The notes below the pieces were generated by a model, which saw nothing but the letters and a program-made list of their open reading frames with translations, was not told the DNA's origin and did not search any database. A program made the position numbers and the translations under genes. Of a stretch of 64,000 bases of DNA, positions 1 through 64,000 are shown in pieces (positions within the stretch are counted from its first letter, which is position 1; every line of letters begins with the position of its first letter). The DNA is from Exophiala sp. HKRS030 (Eukaryota > Ascomycota > Eurotiomycetes > Chaetothyriales > Herpotrichiellaceae): assembly GCA_023897205.1 (NCBI GenBank), contig JAHWDD010000006.1, positions 2,418,001 to 2,482,000 on the forward strand, in the 5' to 3' direction.

Positions 1-2811
1 ACAAGCTCGAGGGCCAACCAGTCTGAGTACAGTCCGACGGCGCGGCTACAGCCTCCCAGTAAGAGCATGCCGTCAGAGCCGAACTCCGTTGGCTACCCAG
101 AGGAGAAGTCTGTTCAAGCCATTGGACAAGAAACTGAACGCGTGCTCAGGGAACATGTTGTCACCGGGAGCGGTGCCACCCCAGAAGCCGCACCATCGAC
201 CCCTTACAAGCAGGTGCAGGTTGCGTTTGCGATAGATGTCTCCTACAGCACGGAAGGAGGTGTTCTCGAGCAGGAGAAGCAAGCAACACTGAAGCTCGGC
301 GCCCATTTAGAGGCTCCGGCAAGGGATCGGGCGCAAATACTTCCATGGACTTCGATTGCACTTCCGCCCGTCGGGCTGTCTGACATTCAAAGCCTGAGGC
401 CGATGGGAGGCACCAATCCCACTGTCCTGAACACCGCCGACCCGCATCAACGTATACTCCAACAGTGCTCCCTCTGGTTCCTTCTCACCGACGGCATGAT
501 TGAACAGCCCACAGTGAGGGAATTTGCAGTTGGGATAGGTGAGAATGGTCTGCACGGAAAGGCCTGCGTGGTGATCCTCTTTGGGTATCGACCTTACCGG
601 CCCGTTCAGTGTAATATTTCCGTCGGACAATCCGTCTTCGCGCTTGCTCCGCATTGCGCGTTTCTCTTCCACGACGTTTCGAACGGAGAAGTCTTCGTCT
701 TCCAATGCAAAGGATGCTTCCGCTCTCTCCTCCCCGAGGAGAACATGGAGGTCATCTTGACTCCGGAGACCACTTGGGATCAGCTGCCGCGACTCTCTTA
801 TGATCGATTGGCCGAGCTCTCCATCCCCAAACCACGTCAGATCGCCTCGAACGCAGTCTTCCTGGCGAGCGGCAGAGTGGTCAACCTGGAAGACATGTAC
901 GGTGAACGCCTTGGGCAAGACGTCTCAGACGAAATCCTCGGTAACGATGACAACTTGAAATCCGTGTTGCTTGCTGCCCAAAGCAGAGGGAAGAGCAGGG
1001 AGATTGAGCACTGGGTCTCCAAGCAAAGGATGTCGAAAAGGGCGACCGAATATCTTGATCGACCGGACATTGACGGTGCGGCTTCCAAATTGATCTCGAG
1101 ACTCCTGGAGGCGACCAAGGCAGATCCTCGCGATCCAGTCTTGGAGAAGGACCTTAGGAAGCAGTTGAGAGATGCGCACGACAGAAATCTGCGTTGGTTC
1201 ATGCAATCGGTCCGCCGTGAGCAAGAGAAGATCCGTCAACGCAATACAATCGTGAGCGATGCATTGGAGAGAGTCAAATTGAACAGAAAGAGTCCAGGTT
1301 CTCCAATCATGATGAGCCCTGTCTCACCTCGCCCCGGGCAATCTGGGCCACGGGAACAGACTTCGCAAGCATATGCGGACTGGGGGTCGCATGCTCATAC
1401 AAAAGATATTCATGTCCCTCCCGACCCACCGAGGCTATCACATCGTAAACTACATCTGCCAATCCGAAAGGGAACAGCCAATGGCTCGGGGAAGCTCGCA
1501 AACTTCTATCCTGCACAGGGTTCGTATTCAGAACATCAAGGCCGGGCCCAAGATCTCACCTCAAGATCAAGCTCAAGCCCAAGCAGTCCCGCATATCAGT
1601 CGTATAACAGAACGTCACCCTTCTTTACAAACCCGGATGTGTCGGACTTGCTGTATATGAAAGGATACAAGCTGAACTCGGGCCCGTCATCTGCACCTCC
1701 TTTCCAGGGCCGTTGCAATCTGTGCGAGGACGACAATTCACCGTTGGCCCTTCTCCTCAAGGCCAAGCCCGACGACTACGAGACCGAGGGCGGTTTTCCC
1801 AACCCAGGCAGCAATTGCATGATCAAATACCCCTTCGCCATGGGCAACTTCCCGGAAACAGACATCATCTCGTCATTCCTCTGTTGCGAGAAATGTGCCT
1901 CATTCGTCTCCCGCATCGGAACCTCACCACTCGACGAAGCCATCACAGGTGCCATCCCGCTTGTGCCACTGTCCAACGAAATGAACCGGGACAGTGTGCT
2001 CAAGGAAGTTGATGCGACGTTGGTTCAGCGGTTTGATCTGCAGATACTCGACCAGATATTCCTTTCCATCCTGTACACCAAGTTAGACAAGGCCACCAGG
2101 GGCTCAGAGGTCGTCAGTGAGATGTTCATCCGCGCACTGGAGTGGCAGTGTCGAAATTTCCTCCAGCACATGACTTTGCCCGCGAGAATCAGTTGCTGCT
2201 CTACTGGCCTCGAAGAAGACGAAGGCGTGTATGAGCCGTTGACGACAACATTGTCATCGATTCTATCGAACATAGATATGCCCTGGGAGGAAGGGCCAAA
2301 GAGGCTTCTGAGCTACCCAAACGATGGCTTCGTGACGTTGATCAAGGCCGCACTTGACTTGGACATCGTAGGTCCTTCGGACAGTCATGTCGAGAAGTTG
2401 ATCTTCCAGCGACTGCTGTTCTACCTGGCCGAGCAGCACTCGGCGCTACGCGAGAAGATGGGGCCCGAATCCGCGAAGGAGGAGCTGTGCAGCATACTGG
2501 CAGGCAATCAAGGCGGGCTCATACCCGGTAGATTCAGTGTGGAGCTCGAAGGTCTCGAAGGCACCTACCTGCTCGAAAGCAGTGCATATGACTCGTTCCG
2601 GCGGCTGAAAGAGATGTTTGGCTCGGTGGAGCGGAAATGCGGCGTCGCAATCAGACTGTTTTTACAACTCATGGCCAACGTGGATTGGGATGGAGCGTCC
2701 GACGAAGATTTCTTCGACATGACACGAGCGAGGTATTGGAGTTCGATGCTGTTCACGGCCCCTTGGGATCTCAAGGAGGAAGATTGCCACGAAATCTTGA
2801 AGAAAGCATGA
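1..2811 (+). CDS. von Willebrand factor A domain protein, 5' partial
   Basis: The frame is open from base 1 through the Met at 67 to the stop at 2809-2811, so the true start probably lies upstream of the window; from the Met at 67 the product is 914 aa. A vWA-like domain occupies roughly residues 47-215 counted from that Met. It shows a metal-site motif DVSYS (D about 57), a GGTNPT loop and LLTDG, which together resemble a MIDAS site that binds a divalent cation and a protein ligand. The middle (about 400-520) is low-complexity Ser/Pro. A cysteine-rich stretch (RCNLCED, then FLCCEKC) looks zinc-binding. The C-terminal third is helical and unrecognised. No signal peptide or membrane segment is visible in the part present. 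It resembles large uncharacterised fungal vWA proteins; partner and role are unknown. Confidence 0.75.
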   Translation, partial: TSSRANQSEYSPTARLQPPSKSMPSEPNSVGYPEEKSVQAIGQETERVLREHVVTGSGATPEAAPSTPYKQVQVAFAIDVSYSTEGGVLEQEKQATLKLGAHLEAPARDRAQILPWTSIALPPVGLSDIQSLRPMGGTNPTVLNTADPHQRILQQCSLWFLLTDGMIEQPTVREFAVGIGENGLHGKACVVILFGYRPYRPVQCNISVGQSVFALAPHCAFLFHDVSNGEVFVFQCKGCFRSLLPEENMEVILTPETTWDQLPRLSYDRLAELSIPKPRQIASNAVFLASGRVVNLEDMYGERLGQDVSDEILGNDDNLKSVLLAAQSRGKSREIEHWVSKQRMSKRATEYLDRPDIDGAASKLISRLLEATKADPRDPVLEKDLRKQLRDAHDRNLRWFMQSVRREQEKIRQRNTIVSDALERVKLNRKSPGSPIMMSPVSPRPGQSGPREQTSQAYADWGSHAHTKDIHVPPDPPRLSHRKLHLPIRKGTANGSGKLANFYPAQGSYSEHQGRAQDLTSRSSSSPSSPAYQSYNRTSPFFTNPDVSDLLYMKGYKLNSGPSSAPPFQGRCNLCEDDNSPLALLLKAKPDDYETEGGFPNPGSNCMIKYPFAMGNFPETDIISSFLCCEKCASFVSRIGTSPLDEAITGAIPLVPLSNEMNRDSVLKEVDATLVQRFDLQILDQIFLSILYTKLDKATRGSEVVSEMFIRALEWQCRNFLQHMTLPARISCCSTGLEEDEGVYEPLTTTLSSILSNIDMPWEEGPKRLLSYPNDGFVTLIKAALDLDIVGPSDSHVEKLIFQRLLFYLAEQHSALREKMGPESAKEELCSILAGNQGGLIPGRFSVELEGLEGTYLLESSAYDSFRRLKEMFGSVERKCGVAIRLFLQLMANVDWDGASDEDFFDMTRARYWSSMLFTAPWDLKEEDCHEILKKA

Positions 2812-3152
2812 GATTATTGTAATGGATCGAAGTGACACACTGGCTAGGTTCAAACGGTGCCGATCTTACTGTGAGTATTTCCAGTTTAATGTGGAAAATG
2901 AGGGAGGCAGAGCATCAATGGTTTTGTGATTCTCCGTAGAGATATATAGTCTGGAACTTTCGGACTTCTACCGCAGTTTGATCACGTTCCGTTCAATTGC
3001 GGCGAGACTTATCCGAATCATGCGTTCCGCGAATCACCTGAGGCTTTACGAGTAACGGGCATTACGGGACAATATTCACGATCCAGAGCAGCTTCATTCC
3101 TCTTACTATACCAAGCTCGACAACATTCTCTATTCTAGAGGCTCATATCACA
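2812..3152. other. intergenic, vWA 3' end to COX11 5' region
   Basis: 341 bases between two genes on the same strand. It should hold the terminator of the vWA gene and the promoter of COX11. No RNA gene, repeat or convincing small ORF was seen. Confidence 0.6.
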
Positions 3153-4053
3153 ATGAATACATTTTTCCTCCCATCGAGGTTTGTAGGAGTCAGTTCACAC
3201 ATCGCCCGAGACCTTCAGAAACCTCTGCGGACGTCGAGATGCGCAGTTCGAAATATTTCACACACCACCACCAAGAGAGTACAATATGCCTCACCTTGGG
3301 AAGCTGCTAGGGCTGAGGCTCGACAGAAGAATCGAACGACCATGTACGTCCAGAGGCGTGTGCAAGCAGTACCGTACAAAACAACTCACCTAGGAAAACC
3401 CCAGGTACTACGGCCTAAGTGCAGGCATAACACTACTCGCCCTCTCGTATGCTTCGGTCCCTCTGTATAAAATGGTAAGCCCTCCCGCAACAACAGCGGC
3501 CCACTCTCCCCCACTGGCTTCAAGATTCCAAGATGACTGACTCCTGCCTCAGATCTGCCAACAGACGGGTTGGTCCGGCCAACCGGTCAAAGCCCACGAC
3601 GGGGCAGGAGACCCAGCCGTCCGACTCAAGCCGGTCGAAGACCACCGCCGCCTCCGCATCACCTTCAACAGCTCCGTGTCCGATACGCTTCCTTGGAAGT
3701 TCACGCCTCAACAGCGAGAGGTTCGGGTGCTGCCCGGCGAGACCGCCCTGGCCTTTTACACGGCCACGAACAAGAGCGAAGCAGATATTATAGGCGTGGC
3801 GACATATTCAGTCACACCGGCGCAGGTGGCGCCGTATTTCAGCAAGATCCAATGTTTTTGTTTCGAAGAACAGAGGCTGAACGCGGGAGAAACGGTGGAC
3901 ATGCCGGTGTTTTTCTTCATCGACCCGGAATTCGCAAAGGACCCAAACATGAGAGGCATCGATACCATCACGTTGAACTATACCTTTTTCAAAGCTCGAT
4001 ATGATAAGAATGGTATCTTGACCACGATCCCCATGGGGATGGCAGTTGCTTGA
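3153..4053 (+). CDS. COX11: Cytochrome c oxidase assembly protein COX11
   Basis: This is a copper chaperone that delivers Cu to the CuB site of cytochrome oxidase subunit 1 from the intermembrane-space side of the inner mitochondrial membrane. Three exons are supported: 3153-3343, 3405-3474 and 3553-4053, giving 253 aa. Both introns have GT-AG borders and keep phase. The N-terminus is Arg/Ser-rich with few acids, as a mitochondrial presequence should be. Exon 2 encodes the single transmembrane helix (GLSAGITLLALSYASVPLYK), and exon 3 the CtaG/Cox11 beta-domain. The copper-binding CFCF motif is intact (KIQCFCFEEQ), followed by the family's PVFFFIDPEF block. Length and architecture are normal for the family. 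This is a housekeeping gene with no link to its neighbours. Confidence 0.95.
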
Positions 4054-5331
4054 ATTGTATCAAGAGACGGCAAAGAAGAGCAAAAAAGACACAACATGTG
4101 CAAAGGTTTCCCCCGCGTCGAGACATGGTTTGCGAATGGCCATACAACATCAATATCAGATCTCATGTTGGAGGTCTCGTTATGGTGCTCTTTTAGGGAG
4201 TCCTGACGACGCTCAGACCACTCTTGGAGGAATCGTCTCAGCAATCCCAACTCTGTCAGGTGGGAAACCTCTATCGTCTAAACAAGACGTGTACAACAGA
4301 CATGGCGCGTGAAGTGGATGTCTGATGATTCAATGATCGAATGGATTCACTATCAGGTGTGTTGCGGTTCCAGGCCGTCAGCATGCCCGTCACACCGAAC
4401 GGACAGGCACATTATACGAAGCTCTTTGGCTGCTGTTCAACGCTAGAAAGTCTTCTACGCCCCCCACTGCCGAGTTCGAGACGCGGGACGAGACAGGCGA
4501 GATGAACGGGGATGATTGTGGTAAGTTGACTGCGAAAGGACAGGTTCGATGTATGTATACAAGTACCTGTCAGCTCGGTCGCGCCAACACCAAACCCGAC
4601 AATTATCAAGCATGAAAATCTGTATCATGCAAATCACATCAACCGCGACGAACATTGACGGTTTGATACCGAATAACCTCTAGTTTTGTCTCTTAGCAAG
4701 CGATTTCGCCCAAAGAATGAATGCTTTTGGAGGGCAATGGATGGGATATTTCATTACTCGAGTACACTATAGGTACCTCTATGTACCTCTAGGTATTTAT
4801 TTCTAGGTATCTCTCCCGTAGAATGGAGCAACTCTCCTCTTTTGTTTCTTATTATCCACACAAAGTACGAAGTAGCCCGGTGGTCTTGCTCTTGGCCTCG
4901 GTCTTTTTTTTGGGTGGACAAACGCCGTCTTCTCTCTCTTCCGAGTGCGTTTCTAACGCTATGCAATGTGATGCCGATTCCCTTTTACCATGATCGATGC
5001 GATGCAATGCAAATGCTCCCTAGTGTATCATTACAAAAAGGTGGGTTTTTTTCTTTTTTTTTGTTTCGTGGCGCCTCTTTTCTTCCTTGAAGTTTTCCTT
5101 GGTTGATGAAAGGTGAGGGTGAGTAGAAGATGCAAATATTATTAAGGATGATGACGATGATGATAAAAAGGCGGTGATTCCAGCCAAAGCCCACACGAAC
5201 TAGCTTGGCTGGCCGGCTGGCTGTGTGTTTGTGTCATTATGTGTCGTTGTGTGGTGTCGTTGGTATGTATGTTGATGTTTGTGTTTGCGTTTGCGTTTGC
5301 CAAAATTTGTGCGTTTGCGTGTTTGTGTTCC
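4054..5331. other. intergenic, convergent 3' regions of COX11 and sedolisin
   Basis: About 1.28 kb between two convergent genes. No gene is supported. It contains short AGGTACCTCT/TAGGTA-type repeats near 4770-4815, a homopolymer T stretch near 5045-5060 and a GTTTGC hexamer repeat near 5279-5301. Several ORFs here have no family resemblance or codon bias. Confidence 0.6.
5279..5301. repeat. GTTTGC hexanucleotide microsatellite
   Basis: A short run of TTTGCG/GTTTGC units lies just beyond the stop of the sedolisin gene, in its expected 3' untranslated region. It continues imperfectly to about 5330. Confidence 0.6.
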
Positions 5332-7219
5332 TCATTTTGTGGCGACACCAGATTTATCAGGACTTCCAATGCCCAAGACGTCCAAAATCTTTTCAAAATC
5401 CGGCGTCCCAAAGCCGCTGGCGACGTCCCAACCTTTGGCGGCACCGAACCCCGGACCGTCACAGCCCACGCTCGTACCGTTGACCACGTCCGTGAAGGCG
5501 GCGAAACCTTGCTGGTACAGCCAGGGGTTGAGCCAACCCATGGGGGGTTTCCCCTCTGCGACCAGGGCGTCGTTGACGAGGGAAAAGATGCTCGCCATGG
5601 TCGGGGTGGAGCAACTCGTGCCGTCGACGGTGCGGACGGTCGAGTTGAGAAACACAATGTACCGGTAACTCTGGGCCGAGATGTCCGGGTAGGCGCGGCC
5701 CGAGGAGTTGTACAGGCCCTTGAACTCGTCGCCGACGGTGTCGAGGTACCGTTCGACGGCGGTGTCTTGCCAGCTCGGCCGGGCAAAGTAGTTGCTGAAC
5801 CCGCTGCCCGAGGCGTAACCGTTGCCGGGGTCGAAGGCGACCCGTTCCGGGTAGCCCCTCGTGCCGCCGACGGTGGTCACGTAGGGGCAGGAGGCCGGGA
5901 AGGCGGGCAGGAAGGTGGAGGTGTTTTTGCCGTCGTTGCTGACGCAGCTGTCGTTGCCGCCGACGCCGTAGTCGCCCGAGCTGAAGAACAGGGAAACGCC
6001 TTGGGCCCCGAGGGCGGCGAATTGGTTGCAGACCTGTCGCGCGTAGGTTCGAGGCACGGTCTGTTCGTCGTCGCCGTAAGAGGTCGACACGACCTTGGGC
6101 AGGGTGGCCGGGTCCTGGTCGCGCATCCACAGGACCCAGGTCAGGTAGGGCTCGTTGGTGTTTTCGGCGGTGAAGGCGTCGGCCTCGAAGGGTGGCATGC
6201 CGCCCGTCGAGTACGCCGTGACGGGGGTCGGGTAGACGAGACCCAAGATGGTCTCGAGGTCCAGGTTCCCTTCGACGCCGGCGCCCGCGGTGGCGTTGTC
6301 GATCGCGCCGCCGTCGATGGACACCTGCTTCAACGCATAAGACGAGTTGACGGCCTCGGGGCGGAAGTTTTGGAGGTACAGTTTGGCGTCGGGGCGACTC
6401 GAAACTTGGCCGAGGTAGTTGGTGAAGCCGATCGAGTTGTTCTTGACGGATCGAGGCGTGTAGTTGACGGTGTTGTACAGCGCGCTCAAACATTTGGTCG
6501 TCATGCCCGCGAAATTGCAGACTTGGCCGAGTGAGGTCGAGTTGGCTGCGGCAGTGAGCTCGGCCAGATCGATTTCGGTCGGGACGGTGAGGACGGTTTC
6601 CCCCTTGGGGTTCGCACGTAGAAACGCCGTGGTGGGCTGAATGGTCGTGATGTGGTCGTGCAGCGAGCGCGGGAGAGACCAGCTGGTGGTTCGGACGAGC
6701 TTCGCTCCATCTTCGTGCTTGTACACCGAGTACTTGGTGTCGAGGAGTCGTTCAATCTGAGCAACAGGCAGAGTGAGTGTGAGCCAGTCTCGGGCCGCGT
6801 TGAATTGGAGGTGAGACGAGTCAATGCCGTTCTCGGACAGCCAATCCTGAATCGAGTTCACGGTGTCATCGGTCGGTGAGACTAGATCGTGGACTTGTTG
6901 CTGAGAAAGATGTTGACCATAGCGATGGTGAGAAGGATCCGAGACTTTGTTCAGGTTAGTTTTGGGTTCAGCTGCCCCGGTGGTTTGGGAACACGACTAA
7001 AAGCTTACCCTCGAACAAATGTTGCTCGAGAAGGTCGAAATTATTGGGTTGTAGACCAATGTTGAGCTTCAGGAGGTGAAATGGATGAGGATTTCCAGCC
7101 ACAGACCATTTGGGAGGTACATTGATGGACTCTTTGACGGCATATTCAAATCGGGGGTTGAGGGGTGATGAAAAGACAGACTGTGAGACGGCCAAGAGGG
7201 CCAAAACAATCTTGAACAT
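5332..7219 (-). CDS. Secreted sedolisin (tripeptidyl-peptidase, S53 family)
   Basis: This is an acid serine-carboxyl peptidase, probably secreted to cleave tripeptides from extracellular protein. Two exons: 7009-7219 and 5332-6944, joined across a 64-nt intron in phase, giving 607 aa. The start at 7219 was chosen because it opens with a signal peptide (MFKIVLALLAVSQSVFS). The propeptide shows the typical VSDPSHHRYGQHL block, which is split by the intron. The catalytic residues are visible: Glu and Asp in EGNLDLE (about 295 and 299), the oxyanion Asp in SSGDYG (about 395) and the nucleophile Ser in DGTSCSTP (about 514). Length is normal for fungal sedolisins. GC-rich codon use produces a 431-codon antisense open frame that is not a gene. 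Confidence 0.93.
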
Positions 7220-8756
7220 AACGAGTGTGTGGTGAGACGAGGAGATCAAGAGGAATGAGAGGTTTGAGGAAGGGGAGAAGAAGATGGAGGGAGGAATGTA
7301 GACGACAAGGGAGAGATGAAGCTGGAATGGAATGAGGTTGTGAAGTTGGTTCAATTCAACATGATGATGATCTCAGGTACCTAGCCAGACCTCGTTCTCG
7401 TACTCGTATGGAGTCCGGAGTAAGTACGAGTGAATGGGCAATTCGGCAGTGGCAATTGATGTCACTGATCGTCGCTTAATACGGAGTATCCGTACAGTAT
7501 GGAGTGATGATACTCGTAATAAGAACAAGAAGGGTTTTTGTTATGGAGTCAAAGACGGCAGAGTGACTTGTCAGCTGTTGCTACTTTGTTTAGTTTCAGG
7601 GCGAAGTTGGAGCTTCCAAGACACTAAGAATGAACTTGTTTTAAAGTCTGTCGACCTAGAGATGAAAAGGTTCGATGATCTTTTCCCTCAGCTATGGAGT
7701 TCGGAGTGATTTCACTTGATACTGTACAGCAAAGTATCATGTGCAATCTTCTGGAAACATACCGGGTTTGACCAGGTGATACAACAATTGAAAACGTGTC
7801 GAGGCTGCGAGGTTACATACGGTATACAGTAGAATACAGAATATCTGTCCATCATTGGCCCTTATTGACTCCGTGTTCATTTCCGACGCATGTAACATTC
7901 CGGTGTCGATAGGCTGGAGATCTGTATATCATGCTGTACCCCGTAGCAAGTGATTGATTCAGACTGGTTCGCTTGTAGATCGTATATCTCCTTCTTCATC
8001 TTAATCCCAGTTTCAGATGGAGGATACAACCCGACCCGAAGCTTGTAGCCGGAGGATTTTCAGGGGTCAGACAGCCACATTCCATCACGCGTACTCCGTA
8101 CAGGGCCAATCATTAGAGTCAACAGATCGTCAGACACACAAAGATACAAGATTGCAATGTTTTGACATGTGTCTGTTCTTTCAATTGTCTTTCAAGTGTC
8201 TTGGGAGAACCACCAATTAATATTCCATCCAGTCACTCTTCGCCTTTGCAGTAAAATGATATCATTCATCAAAGTATCCGTACCATGATCCTCCTTACAT
8301 ACAGTACAGTATGTATCTGCTGAAACCACCCTTTATCACTATAGCCGAGGTATCATGGCATGTGGTTTTGGATAACTACTGTAAGTAGCCAAGTACTAGT
8401 GCTCTGAATCACTTTTGACTATGGGTCCATACTTTGTATACCTTTTATCAACCCAGACTGTGATCGCTATCTGACGGTAAAAGAAGCGCACAAAGGTGCC
8501 CTTGAGAAATTCGCCTAATGGTGTCTGTAGGATGAAGATCGTCTCCTTTTTGCCTTGATTCCTTAGTACTAAACGGAAAGTCCAAAGTTTCGACGTGAAT
8601 TTCCTTGATCAGATTGTCATCATGATACCTAGAACAGGCATTTGCTGGTCTTGCCTACAACAGACTCCTTGAAGAGCTTATATAAGGCCTTCTTCGATTT
8701 GCGGCACTTTCTGAACATAGGAAGGTAAAGAGGTACGGTGCACCCAGTCCCACGAC
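7220..8756. other. intergenic, sedolisin promoter and cluster border
   Basis: About 1.5 kb without a supported gene. It holds the sedolisin promoter on the 7220 side and the 3' end of the MFS gene on the other. It contains two exact copies of the intergenic 9-mer (TACGGAGTA at 7480-7488, TACTCCGTA at 8092-8100) and several near copies around 7400-7520. Two small ORFs (7434-7709, 8017-8220) have no family resemblance. Confidence 0.55.
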
Positions 8757-10860
8757 TCAAAGAGTATACCTGAATCCAGGCTGGCCCATAATGACAATCT
8801 CTCCCCTATCCGCGCGACGATTCTCGCGGCGGAACAGGACAAAGTTCTTGGCCACCAGGACTGCGTACAGGATGTTGAACGCGATGCTGACCCACAGACC
8901 TGGTCGGTAGCCCGGGGCGTCCTGGGAGCGGAAGACGTTGCCGGTGATGATGCCTGACACTGCACCGCCCATGGTCATCATGGCCATGGCCAGACCCTTT
9001 TTCAGCTGGCCGACGAGGTTGTTGTGCGCGTACGCCCATTGGAGCGGGACGTTGCCGACTATGCCCATCTGGCCAACGAAGACTCCCGCGTAGCGAGCGC
9101 GGGTGTCGGTGCACCAGCCGACCCTACAGATGGGAGTGACTGGTCAGTCTTTGGATGTGGGAAAAGTCTCGAGCCTCTGCAGATTGGAACCCATGAGGAA
9201 TCAAACTTACATGACAATGCCGATGATGTATATTGCGCAGTTGGCGATCATTATGGGTCCTCTTGTCCGTAGTCTGTCACCCAAGTAGCCACATATGATC
9301 ATCCACTGTCATTGTGTTAGAACCTAGCACGCCCGACAGAGCTCTGGCAAGTAGAAAGGTACGTACCACGCCGCCCACGAGGTACGGGGGAAATGTCATG
9401 ACTTGTGCCTTTGCAGTCGAGTAACCGAAGCCGTCCTTCAAAATCACTGGAAGAAAGTATGCAAAGGCATACAATGCGGCGTTCTGCGGCCATGTCAGTG
9501 TCTTGTTGAATCTTCACAGGTCCATGGGGTCATGGGCCACAGCAAGCGGAGAGATGACTTTACGTTAAGAAGGAGGTAGAATGGAAATTCCCAGAGCTTC
9601 CAGTCCTGGATGTAACTAGCAAAGAGGGCCCAGGTGAGTTTCTCCTCCACCGCGTCGCCACGGTCATGCTCGATGCGGGCCAAGACTAGGGCAGCTTCTT
9701 CTGGAGTGAGGAATCTGGGAAGCCCCATTGAATTCTTTTTGGCAGCTGCATAATTTCACAGCTATTGTTAGTGAAAACGTGGAATTTCAAAGAAGCAAAA
9801 GTCGGTGACAGAGATGGGGAAAATCACCTCGTTCTGGAAAGTCGATGATGAGAAAGTACGATGCAAGAGCCACGACACCGCTGACCACTCCTTCGATGAT
9901 GAAGATCCAGCTAGGTACATCTACGTTAGATAGATTCTGGCGTTTGTCGGCTGAAATGATATTGACAGGGAGGTTTGCAAGCTGCTAATCACTTACCGCC
10001 AGCCACGAATACCAGCAGTCCCTTCCATCTTCTCGAGCCCATACGCCATCAGACCTGAGAGGCCGGCAGACATGATCCCGATGACATAGAAAGCAGCGAT
10101 CCGTATCCCGATCTCATAGCGCGTATACCAGCACCCCAACAGATACTATAGCGCTTGACTCATTAGATATACACTCCATGCACAATCAAAAGAGGTTGGG
10201 CTGGGAGCAGGAAGACGCGGACTATCACTTACGAGAACGCCGGGAACAAGTCCACCTTCCAGAAAACCGAGGAGAGCTCGGCATACAGCCAGTGATCCCC
10301 AGGTGTTACAGAATCCCTGGCCAATGGTGATGACACTCCATGCCAGCCCGATGGACCCAATCCAAAAGGCAGGGCCAAGCTTGCGGGTCAGCCACATGGC
10401 TGGAATATCAACCAAAGCATATCCGATGAAGAATATCATGGTCAAGACAGAGTATCTGTTGCTGACATCCGTGTCGAGATCTTTTCTCATACCAGCAATA
10501 TTCGCCTATCGTTCACATGTGGTTGTCAGCAAGCGTATTGGGTAGTTTCAGCCCAAGACTCAAAGAGAAGAGCCAGCTCACATTGCCCAGATTACTTCGA
10601 TCAATATATGCCCAGATATACACCAGAGCCAGAATGGTGATCTGTCGGAAGTCGACTTTCCTCATGATCTTCTTCAGTCGACGCTGATCTGCCAGTGTTT
10701 GAGCCTCCATGGCTTCTCTGAGGGGAATGTCTGGTGCGTGTTCACGTAGAGCTTCTGCATCACGCAGCTCCTTTTCATATGTGGCTTGTGCCTCCGAGCT
10801 CTCCTCCGCATATTCGCCGTGCTCAGGACGAGCTTGTTTGACGTCGGAAGTATAAACCAT
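8757..10860 (-). CDS. MFS transporter, Dal5/allantoate-permease type (ACS family)
   Basis: This is a plasma-membrane proton-coupled carrier for small organic anions such as ureides, carboxylates or vitamins; the substrate cannot be read from sequence. I reconstruct eight exons: 10582-10860, 10233-10505, 9997-10145, 9828-9910, 9564-9745, 9367-9483, 9211-9305 and 8757-9123. All introns are GT-AG and phases match, giving 514 aa, the usual family length. A charged cytosolic N-terminus precedes the motif YIDRSNLGNA in helix 1. Further family marks are GFLEGGLVPG in helix 4, GWRWIFIIEG near helix 6 and about 12 hydrophobic helices. A Met at 10887 is an alternative start, adding 9 aa. It lies next to a cyclase-family hydrolase on the same strand, so it may import or export the substrate of that pathway. 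Confidence 0.88.
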
Positions 10861-11690
10861 AGTGTTGGTGTTGGAGATTGTCCACAACCGAAGCGGTAAG
10901 TGGATAGCGCTGGCAGTGTGGTATACAGGTCGAACTTGGCCTTGAAGTGAAACTCTTGAGTGCTAGAACAGAGAATAGTGATATGCCAATGCCCAGGTCC
11001 GCATCTGCTCAGACAGAGGTATATGGAAAGGATTCAGTCGATTTTGAAGAGTTTGCAAGTGTGTTCTTGAAGTCTCATATCATGGGGTACTGGAGACAGT
11101 AGACTTCCCCAGGCGGTGATCTGTTCTCCGGAATGCGGTGAGATACGGGGTAAAAGCGTGGGTCAGCTTCATAGCTCGCTTCATGATGGCTCCCTTCCTC
11201 GGCAAACGAGATTCAACTAATAGAGACATTGGATCGACGATGTGTTGCAACTCGGATATCTTTGTCGCTTCCACTACTCAATCATTCTTCGCTTCCGTGG
11301 ATAGGGTTTTCTTCGCTTCCGTCAAGTGAGCGTCGAGGGGCAGTAGACACTTATACCTAGCCACGTAGGTATACAAGAATGTGCAAGTGTAGAAGGCAGA
11401 CGATGGAAGGGAACAGGGGCTCGGGTAAGTTGCCGACTCTGGTTATCACAAAAATTACAGCACATGCCCGTGGTGTTGACGGTGGCGGCTACAGTACCTA
11501 AAATTAACGCCTATAGGCGGCCATGGAGTGCCTAATCTAGCACTTTTTAAGTCGGCTTTAGGCGCGAATCAGCTTGCCTAGGTAGTACCTGGGGTGACTG
11601 TCTTGGGTTGCCCAAGGGCTGATATGCCGCTGCTGGTTCAGACTCAGCCACATGCTGATTTGGTTCAACAAATATATCCCAAGAAGTACG
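10861..11690. promoter_or_regulatory. intergenic, promoter of the MFS gene with repeat remnants
   Basis: 830 bases between two genes read on the minus strand. There are three close copies of a TCGCTTCC element between about 11268 and 11320, two of them as TTCTTCGCTTCCGT. From about 11488 to 11600 there is a CCTA-rich, weakly inverted segment that may be a relic of a small element. No ORF here is convincing. Confidence 0.4.
11490..11600. repeat. possible short inverted-repeat element relic
   Basis: The segment begins near GTACCTAAAATTAACGCC and ends near TTGCCTAGGTAGTACC. Its two ends are loosely inverted copies rich in CCTA/TAGG. A similar TAGG/CCTA-rich AT-rich patch lies near 17800-17900. 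This could be a miniature inverted-repeat element, but the match is weak and no target-site duplication was confirmed. Confidence 0.25.
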
Positions 11691-12994
11691 CTACATGAGG
11701 GCCATGATGTTTGGAGGCGAGGCCACTACACCTGTGTAGTTCAATGGCGACGAGGTCAAGAAGAAAGTCCATCGTCCTTGATTCTGGCATTCCTTCGCCA
11801 GAGCATCCAGGTCGAACAGCTCACCGATCGTTGTGCCCCAGCCTGATAGCAAAATTGGATGTAGCATGCCAAATTCCGTGTCCACTGGAGCTTCTCAGTT
11901 CGTTAGCTGCTTGTAGACATTACGGACCGGCGGCGACTCTTCAAGAAGGCAAAGAAACGTACGAATGCATTCAAAGGCAGGGTTGTCGCCAGCAACCGCT
12001 GCAAATTGTTGCTCCCACAGCCATTTCGCAACCTCCTTCGACTGACCCAGGCCGGGAAAGGCATGGCTGGAGCTGTATTTAGTTCTCGACTCTTTGTCCA
12101 GTTGCATGTATGCCTCCACAAAGCCTGCATCATCACCACCACCATCAGCTTAGTATGTCTGGAAGTGTGCTTACCTTGAATTGAGAGGTGGGTGTACCGC
12201 CTACCTGTTCGAATAATGAAGATGTCGCCGACGCGTAGTTCGATGTTGGACTCTTTGATGATTGTTTTCACCGAGTCCAGAGTGATCGCGTGGCCACTCA
12301 GTCGATCATATTCAATCCCATTGCGCTGTGCCCACGAATGATAGTCAATGAGTACACCGCGACCAGCGATCCCCCGTGGAGCCCACGCATCCATGCCATT
12401 CACCGTGCTTTGCTGTTCTTCGTGAATGTCATTCTGAGTTACACTAGAAGAAAAGTCAGCCAGATCTTCAATGGTCTTGCAACAGAAATCTCGCCATGTC
12501 ATACTTATTGTAAAACTTGCCCTCCTTCTGATATGCAAAATGTCGGAAACTGTCCCATTGACTGCTCCCTTGAGTGTTGAAAGTGATCTTCTCGATACCG
12601 TGATTAGTACAAAGAGAGCGAATTGAAGCGACACTCAAGGATTGTGTCAAACATACCACATCATCATTAATCACTCTCGGAGCCTTGTCCACAATATGAC
12701 GCTCGAAACCTCTACGGCCAAGTAGAGGCGGGTCGATGAGATCTAGCGGCAAACTGACCAGAACTCAGTGGGAGGGCATTGAATATACCAATCAGACTCA
12801 GAACCTTACTTCAAGCCAATACGAACGCCCGTCTGGATCTCTTCCCTGGCTACCTGAAGAGTATTGGCATCGGACAAGTAGTTCAGAGCACCGAATTCTG
12901 GTTTTTCCCAGAGTCCCCAGGCTGAATATGGAGGGTCTTCTTCTCTGAGTGGAAGTTGTTCGAATGGAGGGACGGGCTTTGCTAGGGAGGCCAT
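11691..12994 (-). CDS. Cyclase-family hydrolase (PF04199, kynurenine-formamidase-like fold)
   Basis: This is a metal-dependent amidohydrolase-like protein of the cyclase family; members hydrolyse N-formylkynurenine, isatin or cyclic amides and lactones, so the substrate is open. Six exons join in phase: 12810-12994, 12657-12753, 12505-12590, 12205-12443, 11963-12124 and 11691-11884, giving 320 aa. Family blocks seen in order are GLNLPLDLIDPP, the metal-site region NTQGSSQWDSFRHF, GIAGRGVLIDY, then RTGFVEAY, and the conserved C-terminus LNYTGVVASPPN. Length and blocks fit the fungal subfamily. It is divergent from the EthD-like gene at 13261 with only about 270 bases between starts, which suggests shared control. 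It is followed on the same strand by the Dal5-like transporter. Confidence 0.87.
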
Positions 12995-13260
12995 CTTGAG
13001 TGGGATGAAGTAGCACTGTGTTCAATGATTGCAAAGAAAAGGTTTGGGGTATCCTGTTCTCTCTCGAAAAAGAAATTGCCTCATTCGCCGGCTTAACTGT
13101 CAAAACCGCCTATATTCGAGTACTCGGCAGTCTGATATCCGGTGCTCAGCTCCTCTGTCGGTGGTCAATGTTCCAGTATAACAATACCTCCTCCTGAGAC
13201 GAAACACAGATGTACCCGGTGCCCAAGCAAGTTTTGTCACATGTTCGAGAGTTTGACAGT
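12995..13260. promoter_or_regulatory. divergent promoter, cyclase gene and EthD-like gene
   Basis: A short bidirectional spacer of 266 bases separates two genes of the putative catabolic cluster. A Met at 13210 would shorten it further. I could not define a binding site by eye. Confidence 0.45.
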
Positions 13261-13917
13261 ATGTCTAGAGCTATCATTGTTCTTTACTTTGAGCCGATGC
13301 CCACGGCAGCCTCCTCAACGGCAGCCTTTGAGCAATGGCGCATCAACATTCTCAATGGACTTCCCAGCGCCAATTGGGTCCGTAAGGTGGCGGCGAGCGA
13401 CAAGATCGGTGATGCTCAACCGTACAAGGAGCAGATCATCGTCGACTTGGATGATCAGAAGGATGCCACCGAAAGCGTCATCGAAGCTTTGAGGACTGAC
13501 TCTGGGAGCATAGTGGCGCATTCTGACTGGCACATTTATCGGGAAATTTCTAGACGTTTGAGACCAGGCGTGAATACCTCGGACTATCCTCCCACGGGCA
13601 CCGAACTGGTTCAAGTAGGCATGGCGCCCACACCGACCTCGATTCAAGACTACCACGACTGGTTCGACCAAGAGCACTTTCAGATGCTCGCCGACATTCC
13701 CGGCTGGCGCTACGGCTCTCGATACGAGTTGGTGGCAAGCTATGGCGATGGCAAGGAGGAAGCGTGGCCATTGATGTCTGCGAACGAGTACGAGGTGGAG
13801 AGTGGACTGGGTGGACCAATCTGGCAAAAGTCAATGGACACGCCGTGGACTGTCAAAGTGTTGTCGAATCTCAGCAAACCAAATCATCGGAGGACGTGGA
13901 AGTATGTTCCGTTATAG
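13261..13917 (+). CDS. EthD-like dimeric alpha-beta barrel protein
   Basis: A single-exon gene of 218 aa from the Met at 13261 (235 aa from an in-frame Met at 13210). I prefer 13261 because MSRAIIVLYFEP is the usual first strand of this fold. Two ferredoxin-like halves are visible. The second half contains YHDWFDQEHFQMLADIPGWR, matching the EthD/dimeric-barrel signature in which His and Asp/Glu residues line the pocket. Relatives act as small decarboxylases, cyclases, dehydratases or monooxygenases in catabolic and polyketide pathways; none can be chosen here. It is divergent from the cyclase-family gene and faces the second barrel protein at 14374-15175, so a pathway role is inferred. Confidence 0.75.
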   Translation: MSRAIIVLYFEPMPTAASSTAAFEQWRINILNGLPSANWVRKVAASDKIGDAQPYKEQIIVDLDDQKDATESVIEALRTDSGSIVAHSDWHIYREISRRLRPGVNTSDYPPTGTELVQVGMAPTPTSIQDYHDWFDQEHFQMLADIPGWRYGSRYELVASYGDGKEEAWPLMSANEYEVESGLGGPIWQKSMDTPWTVKVLSNLSKPNHRRTWKYVPL

Positions 13918-14373
13918 GCTCGTTAGATAGAGCAATTCAATAACTATGAATTCCCCTCCTAATGTTATCAAAGGACACTTCAGTGGAGTAGAAAGGCAAT
14001 GTAATGAAGTCAGGAGAAAACAAGTTCAAAGTGTATCCCTGAGATCCGAGAAGACGAAGCTCAGCGGCACAAGTATGAGACTATCGACTGGACGTTGGAT
14101 TTGAGACAGGTCTAATGAGGGGAATGAACATAATTGGTCTCTATTGTGGAAGCGTAGGAGCTCTTTCAACAGTTTACTCTCGCGTGCAGGACTTTTTCAA
14201 AAATCTTGTCCCAGGGGGTGATTCTAAGCCCTGGCTGAAGAAGCTGGCTTGGCTTCTGATTGCAGACCCTTTGGTGGCTTTGATGGTTCCGTTCCCCTGA
14301 TATGTCCTATGCCATCGCTCCAGGTTGTGATATCCACCTTCCACTTGGGACTTTCGAGTGCAGACCTGCAGCA
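13918..14373. other. intergenic, convergent 3' regions
   Basis: 456 bases between the EthD-like gene and the ABM-like gene, which converge here. Only 3' untranslated sequence and terminators are expected. Small ORFs on both strands lack any family signal. Confidence 0.55.
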
Positions 14374-15175
14374 TCACATGTCAGCAAGAAACCAGGGATT
14401 GCGAAGACCGATCCAGACGTCGTACTTTAGCGGCTGCAGATTCCCTGTGAGGGAATGGTAGGCTTCTTCAGATCTGTACTGCTCGAAGACAGTCACCGTA
14501 AGGCTTTTTTCCCCGTCTTGACGAACCAGTGGAAGATATGAGACGACATCGTGTTTCAAGCGGAGGCTTCCACTCAAGTCAGAAAGTGTTTGATGTAGTA
14601 GATCTCTGTGATAATTGTCTTCGACTTGGAACCTGGTGATCACAACAAAGGCCGACCGAGATTCCTCGAAGAACAATGAGGACCTAGAGTCTTCTTTATT
14701 CAGCACAAAGCCAGAGTCATCATCCAATGGCTCTAGGAAGATGATCTCCGGGTAGATATTGCCCCACAGCTGTTCCTCTGCAGATGCTTTTCGCATTGCT
14801 TGATACTCTGAGCTGTTTCTGTGAACAGTCGTCAACGCTGCTTCATTATTGTACCTTTTGCGGTGTATTAGCGAAGAGCCATAGGCTCGACGGAATGCGT
14901 CACAGGGGAGAGGGGGACACCAAACAGTTCGAAGCCACCGATCCAGGATCCTTCCAGTGTGCTGTGAGAAGACTTTTTAAACCAGCAATATGCTCGGTTG
15001 TCCGGCTCATTCAAAAATGTAACCCTTGCGACATCGTTCAGGAGACCTCTAAGCTGTAAAAGGCTTCGACTCAGCGACATTTGCAATTTGGAGGACCTGA
15101 AACCAAATGCACGCTTACCTTTTCGGCCTTTTCTTCGGATTCTACTCGGTGCTGCAAACAAATGGCTAGAGGCAT
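14374..15175 (-). CDS. Tandem antibiotic-biosynthesis-monooxygenase-like (ABM) barrel protein
   Basis: Three exons join in phase: 15119-15175, 14921-15053 and 14374-14837, giving 217 aa. The second donor (GTGTCC) is weak, but the phase fits and the join completes the domain. The first ABM-like repeat contains ARVTFLNEPDNRAYCWF, IGGFELF and HRNSSEYQAM. The second contains SAFVVITRF, DVVSYLPLVRQ and VTVFEQYRSEEAYHSL. Such barrels include cofactor-free quinol monooxygenases and stress-responsive proteins, so an oxygenase or decarboxylase-like helper role is possible but unproven. It is the second dimeric-barrel protein within 2 kb. Its start is 284 bases from the divergent AhpD-like gene. Confidence 0.68.
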
Positions 15176-15459
15176 CGTGTGATTTAGTGAGATGAGTTTC
15201 GAAATCTAGGTACTGCTAAATAGAGTGAAAGCTCATACTATACTACTCGAAGATTATCAAGATACGCCGAAGAACTGTCATGGCAGACGAATTAAAGGTT
15301 GTCTTGTCCCCGGCGGCCATCTGATGTCCGTCCTCGGCGCCACACTTGCTCCGCAATCCGTGAGGTTATGATAAGCGTATATGCCGTGATCACGACGAAC
15401 TTATAGGTGTTAGATTTGCTCTATTATTTAAAGACGGACAAGCAATATCTACCTAGGCA

Positions 15460-16400
15460 ATGAATTCAGACATGTCGACGACAGTATTAGATCATGATTT
15501 CCTGAAATACCTTGCTGATATTCACGATCACGCCTCAAGAGGACACCAGCCGCCACGCCTCAAATGGTACCTAACAACAATAATCGCATTTGGCGGGATG
15601 AACTATCCAGAGTTAATCCCTGAGCTATACCAAATCCTGCTCAAGGAACATATTCCCCAAGAAGATCAGATGCAAGAGACTCGTAAAATCCGAGAGGGGC
15701 TCACCAGGGTCTGTGGCATATGGGGCGCTGCAAAGGTAGGTGTATACCTGATATGCAGGTGCTTCTTAAATTCGGCTTCGAGTTCATTGACCAAGACTCC
15801 AAGAGCAGACTGGTAGCGCGACACGGCAGCTATCGAAAGCCACTCCGCAACATCTTAAGGATCCTACTGTTTACAGGTGAGTCTTTGGGGGGGGATGTGC
15901 TTACCGAAATTTCTGTCACTGTACGAGACTTAAGTGCTCTAACATTTCTCAACTTCGCAGGAGTCGCGAGCCACAAGAGGTAGCTTTCAAGAGGGGTCAG
16001 GAAATGCTTGACCGGATCTACAAACGGATACCAGGCTATGACATGTCACTAGTGTCAGAGGCATCCCCAGACTACGGCTGGATTGTGAATAGTAAGTCGT
16101 GAATTATGAACACCGACTACTATCACAGGAGCTGATGGAGGCAAAACAGACCTCTTTTACGGACACGTGTTTTCATTTCCCGAGATACTCGATGCTGTCG
16201 AGACGGGTCAATGTGTTGTCGCTGCATTGTTCAGCACGGATTGCCAGGAGCAAGTTCGGAATCATATGCTGGGTATGATGTACAGCGGAGGCACGCGCGG
16301 AGAAGTGCAAGGTATCCGGGCCGTGGTCATGGCGGTTGCGGATAAGCTGGGCGTCGTGGGCAAGCAAGGCAGACGTGCGATTGAGGTTCCAGAGATCTAG
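15460..16400 (+). CDS. AhpD-like / carboxymuconolactone decarboxylase family protein
   Basis: Four exons fit in phase: 15460-15735, 15809-15876, 15961-16091 and 16129-16400, giving 248 aa. The joins rebuild the family blocks GGMNYPELIPELYQILLKEH, IREGLTRVCGIWGAAKTGSA and SREPQEVAFKRGQEMLDRIY. The C-terminal part FYGHVFSFPEILDAVETGQCV is followed by an all-helical segment, as in fungal AhpD-like proteins. The CxxC redox pair of true AhpD is not evident, so a decarboxylase-like or unknown activity is more likely than alkylhydroperoxidase. The last intron is short (37 nt) but has good borders. Position between the ABM-like gene and the monooxygenase relic supports membership in the same cluster. 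Confidence 0.72.
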
Positions 16401-16591
16401 GGCAAGCCAAAGACAGGAAATTCATAACTGTGCAGCATAGTCATCCATGTGCGGGTGTACATTGCAATGGCAGGGTATACAGTTCCGATTCAGTGGTGAA
16501 CCTCTGGCGAGATCATCAAATCCTAGTACTCGTTAAAGGTGGGCGTCCGCATGTCACCAATACTCTTTCTTGTCATCTCTCTTTTCGTGAA

Positions 16592-17254
16592 TTAGTTGCG
16601 GAGCCATGAGAATCTGTTCATCCCCAAGTGACAATCACGGAGATACTCCAGATCATAGTCCTGCTATCTCGGATCGGGTAGAGCTTCGGCAAACTGAAAG
16701 CAACTTCCAGCATGAACACCGACGACACGACCGTCCATGGTACCTCTCTTATCCCGGCTTCGGCAGGGTGCAACCCATACCGTCTCTGAGAGCCAACCTT
16801 TGAGAATACTCGTTATAGTCTTTGGCTGAGGCCGAGTTGACCGTCATAGATTTCAGGGATTGAGCTTGCAATTTGTTGATCAATCTGTAAATGTACACAC
16901 CCGTCATAGACAAGAGAGCCATTTGAAATCGGGTTATTGGGGCCAGTGAACACCGTGGCCGCAGTAGTTACTGTTTTGAAATGTTGGTAGATGAAAAAGA
17001 GGAATTTTCAGTAGTATTGAGGCGCGATCAGGTCAGGAATTGACTTACTCAAGTGATTTGGCATGAACCCCAAGGTCTTCATTCATCTCGTAAACCTGGA
17101 AGCTAACCTTGTGCGTCTTCATCTTTTGCTCCACAATGATACTCATCATCACACCGGAGTATCCTGCGCCTATGCATATCACGCGAATCGGGTGATGCTG
17201 TCCAATGGGATGAGAACTTGCATCTTGCTGTGCATCGAAGTTTCTTGCGGCCAT
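16592..17254 (-). pseudogene. Relic of a FAD-dependent Baeyer-Villiger monooxygenase
   Basis: The 5' piece (17045-17254) starts with Met and encodes the FAD-binding Rossmann motif GAGYSG followed by YEMNEDLG, exactly as in fungal BVMOs, and then diverges. About 70 bases downstream the C-terminal part resumes with VFTGPNNPISNGSL. It continues in shifted frames through SLKSMTVN and DYNEYSQR, WLSETVWVAPCRS and DGRVVGVHAGS to EALPDPR, and ends with DYDLEYL and NRFSWL before a stop at 16592-16594. Most of the central protein, including the NADP domain, is deleted. At least two frameshifts and a TAG where the family normally has Trp (after DPR) are present. It cannot make an enzyme. Its position implies the cluster once used a Baeyer-Villiger step. 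Confidence 0.8.
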
Positions 17255-18010
17255 CGTGTGGCTTGCAGTTCCTGTGTCCTAATCTATCGACTCACTGTTC
17301 TCGATGTGAACCGAGGTCGTCGTGCGGAGTTCTGATGTCCGACGACTTCGTCCTTCTCCACGGCCAAACTAACCGCCGGCGGATAGTGATAATGTCAGGA
17401 GCTTGTGGAGCTGATAGAGCATCTTCATGGCGTGACGCAGGATGCTGTTGACCCATTCACCCGCAAGAGAGTCTGGGGGAAGGTGATGTGCTGGCGATCT
17501 CGGCAGCTCGCGATACACATGTTGGTGGCGTTTTGGTCCTCATGAAGTTTATGCCGACGCGGTCGATGTACCATACGGTATCGCGTTTCAAGGCTCTGAT
17601 AATGTAAATGAACACTCGTCACATACGAACAGTACTTGGAACCCTCATTGGTAAAGCAGGTCGATTGCAATATGGGCCTTTCTGGTTCATGGAGGAAGAA
17701 AAGACTGATGATGGCCTTCCTTGAATAGGAGTATTGCGTTGAGGAGCGCGAACGGTAGGCAACCACGGGAACTCGGCCCGAGACCCATCATGCCTATACC
17801 GAGGTAGTTATTAAGCCTAAGTTGTTGGATATTTGGGGTTCTTTTAGTTAAAATATAGGCCAACCTGCCTAGAGAGATTCATGCGGAGTGTGCCTAACTT
17901 GAGATCTGGGTGGCCGTAGAAAACCTCATTCACTCATGGGGCCTCCCTCCATCCTACCATGACACATCTCATCAGTCGAAGCTGCTACAGACCGTCAGCA
18001 ACAATCTGAA
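17255..18010. other. intergenic, upstream of the Zn2Cys6 regulator
   Basis: 756 bases with no recognised gene. A 113-codon open frame at 17425-17766 on the minus strand has no family resemblance. AT-rich sequence with CCTA/TAGG elements lies near 17800-17900. The 3' part must contain the promoter of the regulator starting at 18011. Confidence 0.5.
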
Positions 18011-20425
18011 ATGACTAGTATTGGCCATCGTTCTCGAAAGAACAAAGCTTGCCGAGCATGTCGTGTTCGCAAGGTAAGATGTAAAGGATTATGCTACAGT
18101 GCCTCGTTGACCATCAAGATCTGCTGACTACTTCCCCCTTTCACCACAGGTGAGATGCGATGGACAACGCCCAAGCTGCTCGCTATGCCAGTCATTGCAA
18201 GCGTCCTGTGTCTACGAGACCGACCGTAGGCAGGATTCTAGAATTTCCAAAGAGCACTTTCAGCAGGTCAATGACAAAGTGGCCAGTCTGGAGCAAATTT
18301 TAGCCGGCATGAGAGATCAAAATTCTTACAACGAGGTACTCCCGTCGACCGAAACTTCAGCAACCCGAGAATCTCGTGTCGAGTCCGTGGACAGCACACT
18401 GGAAGCATTGGTGTTCAACAAGCATGAAAGCCTCCCTCAGCTGCCTCTACGCACACCTTTGCCAGAATCGCCATCTCGAGAACTGACCTCACACCGCACC
18501 GTGCCTGTCCACACACTAGTGCAGAGTGAGACTGGCGTGTCCATCCATGGTCCAGCGTCTGCCTTCTTTGAACCTCTGTCGATGAGGTCGTTACCCAGCG
18601 GACTAAGTGTTCCTACCGACAGCCCAGTATCCATACGCAACCAACAGCAAACAGATGACGAAATCCGTCGCGAGCTATTCGCGTATTCTGCGCTAGAGTT
18701 TCAGAAGGAGTATACCTACATGTCAGAACGAAAGCTCGATCTCGATGGCGTCGACTGGGAGACCGCGGACCACTTGTTCCAGCTGCACTGGAATCTCCAC
18801 CACCTTGGATTCTTGATCACCTATCGACCAGCCATCATGCACAGCCTCGCGACGGGCGGGCCACATTGCAACAAACTACTACTCAACGCGATCTACTACA
18901 CGGCCGCCTTGCAAAGCAGTCGACCCAACATGCGCGACGACCCTGCACATCCTCAGTACTTCGGCACCAAATTCTTCCATCGTTTCCAGTCATTGCTGGC
19001 CTCAGAGCTGCAAAGGTCATCTACGGCTAGTATCGCAGCGCTCGTGTTGATGGGGTCGTCGTGCGTATCAAATGGCAGACAAACAATCGGCTGGCTGTAT
19101 GCAGGACTCTCATACCAGATGATTGTCGATCTTGGTCTACATGTCGATCCCGACAAGGTACAAATGTCCAGCCTGGTGCCAAGTAAACCTCCCATTCCAA
19201 TGACGGCAGTTGACATTGAGATCCAGCGGCGTTACATCTGGGGCGCCTATTTGAACGACCGGTTCCAGTCGCTGTACTTCGGACGGCCCCCGAGCCTCCG
19301 CATGATCGAAGGCGTGGAGGCGTCGCAGACCGTCCTCGACGACTATGAAGAACTGGAATTGTGGAAGCCATACATCGACCCAACGGGCGCAGATCCCCCA
19401 GTGAACTTCACACCACAGCCGGCGCGAGCTGTGTCTACAAGGGCAGCGCTCGTTCGGCTTGCAGAAATCACAGACCAGATCATTGAAAGCTTCTACACGC
19501 CCAAGTCGGGAAGGATGTCCACCGAGGAGGCACACTGCGGAGTCCAACGGCTGCAGCACCAGCTCGACCTTTGGGCCGAGACTCTACCAGTACACCTACG
19601 CTATGAGCCGGGGGATCTACCAGTTCCACCGGCCATACGCTTCAATTTGCAGTATGTTGTTACCAAACCTTGCAACTTCATCAACACGATGTTCCTTGGA
19701 TGGACTATCCAGAACCAAGCTAACCATGACCAACGACATCCAGCACCACTTTCAGCCTCCTACACATCCTCCTGCACCGGCCCTTCCTCCGCGACGGGCA
19801 CCTCGAAGCCCTCGGCGCAGACGAACCCACCCGGCACGACATCTGTGTCTCGGCCGCACTGCGCATCTATAACCTCGCCCGAATCTACCGCGACACCTTC
19901 ACCTTGCGCCGAGCCACCTACCTCTTCAGCTACGCCGTTTTCTCCGCCGCAACTGTCTTGCCCATGCACGCGTCTCCATCAGCTGACCCGACGCAGCGCA
20001 AGGAGATGGTTGTATTCTTCTGGAACGCGCTCAAGGAGCTCCAGAACGGCGCAAATTTCGGCCTGCGTAAGACCGTCCGTATCATTGGCGGCATGTTTGA
20101 GCGCGCAGGTATCGACCTCAACGCTCTGCCGCTGACGGACAAGAGGCCCAATTACCACCAATCTTATGACGACGAAGGCCTTCGCGCCAGCTCCAACTCG
20201 TCCGCCAACATCGACGCTCAAAATCTACACGTGCAGCCCGCAAGCGGGCTGGACACGCTCACCGGCGAGAGTTTCAAGGACTTCTACAACGACCTTTCCT
20301 TCGAAAATATTGACTGGCCAGCCTTTGTGGACGTCGATGCCAACCATGACAACGATGAGTTGCTCTATGGGCTTTTCCGGGCTGGAGATGGCAGCATAGA
20401 TGCTCCACTGGGTCTCCCGTCCTGA
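18011..20425 (+). CDS. Zn2Cys6 transcription factor with fungal-specific domain
   Basis: Three exons: 18011-18073, 18150-19651 and 19744-20425, in phase, giving 748 aa. Exon 1 starts the binuclear zinc cluster and exon 2 completes it (CRACRVRK, then VRCDG, PSCSLCQ and ASCVY), so all six Cys are present. A short coiled-coil-like helix (FQQVNDKVASLEQIL) follows for dimerisation. The fungal transcription-factor middle homology region spans about 190-560. The 19652-19743 intron has a GCTAACC branch site; reading through it would give a spurious 661-residue frame with a Ser/Pro-rich tail. It lies at the end of the 8.7-16.4 kb gene group and is the best candidate for its local regulator, likely binding CGG triplets. 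Confidence 0.88.
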
Positions 20426-21305
20426 TCACGAAAGTCCGCAGTGGTACCTGTCATCGGGATAACTATAAAGCTTTAGCATCAGGTCAAGCAAGGACCCATG
20501 ATCATCCCACCCTAGATGGGAAGCTGACGAAGAGCATTGCCTGCGATCACCCTACCCCTCGCTTCTGTTTTAAGACCTTGACGCTGAGGGAGGCATCAGC
20601 TTCCAAGGTCATGTCACACCTACCTCGCTCAGCATCTACTGGGTTAGGGGTTCAAGGATACATTTCGATAGTGTCCGACCGCGGCACTGTGGTGGCTGCT
20701 TAAGCATGAAAGTCTGAATCGGCACGAGGAGTCAGAAAGATGTCTCCAATAGTTCTTACAAAACCGTACCCTACTCCAGGAGACTTGAACGATGAGTCTG
20801 GGATCTTGCGGTGTTTGAAGGTCAAGACGCATTAGGTAAGTACCCAAGAATGGAGTCCTCCGGGGTTGTGGTCAACTGTGGAACTCACCTCGGCGCAGAG
20901 TGCAATAGGGGGACTGCGGTAGAAATCAGACCGTCGCTGTGAGGCTTCTTCTTCTTTTTAATGCTATCAACGAAGAGAAACGAAAGAATCACAATATATA
21001 TAAGAAATGCATTTTCAGAAAATTGAAAGTTTTCGAGATTTTAGCGAGCTGAGTTCTTTAATTTCTCCAATGTTACGACTTAATCATCCTCATCACTCTC
21101 CCAGTCACTGAGCGAAATTCTAGGATAAACATAAAGCGAATTTAGGGAGCCGGCGTCACCTTGGCTGGTGTTCAGTGCCTCAGGCCATACTTCCCCCCGG
21201 TTGAAAGGCGCGAATTAGGGAATCTACATGTGACAAAACGTCTTGCCGGGTTGAGATTCGGTCTCTTCTCGAAGCGCTGGGCGTGCTCAACACTGGCGGT
21301 GGGTC
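20426..21305. other. intergenic, convergent 3' regions
   Basis: About 880 bases between the regulator and the patatin-kinase gene, which converge here. No gene, RNA or clear repeat was seen. It is AT-rich around 20950-21090. Confidence 0.55.
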
Positions 21306-24300
21306 CTAGCAATTCAGCCACACGCTCAGGGGGGTCTTGCCTAAGTCGCTTTCCGCACGGTTCTTGCGATACTGGCGTTGGTAGTAGTCTGGGGTGTTTG
21401 TCTCTTTCGAGTCGGCCTCCACCTGCCGTAAGATCTGGTCCATCCAGTCAGCCAACTCTGTCGCCTTCCATCGTAGCTTAGGATCGATGCGCAGAAGTTG
21501 TCGGATGGCCACTATAGTATTCTGAAAGGCTTGCATTCCCGCAAAAATCCGATCCAGCTCTTGGAGGGCTCGCTCAACGACGGGCTTTAGATTGCTCGAT
21601 CCTTTGTCGAATCCACCTGGTTCCTCAGACCAGAATACGTCGATAGAATCATATCCAGGAAAATTGCTGGGTCCTTCGGGAAACCAGGCTTCCTCGCCGT
21701 CCAGATAGAACCCAGACAGCCACAAGAGCAGCTCGAGGAAGATACAGCCAAGGCCCCACATGTCGATGGGGCGGGAGGCTACTCGAGTACCTCGCATCTT
21801 GTAAGCTTCAGGGGGCCAGTATGCTCTCGTGCCCGAGTCCACTTCATCCCATCCATCCCATTCATCCCATTCATCCCATTCATCCCATTCATCCCATTCA
21901 TCCCATTCATCCCATTCATCCCATTCATCCCATTCATCCCCCCAATGAACCTTACTGCCGGTGGCATTGTTCAACACACCCTGACCCAAGTTGGTGAACT
22001 TGAAACTACGGTATTGCCCCTCATGCTTCTCGAAGACAAGAATTTTTTCTGGCTTGATATTGTTATACCTGTGTTCTGGGTCGTTCTCTTCCAAGCTGTG
22101 TACGTGTTTGACTGCTGTCGCGAGTCCCTTCAACTGGTGCAGAAACCAGAGTACTACGGGTGTGGTCAAAGAGGGAGACTGAGTATTTTGGATGAAGTGT
22201 CGCAGGTCGCACCGGGCCTTGTCGTACAAGACGTATGATTTATGATGCTGAGTCCAGCTCATGATGTGTCCAACAATATGATCATGAGAAATACCGGCGA
22301 ATTTTAGTAGCATTGCTTTCTCCCGCTCAAAAGACTCATGTCGGGAAAATTCCTTTACGGCGAATTCACAATCAAGATCCTGCATTGCACAAGTCAGCAA
22401 AAGATCGTTAGCCATGGACAGTACGGTCTTACGCCAGAGACGTATTGATGAGACCGTTCTATCGTAACCTTGTACACCTTTCCGGAAGCTCCTCCTCCTA
22501 ACCAAGATAATCTTGGGCGGCCTGTGCGATCTTTATCTCCGGTATGGCATAGTGGCAGAACGTCGTCGTCAGATAGGTTATGATGCTTCAAGTTGCGAAT
22601 TTCTTTTCTGGCGAAGAATTTTGGCAGGCATCCAATGACATCGTGCGTATCGGTGTCACAATCCTCTTTATGACACCCAACATGAGTGTTGTCGTTGGGA
22701 TGTTCGCTAGGCTCGTCAGAGCAACCATGATCATTGATCAGATGTCGGAGATACTCCATATCGAGGCGTAGATATACGCAAATCGCGAACAGCTTGGAAG
22801 CTTTGTTGAGGACCTTGGTGATCAAGGCTTTGCAGGCGGCTTGATCAAGCTGGAGTTTGGTGTCCTCCTCGGCTATTCGCTCCACCACTTCTAGGCTGAG
22901 CAAGGCATCAATATCACAACAGGGGATATACTCTAAACCCAAGAAATTGACCTTGACCTTTCTTTTCAGCTCCGATTTGACCATTCCTGCGTATGACTGC
23001 CGCTCTGACTTCTTCGGCTTCACATAGCCGCAGTCCCAGTATACTTCTAAAGAGAAGTGTGCTTTGGGGTGCTGACGGATGAAACCGCAAATCTGCACAA
23101 TAGCGTTTTCGCTCAGAGCCTTGAAATCAAAGTGCATCTTGTCGAGAATTGCGTAATGTTCATCGTTGGGAAGTTCCGGTGGGCCTTTGACTCTGCAGGA
23201 GACGGTTCTCGTATACAGTGTTGTCGGTGCGAATTCGCCTCCTGCCCAAGCCTCCGATCTGTTCTTGATGGGATCGAGATCCTTGTAGGCTTCAGGCACC
23301 GTCCAGTCAAAGTTACGAAAGCTGCTCTCCGCAGAAATTCCTCCCTCATCAACGTGATAATAGACTTGGACAGATATTGTCCTTGGAAACAAAGGTACCG
23401 TGGGGTCTGGGTCGCGTATGACAGGGGGGGAATTTTGGTTTTCGAGAGCTAGTTATTTGTCTCTGCCTCTCCTGAGCTCTTGCTATTTGACCTTCGTCAG
23501 ATACGTTCAATGCTCTTGGTTCATGTTCTTTCGAGATTCCGTAATATAGTTTCCATCGATCCGTCTGAGCACGATTCTTGCGCGCGGTGAAGAGCGTTTC
23601 TGCGCATTGCAACATTCTGAATCGTACATCTGAGTTTTTTAGAAACATACGAACCTCCGCTTCAATATCGTCTATGCTCTCATTTTGGAACAAGCCAAAT
23701 CTTCCCAACCGCACGTTGAGTCTTTCGTAATGGAGACGGTTATCCACCATTTCGGCATACTTTGAGAGGTCGTGCCCCTCCACGGTAAGGTCTGAACTAC
23801 GACGTGAATCCTTGACCAATCTGGGTATGCTACCAAGCCAGCGTTTAAACTTGCCACGGCGACCGTTGGATTCTGATCCGAGGCTGAGCAGCATAGCGAC
23901 ATGACCCCTGCCTTCTTCTTCGCGTTGTGATAAACGTCTCACTTTCTCAAAGGCCAATGTCTCTAGGTTATTATTCCTGAGTGACCCACCTGTGTATTCC
24001 TCTCCATTGATGCTGAGAGGCTTGGAATATCTAATACGGGTATCAGAGCTGAAATGGCAAAATAGTACTGATACTTACGTTGGCGCAGCAGATGTTGCTC
24101 GTGCAGCCTGACGAAGTTCGACATCAACTGACTGCTGCTCACCGTCCTGGAAGCTGTTCAGAAAGGTAGGAGACATCGCAGTCTCTCCAACTCGGTGTAC
24201 GTAAAGCATGCTGCGACCAAGTCAATATTCCATTGCTTTCTGAGAAGAGCACACTGACGTTCTGCACATCGCCGGCTCCTCCTGAAGAAAGGGGCCGTCA

Positions 24301-25468
24301 TAGGTAGAAGCTAAAAACGAGGCAAGATCACGTTTCCCGCTCTCCCACTCCCATCGTTTGTATGCTACGATACATTCCTTGATACTCATCCTCAGTCGGC
24401 TTAGCATTATGGCGATCATGCTAGGTGGCTTAGAGTTAGTCTTCCTGCCCATGCGGCTGTCTTTATCCCGAAAACTCACCCTCCGGTATCTATACCAACA
24501 ACATAATCGAAGTAATGGCAGACGTTGAGAGGATTTAGGATATCTGAAGGGTCATTTGCAGCTTCCAAGTCCTTCAACATGTCCATCAGCGTCTCTAGAA
24601 CGATCAACGAAGACAGCCCGCCGACGCCTCCGCCATCTACCAAATAATGTGAGTGAAGATCTAGTCTCAAACAAAAGTAAGAACGAACCTATCGTCAGCA
24701 TATATTTTGGTGCCCAGGGTTTCACTTCATGAGAAGCTGACAAAGCGCTCTGATGTTCGTGGAGTACGTTCGAGGTATCTTTCGCAATAGAATCATCTGA
24801 TACCTTGCTTTGAATCCCTTTCGCCTTCTTTAAATGGCTCTGCCTAAATGCGCTTTCTGTCGCGATGATGTGCTCAATCAAGGCTCTTTTCGGGCCGTCG
24901 TGCAATCTCAAAGCCTGTTCTGTCCCGATAACGTCGCTGAGGTCGACGAGATCTAAGACCAGATCCATGACACGGTTACAGGCATCACGCAGTGGTGCAA
25001 GCAGTTCATCGTCAATTCTATAAGAGTGTTACCATTGTAAGATGAAAGCTTTTCACAAGTCGACGATAGAAGGGACGATTCCACATACTCGGAGACCGAG
25101 GCAAGATTCGCTAACAAGTCTTGTATCATTCCAAACTCGTCCTGGAATTTCTGCAAAATTTCACGTACTCTTTCCGAGGGCAGGCAGTGCTCAAAACTCA
25201 AGATCTTCTCGAAAGTGAGTTTTTGGTCTGATTCGGCGTTCATATCGTGCCACCAAATTTGCAACCTGAAATATGCATCTTTAAGTTTCATTGGGATGCC
25301 ATCCAGACAGGATGCAACCTGCGGCGGAAAGTGCGTCTGTGCTTGAGCGATGTTGTCTAAGGAGCGAAGAAACAATTTGTTGAGGGCAACAGTCGGCTCG
25401 AGGTCATTGATGTTGTCTTCCACAACAACTTCTTGCCCCTGTTGCCGGCCCGATATCGATGCCGACAT
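21306..25468 (-). CDS. Patatin-like pseudoenzyme fused to a pseudokinase (frameshifted)
   Basis: Seven exons: 25089-25468, 24689-25017, 24480-24636, 24259-24420, 24079-24210, 22433-24030 and 21306-22379. All six introns keep phase if one base is removed from a seven-G run at 23424-23430; about 1276 aa would result. The N-terminal 240 aa are helical and resemble fungal STAND-type N-termini. A patatin fold follows: TIDGGGVGGLSSL, then GIDTGG where the nucleophile elbow should read GxSxG, then ARATSAAPTYSKP, then TGG where the catalytic Asp-Gly-Gly should be. A linker of about 500 aa leads to a kinase fold: loop GGGASGKVYKV, Lys in FAVKEF, catalytic loop YNNIKPEKIL (Asp to Asn), NLG for DFG, and YWPPEAY for APE. 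Both active sites look dead. It may be a decoy or sensor, or a decaying gene. Confidence 0.72.
21844..21939. repeat. 9-bp coding minisatellite (Asp-Glu-Trp repeat)
   Basis: About ten tandem copies of a 9-base unit (CATTCATCC on the + strand, GATGAATGG on the coding strand) encode DEW nine times, then DGW. It keeps the reading frame, and every unit is near identical, so it is young or homogenised. It sits between the DFG-equivalent and APE-equivalent motifs of the kinase fold. Confidence 0.92.
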
Positions 25469-26155
25469 GGCTTCAAGATCGATGCTGCAAGTCGTTGTTC
25501 CTTGAACCGGGACTTTCTAGTGAGGAGAAAAGTCCGAGTACCAGGAATCACAGGAAATTTCAGCTTAAGTAAGCCGCTCGTGGACGGTCAGGCTGAAAGC
25601 GTTGCCAGGAGACCCAGTACCAATAGAATCCTGAGAGCAATGTGGTTGATGCAATCTGATAAGCGGGGTGCTTTATACGTATATAGCAATCCGACCACTG
25701 CCATGATTCATTTCTTGTTACCTTGTATGGAGAAGTGACATGCAGTGGACAAAGAAAACAATGAAGGACGGTCAAGCCGAGTGTTGGTACACTGGGGATA
25801 GGAAGTGACAACAAAGAAAAGCAATGAAAGAGTGTCAGCCTAGTGTTAGCAGACTCACAATCTTTTCTTGTGATTGGCTTACAGGTGTGACTGCAATGTT
25901 AACCTGCATCAACATGCATGTACTAGATCAAGGTGGCTGAGACAATGGAAGGCAGCCTCTTCAGCTGCACCATTCTTCCGGAGTTTTGGAACTTGCTGCT
26001 TCCCAGATCCCTTTCTCAACCTTACAAGAGTGGTAGGAGATCATTGTGGACAAGAAGCGGAGGCTTCCACCATGATACGAACGGGCCATTTGTGTATACA
26101 TATCTGAGGATCTCTTCTCCGATATCCATCTTCTGGGTGAGCGCCATCAGTAACC
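25469..26155. promoter_or_regulatory. divergent promoter of two immune-type genes
   Basis: 687 bases separate the starts of the patatin-pseudokinase gene (minus) and the Helo-like/DUF7580-like gene (plus). An imperfect direct repeat lies near the middle (25732-25854). No ORF here has support. Head-to-head spacing suggests co-regulation. Confidence 0.5.
25732..25854. repeat. imperfect tandem direct repeat in the divergent promoter
   Basis: Copy 1 spans 25732-25791 and copy 2 spans 25802-25854. Both begin GAAGTGACA and share ACAAAGAAAA, CAATGAA and AGTGTT in order, with copy 1 carrying an extra eight bases near its start. It may be duplicated regulatory sequence. Confidence 0.6.
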
Positions 26156-27732
26156 ATGATCCCGGAACCGTTTTCGATTACTACTGGCGTTCTTGGTATT
26201 ATTGGATTTCTCAACCTTGCCCGAGCAGGCGCACAAGCCCTATACAAAGATGTCCAGGCATACCAAGATGCTCCGAAAGATGTGTTGAAATTTTCGAAAG
26301 ATGCCAACTTGGTTGAGTATCGGATCGACCTTTGGAAGCGTGCTTGGCTCATTAGGCCTGATTCGCACCAGGATTGGCCTGTGGAACTTTGGGGTGAACG
26401 TGGCTGGGAGTCCATCTGCCACCTGATCGATACACTCGAGTCTCTCTCCCGGTCTATCGACGATATGTTCGAGCCATATCTCCAGGAGTTTGTGGCCGAC
26501 CAGCCTATGGCCAGTACTTCAGGTGGCAACCACGCGAGCGCTCCCTCCATAGCTGCCGATGCCCTGAGGAGGAGGGCAATGGATAAGGGCAACAAAGATC
26601 GCCTGGCAGCCAGAATATTCTGGCTCCAGAAGATTTCATACGCTCTAGCGAACAGAGAAAACCTCAAGACACATTTCGACCAATACAAAGGATTGATCGA
26701 TAGCCTTCGCAGCATGAGCAAGGAGGCATACTTTGAGTGTCACAACGTTGCCCGGTGCATTACAAACCGGGAGAGGAGGGAGATGACGATCAAAAGTATG
26801 CTTGTTGCCCAGGCTCTCAAAACAAGAGACGCCTCATGGGCGCTGCATCACTCCTGCAAAAGTGCCGGAAAAGGTGTAGTGGAGTTGGAACTCAGCCTCC
26901 TACGATGGAAATTGAATGAGAACACGGGGCGACCCTTCCACTCCGGCATTCCAGAACGACTGTGTTACTATGTGACACTGACACCAGACGCTCCCGACTC
27001 TCCCGCAGAACCACCAGGTGGTGCACCTGAGCGCAAGCTCGAGCTGCTGTTTGAAAGGCGCAATAGTTCGCCAATGCAATGCATCGCATCATTCGCGGAA
27101 GTTTGCGCGGCGCTTAGCGACAATCAAACCGCGTATCTGCGCTGTCCATGTGTTTCCGAAACCCAACCGAATCAAAGGCTCATATTCAAGTGCTGCACAT
27201 CAGACGATCCGTTCGCCTCTAACGAGCGCCGACAATCGAGCCTAAAAGACCTTATAACCAGCTCGGCAACAAGAGCTCAGCTTTCGGAGATGTCGTTACG
27301 GGACAGGGTTGAAGCAGCTTACGTATCGCAGAATGCAGTTTCCTACTGCTAGTGACTTGCTGGCTGTCGGCAATGGAAAGTGCCCACATCACTCGGTCGA
27401 GCTCAACATCTGGTGGAGCCGAACCTCGCTATCGCGTACTTGTCGGACCGTGTTTAGGAGATAATGACGGTCTCTTCAATCTCCAAACCCAACGCCTTGG
27501 ACAGCTTCTGCGAGAATTGGCCTTGGGCTCAGATTTCACCTCATCGTACGATAACGAACGAGATTTCATCCTTCTAGTCAGGGAAGTCGGCGAACAATAC
27601 CAGAAGGCAATAGATTTCTGTTGTAAGAGACCTCCTCCGGGCTCTGCCCTCAGCCTCAGGACACGCAAGGAGTATGACAACTATTACACCGGAATACTAG
27701 CAGACTTCTTTGAACATGTCGTGTTGCCGTAA
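26156..27732 (+). CDS. Helo-like N-terminus, DUF7580-like protein, frameshifted
   Basis: The first frame runs 26156-27352 (398 codons) and the second to 27732. The N-terminus (PFSITTGVLGIIGFLNLARA, then YKDVQAYQDAPKDVLKF) resembles the Helo-like N-terminal domain of fungal STAND and incompatibility proteins. Later blocks (SLRDRVEAAYV, LLRELALG, EVGEQYQKAIDFC) match the C-terminal domain of the DUF7580 type common in fungi. The reading frame breaks at about 27349. Spacing of the family pattern between SLRDR and the following TCWL is kept only if one base is missing there, and no intron fits. So this is a one-base frameshift, or a base-call error. It diverges from the patatin-pseudokinase gene and may be its functional partner; no catalytic motif is seen. 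Confidence 0.62.
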
Positions 27733-27749
27733 GTATCGCATCAGACGCA

Positions 27750-28446
27750 ATGTCATCGTTCGCAAAAGTAGATGTCTTAGGAGCTAATTCTACATCAAGC
27801 CTCGCTCGACTGCACCAGTCCAATGTATCATCGGTGCCTTGGAATCCTGAACAAGATGACGCATTGACTTTCCTTCCTACAACATTCACGGATCGTCCCC
27901 CTCGGCCATTGGGAGGTCAGGTTCCTGAGCTATCCTCGTCTGATCCAGTACCCAATACTTTCTTGGGCTCTCTGACGACAACACTCAGAGCAATGAGCAC
28001 CAAGAGAGCCTCGAGACTCGGTGGCATGGGAAAATCCGACGTCATCGTCTACTATGTGTCGACGAAGAAGTTCGCGAAACTGCCGCGAGCGGATGTCCCA
28101 GGTAGTCTATATACATATATCGTCCCCACAGAAGTGTGATGTGGTAGACTGACAACGTGCAGATCACGCCCATGAACTCATGTTGTCCGGGAAAAGCATG
28201 AAATATCGTGTCAATGTACGCCCAGTCGATGCTGCCGAGGCCCAGCCCTTGGTAACGGTTGACTTTGGACGGTTCGGTTTGCGGACGATGCTCAAGCGAC
28301 GTTCTGGAAAAATCGATCGCCTATTTATAGTGGATGACTTATTCCAGGACAAGGCAATCTGGGATATTGCGGAAGAACTGGAGGCTGGGCTTCTTAAACA
28401 CGATGCTGAAACCGAGTCCGAGCAGTTTGAGAATGGGAACCACTGA
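27750..28446 (+). CDS. Uncharacterised protein downstream of the DUF7580-like gene
   Basis: Two exons, 27750-28101 and 28163-28446, join in phase (GT-AG) to give 211 aa. The start Met lies 18 bases after the stop of the preceding frame, which is unusually close for separate fungal genes; it may instead be a 3' continuation of that locus. The first half is Ser/Pro-rich. The second half is a compact mixed alpha/beta stretch (KSDVIVYYVSTKKFAKL, KYRVNVRPVDA, TVDFGRFGLRTML) ending in an acidic helix. I do not recognise a family. No signal peptide or transmembrane segment is visible. Confidence 0.45.
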
Positions 28447-29862
28447 TGGAAAAAGTGGCGAGGGGGGTCTTCAGTTCGAATCTTTCGTTCCACGTGGTAG
28501 TAACATGGATGGTAAATGCCTTTAGCCAACGGTCATACCTCACATCCTCCAGGGATCCTTTTCCATTCCAATCTAGTCATGACCGTCACGAGCAAAGTAA
28601 AGTCGCTTCGAAGACAAAACGCAGCGATCTTTCTGTAACTTTTCCCTCCTTGGGAATGCTAAACGATACCCCACTTGTTTCTGATGAGTGTATAGTTATA
28701 GTTGTTTCTAAAAGCGAAGCTCAATTACAGACTGGTGTATGGCGGCTTCGCACAGGACTATCTCCAAAGTGTGGGCCTCATGCGGACCAGCATCGTTTGG
28801 TCCACGTCCAGGCGCAGACGGCATTGCACCCAAGATGACGAGTTTTAACGTTGGGAGGCCGATATAGACCATGCTTCTTCTCGAGTGGTAAGACGTTGTT
28901 CGGCCAGACGTTCATCATTGTACCAATACGTTCTACGACCTCCCCTGAAGGATTTCCTGAGCCAGTCTGCAGGCCGGAGGGGGAGTGATGGGTTACATTG
29001 TAGAGTCGGAAAGCCAAGGAGTAAATATCTGGTACCGACCTCGATGGCTTTTTCCTCCTTTTCCTTGTTTCTTTTGAGCACACCGTGTTTTGCTGTAAAC
29101 CAGGGACCCGCAACAAAGGAGCGATATGCAACCTTGAAAGCTCAGCCCAAATCAAAAGTCCCTCACGAGGCAATCAATGTTTGTTGCAACCCCCTTTATC
29201 TCTTAAGTCGCTGCCTCCCACTTTCGTGCCAACCCAGCAAACATGATTGATCAGGGAGAAACCTCGTATTCTCTCTCTCTCTCTCTCAAAAGTCAGCTGC
29301 CTCGTATTTGTCCCGTCACGTCAAAAGGCCAAGGCGTATTTGCAGCATTACAAGTTTGGCTGGTTCATGCGAGGTCCTTTTGAAAGGGAGTGTCGGTCAG
29401 ATGTTCATGTGTCGGTTGGGTTTTCAATACCCACCCGTGGAGTGAGTCTGGACTCTGGACCAGGGTTGAAGAGAAGCTCTTCGGTGAGATTGGTTTGGTT
29501 CAGAATATGATAGATTATGTGATGGATTGCATATATGTGGGCTTTTTAGTGGTCTTTTCTTTCCCATGGTCTGCTCTATAGTTTGGTATGATGATGCTTC
29601 GAGGGCTCCAAAAAGACATGGAATACCCTTGAAGCCACTCTCTCCACCTACTTCCATTCCCAAGCAGCTTCCTGATTGCTGCCTGCGGCTGTGTTTGTGT
29701 ATGTCTGTCTCCTCGACGCCCCGATTCTATGCCACTGACGTGATGTGTTGGCCACGCGTGATGATAAAAGGGCAGACAAAGGAACAAGTCGTAGGTCGAA
29801 GACTGCGGCCTGTCCCTCGGGTCAGTAACTCTATCCTATCTATACCATAACCATCGGGGACC
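28447..29862. other. intergenic, no gene recognised
   Basis: About 1.4 kb holding only short unconvincing ORFs on both strands. It includes a (CT)n tract at 29270-29287. The 3' end must contain the promoter of the small gene at 29863. No tRNA-like fold or mobile element was seen. Confidence 0.5.
29270..29287. repeat. (CT)n dinucleotide microsatellite
   Basis: An uninterrupted CT run of about nine units in the intergenic space upstream of the 29863 gene. Confidence 0.9.
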
Positions 29863-30264
29863 ATGAGGGCCAAACTCTATGCCGCCATCTATAATCCTAG
29901 GATGGGAAACTATAAGCATTTTGCCTTGTACCTAAAGAACGGGGAAGAAGATACAATCTACGAAGCTATCGGAGACTGGCCCAATTTTGAGCACAATATC
30001 ATTGTCAATTCGAGTCCTCTGAAAACGACTCGGTTCCTCGCCATGATGTTAGTCGGTGAAATCAACCAGACCGAGGTGCCTACGGTCAAGAGAATTCTCG
30101 AACAAGCCAGGGTGGACAACGAGACCGTGCACTGGAATTGTCAGGACTTTGTGGTCGAAAATGCTGATGAGATTGTCAACGACTGCCTCACAACGGATGA
30201 CGACGATTGGACGGGCAAAAACAAGGGAAGAGATCAGCTCATGCAGCATTACGGGCCGATGTAA
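29863..30264 (+). CDS. Small WNCQDFV-motif protein, possible papain-fold hydrolase
   Basis: A single-exon 133-aa gene. It has an early His in NYKHFALYL and a Cys in HWNCQDFVVEN, spaced as in the fungal families with a His...WNCQDW/FV signature. That arrangement is reminiscent of circularly permuted NlpC/P60 or PPPDE-type thiol hydrolases, but the assignment rests on the two motifs only. There is no signal peptide and the C-terminus is acidic (TTDDDDW). Its 3' end lies 32 bases from the convergent APH-type gene. What it cleaves, if anything, is unknown. Confidence 0.6.
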   Translation: MRAKLYAAIYNPRMGNYKHFALYLKNGEEDTIYEAIGDWPNFEHNIIVNSSPLKTTRFLAMMLVGEINQTEVPTVKRILEQARVDNETVHWNCQDFVVENADEIVNDCLTTDDDDWTGKNKGRDQLMQHYGPM

Positions 30265-30296
30265 TAAGACGTCCATATGTTTTCATTGTTTTGCTT

Positions 30297-31466
30297 TCAG
30301 ACGACATGAAAGTCCCAGAGTCGATCAAGGACGAAAACGAGAGGGTATGTCTCTGGGGACATGCAGGGCGGGAGGTACGCAGCCCAGTCATCTTCTGCTT
30401 CCGTGGGCGTCAGCATGTCGGTCGCCTTGTTACATTCGTACCATTCTGGATACACCCCACTCCTTTCCCAATCAATTATTCCAGACAGCCGATAGTTTCC
30501 ATCGTCAGTAAGCTGGACCAAGATGTTGCAAGGCTTCAGATCTCCGTGGGTCATGCAAACTTTCGAATCCGTAGGCCAGATGCCTCGCAATATGTCGAGA
30601 TAGACTCGACCTCCGTAGTGTGGGTTTGAGAAGATGAAGTCGACGAATTCGGGGACCGTGTGCACGGGATGGGGGCACATACGAGAATGTCTCCTGGTGT
30701 CCTTGCAAGGTTCCCCGCCAAAGCCACCCAGGGGCATGTTGTCGACTGGCAGTGCTCGTAAGCGGTCGAAGAATCGTTCCAGGTCGCTTCGGATCAACGC
30801 CTTTTGAGTATGATCAAGCTGCTTCCAAATGGTATCCAACGTCACCCCGGGCATGTAGGTCATGAAAATATAAGTGAATCTAGAGTCGGAGATGACGCCC
30901 AAGCCCTTTGGACAGGGTAAGTCGGGGGCATGCTTCTCAAAATAGTGCAGCGCAGTGAATTCAGTGAGATCTGTGGTCTGGCGGATGACCTTGACGGCAA
31001 TATCGTCGTTACATCTGATGACAACGAAGTTCTCGTTAAATTGAGACCGCCAAATAACTTCACCTTCCTTGAGGACCCTCTGTAGCTCCCGATGGACTTC
31101 ACCGTGTTCGAGCGTCTCCAGGCCAAGCAGTGTCTTCAACGCCGCAGAGAACTCGAACGGTATGTGTAATTCGGGAGGAGGCGAGGGCAGGCTATCGAGT
31201 TTGGGACCTTGCTCTTCTGCAACATCACCGGCAGAAGTAGGAGCCTGGTCTTTATCGCCAGGAGTCTCGTGGGTGAGGCTGGGATGGGTCTCCTTTCTCA
31301 AGGCAAGCCGCTCAGAGTAGGTCTTGGGAATCAGCGTGGTCAGATCGACAGTCGGATCATTTAGCATGGCATTTTCGAGTTTCCTGAGAACACGTCGGTT
31401 GAGTTGTTCGGCTTCAGAAACTTCGTCGTCTGGATCGAGTCGTGGCCGTTTCGCTGGTGGCATCAT
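30297..31466 (-). CDS. Aminoglycoside phosphotransferase (APH) family kinase-like protein
   Basis: A single-exon gene of 389 aa. The first 110 aa are polar with a basic patch (PAKRPRLD) that could be a nuclear signal. The APH fold follows: Lys in DIAVKVIRQT, the hinge TYMPGVTLD, the Brenner catalytic motif THGDLKPCNIL and the metal site IIDWERSG. The catalytic Asp residues are intact, so a small-molecule or protein kinase activity is possible. Fungal genomes carry many such genes and substrates are mostly unknown. A second Met at 31463 is an equal start candidate. It is divergent from the C2H2 regulator at 31854 (about 390 bases). Confidence 0.85.
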   Translation of the reverse strand: MMPPAKRPRLDPDDEVSEAEQLNRRVLRKLENAMLNDPTVDLTTLIPKTYSERLALRKETHPSLTHETPGDKDQAPTSAGDVAEEQGPKLDSLPSPPPELHIPFEFSAALKTLLGLETLEHGEVHRELQRVLKEGEVIWRSQFNENFVVIRCNDDIAVKVIRQTTDLTEFTALHYFEKHAPDLPCPKGLGVISDSRFTYIFMTYMPGVTLDTIWKQLDHTQKALIRSDLERFFDRLRALPVDNMPLGGFGGEPCKDTRRHSRMCPHPVHTVPEFVDFIFSNPHYGGRVYLDILRGIWPTDSKVCMTHGDLKPCNILVQLTDDGNYRLSGIIDWERSGVYPEWYECNKATDMLTPTEAEDDWAAYLPPCMSPETYPLVFVLDRLWDFHVV

Positions 31467-31853
31467 ATCTAAATACTATTTTCGTAATTGCTGTGCGTCT
31501 CCAAGAGGTTCAGTGTGGCCGCAGGCATGATCAGGTAAGGTAAGTAAAAGAAGTAAAGGGGGGCAAAGCCATCTCATCCCTACAGTGATTGTAACACATT
31601 GACGAGGCTGTCAGTGGTCCGCCGTACATACTGTAAATGGCATCAGGCTGGAACTAGCCGGATAAGGGTTAGAGCATATTCTTTATCTTGGCGTGATTAT
31701 CAATTCTAAAAAGCCGAAGCGGCGTCTGTCTCTACAACCCCCACGTCCCTTCGAAACTCGTATCAAGCGAGGTTTTTCCCTGACACTGCCGTCAATGACA
31801 GGTCCATAACGGCAATTGTTACACTTTACCCGCCAATCTGTGATAGCTTCATC
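31467..31853. promoter_or_regulatory. divergent promoter, APH gene and C2H2 regulator
   Basis: 387 bases between two divergent starts. No distinct element was identified by eye. Confidence 0.45.
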
Positions 31854-33626
31854 ATGGGTAGAACATCACCTCAGGGCCTTATGGCCTCTGACTTCCACCA
31901 CCAGACTTTTGTCAACCCGCTCGACGTTTTCCCGACAAAATCCCGGCTAGCCGGTCGACAGAACTACAGGTCACCGCTCAGAAATGGTCAGGTTGTCTCT
32001 TCTAGAACTCCTGCCCGTTATGCCGCCGAGTCTCACAAGTTCGCGTGCTGCGGCGAGGAAGAGGTTCCTTTGTTTCGACCGTCCAGCGCCATGAATTATG
32101 TGACCCACGACACTCCGACAGACGACTTTTTCGGCAATCCAGAGTCTTCGAGCAGTCGCAACGTGTCGCTGCACAACTCTCCGAGTCCCATGGACTGCGA
32201 GGACTGTGTTGACGATTGCGACGACTGTTTGGAAGAGCATCAACTGTATAACCACCAGACCGACGACGAATACGTCGACGATTGCCAGGGGTGCAATGAC
32301 GTTCAGATCGACCACAAGAACAATGGGCGAGTCTGCAACGACGACACCTGTGATGAATGCGACTTCTCTTGCTTCGACTGTATCGACTGGAATGAATTCG
32401 AGCAGGACAAGTCGTTGGGTCTTTCATTCTCTGTCCCACTGCTTGGTGACAACAGTCTCCTGGGGTCAGGGTCGGTGCCTCCTCAGTTTGACGAGAACGA
32501 CCTGCTCAATTTCCAGTCGCCCGACTTCTCCAACATGCAAACCGAGCCCTTGGCACCGCCACTCGACGTGCCGATGCACCATCAGTGTTTCGGAAACACG
32601 GTGCCTTACTGGGACAGCATCGCCCAAGCTCAACTCTGCAACGGCGCACCGGGTATGCCTCAGCAATTCCCTCTTCCGCCTTTTGGAATGGAATTCGGTT
32701 GCCACCCAGCGACAGCCCACCAACAATTGGCTCTGCCAGATTTTCAGCCCACCGCAGCATTTCCACCCTCACCAGTCACCAAGCAGGAGCCACAAACAAC
32801 TCCCCCCTCGCAGCAACCCACTGGAACAACACCACTGTCCAAGACATCAGATCTCCTAGCCGCCGTCTCGGCCCCGCCCACTTCCCGTGCATGCCAGTGG
32901 CTCATGCCGTGCGGTACCGTATGCGGCGCATCGTTCGCCTCTGCCACCGACCTCAAAAAGCACCTCAAGGCGGTCCACCTGGTCAAAGGAGTTACAAAGT
33001 GTGCCTGGCAGTCATGCGACTCGGCTACATTCACCTCGGAAGCCGCACTGACTGGACATATTTCCAAGAAACATCTCGCTCCGATGCTTGCCGCTGCTAC
33101 CGCTTCGTCTTCCTCGTTGAATTCCGATCAGCACCCTTCCACGACATCCTCATCTTCCTCCTCCGCGAACATTTCCGCGTCTACTACATCCACCGGGCCC
33201 CACACTACTGCCGCTGCCTCCACCAACGAAGGTGGTCCCTTCAAATGTACGTTCCCCGGCTGCACCAAGAGCTTCATGTACAAACAGGTCCGTGACGACC
33301 ACGTCGCGTCCTGCCACCAAGGCAACAAGATGTACTGTCACATCTGCGGTCAATACTTGAACGGCGAAGGGAGCAACTTCAAACGGCACATGGCCACGCA
33401 TCGACCAAAACATCAACACATGCTGTGTAAGTTTCACGGCTTGGGTTGCAAGAGGAGATTTCCCCGACTGGACAACCTGCGGAGGCACGAGGCGTGTTGT
33501 AAGTTTGGCAAGGGCAAGAAGGGACTTTTGGCCGGCAGTGGTGGTGCAGGTGTCGGCGACGGCGTGGATGTGGATGAGGTCAAGCATCACCATCACCATC
33601 ATCATGTTCACAGTGCCAAAGCTTGA
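31854..33626 (+). CDS. C2H2 zinc-finger transcription factor
   Basis: A single-exon gene of 590 aa. The N-terminal 160 aa contain an unusual Cys/Asp-rich stretch (CEDCVDDCDDC, later CNDDTCDECDFSCFDC). The middle is Gln/Pro-rich and activation-like. Zinc-finger units lie at about 345-530: CQWLMPCG...H..H, CAWQSCD...H..H, CTFPGCTKSF...H and a C-terminal pair (YCHICGQYL...H..H, CKFHGLGCKRRFPRLDNLRRHE). A Gly-rich tail ends with seven consecutive His. The FPGC and RxDNLRRH patterns are those of fungal DNA-binding C2H2 regulators. Target genes are unknown. Met at 31881 is an alternative start. Confidence 0.85.
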   Translation: MGRTSPQGLMASDFHHQTFVNPLDVFPTKSRLAGRQNYRSPLRNGQVVSSRTPARYAAESHKFACCGEEEVPLFRPSSAMNYVTHDTPTDDFFGNPESSSSRNVSLHNSPSPMDCEDCVDDCDDCLEEHQLYNHQTDDEYVDDCQGCNDVQIDHKNNGRVCNDDTCDECDFSCFDCIDWNEFEQDKSLGLSFSVPLLGDNSLLGSGSVPPQFDENDLLNFQSPDFSNMQTEPLAPPLDVPMHHQCFGNTVPYWDSIAQAQLCNGAPGMPQQFPLPPFGMEFGCHPATAHQQLALPDFQPTAAFPPSPVTKQEPQTTPPSQQPTGTTPLSKTSDLLAAVSAPPTSRACQWLMPCGTVCGASFASATDLKKHLKAVHLVKGVTKCAWQSCDSATFTSEAALTGHISKKHLAPMLAAATASSSSLNSDQHPSTTSSSSSSANISASTTSTGPHTTAAASTNEGGPFKCTFPGCTKSFMYKQVRDDHVASCHQGNKMYCHICGQYLNGEGSNFKRHMATHRPKHQHMLCKFHGLGCKRRFPRLDNLRRHEACCKFGKGKKGLLAGSGGAGVGDGVDVDEVKHHHHHHHVHSAKA

Positions 33627-34485
33627 CGGTGAAGTAGTCAAAGTCGGACAGAGTAGAAGCATGAGCATGAGGATGGACATGGACATGGCAGCAGCGAGGG
33701 CATGCAATTGTCGATTGTACGGGATACTTGACCAGGTAGTATTTGTACGTACATTCGTCGTCTGGCTCCATCGACGCCAGATTGATCGTCATGAAAAACA
33801 GAAGTTGTACGGAAGTCCCCATGCGCCCTTGTTCAAAACACACCTGGAAGAGGGATGCCCTGACATTAATGGCCGAGTCTGGACTTTTTTTTTCTTAGTT
33901 CACCGGATACGCCGACGACGCAGCTCAACATGTTTGAACCAAAATCTTTCTAAATTGTCCTAGGTCATCCTTCCCAAAGTATATAGTCCTAGTTACCTGT
34001 TACCAGTAACACTAGATAGACAGTAACGATGTCGCAAAAAAGGGATTTCTTCCAAACTTCGGTATTATTGTGCCATGTATAAGTATAGCTAGTTTCCATG
34101 AATGCGCCATCACCGACGCCAATCGATCACCAATTACATTAAGTACATTTCATTCTCTCTCTCTCTCGTTCCATGCCATTGCAACATTCATTTCATTTCA
34201 TTTCAGTGTCACCAAGCTCACAATAAATGCAAACGCCAATAACTCCAACTTCATGATTAAAGGGTATCATTCGTGTTTATGATGCATGAGCGTAACCAAC
34301 GCCAAATCATAAAAGTGGGGGTATCTGAATATCAAAACCGCGTCGTAGGTAATTTTAAGAACGTGATGGCCATGCTGCCGACTCGACGGCGGGGTCACCT
34401 GTTCCCTGGTCCTTGTGATTGACGTCCGGGGTCCATTGGAGAAGAGAAGGCGTAAGCAGTGTGTTGGGTGTGACAGTTTCGTTGA
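33627..34485. other. intergenic, convergent 3' regions
   Basis: About 860 bases between the C2H2 gene and the Yippee gene. It contains a CT-rich microsatellite near 34157-34169 and a T run near 33885. No supported gene. Confidence 0.55.
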
Positions 34486-35400
34486 TCAGTTGCAGGGTGA
34501 TGACAAGGTGTCGACACTACTATTGGCACCGAAACTGATCAGGCTGCTTCCCTGTGGACGTCTTCCAAACCTCTCCTTCTTTCGTTGTCTTCTCTTGGTC
34601 GCCAATTGAGGGCTCCAGACCCCGGCGAACAAATCTTCACACTCATCTTCGTCCTGCGAATCAAACTCCAAATCGTCACTGCTTTGTCGTTGAACACTCG
34701 GCTTTTCAACAAGCCTCTTGAGGTCACGAGGGGGGAGAGGCAGGATCTCGTCGTACGCCTGATTGGTCGGCGGTGATTCCTCCTCTTGTTCCCAAGACAC
34801 GCCGATACGGATGCGCTTGGTTTCGAGGATGAACTTGCCGACTTTGTATTTCTGACTCTCCTCGCTCGCCTCGACGTACTTCCAGCCCAAGATGCTCCGG
34901 CAAATGGCGCAGTTGATGTCACTGACGACGTGCTGGCCCGTGACCAAGTTCCGAGGGATCGCCTTGCTCTGATACGTATTCGGGAGAGCCGACGCGGTGG
35001 TGTGGATGTGGCTCGTCGTGCCTTGTACCAAGAACGCCCGCCCATGTCGGCCCGTGAAACCCTTGCTGATGATCTGCGACGTGAGGCAGAGGTCCGTCGA
35101 GCATTTTGCACACTGGATGTGTGAAGTGTGACCGTTCAGAAACTTGTCGTCTGGTGGGATGATGACCGACGAGGCAGACGCCGCAGGGATCGGTGTGGGG
35201 GTCGGGTATCTGGGGAACGGGTTCGAGGAAGTCGAAGAGAGGATGGTAGTGACGGTCGACACCGCAGACTCGACCGAGACGTCGCTGTCGGTGCTCGCTT
35301 GACGAGACTTGCGTCGCCGAAAGGGAACCGAGGGGAAGAGATAAGTCGGAAAGGCTGGGAAAAGGGCGGATGTGTCGGCGGTCCTGCGGAGGAATGACAT
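34486..35400 (-). CDS. Yippee/Mis18-like zinc-binding protein
   Basis: A single-exon 304-aa gene. A Ser/Pro-rich N-terminus of about 90 aa leads into a Yippee domain (about 93-200). This has a first zinc half-site CAKCSTDL, the block GFTGRHGRAFLV, and a second half-site in HVVSDINCAICRSILGWKYV, closing with KVGKFILE. All four Cys of the site are present. The C-terminal 100 aa are acidic then basic and disordered. Yippee proteins are small zinc-binding adaptors with roles in cell cycle or ubiquitin-ligase complexes elsewhere; in filamentous fungi this long form is uncharacterised. Confidence 0.87.
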   Translation of the reverse strand: MSFLRRTADTSALFPAFPTYLFPSVPFRRRKSRQASTDSDVSVESAVSTVTTILSSTSSNPFPRYPTPTPIPAASASSVIIPPDDKFLNGHTSHIQCAKCSTDLCLTSQIISKGFTGRHGRAFLVQGTTSHIHTTASALPNTYQSKAIPRNLVTGQHVVSDINCAICRSILGWKYVEASEESQKYKVGKFILETKRIRIGVSWEQEEESPPTNQAYDEILPLPPRDLKRLVEKPSVQRQSSDDLEFDSQDEDECEDLFAGVWSPQLATKRRQRKKERFGRRPQGSSLISFGANSSVDTLSSPCN

Positions 35401-35452
35401 TGTGGAATAGATACTCCGCCAAAATGGGGGTCCCGAGTGGTTTGCTGTGGAC

Positions 35453-35473
35453 TGTGTGTGTGTGTGTGTGTGT
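35453..35473. repeat. (GT)n dinucleotide microsatellite
   Basis: A GT run of about ten units 50 bases upstream of the Yippee start codon, probably in the 5' leader or core promoter. Confidence 0.85.
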
Positions 35474-35610
35474 AGAGTACGTCAGAGGGGCAGACAGTCA
35501 ACAGCAGGGTGAAGAGAGCAGTTGCTCTTGCATATCGTTAACGTGAAACCAGCAGCGTTGGAAGTAATCAAGGGTCATGTATATCAGGTAGAATAAGTAG
35601 TGGTCCCAAG

Positions 35611-35626
35611 TACTCCGTACGGAGTA
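35611..35626. promoter_or_regulatory. perfect palindrome TACTCCGTACGGAGTA
   Basis: A 16-bp perfect palindrome made of two overlapping copies of the 9-mer that recurs in intergenic DNA across this window. It is about 210 bases upstream of the Yippee start. It may be a dimeric regulator site or part of a dispersed repeat; function is unknown. Confidence 0.6.
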
Positions 35627-35827
35627 AACAACCCCCTCGGATTTGTTTGTTAGTCAAGCGAAAAAAGAGACACACAGTGGACCAGCCAACACAGAGAAGA
35701 TAGAGAAGATAAACGGACTACGGATGAGTCCATGCATAAGAGAGGTGGGATTGTCATGCGAGTGGTTGGGAATGAAGGGGACATTTGGGAGCAAAACGGA
35801 TATCAGGAAGCGGAAAGTGAGAGAGTC

Positions 35828-35854
35828 ATTGATTGATTGATTGATTGATTGATT
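35828..35854. repeat. (GATT)n tetranucleotide microsatellite
   Basis: About six and a half tandem GATT units in the spacer between the Yippee gene and the dioxygenase gene. Confidence 0.9.
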
Positions 35855-36263
35855 CCCCCTCATCCTCGTGATCATCAATGATGCGCGGTCTGGTCGATCA
35901 TGTCTGACTGACGCGGTTATTATAAATTTCTGTCTGGTTTATGACCATTTCGAGTAATCTTCCCTTGTCAGACAGAATTACTTTCCGCCGGCATTACTCG
36001 GCTTCTGAAGCCTTGCCTTAAGCGAGGACGGATACATCTATTTGCATTGGACAGTCCTAGTAAAGAGTGGCACTCATAAGTGGAGTGAAAGCCATCATAG
36101 TAATCATTAAAATCTGGTCATATCATATTCTCTTGGTCATTTTCCAACTGAGTCTGAGGTGAATTCATAAGTATCTTTATGCATCGCTGAACTTTTCCAA
36201 ACAGAAAACCGTCTCCCATTCGTGGCCACGAAATGTAATGCTGTACTGTTAAACCTCTCAAGT

Positions 36264-37772
36264 CTAGTATGCACAGAGACCACCCCCAGCGTCTTCCATA
36301 CTCCAAGCTCCAGCGAGGCCAACGATCTGAGGCTCATCAGCGTCGAGGTCAGCAGCTGTCAGTCTGCTCTCAAATGCTATTTCCGCATCTGCTGCAGTAC
36401 GCCGGCCACCAGTGAGCAGTTTTCTGGCCCAATCATCAATTGCTGGTTCACCAGTTTCGTCCCGAGCCTGTTTCAAAAAGGGAATGAGTGCGGTCCCTCC
36501 TGTGCCGCGCATCTTCTTCTTTCTCTGGGGCTGGTCGGCTGTGTGAGGCTGATCGTAGCGGACTGACGCAATTCCTTTCGCCATTGGAACGTGATCAGAA
36601 CTGCTTTCTCGTCGCGTCCTGCTGAGACTTCGAGACTCTCTGCTTTTCACAATAATGTATCTGGACACCATCTGAATGTGTTTGTCACGTAGAGTTCTGA
36701 GCATGGCCAAACATGCGTCATACGCAATGCACAACTCTGTACGAGATCTGTTGTTCTCAACGTAATCTCGAATGTTGGCTACTCCTTCCACAGCTTGGAG
36801 GAACCTTCTGTGAGGGCCAGGCATGTATTGCCTCATCTCATGAATAAAGTTATGTCGAGGCCGTGGTGCTGCTCCTTGCTCGAGTTCCGACTCTGACGTC
36901 GTTTCGTCCTTTTTGGAACCTGTCGGCCTATGCTCGACACCCAGAACAATGTCGAAGAATTGTATCATACTGCTCTGGGCATTGGAGCCACCGCCGTACT
37001 GACGCCAAGTTGCTCGGCGGCTGCCGTCATCATAGAAAACACCTTGAGGTAAGCCTGCATCTTTCATATTCTTGCTACCCGCGAGGAAGGGTCTGATGCG
37101 ATGATAAAAGACGTGCGGATCGCAATTCTCATACATCCTGACCAACAGAGTGCCCAGCTCGTCTAATGTCTGAGCAAAGGATTGTAGACTCTTTGTAACA
37201 GTGGCGCAATCATCGTCTCTTGCGGCTTGAATGGCCTTTAACATGATTGGTATGGACGGTCCGCCTTTTGCTTCCATGGCCACACTGACCAAATAGAACC
37301 ATTGCTCATCTAGCGAGCCCGTAAATGTGGTTAGTGTGGAGAGGTTGTCGAGGTCGAGGGCTTCGGAAAGAAAGATGGGTTTAAAATTCCACAAGCACAC
37401 GCTAGCGTATGTAGCGACTGGAGGCAACTCGAGGTGGTCTGACACCTGGAGAAGCGGGTATGTTATGGAAGGTGGAAGTCGTTCTGATGGTTTATCGCCG
37501 CCCCAGATGTAGCCATGCGCCATGAATGTGAGGATACTGTATGCTCTGCGCCACTCGGCTTCGGTCTCAAGATGGACCGCAGGTATGATGGGTAGTCTGT
37601 CAATGACAGTCCGGAGTCTTTTGGATAGGAGAAGGGACTGGAAGTTGTTCATGATCCGCTCCCAACGGTCGTAGACAGGATGTGAGAGGCATTGTGTGGG
37701 ATTCTCGGCAGGGAGGAAGCCTCGGTCGGGGGAAACCCCGTAGTCTGTAGGTCGAGGAACTGGGGGAAGCAT
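36264..37772 (-). CDS. Indoleamine 2,3-dioxygenase (IDO family)
   Basis: A haem dioxygenase that opens the indole ring of tryptophan to N-formylkynurenine, the first step of the kynurenine route to NAD. Single exon, 502 aa, within the size range of fungal IDOs. The block RDYGVSP-like at the N-terminus, the SLDEQWFYLVSVAMEAKG block and the haem-pocket region YMPGPHRRFLQAVE are present. The SIRDYV-like element (ANIRDYVENN) and AYDACLAMLRTLRDKHIQMVSRYII follow, the latter carrying the proximal His. An insertion of about 45 aa rich in Ser/Arg sits before the C-terminal helix. Fungi often carry several IDOs; this may be a BNA2-type or a paralogue. Confidence 0.9.
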   Translation of the reverse strand: MLPPVPRPTDYGVSPDRGFLPAENPTQCLSHPVYDRWERIMNNFQSLLLSKRLRTVIDRLPIIPAVHLETEAEWRRAYSILTFMAHGYIWGGDKPSERLPPSITYPLLQVSDHLELPPVATYASVCLWNFKPIFLSEALDLDNLSTLTTFTGSLDEQWFYLVSVAMEAKGGPSIPIMLKAIQAARDDDCATVTKSLQSFAQTLDELGTLLVRMYENCDPHVFYHRIRPFLAGSKNMKDAGLPQGVFYDDGSRRATWRQYGGGSNAQSSMIQFFDIVLGVEHRPTGSKKDETTSESELEQGAAPRPRHNFIHEMRQYMPGPHRRFLQAVEGVANIRDYVENNRSRTELCIAYDACLAMLRTLRDKHIQMVSRYIIVKSRESRSLSRTRRESSSDHVPMAKGIASVRYDQPHTADQPQRKKKMRGTGGTALIPFLKQARDETGEPAIDDWARKLLTGGRRTAADAEIAFESRLTAADLDADEPQIVGLAGAWSMEDAGGGLCAY

Positions 37773-38718
37773 TCTGAAAGCGCCGGTGTTAACAGATACA
37801 AATTCTCGGGTGCCTCGAAAGCTGTGGCGCGCAGCGAATACGAAAGGCGCTGCAAGGTCGAAAGAAAAAATAAAAGTATCACACAGCCATGGTAGCTACG
37901 ACTGTCACAGCAGATATAACTCTCCAGTTGATATTGGTCAGCAGCAATGGTCCATGATGAACAAAAGGTCACGAGGAGGGTGAGAACGAGGGCCAACGGA
38001 TGGTGTGAGGAAGAGAAAAAGAAACCCACTGGCATGGGGAGGAGGTCGGGAACGGATCGGAGGAAGACAATTTGCACCAGCGCGAAAGGCTTAGGCTGTC
38101 TCGGCACCGGTTCGCGAAGACTCGACCAACCTCTCAAAGAAAATAGGAGTATATGATGGCATTGATGATGTTTGTACTGCTTCATCAGCAACAACTTGAT
38201 AATGTCATATCTCGATAACTAGAGGCGTAAAAAGATGTTTGATATGCAGGGTATCATCGGCCTGTCCGGGGGTCGTCGGATATTAGGATGCGAGACCGCA
38301 TGGCGAAGTCTTTGTCTGCCCCTCACGTGGAGTCTGGAACAATTTATTTCCGAACCGTCGGAGGACCGAGTGCTTACTTAATGCTCCGTATGAACAGCCA
38401 CCCATAACGTCAACATACACAATGTGCACATAGGATATCCCAGGTATTCAGTACGAGTGTCGCCAAACACAACCTATTCGGGGATGAAAGAGATCAAGCA
38501 CGAGTATCAGAAGAATTCATGATGGGTCCGAGTCCCAAGAGCCGCTATATCTCGTTCTGTAGATCCTACATTGCGGAGATTGCCGAATTTCCCTGTCGAT
38601 ATCTGACGAAATAATGAAACCAGATCGACAACGTGCAAGTCTGATCTGTTTCTATCCAATTTTGATCCTGTGAAATATACGAAAGTGTAAGGCTATCAAT
38701 CCAGTTTTCCTAATCAAC
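37773..38718. promoter_or_regulatory. divergent promoter region, IDO and MDR alcohol dehydrogenase-like gene
   Basis: About 950 bases between divergent starts. ORFs here on both strands lack family resemblance. A near copy of the intergenic 9-mer (GCTCCGTAT) occurs near 38382. No RNA gene seen. Confidence 0.45.
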
Positions 38719-39951
38719 ATGACTCTTCCAACAGAGAATCATCAATGGGTGTCATCACAAAATGGTCTGGAGCATCTGTGTAGGACAACACAACCTGTCC
38801 CGACGCCTGGCAAAAATGAAGTGCTCGTCGAGATCCAAACTGTCTCTCTTAACTATCGTGACACAGAAGGTAAGTGCTGTTTCTTGGTTCAATTTGCACG
38901 TCAAACAAAATTGGCGATCGGAGCTGAGACATATTTGTTGGTTGGACGATAGTGGCCATGGGTCTTTACAATCACCACAAATCTGTTGGTGCAACTTCCT
39001 TACTTGTTCCCTGCTCCGATATGTGCGGTATAGTAGTCGCCATCGGCGAAGGCACTCAATCCAGCCCGTGGTCCGTTGGGGACCGAGTCCTCTCAACATT
39101 CAACCAGACGCATCTCACAGGACAGATTACTGCGAAAGAGATGGCTTTCGGACTTGGGTTACCTCTAGAGGGAGTTCTACAGACACATCGCGTATTCCCG
39201 ATTACAGGCCTAGTAAAAGCCCCTGCCTACCTAAATGACGAAGAAGCCTCTACATTACCCATTGCTGGGGTTACGGCATGGATGTCCATCAACGGCATGA
39301 GGCCATTGGGTCATCCTGGTGGCAAAGATGAGACGGTCCTACTTCAAGGAACTGGCGGGGTCTCGATCAGTGGCCTACAGATTGCACACGCCGCTGGTGC
39401 AGAAAGTAAGTCTCCTCAATCAATGCCTAATCTCCTCCGTGTATGCAGCGTACGACTGACTGATTTCCGAAACTCAAGCTATCATAACATCTTCCTCGGA
39501 CGCAAAACTGGAACGGGCCAAGTCGCTCGGTGCAACTCATATCATCAATTATAAGACAGATCCCGAATGGCAGGATACAGTCATGCGACTCACCAATGAC
39601 CACGGCGTAGCCATCATTCTCGAAGCTGGAGGTGCTCAGACATTACGCAAGTCGTTCAACTGCATAGCGTTCGGCGGTCTCATCAATGCCATTGGCTACC
39701 TATCCGGCAAGGAGGACGATCCAGGTGATCGCTTGAATGCCAACGTCCTAGCATTGAGGCGGAACGTTACCTTGAAGGGCATTCTGAACGGACCCAGGGA
39801 TCGGTTCGAGGAGATGCTACAATTCTATGACCAACACAAGATTAAACCGGTCGTCGACCGAGTGTTTCCGTTTGACCAAGCGAAAGAAGCTTTCAAGTAT
39901 CTTTACAGTGGCGGTCATTTCGGCAAAGTAGTCATCAGGGTCAAACAATGA
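38719..39951 (+). CDS. MDR-family zinc-type alcohol dehydrogenase-like oxidoreductase
   Basis: Three exons: 38719-38869, 38953-39405 and 39479-39951, joined in phase to give 358 aa. It is an NAD(P)-dependent medium-chain dehydrogenase/reductase. A GroES-like N-terminal domain includes VLVEIQTVSLNYRD and PCSDMCGIVVAIGEG, and the GDRV turn follows. The Rossmann part contains VLLQGTGGVSISGLQIAHAAGAE, then ITSSSDAKLERAKSLGATHIINY. The catalytic-zinc Cys/His of classical ADHs are not clearly kept, so a quinone-reductase-like or NADP-alcohol role is more likely. It sits 70 bases from a convergent second MDR gene, and a Zn2Cys6 regulator lies beyond, which suggests a small functional group. Confidence 0.85.
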
Positions 39952-40021
39952 ACACCTATAGAATTAATTGAAATTTACAAGGTTCTGTCTGTCTCTTCTA
40001 TCTGAAGACGTGTCCACGAAC

Positions 40022-41161
40022 TTACGGCCTGATCAACGCAATTTGACCCACGGCCGCATTCTTCGCGGCCATGTCAAAGGCCTCTTCCCAACGTTCGAGT
40101 GGGAATTCGCCCATGACCGTCACCAGGCCACGCGACTCACTCAGATCCAAAAGCCCAATTTCTACCATCTTGACGAGCGACCGCACGTCGTCCGGGCTGT
40201 ACATCCACTTGCCGTGTAACTTGATGTCCTTCCTCATCAGGAGCCGAAGGGGGATGGGCACGTCTTCGAGAAATCCACCCATGTAAGAGACACGCCCCGC
40301 ATGGCGCAGCGACAGGATGGCACTCTTGAAATACGTGGCACCTTGAGCCTCGCGGGGGGAGATGTCAAAGTAGGCGTCGGCAGGTCCACCAAACTTTTGC
40401 AAAGCGGCCACCTCTTCCTCCTGGTTCCCCGTGATCTTGACCGTCTTCACCCGGGTACTGCTCAACCCTGCCAGCTTGGCGAGGACGTCGGTGTTTCGAC
40501 CCATCGCTATCACCCTGGCACCCATGGCCAACGCGACGAGCACCGCAGCTCCACCGAACCCTCCTGTGGCGGGCGCGACGATCACAGTCTCTCCGGGCTC
40601 GACGCGGATGTCCCTCAGCCCGCCGTACGGGACGAGGAGTGCGGCGATGTAGGATATTCTCGCGATGTCGTACCCGAGGCCGACGCCGTCCGAGGGACTT
40701 CCGCAGAGCAGAGCCTCGTTGAGCGGGAAACAATTTTCCAGCGGCGCTCTCGCGTATTCGGCGTAGGTCGAATCGCGCCAGGCGTCACGCATGAGCTTCC
40801 GGCTTGGTTCGCTCGAGCCGTCGGCGATACCGGAAAGGATGATGGCACCCGGGTCGTCGCGTCCACGGATGGTACAGTCAAAAAAGACCAGTTGGCCCGG
40901 CTTGAGCGAGACGGCGTCCTCGCCCACGGCCGCGACCCGGCCAATGGCACTCGTACCGGCGACCAAAGGGGTGGGGTAGGAATACTTGCGGGCGCCGTTG
41001 TATATGTTCTTCATGTACCCAATCACGTTGGCCACGAGGACCTTGACGACGGCGCTCCCCGGCGTGGGCTGCGGTGTCGGGAGTGTCTCGACTTGTAATG
41101 GCTGAGCGTAGACCCGTTGGACGAGAGCCCGGTGAGTCTCGGGGAGTTCACCTGTTGCCAT
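40022..41161 (-). CDS. MDR-family quinone-oxidoreductase-like protein
   Basis: A single-exon, GC-rich 379-aa gene. The N-terminal GroES-like half has LVAGTSAIGRVAAVGEDAVS and KPGQLVFFD. The cofactor half has VAPATGGFGGAAVLVALAMG, a Gly-rich NAD(P) site, and GGFLEDVPIPL. The substrate half lacks the zinc-binding Cys/His set, so it is a zinc-independent reductase. The C-terminus (ERWEEAFDMAAKNAAVGQIALI) is typical of the superfamily. It is convergent with the other MDR gene and divergent from the Zn2Cys6 regulator at 42178, so control by that regulator is a reasonable inference. Long open frames on its + strand are codon-bias shadows. Confidence 0.85.
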   Translation of the reverse strand: MATGELPETHRALVQRVYAQPLQVETLPTPQPTPGSAVVKVLVANVIGYMKNIYNGARKYSYPTPLVAGTSAIGRVAAVGEDAVSLKPGQLVFFDCTIRGRDDPGAIILSGIADGSSEPSRKLMRDAWRDSTYAEYARAPLENCFPLNEALLCGSPSDGVGLGYDIARISYIAALLVPYGGLRDIRVEPGETVIVAPATGGFGGAAVLVALAMGARVIAMGRNTDVLAKLAGLSSTRVKTVKITGNQEEEVAALQKFGGPADAYFDISPREAQGATYFKSAILSLRHAGRVSYMGGFLEDVPIPLRLLMRKDIKLHGKWMYSPDDVRSLVKMVEIGLLDLSESRGLVTVMGEFPLERWEEAFDMAAKNAAVGQIALIRP

Positions 41162-42177
41162 GACGATGTTTTGAACCTCGGACTATACGGAGGGGATTGT
41201 CTTGCACGGGGGAAGAAAACGACAAGGAACAGACAAACGGTCTCTGAGATGTCCAACGTCCACAAAAGCTTTCTTTCCAAGTTTTGACTCACCTCGAGAT
41301 GCCAGGAGGGAGCCTCCTCCTTTATATACACCCCCTTGCTGAAGAAGCGCACATATACATGCATGTCTGTGGCCGGAGATAAAAATCATCAATCTACCGC
41401 GTGGTGATCCTGACTGGACTGTCTGGCCCTGAACAGTGTGGTGAAGTTATGGGGAAGATAATGCCAAAGTCTTTACGGAGTAATCACAGCCCAATGTTCG
41501 GGATCGTGTCGGTTTTAAGCATTTGTTCCACCAGTCGCGAATCTCCAGCGCTTTTGGTCTTCGCTTAAGGCCTCCTCGGTGTCGTTGATGGCGGATAGTT
41601 GGATGCAGCCGAATCCCGGGCGCCACCGGTCGGTCCTTTTGGGCATTGACCGGGGGAGAAGCAAATGTAGCGGGTTATAGTGACCTATGGAAGAACCTCC
41701 CAGGTCTCGCTTACCTGCAATTGATTTAATCGTCAGTCCGAAGTAGTCGTCAAAATGTGGTATTTGTCCCCCGTTTGGAATATCCATATGGAGAGACTCC
41801 TTTGGTTCTGTAGAGTGCAGGATGCCGCGTGGCCATCATCCACTGGTCATCCACTGGCACAAAGGACCTTTATATTTACCTGATAGACAGTAAATATATC
41901 GAAGCGTCAATTCTGGCCCCCGTGTGCCAATAAAATAAACCCTGGGTGATAAATCCCTGGGCAATTGACTGATCCGCGTGTGTCCGTTGCGGGGTTCTGG
42001 GGGACCAAGATCTTTCGTATCTCAAATTTATCAATGGCTACAAGGACAATAAATTCCTTACACATATCTAACGTATTTCGACTGCCATTTTCAAACTCCA
42101 TCATCAATATTTGATCAATCACTTGCCCTCTATACTCCGTATGTGAGCGAAAATTCTACAAACGAGCTACGCGCAGA
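41162..42177. promoter_or_regulatory. divergent promoter, MDR reductase and Zn2Cys6 regulator
   Basis: About 1 kb between divergent starts. It has the intergenic 9-mer twice: TACGGAGTA at 41474-41482 and TACTCCGTA at 42133-42141, the latter about 40 bases before the regulator start. No supported ORF. Confidence 0.5.
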
Positions 42178-44893
42178 ATGGCCGACGTGCCCAAGAGTGA
42201 TAAACTGCAGCCCAATGCTGGACAGTCGTGCCGAGAATGTCGACGTCGCAAGGGAAAATGCGATGGGAAGATGCCAGTGTGTTCCGTCTGTCAGCGATAC
42301 AATCGACACTGTCTCTACGACAAACACAGTCGATCGTCCTTGACGAGAAAGTAAGGGCCGACGAATTTGCGGTATCTCTATGTACCGGCGTTGCTAATTA
42401 AAACAATTCACACAGACACCTCACCGAGGTGGAAGAACGATTGGAAAAGGCTGAAGCCCTGCTCAGAACTTTCTTCACCGAAGCCGAGCTATCTCAAATG
42501 CTCATTCATGGAGTCTCACAACAGGGATCCGAACCATCTCCCCAAAGGCCAATCACTCAACAACCCAGACTCTCGAGCGATACTGCCTTCCCAGGAGGAC
42601 CGAGTTTTCCCACGACCAGTCCAGACCCCGATCAAAAATTCGACTTCCATCTCTTCGACTCTTCCCGAAGTCCAGCTAGCGAGAGTGGTGCCGCCTTTGA
42701 AAATCTCCCAGGTGCCGACGACGACTTTGAGTGGGATGAGCGCGATCCGTCCTGGAACTTGGGGGAGTTGGCAGGTGGTGGTGGCGGAGGAGGTGGAGGA
42801 GGTGGTGGTGGTTTTGGCGCGTCGACCTCGGAGAACGACCCAGACTCGGACGTGCCCAAGATCACCGACGGCATGGCTACGCTCACGACGGACGATTCAC
42901 ACACTGGCTTCTATGGATCGGTGTCGGGAGCCGCGCTTCTCCGCCTCATCTGGATGGGCAATGCCGGCGGCGGCGGCGGCGGTGAAGGATCATCGTCGTC
43001 AACATCAGACGACAAGAGCGAATTCCACAAACAACGGAGACACACCATGGAGCAATTGATGAAGGACACTCCCGAGGACAACAGCCTTCCGTCCACATGG
43101 CTCCAGACGCAACCACTCATCACCCGCCAAGTGGTCGACGGCATGGTCGACGCCTACTTTGCCTACTACCACCCGACCTTTCCAATCCTCCACCAACCCT
43201 CCTTTCGCCAACAGTACTCCAAAATGAGTGGGCGTCCTGGGCCGAACACTTTTCACATTTTGGTCAATCTGGTCGCCACCCTCGGCGCCTTTGTGTCCAG
43301 GAGCGGCACCGATGACACCCACGCCACGCTCTTCAACGCCGTCAAGGCGAACCTGACCATTGTGTCTTTGGAAACTGGAAGTCTCAGTCTCGTCCAAGCA
43401 TTCGCCATGGCCGCCAACTATCTCCAAAAGAGGAACCGACCCAACAGCGGATACAACTACGGAGGTATCGCTCTGCGCTTGGCCACCTCCCTGGGCCTCC
43501 ACAAGGAATTCCACGGCTGGCAGGCGACACCTTTCAAGAAGGAAGTCAGGCGAAGGGTATGGTGGTCCTTGTGTGTCCTTGACGTCGGTGCCACAGTCAC
43601 GTACGGCCGTCCTTTGAATTGGCCACAAGTTGGTGTCGAGACTGCTTTTCCACTAAATATTCATGAACAGGTTCGTCTTTCTTCCTTTGTTACGAACCTA
43701 GTTGTCTTCCCCCTTCAAGAAGGATTCTTTCAACTGACATTATTTCTTCCTGTTGTTTTTTGTAGGACCTTGAACCAACATCTACATCCTTCCCACCCGA
43801 AGTCAATGAAACGACTCTCTACACCTACATCACCACCCAATCACAATACCACCTCCGCACGATCCGGATATACAATCGATTGATTTCGAACCCTCTCCCT
43901 TCGGCAGCTGAACTCGTGTCCCTGGACGACGAACTCGTCGGGGGTTGGCTCGCCGGTCTGCCAGAGTTCTACAATGACAGAGACTTGCCCTTGTCCAGCG
44001 AATATCTGTTGGGTCACGAAATCGGTCGATGGCGTTACCGCCTTTTGCGGATCATAATGTACCGGCCGTTCCTGATACGATGGACCCAGGACGGTCTGGC
44101 GTCGGACGCATCAAAATCTTCCTCCTCGCCTGCGACCAGTACGACACCTTCCGCCGAAAGAATCGCCACGAGTCGATGTTTCAAGGCCGCCGAGGAGTGC
44201 ATTTCTTGCATCTTTCGATTCTGGTCGATAGGAACCCATACCAGATTGGCGGCCTGGTACGTACTGTACTTCTTACTCCAAGCCGCCTTGATCCCGATCC
44301 ACTGTCTCCGACGGATTCCCGGACACCCCGACGCACCGTCATGGAGAAAACAGGTTCTCACCGCCTTGAACGTCATCAATGCAATGACAAACCTAAACTC
44401 CAGCGCCAACAAGTGCAGGGACATCATTTATAGATTATGCGGCGATAGTTTGACGACACCTACGCGTCAACAATCCGTGTCACAACCACACCAACCTCAT
44501 CAGCCGCATCAACAGCAACCACATCCTCGACAAGACAGTTGGTCAAGCTATATCAATGATCCCAACTTTGGCGCCGCTGCCGCTGCCGCACACGCACAAG
44601 GCTTTTCATTTTTGGGTGGTGACGGAGACTCGAGTGACACTGGCTTCAACAACAACAATAATAACAATCATCCTTGGTTGACCGAGATCGACACAGCCAT
44701 CGACGGTTACGACGTTTACATTAACCGTTTGAGTAATGCGGCCATGGCCGGGATGGGAGGAGGTGGCAGTGGCAACGTCAATCACCAGCAGCAACACACT
44801 GAGCATGACATCGGCGGCGCCATGTTCAGTACTGACGGCACCGAAATCGGGACCGGTGTACAAGATTGGGATTGGAATTTGATGTTGACGTAA
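42178..44893 (+). CDS. Zn2Cys6 transcription factor with fungal-specific domain
   Basis: Three exons: 42178-42350, 42416-43670 and 43766-44893, all in phase, giving 851 aa. Exon 1 encodes the binuclear zinc cluster (CRECRRRKGKCDG, MPVCSVCQ, RHCLY), all six Cys present. A leucine-type coiled coil (LTEVEERLEKAEALL) follows. Residues near 175-190 form a run of 13 Gly. The fungal transcription-factor domain covers about 310-640 (VDAYFAYYHPTFPILHQPSF, GIALRLATSLGLHKE, RRRVWWSLCVLD). The C-terminal 170 aa are rich in Gln/His/Asn with a run of eight Asn, activation-like. It is divergent from the MDR reductase gene and probably regulates it. Confidence 0.9.
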
Positions 44894-44929
44894 CTCGAGT
44901 TTTCTTACTCGAGTGGCGGTTTCAAGCAG

Positions 44930-44949
44930 AAAAAAAAAAAAAAAAAAAA
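44930..44949 (+). repeat. homopolymer A20
   Basis: Twenty consecutive A about 40 bases after the stop codon of the Zn2Cys6 gene. Length is unusual for genomic DNA and may differ between isolates. Confidence 0.95.
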
Positions 44950-44980
44950 GGCGCCGAGTCGAAACTGCCACAAGCCAACG

Positions 44981-45002
44981 TTGTATTGTATTGTATTGTA
45001 TT
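44981..45002. repeat. (TTGTA)n pentanucleotide microsatellite
   Basis: Four tandem TTGTA units follow the A20 run by 30 bases. Confidence 0.9.
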
Positions 45003-45392
45003 TGCATCGTCGTGTGGCAAAGATGGATTCATCTTCGTGTACCTACCTTACCTACGCCGACACTTCTGTATGATAAAAATCCAAAACATTCTCTGCCCGT
45101 ATACTCAAGGTAATTTCATGAACCCAGACTTTGCAAGCTCGGCTTTGTATATTTAACCAGAAGTGAAATAAGTTTTTATTCGTTTTTGAGAGTACCAAGT
45201 TCTCGACCCTTTCAAATGCAGTAAGGAGTCCTATCTGTCTACTCGTACCAACCGACCTGCCCCCATATCCATGTTCGTTGTTGAAGTGTCCCGAATGTAA
45301 CCATGCTGATACTCATACAATCACAACGACGCCAGTGCAGGCAGTGACACCCCCGATCATCATCGTCATCAAACCAATCCCTCCGTCTCTCT

Positions 45393-47443
45393 CTAGTCGA
45401 GTTCTTGCACAAGCGAGCCATTACTCGGCGGAAGAGGTGGTCCAAAATATTTACCAACATTCTTACCCAACCAAACTTCTGGAACACCAAGCTTGATGCC
45501 ATCCTTCGTACTGATCCATCTCGTGTAAAGCGGATGGGCCCTCGTCACGTAATCGTCCTCTTCATATGGCGATCCGATTGCGGCCGCTGCAGCTGCAAGG
45601 GTTTCTGGTTTCGGAGCGGCACCTCGAGTTTTGGACACTTGAGGTTTGAGCTAGGAACAGTCAATTAGCAAACTCCCTTCCGAGCCATCACACCTTGGTT
45701 GGGTTTTTGGGGCCCATCTCTTACCAAACGATTCAAGGCAGCTGTCTTTTCTTCTTGCACCTTTCGCTTTGTCAATTCCTTGCGCTTTCTGGCATGCTCG
45801 TCTTTCTTCATCGCCTTTTCCTCATCGGTGAAGAACTAAAATGCCGTTAGCCGCGTAACCTCACTGCGCTACTAACTAGCTGCTCGAGAGGAAAACTCAC
45901 CTTTCGCTGCTGAGGTGCCATGTCCAAAGCCATCAGTGTGTTCTGATCTTCCGGTCTGCCTCTTTGCCTCTTGGTCATCCTACTCAGATCTGGAGTAGCA
46001 CTACCAGACGCAGGCATGTCGTCACTATCGTCGAGACTGTCACTGTCGTCTTCTTCGTCATCCTCGTCGAGCTCTTCCTCATCCTCAGCCTGAAGAGTCG
46101 TCTCTCCTACTTCAATCTCATCTTCCTCGCCTTCCGCATCTTCGTCGTCGGCATTGGCGGGAGTTTCGTTGTCTTCGTCGGACAGGTCAGAAGAGCCTTC
46201 CTCGACTTCTTCGTCACCTGGGTCATCCTCCATTTCCTGGTCTTCGACCGACTTGACGGGACCGACATTGGCTGGGGTGACGACCAATTTGGGCTTGCTT
46301 TGTTTACCGTCGACTTTCTTGGCTGGTGGCTTCAAGGTGATCTTGGGTGCTTTGGGTGGGGCTGTTTTCTTTGACGGTGGAGGAGCAGGAGCATCTTCCA
46401 TTTCGACATCTTCGTCTTCGTCGGTGGTGCCTTCCGCCTCTGCGCCGAGTGCATCAAAATCATTCATTGCTTCTTCCTCCTCAACTTCTTCTTCCTCATC
46501 CTCTTCCTCTTCTTCCTCCTCGTCTTCCTCTGCGTCATCGTCGTCTTCTTCACTATCACCAAAGTCGGCATACTTTGGCTTTTGGGCGCCACGAACACCG
46601 GTTCTGGCAGCGAGTGTCGATCTACGGCTCGATCGGGGTCCATCCAAGACCTGGCCCCCACCGAGTGTGTCTTTCAGTGTCTCGACTTCATTGGCGCGCA
46701 TGACCTCGCGGAGTTTGCTGGGCGGTGCTTTCACGGTCAACTTGAGACTATGTCGTCGGTCTTCTTGGGAGCCGAATCCTCGTTGAATGGATGCTGATGA
46801 GATCGAGGTTGAGTTTCCAGATCGGCGCGGCCTGGAGGACGTCTGGCTAGAAGCCCCTGAGGATCTAGCATCGAGGTCAGCTTTTCTTCTTCGAGCCTCT
46901 GCAGTGTAGTAAAGCGTGATGAATGTCATTTTAGCAACAAGCAACAATGAGGATGTTATGGTCTAATTCGTGAGTCTTGTCGGGGAGGAATAAAGAGGAG
47001 AAATGATCATTTCAGAAGAGAAGTTCTTTCTTTCACAGGTCGTCACCGTGACCGTGAAGTGAGGTTCATTCGCGATGTCCCGAAATCGAAGGCGGTGACT
47101 GTCGGTGCTGCAGGTATGAGATGACACGGTTTTTCCGTTGCCATTTTCAATCCACTGGCGACTGCACAATGATATGAATTTCATCACCGTCGGACTCGGT
47201 TGTTTCGAATTATCATCACCTTTCTTCTCTGGACCTCTGACACAGTGCTTTACAGACCTCCGCCAACGATACGCGAACAAGGGAAGAAAATACTGGGCCA
47301 ACTCACTCATATCTGCCTGCTCTACGCATCGAGTCTGCTTTTCTAGGGTCGTAATCTTCACCACTCCCTGTTTCTGAATCGTCGGAAAAGTCTTCAGTTA
47401 CATCGCTGACTTGACGTCGCACGCGTCGGCTGCGATCTGTCAT
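45393..47443 (-). CDS. IES2: INO80 chromatin-remodelling complex subunit Ies2-like (PAPA-1 domain)
   Basis: Ies2 activates the INO80 remodeller ATPase in the nucleus. Three 3' exons are firm: about 45901-46896, 45725-45835 and 45393-45650. They encode a long Asp/Glu-rich acidic region, then the PAPA-1 block (TKRQRGRPEDQN, LMALDMAPQQRK, FFTDEEKAMKKDEHARKRKELTKRK...) and the C-terminal HPLYTRWISTKDGIKLGVP element. A 5' exon at 47307-47443 begins MTDRSRRVRRQVSD and is Arg/Asp-rich as expected. However, its best donor (GTGAGT) leaves phase 2 while the acceptor before 46896 needs phase 0 or 1, so an internal mini-exon or another donor is missing from my model. The family call is good; the N-terminal structure is not settled. 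Confidence 0.82.
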
Positions 47444-47918
47444 TTTCTGTTGGATCGGCTGCTATCGGGGCCTTGCTTCGTTTTGGGCTCGGCGCCCGAT
47501 GTTCTTGCGAAGCTTCGTGGCGGTTGATCCTTGGTTGAGGTCCTTTGCGGTTTTGTTGTATTTCGAGTTTCTGTGTCCGTGATTCCCAACTCACGAGAAA
47601 TCAAGCGCGATCAACTGATCTCTAGCAATCTTGATAAGATAATATAGGTATCTGAAACGCAATATCTTTTATTACAACACGATCCTGTCGTTGATAAAGC
47701 AACGTCGACATTCGAGAAATGGACAAGCGGCTTTAGTTTGATGTGGCTTGACCATCCTTGGCCTCTTGTGGCGGTGCAGAACCAATGAGCCGAGGCTGCT
47801 CTCTATTCTCTACTCTCTACTCTCGACTCGGATCATTCTCTCTCTCTACTCATCTCAGCGCATTCAACCTCTCTCCCTCTCCTGCAGTCTACTCCTTCAA
47901 CCCTCAACGGCAGACACA
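47444..47918. promoter_or_regulatory. divergent promoter, IES2 and PEX14-like gene
   Basis: 475 bases between divergent starts. A CTCTACTCTCTACTCTCGACTC pyrimidine-rich stretch (about 47800-47850) lies in the leader of the PEX14-like gene. The PEX14-like frame is open upstream to 47748 but that part is not protein-like. Confidence 0.45.
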
Positions 47919-49268
47919 ATGTCAGGTCCAGGCTCGAAGAAAACCCCCTCAATACCAGCCTGGCAACAAAAGTCTTATACGGATGCGCAGCAGTCCAGCA
48001 CCTCCGATCAAGCGACGGATGTCTCATCATCTTCGTCAGAATTACCTCTCCTCGAACAAGCCCGTAAATTTCTCGAGGAGGAATCAATACGGGATGCTTC
48101 ACGAGAGCGCAAGGTAGCCTTCTTGGAACAAAAGGGTCTCACTGCGGACCAGATCGAACAACTTCTCTCCCCTAAGCAGGAAGAAGAAGCATCCTCATCA
48201 TCATCATCAGTTTCTGATCCATCCAGCGAGATCAAGACGATTCACGACACCACCACACACACCTCTGTCGACAAGACAACAACACCTCGCGCAGACACCA
48301 CCACAGCATCTACTACCGCCGTACCATCTCCTTCAGAAACATCCACCTCCTCCTCCTCCTCCTCCTCCTCCTCCCAAGTGTCCTCATCGAAGCGCGATGT
48401 GCCACCTATAATAACATACCCCGAATTCCTTCTCAAACCACAAAAGCCTCCTCCGTTGGTGACATTCTCCCGCCTCGCCAATGCGGCCTACGCCTTTGCG
48501 GGGGTCGCGACCCTCACCTACGCCGCTTCGACGTACATCGTCGAACCGATGCTCGAAACTCTGACTTCGGCCCGTCACGAACTCGCCTCGACGGCCCTCG
48601 CCGACCTCGAGAGACTCAACACGAAACTCGAGTCCACCGTTTCCCACGTCCCTTATATCCCTCCCCTTGGCTCTTCTTCCACCTCCAAGCAACTCAAGTC
48701 CTCCTCGGACGACGATCCTCCCATCTCCGACACTTCTTCCGACGACTCTGACCCCACGGAACTGTTCCACCGAGACATCGCGACCCAAACCTCGCCCGGC
48801 CGGTCGCGCTCCTCCTCGTCCGTGTCCTTGACCACCTCGCGACAATTCGGCATGACCTCCTCCTCCTCCTCCGCCGCCCAAGATCCCACCGCGAGCCAAT
48901 CCGCCCGCCTGCGTTCCCTACAGTCGACGCTTTCATCTCTGGTCAGTTCCACCGACTCACGGTTCGCCCAGCAGAGGTTGAAGGACACCACGGCCGAATT
49001 GCAAGGGGTGCTGGACAACATGAACAACACATACAACCCTTTCCAGACCGACTTCGGCAGTAGCTACACCGGCTCCGGCAGCGGTGCTGGTGCTGGTGCC
49101 GGTTCTACTCTCGAAGACAACAAGGTCAAACACAAGAAGGCGTCGGACAATGAAGCTCAAAAGTTCCGGGCCGAAATCCGTTCACTCAAGGGTGCATTGT
49201 TGAGTTCGAGGAACTTCCCGACCGCTAGGCCTACTGCTCCCTTCACCACAGCTGGCGCTGCGAGATGA
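47919..49268 (+). CDS. Peroxisomal membrane anchor protein, PEX14-like
   Basis: A docking-complex peroxin that binds cargo receptor Pex5 at the peroxisome membrane. Single exon; I start at the Met at 47919 (449 aa) because the upstream in-frame extension from 47748 is leader-like. The Pex14 N-terminal domain is visible (LLEQARKFLEEESIRDASRERKVAFLEQKGLTADQIEQLL, residues about 43-82). A long Ser/Thr-rich linker includes a run of nine Ser. A hydrophobic segment (NAAYAFAGVATLTYAASTYIV) follows, then a coiled coil (LADLERLNTKLES). The tail is Ser/Gly-rich and basic. It could be Pex14 itself or the filamentous-fungal Pex14/17 (Pex33) variant; sequence reading alone does not decide. Confidence 0.8.
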   Translation: MSGPGSKKTPSIPAWQQKSYTDAQQSSTSDQATDVSSSSSELPLLEQARKFLEEESIRDASRERKVAFLEQKGLTADQIEQLLSPKQEEEASSSSSSVSDPSSEIKTIHDTTTHTSVDKTTTPRADTTTASTTAVPSPSETSTSSSSSSSSSQVSSSKRDVPPIITYPEFLLKPQKPPPLVTFSRLANAAYAFAGVATLTYAASTYIVEPMLETLTSARHELASTALADLERLNTKLESTVSHVPYIPPLGSSSTSKQLKSSSDDDPPISDTSSDDSDPTELFHRDIATQTSPGRSRSSSSVSLTTSRQFGMTSSSSSAAQDPTASQSARLRSLQSTLSSLVSSTDSRFAQQRLKDTTAELQGVLDNMNNTYNPFQTDFGSSYTGSGSGAGAGAGSTLEDNKVKHKKASDNEAQKFRAEIRSLKGALLSSRNFPTARPTAPFTTAGAAR

Positions 49269-49606
49269 GAAAACCGATGAACATGTGTGATAAGATATTC
49301 ATGGGTGGTTTATACTCTCTACGAAGGGTCAGTTACACTGTGGGTCCCCAACGGTGGCAGTGGTGTGTCTTTATATTCACGTTCAGGCAGAGATGACTGT
49401 CAAACAAAAGGCAATACTATCATACTCGTATGTCATCATTTTTCTATCACTACATCAGATATACGAACGCTTCATCCTTTCCCTCCGTCATTGCTTATCT
49501 TTCTCCTCTACGGAGTACCTAGGTAAAAGTCCTCGAACCCCAAATCGTACGTGATCCATTCCCCCCTCTCTCATCAAAAGCCACTGAGAAGCATGGCTGG
49601 CTACCC
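49269..49606. other. intergenic, convergent 3' regions
   Basis: 338 bases between the PEX14-like gene and SEC31. It contains TACGGAGTA at 49509-49517 running directly into CCTAGGTA. No gene. Confidence 0.55.
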
Positions 49607-52600
49607 TCAAGGTGTAGCCCGACACATGCCGACCAACCTCTTGACGCCCACCATCCAGTTTCCGCACTCTTCCACCTTGTTCGTGTGCACGTCCATCTGG
49701 ATATCGCCCGCCGTCTGGAAGTCTCGGTTCTGCAAGGCGCTGGCCAACTGCGCAATCTGATTCACCGTGTCTGGCTTCAGGAGATCTTCATTGTTGAGAT
49801 GGTCGAACAGAATGTCCAGTCTCTTCTCGGTATCACGAACCTGAGGCTCAAAGCTGGCAGGTGCTCGAGCCTTGACCCGCGCCATTTCCGCCGTGAGGAT
49901 CTCGTAGATTGGTTGCGCATTCGACGGGATATGGCTGCGGTCACCTTTGGCTGTTTGCAATAGTTAGAGACAGTGTCATAGACTGATACAAGGGAATGAG
50001 AGACTCACGATGTTTGCGTGCTGGAGGAGCGGCAGCTGCACGCTTCTCAGCTCCTCCAGAACCCGGCCGTTGGGCTTGTTGTGGAGGTCCGCCAGTTGGA
50101 GGGCTTGAGATGAACTGCTGAGATGGTGTTGGCATAGGTGGTGCTGATGTTTGTTGAGGAGTTTGAGAAGTCGTAGGAGGGCCGTAAGGGCTTGGGCGAG
50201 ACTGTGGCTGCGCTTGCGAAGGCGCATATGGGTTGGCCGGAGGCTGTGGAGTGGTGTATGACGACCCTTGAGGCGGTGGAGCAATTGTAGGCCGCGAAGT
50301 AGGCGCCCCTGTTGGTTGGGAACCAGGAGCGGGAGCATAGCGATTCGGAGCTGAAGGGCCATGCGAGGGGGGTGCATTGTACGGTGATGGGCCTCTGGGA
50401 ATGGGAGGCGACATCATGCTCGGTCCGACAGGCGGTGAGGTGACAGCTGGAGGTGCATATGCATTCCCGGCGGAGGAACTTGGCCGCTCAAAAGGAGCTT
50501 GCGGTGGCCCACCAGCAAGGGGTGAAGATACTCTAGGTGGAGGTGCCGAGCCCTTTGGTGGTGGTGGGAGAGGCGATTTACTCTGTCTCGATCCAAAAGG
50601 AGGTGCGATAGGGGGTGAGGGTTGCTGAGCAGGGGCTGGGCTGTATGGATTGGCCACAGGCTGAGCTGCTGGCACACTCGGCGTGGATTTCCTTGACGGC
50701 GGAGGCCTAACAAAGCCTTCAGGGATATCATTCCAGTTCGTCATATTTTTATTTTGTGACGGTGGTGGGATTGACGGGGACTGGGTAAACCGTGGTGGAG
50801 GTTGTAATGGAGGCGGCTGTGGCATGCCATAACCTTGAGGAGGGCCGGGGGTTATTCGCGTCTGTTGAGGAGGTTGATAGCCGCCAGCTGGGGTATATGG
50901 GTTCATGGGTGCAGCCGCAGTTGCCGGCGGAGCATAAGGATTTGCAGGTTGAGGCTGAACGTTGCCGTATGGAGCTGCTACTGGAGGAGTGGCAGCAGCA
51001 AACGTGGACGTTGGTGGTTGGAACGCAGACATTGCAGGTAGAGGCTTGTTCTTAGTCGTGGTGGCAGCAGGCTGGGCCATTGGCTTCTTCCTAGCCTTCT
51101 CCAGTCGAGTTCTCGCAACATCGGCCCCAGGATATGTCGAAGGGAGTAGATCCAAGTACCTTTGTGCGACTTCCAGCTGGCCGGAGCCTGCCACGATGTC
51201 GGCGTATTCCAGATATTTGCTGTAAAGCGCCTCAAGTTTCCACTCGCCTGGCTTGGACAATTCATCGTCCTTGAAGTTGACAACCTTCCTGAAAATGGTC
51301 ACCTTCTCAATAAAGTCTTGCAAACCATGAGCGTGTAGGGAGAATGCCGATGTAGCGTCTGAGTCTGCTGCTCCGCTCTCCTCATGCTCTCTAAGCTCTT
51401 TGATCCAGATGGCGACCACCTTCTCCAGCTTAGAACCTGCCAAGAAGCAGCAGGAAGCATCCTTTCGAGCGACAGCATCAGACTGCTCTTCAATTCTATC
51501 ACCAAGAGCTTCGCAAAGATCAGGGAATTCCTTCTCATCGGCGAATGTGCAAAGAGTTGCCATGACCTCCTTCCAGTTTGACAACTCCGCGTTGTGCACA
51601 GTATCCCAAAGATTCTTGCCGACAACAGAGGCGAGCAGTCTCAGATAGTTCGGACCACCGGATTGCTTAGCGAAATATGCTTCCTGGGCCTTTTTGATGC
51701 AAGCTTCACCGCCACAGATAGCGACCATAAAAGCGTCTGACATTCTGTCTTCCTGGAGACAGACATCTAAGGCCTGCTCGAATTTGCCTAGAATTAAGGC
51801 TCGTGTGATCTTGAGATCGGCCGCGGACTCTGAGCCAGTGAAAATTTGGAAAGGATTGTTAGTCTTTGTCCCCTTGGTTGCTGCAAGTTCCGAAAGAAAA
51901 TCACCATCTGCCGAGCTGGCGAAAATAGACTGAAATCGCTTGTGAGATTTGGCAGTGCCGTTTACTGGTGTTTCCGTGGACTCGGGTCCAGCATCTTCAC
52001 TTTCCTCAACACCGTTTGCTACCTCTTCCGAAGTCTCTGCAACGCCAAGGTACTTCACAAGCTCTTCCCGCGGGTTCTTGGACACAAGTGTCTCGATGAC
52101 CTTCCAGTCGGCTTTCTCTTCATCAGTCTTTGCTGCTGATGCTCTTTGTTCGCACAGTGAGCTGAGATCCCCGGTTTGCAGAGCGCTTTCGAAAGTTTCG
52201 GTGGCATTGCCGACGCTTGAATCAACCTCAAATTTGCTGATGGATACTTTTGAAGACCTTGATTTCCCTGGGTCCGCTTGTCGAACACTTATAATGCGGC
52301 CACCGAAGCCGAATGAGGCAGAAACAGGACGCTCAAGCCACTTTGGTGCCTTGGGTAGTGAGAAAGACGAGCTTTGGGGTTGTGTTTGAGCTCGCGAGAA
52401 AAAGTCTTCACCATCCCCAGCCTGGCCTTGCTCGGCTTCGGTGCTACTAGGGTTCGTGTTTTGTAGTGTCTGAATTTGTAGTTTGCCATCAAACGAAGCA
52501 GTTGCGAACATATTAGGGTTGTGCGGATTCCACCTCGTCTGGAATGTCCAATTTGTCACCACAGGATAGTCACCGTACGCCTGGCCCGTTTGTGGATTCC

Positions 52601-53503
52601 ACAGGATGGTTCTATTGTCTTTGCCGCAGGAAAGTAACAGATCGTGATCCTGGGGGCACCAAGACACGGACAAGACTCCTGAATCGTGTCCTCGTAGCAC
52701 CTTTTCAGGGGCATTCGAGTTCCTGAGATCCCATACCAAGATCACCGGCTCTTGGTCCAGAGAGACAGCCGTGATCAATCGCGTAGGCTTCTCAGGGTCC
52801 CAGGCGACCGCACTGGCTGGCTTTCGTTGGTAGTTGTTGAGCGTCAGGCTCTCCTTTCGCGTCTTCATATCCCATACTGTCACGAAGCCGCCACTGCTGC
52901 CGGTAGCCAGAATGTTCGAGACCTTTTTGTTCCAATCCAGGCAATCAATATCATCTCCCCGAGCCGCAGGGTTTCCCAATCTTATAGGGGAGTCGAGGTG
53001 GTTCAGGTCCGAGATGAACAATTCTCCCTTCGCTCCACCGGTCGCGAGGAAGTTGGGGATCTTCGGGTTGAATTGTAGTGCTTTGATTGCATCTGTGTGA
53101 ATAGGCTTGTCGAAGATGGCCGCATCCGAAGCATTGTTTATGACCTTGTCCGCATCCCAAAGCCCGAGCGAGCCACTCTCGAAAGCGCCTGCGATAATCC
53201 CCCTTTTGCGACCATCTTGTGCCGGCGTCCAAGCGAGGTCATGGAACCTAAGACATGTCAGAATGAGCCATCTCCTCGATTGCATCTCACATACCCTGAC
53301 GAGGTCGCAAGGGTGACAGCCGGCTGCAACTCTTGACCCTGCTGGACATTGTCGAGAGCGAGATCCCAAAGCTCCAGGCAGGTCTGATTACTGAAGTCAA
53401 CTGAGACTGCCCCGGATTTGGTTCCTGTCGCTATCCAAGGTGCATTGGCATCTGCAGACCACGCGAAGGCCGCGGTGCGCGGGATCTCTCTGAGGCGCAC
53501 CAT
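49607..53503 (-). CDS. SEC31: COPII outer coat protein SEC31
   Basis: Sec31 pairs with Sec13 to form the outer cage of COPII vesicles leaving the ER and stimulates Sar1 GTP hydrolysis through Sec23. Three exons: 53295-53503, 50009-53247 and 49607-49950, in phase, giving 1263 aa. The start at 53503 gives [16 protein letters not shown], the family N-terminus. Seven WD40-type repeats fill about 1-330 (for example [33 protein letters not shown]). An ancestral-coatomer-element helical region spans about 400-790. A Pro/Gln-rich region of about 370 aa follows, the Sec23-binding part. The conserved C-terminal helical domain ([45 protein letters not shown]) is on exon 3. Confidence 0.96.
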
Positions 53504-54915
53504 GACGGACGGATGTGGGTGTGTGAGGGAGGGAAAAGGAGAGAAGAACAATAACCAAAGTATCAGTGAATCATGCAGTATTTGAAGTCGAGGTACAAGC
53601 AGGAGCTAAATTCGCAATGCTAAGAAGTATGCTTCGACTCAATTCCCATGGTTCAAGTGTGCACCCAACTTTTTGATCTGGACACCGTCGTTTCTCCAGA
53701 TTCAACCACGTCGCCAAACGTCCTTATACTTGGCCGCACAAGCAATGGTCGAACGCCGCTTTTAAGACGCGAGACGTGCTTGTGCCTGACGTTGAGAACT
53801 CGAATCACGTGATTAAACGTAGTCATTTATTACAAACCACTGTCCAACAATCAACTCTATCTTCCTAGATTTACCACTCCTCAGTTTTACTAGTCATTCC
53901 TCATCCTACAGTAACACGTGAAGCAACCATGAGAGAAAGGTCGAAATCTTGAAAGATCAAAGCCTCGCAATCGCGCAAATTATGCACCAAACCCTGTGAC
54001 CCTAAGCTACCGCGTCGCAATTGTATTGGAGGACTGACAACAGCGTGGTCATTCGAAAAGCAAAACACGCAGTCGGACAATGAATGCCTGTGGATAAAAA
54101 ACGATGCTCACGCTGCCATCATAGGAGAGAAGAACAGGCAACACCTGGGCTCGATAGTATGGCTGTCACTATCTCGTAACGGACCCGATGTCGTTCATCG
54201 TTCAGCACTCTTGGAACCATTTCACCGCTTCCACCTTCAATTCGAGGCGAGACTGTCTTCGCGAGCCTGGGGAAGCGGTCTCGTGATGGTCGCGACGATA
54301 AGAACGAATACTGGCGGCGGATAATATTCCACAGCAAGAGTGTGTGCCGGCAGCCTACGAAAAACACAAACACTGGTGCTCAACTCCCTTAGCACTAGCA
54401 GCAGACGCTGTTTTTCGTCAATCGCCCTATTCGCGAATTCGTTTCGGCATCTTCGAAGTAGCGGGTTTGAACAAACTTGTCGGCACAAGGCAGAGCGTTT
54501 GCAACCATACAATGCAGAATCAACCTATGATAGTCTCTCCAGCCCGATCAAACAAGCCTGTAAATGTAGACTTCTTTTACTTCTGACCAAATATTCGGAA
54601 ACGACATCAATCGAGATCAAGATGTACGCAGAATAATGTGTGCAACGATATCGATTCTTTTTTTCTTACTTTCCTCTAATGTTGCAGCTCGGAAAGTCGG
54701 AATTTTGCCTGAAGACCCTCGGAACCCGGGCCTTTGAGGGCAAGGATCGTAGTCTCCTCTGCCAGCGACTGGAGAGCGGATCGTGTAGCAGGGCCACGGC
54801 TTCTGTTGACATTCTCGCTACAGGTCGACTACATACAACCAGATGTTTCTTTTCAGTTGCTATGAGGCCGTTTTGATGTGTACTCCAGCAGCGAGCGCGA
54901 TATCTAAAAGCCGAC
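53504..54915. promoter_or_regulatory. divergent spacer, SEC31 and PEP-mutase family gene
   Basis: About 1.4 kb between divergent starts. No ORF here is convincing (the longest are 91-98 codons with no resemblance). No RNA gene was recognised. It should hold both promoters. Confidence 0.5.
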
Positions 54916-55905
54916 ATGACCATTACGATGACATCTAATGACCGCCCTCGCGCAACCCAAAAGCTTCGAGAACTACTCGCAAGACCCGACGCAATTGTGG
55001 TCGCCCCTGGGGTGTACGATGGCATATCAGCTCGAATCGCCCTCGATATGGGGTTCGACACCCTCTACATGGTACGTCCGCCAGAACCATACCAAGATTT
55101 TTGTACTGTCGAGCTTCGACTAACAAGGAATGACATCCAGACCGGAGCGGGAACGTCCATGTCGCGGCTGGGCTGGGCCGATCTAGGTCTTGCGACTCAA
55201 CATGACATGGTCGAACAGGCTGAAATGCTGGCAAACATCGATCCGACGACGCCCGTGATCGCGGATGCGGATACTGGCTACGGCGGGCCTGTTTCCATTG
55301 CACGTACGGTTGCAAAGTACGCGCGCGCCGGCGTCGCGGCATTGCATATTGAAGATCAAGTCCAGGAGAAACGATGTGGCCATTTACTCGGGAAAGAAAT
55401 TGTTTCTCAAGAGGTCTTTTACAGTCGAATCCAAGCAGCGGTCAATGCGCGAGCAGATCTAGGCTTGGACATCTTGATCATCGCCAGGACGGACGCCAGG
55501 CAGAGCCTTGGATTTGACGAAGCATGTACGCGTCTATCCCGGGCTGCGGAGGTTGGCGCCGATATTGTCTTCCTTGAGGCGATGACGTCCAGGGAAGAGA
55601 TGGCAGATTTTGTCCGACGAATGGGAGCCACTCCTTGTCTGCTAAACATGGTGTCAAAAGGCGTCACACCGGTCATATCGGTAGACGAGGCAGCCGATCT
55701 GGGATTCAAAGTCATCATCTTCCCCATCACAGGATTCGGTGGAGCAATCCAAGGCATCCGAGACTCGTTTGCAGTGTTGAAGAAGAGCGGCTGCGAGCCC
55801 AAAGCTCTAGTGGGCGTCGAAGAAGCTTTCGAATTATGCGGCTTGATTCAATGTATAGAGTTGGACAGAAAAGCCGGCGGCAAGGCTCTTGCTGGCCTTA
55901 GATAG
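54916..55905 (+). CDS. Isocitrate lyase / PEP mutase superfamily lyase
   Basis: Two exons, 54916-55071 and 55141-55905, remove a 69-nt in-frame intron with a GACTAAC branch site; 306 aa. The TIM-barrel family motifs are in order: PGVYDGISARIA, GFDTLYM with TGAGTS across the splice, the metal site ADADTGYGG, IEDQ, and the KRCGH loop whose Cys is the general acid in the lyases. The later barrel strands include ILIIARTDA and VFLEAMTS. With the active-site Cys and metal Asp present it should be an active lyase. Candidates are 2-methylisocitrate/2,3-dimethylmalate lyase or oxaloacetate hydrolase-like enzymes; the exact substrate is open. It lies beside a carrier and aromatic-catabolism-type genes. 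Confidence 0.87.
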   Translation: MTITMTSNDRPRATQKLRELLARPDAIVVAPGVYDGISARIALDMGFDTLYMVRPPEPYQDFCTVELRLTRNDIQTGAGTSMSRLGWADLGLATQHDMVEQAEMLANIDPTTPVIADADTGYGGPVSIARTVAKYARAGVAALHIEDQVQEKRCGHLLGKEIVSQEVFYSRIQAAVNARADLGLDILIIARTDARQSLGFDEACTRLSRAAEVGADIVFLEAMTSREEMADFVRRMGATPCLLNMVSKGVTPVISVDEAADLGFKVIIFPITGFGGAIQGIRDSFAVLKKSGCEPKALVGVEEAFELCGLIQCIELDRKAGGKALAGLR

Positions 55906-56378
55906 GTTGGCTTAGCAGGCAAGGATGGCCTTGGCCTCGCGCAAAGCAATTCTGGCTTATTCTTCTGCAAAACATACTACCACGACTGCAAGAGTGAAAT
56001 GTTGCCCCAAACTACCTCGGTGACATGGTGACTTGAGAACACCCACTTTCGGAACGTGGTAACCATGCTGTCTTCATCTTTTAAAACCGCCAAGTCTGGA
56101 ATTGGAACTTTTTTGTGAATGTATCGTGCATTTCTTCTCATTGGTCAGCTATTCGCATGTACAATCCAGACAAATCCAGTCTCAGAAAGACTGGAAACCG
56201 GGGACGCTTCGCGGCGGCTATATTGTCATCCTCCCCCAAGTCCACACTCAGATGCGAAGGCACATAACAGTTCGACCAGAGCAGGTGTGGCAAGTGGCAA
56301 CGTTGCTGTCTACTCTCTTCGTCCAGAACTGAGCTTGCTTTACCTGCCAAGTCGGGTGTACACATGACCCGGTCAGAA
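55906..56378. other. intergenic, convergent 3' regions
   Basis: 473 bases between the lyase gene and the MFS gene, which converge. Nothing beyond 3' sequence was seen. Confidence 0.55.
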
Positions 56379-58321
56379 TCAGAGAACGTATCTGAAATTC
56401 GGATGATCATCGCACAACTCCTCGTAGGTCTTGTCACCGTCCGGGTTCTGCTGACCTCTTGCCGCAAAATCTCGCGCGACCTGGTCTTTCTTGGCATTGG
56501 ACTTCTTCATTATCCAGTATTTTGTGAAGGTTGCCAGCATGCCTACCGCGTTCAGGCCAAGCAGAGTTCCATGGCCCTTGTAAAAGTGCGGCGGCTGTGT
56601 GTAGATCTGTGTGGCGACGATGCTCCAGGTCTGAATGAAGAGCTGACTGATGGCCCAGGCGGTGGAACGTTTGGAGAAGCCACCATGGCTGGACATTTGC
56701 CAGCTGCCTCCCATGACGAGGCATGGGTAGCTGGCAGCGGCAATCAAGCTACAGCCCACCATGCCAGCGTCCCGACGGGTGGTGGTGAGGACTATGATGA
56801 AACCCACAATGATAAGACTGAAACAGCACATCATGGGGAGCATCCTCTTCTGCCACCTGTCCGACAAGATCGATACAGTTGGTAGGCTGACGACGGCACA
56901 TGCATACGGGATCATAGACATCAGCTGTGTGTGGACTGTATGAACCAAAGAAAAAAGGTCAGTCTCATAAAACATGTCGTCGTCGCTGCAGCAGTCAACA
57001 TCTCGGAAAACTTACGAGGCGTAAAGCCAAACTGGTGGACAATGGTTGGCAAGAAAGAACTAAAGGCTGCAATGTTCAAGGCCGCCGCTCCAATAGCCAG
57101 ACCTCCCAGCCATGTCTTGGGGTCTTTGAGACTTTTCCAGATCTGGTCAAGACGAGGCTTTGCATCAGGTACATTGTTGGCTTTAATAATGGTTGTTAGC
57201 AACTGTGCGTTGTCGGCGTTGTGATGCAAGTCTTTGTCGAACAGGGAAGATTGGTTTGACTACTCACCCCGTATAGTCCGTTGCATCACCATTGATCGCT
57301 CGGCTTCGGAACGGAAGAGCCAACTTCCACGTTTGCCCACAAGTTCAGGCACTTTTGGTAGGAGGGCGACAACCAAGAGGCCCCAAAAGATGGTCAGGCA
57401 ACCTTCAATGATATAGTACCATTCCCATGAGTATTTTCCGAGCTTGCCCTCCAGATTTCTCTGGGTTCCGTACGCAATGAGACCAGAAAACATGCCGGCC
57501 AAGGGTGTCGTGCCGAACCAGAATGCTATTGTATTGGGCATAAAGAAAATGTCGTTAGTTTACAACGATGCTTTGCAAGTTGGGAAAGAGTGTATGTTTT
57601 GTGCAACAACAACCACATACCGCACCGGGTGGTGAGCTCCTTGTTCGTATACCACAAAGAGAGGTAGACGAAGCCGGTTTGAATGACTGACTCCCCAAAT
57701 CCAAGAAGGAGGCGGAGCACCATCACGGAAGCATAGCTCCTAGCTTCGCTCGTCAACAGGGCGCAAAGACCGAAGAAGACAACGGCTCCTCCGTAAACCC
57801 AATTCGGACGGAACACGCGGATGCTGAGCGTGGCGGGCAGTTCGAAGCTCATATAACCCACGTCTGCGGCGGCGGGATGTCAGCAAAGCTTCGGTCCGTT
57901 ATTCATGATTCAAACGAGGGCGTCGTCCCAACAACTCACAGATGATCATCAGACAGTTGAAGAACTCTTGGTTACTGAGATGTAAGTCCTTCTGGAAATT
58001 CATCAACCTGGCATTGCCGAGAGCTGCCCGGTCCTACACGGGAGTGTCAGCCCTCCTTGGTTTATCATCATCGACGATGTGGAGGAGGGTGTGCTGTATA
58101 TAAGCTGCTCATACCAAGAATACAAAAAAGGTACACCCTGCTAGCAGGGGAACAATGGTAAAATCTTGTTTGCGGAGGACCTTCTTCTCGACGATCCCAG
58201 GGAGTTCATCAGAGGACGTGGCAGCAGGAGAAGAATCGCCGAAGGCATCTTTGGGCGCCAGCTCCACGTCTTCGTAACGGGCCTCAGAGCTCAATTTGGT
58301 GTCAATGACTCCGTGCTCCAT
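56379..58321 (-). CDS. MFS transporter, Dal5/allantoate-permease type (ACS family)
   Basis: Six exons: 58115-58321, 57940-58033, 57621-57863, 57525 down to 57268, 57016-57180 and 56379-56935, in phase, giving 507 aa. The start at 58321 gives a short acidic cytosolic N-terminus (MEHGVIDTKLSSEARYEDVE). Family marks are DRAALGNARL, NCLMIIYVGYMSFELPATL, LLLGFGESVIQTGFVYL, CAFWFGTTPLAGMFSGLIAYG and WEWYYIIEGCLTIFWG, with about 12 helices in all. For the fifth exon I use the acceptor at 57181 after a TTGCTAACA branch site; a nearer AG would give a 36-nt intron. Substrate is probably an organic anion. It is the second Dal5-type carrier in the window and sits in the second catabolic group. Confidence 0.87.
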
Positions 58322-59056
58322 CTTGGTGGGTGAAAGAAAAGCTTTTTTCAAACCTGGTCGAAGAGGGTACACTTTGGACACAGCGGGCGGTTGCTGATGC
58401 TTTATATTTCTTTTCTGTAGCTGATTTATATTCTCTACAGTGTAGATGAAGTGTGGCCCCCGGATCTCGCTTGTGTTACTGCTCCCCAACCCGGAGCCCC
58501 GGGGTCAACTAAAGATAATGCATGGCTCCACCGCAATCCAGATCTCGAAGATCGTTTACGGAGTGTAGAGACCCCGGAGCGCATTCGATTCCTCTCCGCG
58601 CGCAACCCCGCCAAGTCACTTAGTCGGAATATCGTTCCTCGAAGAAGGGGGAAGTCCCCACATGGTCGGAATAGAAGGTGGGAGCCTTGAACGGGATCTC
58701 TCACACCATCACACGAATGCCCCCAGTATGTCGATTTTTTATGAAGTGTCTCGATGGCTCCGTTCTGCTCGTGACACACACCGATCCTCGGACGTCTTGA
58801 TCGACAACGTATGACTCTTTAGCCCCGATCGGGAGGCCGTTGACTGTTGAGTGTGAGCAGCACAAAAGGACGTGAGAAGTTCTCACTGGCGACGTATCTT
58901 CTGGACTTGAATCGGCGCATAAAGTACCCGGGCCAAATCCTGTGACACGTCCTTCCCCTCGATTCAACAAATACGGCCCTGTTGATTTGTAATAAGGAAG
59001 GGTTACCAACGATCTTACGCCAACAGCAAAAACAAAACAAACCAATCCGAGAGACC
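58322..59056. promoter_or_regulatory. divergent promoter, MFS carrier and amidohydrolase gene
   Basis: 735 bases between divergent starts. CGGAG/CTCCG-type triplet elements occur near 58553-58585 and 58596, and a CGG...CCG arrangement lies in 58455-58500, so Zn2Cys6 sites are possible. No ORF has support. Confidence 0.4.
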
Positions 59057-60064
59057 ATGCCGCCAGGGAGTACGCCCGCACCACCACGTCTCCCCACCTC
59101 TGTCGTCACGCTCGAAGAGCACTGCACCTTTCTCGGTGTCGGCGACGAAACGCCATTCTACACCGAGATATGGAAGACTTTTCCCGACATGCGCGCACGT
59201 CTGTTGGACAAGTCGACGCGTCGCCTGGCCGACATGGACGAGGGCCACGTCTCCATCCAGGTGCTCTCCCAACTCCCGGGGGTGGGCAACGAGGACCCCG
59301 AAGGGTGCTCCAAGGCCAACGATGAGACGGCCGAGGTCGTGCGCGGCTCCCACGGGCGACTCGCCGGCTTCGCGGCTCTGGCCATGAAATACCCCGGCCG
59401 GGCGGCCGCGGAGCTCGAGCGGGCCGTCACGAAACTCGGGCTCGTCGGCGCCATGATCGACAGCCACCTCCCGGACAGCGACATGACGCACTACGACGAC
59501 GAAAAGTACTGGGTCGTCTTCGCCACGGCCGAGAAGCTGGACGTGCCAATCTACATACACCCGTCGCCCGCGAGTGACGAACTGATGCGGTCGAGGTTCG
59601 AGGGCAACTACAAACAGGCGACGGCCGAGGGGCTGATGACCGGCGCCTGGGGTTGGCACGAGGAGCTCGGTCTGCACGTCGTCAAGCTGTACGCGGCCGG
59701 TCTTTTCCAGAGGCACCCCAACCTGCGCATCGTGATCGGCCACATGGGTGAGATGATCCCCATGATGATCGACCGGATCGACAGGCTCAAGTTCTTCAAA
59801 CGCGGCGGCGTGGTGGGCAAGTTCAGGGACGTGTGGGAGAAAAACATCTGGGTCACGACGAGTGGCATCTTCAGCGTAAGAACGTTGGAGATGTTGCTCA
59901 AAGTTACTCCTTTGGAGAGGGTCATGTATTCCGTGGACAGTCCCTTCGAACCGAGTGCCCGGGGTTGGCAATTCATCGAGGAGGTCGCGGAGAGCGGTAT
60001 CTTCAGCCAAGATGAGCTTGAGATGTTTGTGAGTGGCAATGCCAAAAAACTGTTAAAGTTATAA
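59057..60064 (+). CDS. Amidohydrolase-2 family decarboxylase-like (2,3-dihydroxybenzoate decarboxylase type)
   Basis: A single-exon, GC-rich 335-aa gene, starting at the Met at 59057 (an in-frame Met at 58982 would add 25 aa). The metal-binding TIM barrel of the ACMSD/gamma-resorcylate-decarboxylase group is recognisable. It has an N-terminal TLEEHCT motif (Glu and His ligands), then HPSP in YIHPSPASDE. The strand LRIVIGHMGEMIPMMIDR supplies another His, and MYSVDSPFEP the catalytic Asp. These residues support a metal-dependent non-oxidative decarboxylation of an ortho-hydroxybenzoate. Which acid is used cannot be told. It is divergent from the Dal5-like carrier and precedes an alpha-beta-barrel protein. 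A 331-codon open frame on its opposite strand is a codon-bias shadow. Confidence 0.87.
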   Translation: MPPGSTPAPPRLPTSVVTLEEHCTFLGVGDETPFYTEIWKTFPDMRARLLDKSTRRLADMDEGHVSIQVLSQLPGVGNEDPEGCSKANDETAEVVRGSHGRLAGFAALAMKYPGRAAAELERAVTKLGLVGAMIDSHLPDSDMTHYDDEKYWVVFATAEKLDVPIYIHPSPASDELMRSRFEGNYKQATAEGLMTGAWGWHEELGLHVVKLYAAGLFQRHPNLRIVIGHMGEMIPMMIDRIDRLKFFKRGGVVGKFRDVWEKNIWVTTSGIFSVRTLEMLLKVTPLERVMYSVDSPFEPSARGWQFIEEVAESGIFSQDELEMFVSGNAKKLLKL

Positions 60065-60191
60065 TGGGTGACTACTACCTTAGGTGGTAGTAAGTAGATG
60101 GTGACCAATTTTTTTGTTTCTCCGTGTCTTTGTGAGAAGAGATGGTAAATTTCTGTATACGAGGATAAACGGCGTAAGACCAACACCTCGG

Positions 60192-60857
60192 TCATTTCAT
60201 CTGCTCCTTTTTCTCAAACACGACATGATAGTACTCCTCCTGCGCATCGTTGCCCATTTTCAAGATGACTCGGCGGTCCGCACACAGAGGACTCTGCCGG
60301 AACCTTTGGTGGTCATCGTTCGTCTCCCAACCCACGTACACCAGGTAAGCGTCACGACCGCTCTCGTGGTCCAGGACCCTGCCACCGGCCACGCCCTGGT
60401 TCCCCGGCGCGTGTCGGACGATGTGTGTCCACAGGGGCCACACGTAGTCGTGGAAGACGTCGTCGCTGTTCACGTACAGCGCCGAGCCGGTGATGGGAGC
60501 TTCACGGGCCAAACGGCGACCGTCGTTGAGCTCCGTGTCGTGCAGTAGAACGTGCCGGACGACCACGGGGGCAGAGTCGTCCCGAACCAGCTTTCCGGCC
60601 AATGTAAAAAACATTTGGCCACTCTCGGAATTCTTGAAATCCCGGTGCTGTTCGAGTGTGTCGCGCACAATATGGAGGCGAACCTTCTCCGGAAATTCGT
60701 GGCCACGACCCCAGTATTGGTCTCGGAACCCTGGGGACGTCCTGGCCAACTCCAGCATCTCCCTCCAGACACGTCCCGCGTCCGAATCGGCATCCCTCAG
60801 GTCACTTTTAGGGTCAACATCGAGATACAAGATCTCGGTGACCGGAATCGAGGACAT
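60192..60857 (-). CDS. Dimeric alpha-beta barrel (ABM/EthD-like) protein
   Basis: A single-exon gene: 221 aa from the Met at 60857, or 248 aa from 60938. I prefer 60857 because MSSIPVTEILYLDV begins a barrel strand. Two halves can be seen: ILYLDV...GFRDQYWGRG...VRLHIV, and RHVLLHDTEL...AYLVYVGWETNDDHQRFRQS. The paired beta-alpha-beta pattern with a GWET/DHQRF element fits stress-responsive or ABM-like barrels. No cofactor site is expected in this fold. It is convergent with the decarboxylase-like gene, with about 130 bases between stops, so a role in the same aromatic pathway is inferred. Confidence 0.62.
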   Translation of the reverse strand: MSSIPVTEILYLDVDPKSDLRDADSDAGRVWREMLELARTSPGFRDQYWGRGHEFPEKVRLHIVRDTLEQHRDFKNSESGQMFFTLAGKLVRDDSAPVVVRHVLLHDTELNDGRRLAREAPITGSALYVNSDDVFHDYVWPLWTHIVRHAPGNQGVAGGRVLDHESGRDAYLVYVGWETNDDHQRFRQSPLCADRRVILKMGNDAQEEYYHVVFEKKEQMK

Positions 60858-61425
60858 TTCTTTCCGGGGGTTTGTCTTGTCCCAAGGTTGACGCGACCCT
60901 GTAGATGGTTTAGATGGGAGGAATTTCAGGTCACACACCGATAGGCTTTCTTTTGGGACTTGGTGCAGACTCGTCGCCCGGACTAGGCAGTCTTGTCTTC
61001 CCCTTCTTTATAGAAGTATTTGCAGAGAGGAATTACAGCTCGGAATATTGTGTTAGCGGTCTGGAAGCCGTGATGGAGCCTTTCCTTACCGGCTTGAGAC
61101 CTTGACGCTTACCGTGGGTGCAAATTTTTTGCATGTAGAGAGCGTTTATTCCTTTTCCGAGTCAGAGAATGATGGCACGCTGCTCATGACACGGCTTTGA
61201 ATCCCGAGCAGGAGAACCACCGCCATGATGACAATGTACGAGAAAGCCCCATAGCATTTGGTGGATCTGGAAGAGTGTTATTAGGACAACTTCGGACAGT
61301 GGGCGTTCTCAAGGTTGATATCAAGTTTCAAGACCATCTGGAAAGTCTTAAGAAATCATCCCGAACTTTGATCATTTGTTTTTATTTGCTCTTGGGCCGA
61401 AAGAAAGGCCCCACTCAACATACTC
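60858..61425. promoter_or_regulatory. divergent promoter, barrel protein and MFS carrier
   Basis: 568 bases between divergent starts. Small ORFs here are unsupported. No distinct motif was found by eye. Confidence 0.45.
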
Positions 61426-63160
61426 ATGGATTCAGAAAAGGGGTACGGCGATACCATTGTTGGCCCCAGCCGAAGAAGCCAAGTCGAGATCCAGCAGCAG
61501 GAAGATGCAGTCGGCAGCCTTGACCCTGCCCACGTTGAGTATCTGATTCAGCGCCATGGCACGGTTGAACTAGAGCCTTTGCCGTCGATGGATCCCCTGG
61601 ACCCGTTCAACTGGCCATCATGGAGGAAGAACCTATTCCTTGCTCTGTTCGCCTTCCACGGCATGATGGCGGGATACGTGGCGGCTGGCCTTGTACCTGC
61701 TCTGCCCCTGATGGCCAAGAAGTACGGCGTGTCGTTGACCGCATCGACATATCTGGCGTCGGTCTCGGTGAGTTCCTCCGTACAAGAACAATTGCTGATG
61801 ATACCGTAATGGAGCCAACAGCATTGGCGGGTGGTGGTTGATGCTGATAAATTTTGTACCTGCCTGGCTAGATAGCAATATACTCCGTGGTGCCTTTTCT
61901 CTGGCTGCCGCTCATGGACCGCATCGGTCGACGTCCCAGCCTTCTACTGTCAGCATTCGGAGCTGCCATCTGCAACGTGGGCGGAGTTTTCTGCGAAACG
62001 TACGGGACCCAGATGGCCACGCGGGTCCTGACGGCCTTGTTCATCGCCCCGCCAACCGCGTTGGGAGGGATCATCGTGACGGAGCTGTTTTTCGTCCATG
62101 AAAGAGGAACCAAGACCGGCATCTGGAAGCTCTTCTTCACCATCGGTGCCCCGGCCGGTCCGTTCATACTCGGTTTCGTGACCAAGTTCGCCGGTCTGCG
62201 CTGGGTGTATGGTGTCATGGCGTTGACCTGTTTCGGGCTCTTTCTTTCCTACGTCCTTTTCTGCCCGGAGACAAAATACGAGCGTAACTACTATCGACGA
62301 GGATGCCGACGACCGGCTTCTTGTGGCCATGTTGTGCCTTCTCAGCCTTCTCAACTCGACTTTATGAAATTTTGTCCCGTCGATCTCCGAAAACCCTGGA
62401 GCTGGAAGACTTTCCTCCGACCTCTCACGCTATTCTTCTCTGCACCTCGGATCATTCTACCAATCTGCGCATACGCGATCGTCTTTGCGTATGCAAATGT
62501 GGCCATCTGTCTTACAGTGCCGCAGGTGGCTGGCGAGAAGTTTCACCTCGACTCTGAAGGAATTGGCCTCCAATTTATCGCCATCATGGTTGGTCTTGTA
62601 CTTGGAGAACTCCTAGGTGGCTTCGGCTCCGATCGTTGGATGACATGGAGGATATCCAAAAGAGGGGGGAACCGGGTCATCGAGGACAGATTGTGGCTCT
62701 CATATCCCGGAATCGTCCTTGTCGTTGTTGGCTTGGTGCTATGGGGCGTAAAGACTCAGCAAGCTCGTGAAGGACACTGGATTGTCTCCCCCAGTATCGG
62801 TGCTGCCATCGCTTCATTCGGCTGCCAGGTGATCACCACGGTACTAGTTACCTACGCCATTGACGTTGATCCCATCCGGTCGGCTGATACCGGTCTGGTA
62901 ATCAACCTTGTCAGACAGTTATGGGCCTTTGTCAGTTTTGCTGAAACTCCCTCCTTTCCCCCAGAGATTGAGTGACTGCCACTGACGGGCCTGTTAAACA
63001 GATCGGTCCATTCTATTTCCCGCGAATGTTCAGCTCTCTTGGTTTCGGAGGCGCTGGAGGAGTCATGGCGGCAGTCGTTGGTGTCGCCGCCAGCACTCTA
63101 GTGGCCCTCGTCCAGTTCAACATTGTTGCTGGCCCCGCTGAGGCTGTCACTGCTGTGTAG
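61426..63160 (+). CDS. MFS drug/polyamine-type transporter (DHA1-like)
   Basis: Three exons: 61426-61767, 61872-62930 and 63002-63160, in phase, giving 519 aa. The N-terminus is acidic and cytosolic and ends in LDPFNWPSWRKN, the hallmark of the fungal DHA1 polyamine/drug subgroup, just before helix 1. The loop MDRIGRRPSLL is the MFS signature between helices 2 and 3. ETKYERNYY follows helix 6 as in the family, and the central loop of about 70 aa and six further helices follow. Exon 3 carries the last helix and a short tail. It probably exports or imports an organic cation or aromatic compound. It lies between the barrel protein and homogentisate dioxygenase, so an aromatic substrate is a fair guess. 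Confidence 0.87.
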
Positions 63161-63481
63161 AGTACGGATATATGTGAATGGTTGTTGTGAGCCGACTGTA
63201 CAGTGGAATGAGTGGGGAACATTGTAGAGCTTTATCGAGGAGAGTCTTGGGCCAAAGCTGAGGTCGTGTCCTTTTCTCTCTACACTGGGAGATAGACGTA
63301 GAGAGAAGTCAATCTAAAACGAGCGAAGAAGTAGTCTAGACCGCATTGCTCAGGCAACAACACGATAGGCAGCATGCGAGTCATGACTGTTGAACCATCA
63401 ATCATAACTCCAGATAACAAGGAATGCCTCTCTCTTTCTTGATAATCGAATAGACGATGGAACAAATACTACTTGGAAATC
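63161..63481. other. intergenic, convergent 3' regions
   Basis: 321 bases between the MFS gene and homogentisate dioxygenase, which converge. No gene or repeat seen. Confidence 0.55.
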
Positions 63482-64000
63482 CTAAGATTGATGATACCCG
63501 TTCACGTCCATGTCAACAACATCTTTCAGGAGAGTGCTCTTTCTCTTCGCCGAGGCTGGAAACTCATAATGAGGCTTGAGACCCAACCACGTTTGGGCAT
63601 TGTAGTTCTCCTGTCTTTTCCCACAGCCTTTCATTGCCCAGTCACTCAGGCCAAGTAGCATTGGTGTTTCCACCACAAAAGCCAAACTGCCCTCACCCAC
63701 TTTCTGAGGATGTAGCTCAGCCACCGAAGCCTTACGGTGGGTCTCGCTGTCAGGGCCGTGGGCACCCATCACCGTATGTAAGCTCGCGCCACCGGCTCGG
63801 AAACCGCCGTCCGTACGCCCGTCGTACTCTCCTTCGATCAAGCCCATGTATTCTGCCATGGTATTGCGGTGATACCAAGGAGGTCGCATGGTGTTCTCCA
63901 TGGCCAGCCACCTAGGTGGGAAGATGGCCATCTCGAAGACCTGCTCGGACGATGTGAGGAAGGTGAAGATGGAGGGATCAGGGTGATCGTACGAAACACT
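63482..64000 (-). CDS. hmgA: Homogentisate 1,2-dioxygenase, 5' part outside the window
   Basis: This enzyme opens the ring of homogentisate to maleylacetoacetate in tyrosine and phenylalanine breakdown. Only the last 172 codons are in the window, read without intron from base 64000 to the stop at 63482-63484. The iron-binding part is complete: FPPRWLAMENTMRPPWYHRN with the His ligand, then AEYMGLIEG with the Glu ligand, and GGASLHTVMGAHGPD with the second His. The closing part MLLGLSDWAMK is also present. The upstream remainder should lie beyond the right edge. The neighbouring MFS carrier and decarboxylase-like genes suggest an aromatic-acid catabolic neighbourhood, but the usual partners (fumarylacetoacetase, maleylacetoacetate isomerase) are not in view. 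Confidence 0.94.
   Translation of the reverse strand, partial: SVSYDHPDPSIFTFLTSSEQVFEMAIFPPRWLAMENTMRPPWYHRNTMAEYMGLIEGEYDGRTDGGFRAGGASLHTVMGAHGPDSETHRKASVAELHPQKVGEGSLAFVVETPMLLGLSDWAMKGCGKRQENYNAQTWLGLKPHYEFPASAKRKSTLLKDVVDMDVNGYHQS

Follow-up and report, generated by a model that had tools for sequence, protein, structure and literature searches.

Our analyses indicate that the window (the whole stretch of 64,000 nucleotides of Exophiala sp. HKRS030 analysed here) carries a genuine fusion of two pseudoenzymes, a patatin and a protein kinase, that is restricted to one lineage. Our best guess, with a probability that we put at about one half, is that its product binds or senses rather than catalyses, perhaps in fungal immunity. 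The gene lies on the minus strand (25468-21306), and in its product an orphan helical N-terminus is followed by patatin, alpha/beta and kinase domains, in this order (Table 1). The six clean introns of the original prediction were all recovered, each 48-71 nt long with GT-AG ends. For the intron within the kinase N-lobe, GTAAGA at 22432 was preferred as donor over a site at 22441, as it agrees with the orthologue P0113 described below; the ORFs of four kinase relatives, P0001-P0004, drop out of the alignment at this site, as if they too might contain an intron there. Pfam identified Patatin at residues 234-410 (E 6.4e-14) and Pkinase (PF00069) in the second half (E 1.8e-12), and a scan of both halves gave nothing else above the cut-off. 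On the strength of these scores and of an unbroken fused orthologue, chance resemblance is excluded, and the fusion of both domains in one gene is supported. No Rfam matches were obtained in the window.

Table 1. Features of the patatin-kinase gene and of its divergent neighbour (positions in the window)
Feature	Position	Strand	Content
Exon 1	25089..25468	-	Start codon and first portion of the orphan helical N-terminus; gap-free alignment to P0113
Exon 2	24689..25017	-	Helical N-terminus, remaining portion; first strand of the patatin domain
Exon 3	24480..24636	-	Oxyanion loop DGGGVGG; nucleophile elbow GIDTGG; Asp286 at 24490-24488
Exon 4	24259..24420	-	Patatin domain downstream of the elbow
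Exon 5	24079..24210	-	Patatin domain; conserved ARATSAAPT
Exon 6, patatin portion	23453..24030	-	Gly401 (lost catalytic Asp) at 23990-23988; patatin C-terminus
Frame offset between patatin and kinase halves	23440..23452	-	P0113 continuous here
Exon with alpha/beta domain and kinase Gly loop GGGASGKVYKV	22433..23452	-	Alpha/beta domain also in unfused kinase relatives
Intron within kinase N-lobe	22380..22432	-	GTAAGA...GCAG
Last exon, remainder of pseudokinase and stop	21306..22379	-	Catalytic-loop Asn at 22061-22059; NLG Asn at 21992-21990
9-bp tandem repeat	21843..21940	-	Encodes, in frame, a Trp-Asp-Glu run within the activation segment of the kinase
First ORF of divergent neighbour	26156..27349	+	403 aa

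The motifs on which the proposal of two substituted active sites was based, GIDTGG, YNNIKPEK and TNLG, are all present in the translated gene. The patatin half fits the PF01734 profile and has the predicted fold of a patatin, and both the GxSxG nucleophile and the catalytic Asp (DGG/DGA) of an active patatin are absent. These losses were examined in an alignment of 111 rows, made up of the window, 108 proteins from a search with the patatin half (which gave at least 108 proteins among the best 7996 candidates by shared words) and two from a search with the joined protein. The nucleophile column holds Ser in 105 rows, Gly in four and Asp in two, the window and P0113, in agreement with the Ser to Asp change read at the elbow. 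The second proposed change, DGG to TGG (Asp to Thr), did not hold, as the TGG lies one column off in the alignment; the real change is from Asp, found in 101/111 rows, to Gly. In addition, the oxyanion-loop Arg/Lys kept in 99/111 rows is Gly in the window, and one glycine of the GTG is Glu. Dead patatins are not unique, as P0029, P0080, P0083 and P0111 combine Ser to Gly with loss of the catalytic Asp (Ala, or in two of them a gap), while the elbow Asp is limited to the window and P0113 among the 111 rows. One of these four, P0083, is named HET-E-1 and has WD40 domains, and dead patatins may recur in proteins of the HET-E-1/WD40 type.

For the kinase half, the reference was a paralogue in the same genome (contig C1, 578853-581672), which encodes 939 aa in one open frame, keeps its catalytic residues and aligns with the fused gene over both the alpha/beta domain and the kinase. 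Against its HHDLKPGN and SDFG, the fused gene reads NNIKPEK and TNLG, which bears out the predicted loss of the catalytic-loop Asp (to Asn) and of the DFG Asp, and the Mg-binding Asn that follows the KP motif has become Lys; CDK8 aligns in the same way, weakly (7.9 bits for the catalytic stretch). The same alignment to the paralogue shows that the Gly loop (GGGASGKV) and the beta3 Lys (FAVKEF) are retained, and a plausible alpha-C Glu (FEREKAML) was assigned by eye. The structure model of this half has a pLDDT of 47 and its alignment holds no relatives across most of the kinase domain.

A search with the joined protein gave two proteins among the best 7993 candidates, the weak patatin P0114 and P0113, a 1252-aa protein of Exophiala oligosperma (94% over 100% of the query; three member sequences). 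P0113, a database protein that we assume to be a computed gene model, has the identical fusion, answering the search for the same domain order in other fungi. When the insertion of 24 residues and two residues at the junction are left out of the count, 560/580 and 649/670 aligned residues of the two halves are identical to it (~97%). This close match and the six short introns would fit a black-yeast-like ascomycete. No close orthologue with intact motifs was found, since P0113, the only orthologue recovered, carries the same catalytic losses in an unbroken frame; shared by both fungi, the fusion and the losses must be older than their split. Among the matches listed, the fusion is confined to the fungus of the window and E. 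oligosperma, in one orthologue cluster.

The frameshift noted in the gene is present in this assembly as a one-base offset at the junction, through which P0113 reads. As assembled, the patatin frame encodes 613 aa before its stop at 23349, whereas the kinase frame, one base off, is open from 23452 with its first Met only at 23137. A 56-nt GT-AG intron at 23504-23449 in place of the frameshift gives the wrong frame; other donor and acceptor pairs at the junction, weighed by eye, were likewise dropped because P0113 codes through that stretch. The kinase half is thus out of frame in this assembly, either because the allele is a recent null or because the sequence is in error.

The decay of the gene has to be weighed seriously, and the earlier alternative of a gene in decay stands in part: the frame offset in this assembly and a neutral drift that could not be rejected speak for it, and the intact frame of P0113 against it. 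Under this alternative, a deletion joined two genes, their unselected activities were lost, and damage is now accruing as the offset and an expanding repeat; we regard it as a real contender that ranks not far below the functional reading. The offset truncates the product to 613 aa, and the 9-bp repeat (10.9 copies, 97% matches between copies) falls within the part of the activation segment that has 24 residues more in the window than in P0113. As a stand-in for dN/dS, the types of the 41 substitutions between the window and P0113 were compared with simulated neutral change: their mean BLOSUM62 score was -0.39 against a neutral -0.435 (sd 0.257), and 897/2000 neutral runs scored at least as high. 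The substitutions are as radical as random mutation, so that selection is unproven; this result went against the functional reading, and neutral drift is not rejected. Decay is also consistent with the patatin half, which keeps 32/41 near-invariant columns, the ninth lowest count among the 93 rows compared (18/111 were left out for short coverage); P0113 keeps 30/41. At all nine columns lost in the window, P0113 has the same new residue (9/9), which counts in favour of constraint. Against decay stand not only the unbroken 1252-aa frame in E. oligosperma but also the GT-AG ends kept at all six introns and the lack of premature stops within either half, although 207/2000 neutral runs were likewise stop-free. 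The alpha/beta domain, moreover, is conserved about as well as in unfused relatives, keeping 101/122 of the columns fixed in three of these, for which the same count gives 101/110, 101/119 and 101/121, and in a FastTree phylogeny the fused branch is about as long as theirs.

It is much less probable that the locus holds two genes, a patatin gene that terminates at 23349 and an independent kinase gene downstream, with the E. oligosperma fusion an artefact of gene calling. The halves do lie in different frames as assembled, and the search with the kinase half gave four proteins (P0001-P0004; three from the source 'lgn' and one from 'jgi', taken for metagenome ORFs, with no Pfam match) that stand alone, each with its own long leader. 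However, P0113 runs through the junction and matches the codons of the window on either side without an intron, the leader of the kinase relatives is absent here, and a separate kinase start at the first Met in frame would drop the first conserved strands. Least probable of all is a new chemistry, with the elbow Asp as nucleophile, a role that an Asp in this position plays in haloalkane dehalogenases, or with the kinase using a migrated acidic residue: the Ser to Asp change is common to the window and P0113 where the four other Ser-less rows have Gly, but the partner Asp and the oxyanion Arg/Lys are both Gly, a GTG glycine is Glu, and the acidic and Mg positions of the kinase are changed in 3/3 cases.

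Returning to a fusion that acts without catalysis, the relatives of each half offer some insight into how it may have formed. By eye, the standalone patatin relatives P0005, P0006 and P0008 have a C2H2-like C-terminal tail, and the NLR-type patatins P0036 and P0054 lack it. Both this tail and the kinase leader are missing from the fused gene, a pattern that fits a deletion joining two neighbouring genes; a patatin gene would thereby have been joined, without its tail, to a kinase gene without its leader. A search of the whole genome with each half detected no second close copy.

Several known systems share parts of this architecture. Compared to fungal patatin-like phospholipases (standalone proteins of ~520 aa and PLP-1-type NLR effectors), the fused protein shows the same PF01734 domain, predicted fold, DGGG loop and ATSAAPT and NN motifs; it differs in having lost the nucleophile Ser and the catalytic Asp, in the fused kinase, in the lack of NB-ARC or repeats by Pfam and in the missing C2H2-like tail. 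The death triggered by PLP-1, according to the available part of a review, depends on patatin activity (PMC12881547). Compared to the leader and alpha/beta kinases, the alpha/beta domain is 46-51% identical to those of P0001-P0003 and 30% to that of P0004, a patatin protein stands in place of the leader, and the catalytic Asp, Mg-binding Asn and DFG Asp that the paralogue keeps are lost; the records of P0001-P0004 do not include the catalytic region. In MLKL and in fungal proteins that join HELL domains to kinase or pseudokinase domains, as the same part of the review describes (PMC12881547), a helical N-terminus and a pseudokinase are found in one chain as here, whereas the fused protein has a dead patatin between the two. 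As to kinship with the 4HB/HeLo family, the helical N-terminus gave only an Rx_N match below the cut-off (0.049), and this match was absent from a scan of the entire half.

Patatin and Pkinase both appear on lists of fungal NLR effector domains in the portions available of two reports (PMC9815663, PMC4986451), and in the excerpt of a third, nine C-terminal kinase domains of Sordariales NLRs are proposed as integrated decoys (PMC12258605). In those decoys, as here, a protein that bears an effector domain of immune type ends in a kinase; in that excerpt, however, they are complete NLRs with CHK2-like kinases, while the protein of the window has another kind of kinase and no NB domain, as Pfam detected neither NB-ARC nor NACHT in P0113 or in either half. 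The available parts of PMC12881547, PMC9815663, PMC4986451 and PMC12258605 do not describe a patatin-kinase architecture, and no such fusion was met in the titles and abstract openings listed by literature searches.

In the neighbourhood, the first 200 aa of the divergent ORF gave a HeLo match below the cut-off (E 0.085) over most of the profile, which disappeared when the scan covered all 403 aa of the ORF; elsewhere in the genome, this ORF has no match. Its product may be a membrane-active or functional partner and is offered as a lead. The window also contains an open indoleamine 2,3-dioxygenase gene (36267-37895, minus strand, 543 aa) with several divergent matches in the genome, of which those on contigs C21 and C13 have many stops. 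A paralogue on C8 is 82% identical, and C8 was considered as a homoeologous copy; as 49,951 bases there match the window only at the dioxygenase gene (blastn, E 1e-10), this pair of paralogues, the one tested in the genome, is not syntenic, and the 49,951 bases around the C8 paralogue contain no unfused ancestor. Black-yeast genomes span 25-38 Mb, and this genome, at 59.8 Mb in 50 contigs, is large by comparison.

Taken as a functional fusion, the protein would most likely act without catalysis, both domains having become pseudoenzymes before the two fungi split, as their shared losses show. With its Gly loop, Lys and Glu in place, the pseudokinase would probably still bind a nucleotide or a partner. 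The dead patatin fold may serve to bind lipids, partners or effectors, and the helical N-terminus would pass the change on. The most plausible setting would be immunity or allorecognition, where the protein might regulate active patatin and kinase proteins or act as their decoy. A more specific proposal, which we consider rather unlikely, is that of a double-pseudoenzyme receptor or decoy mimicking two active classes of fungal immune effectors, in which the helical N-terminus would be the output and the fast-changing Trp-Asp-Glu loop a specificity or length switch, an arrangement that would follow the logic of MLKL but with a patatin between its two ends.

Fungal proteins of immune type employ both patatin and kinase domains as effectors. 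A doubly dead fusion with relatives of each half in which the catalytic residues are kept, for the kinase a paralogue in the same genome, would be a clean case for studying the origin of pseudoenzymes and whether they serve fungi as decoys, and if the gene is merely decaying, it would show how such gene chimeras form and die.
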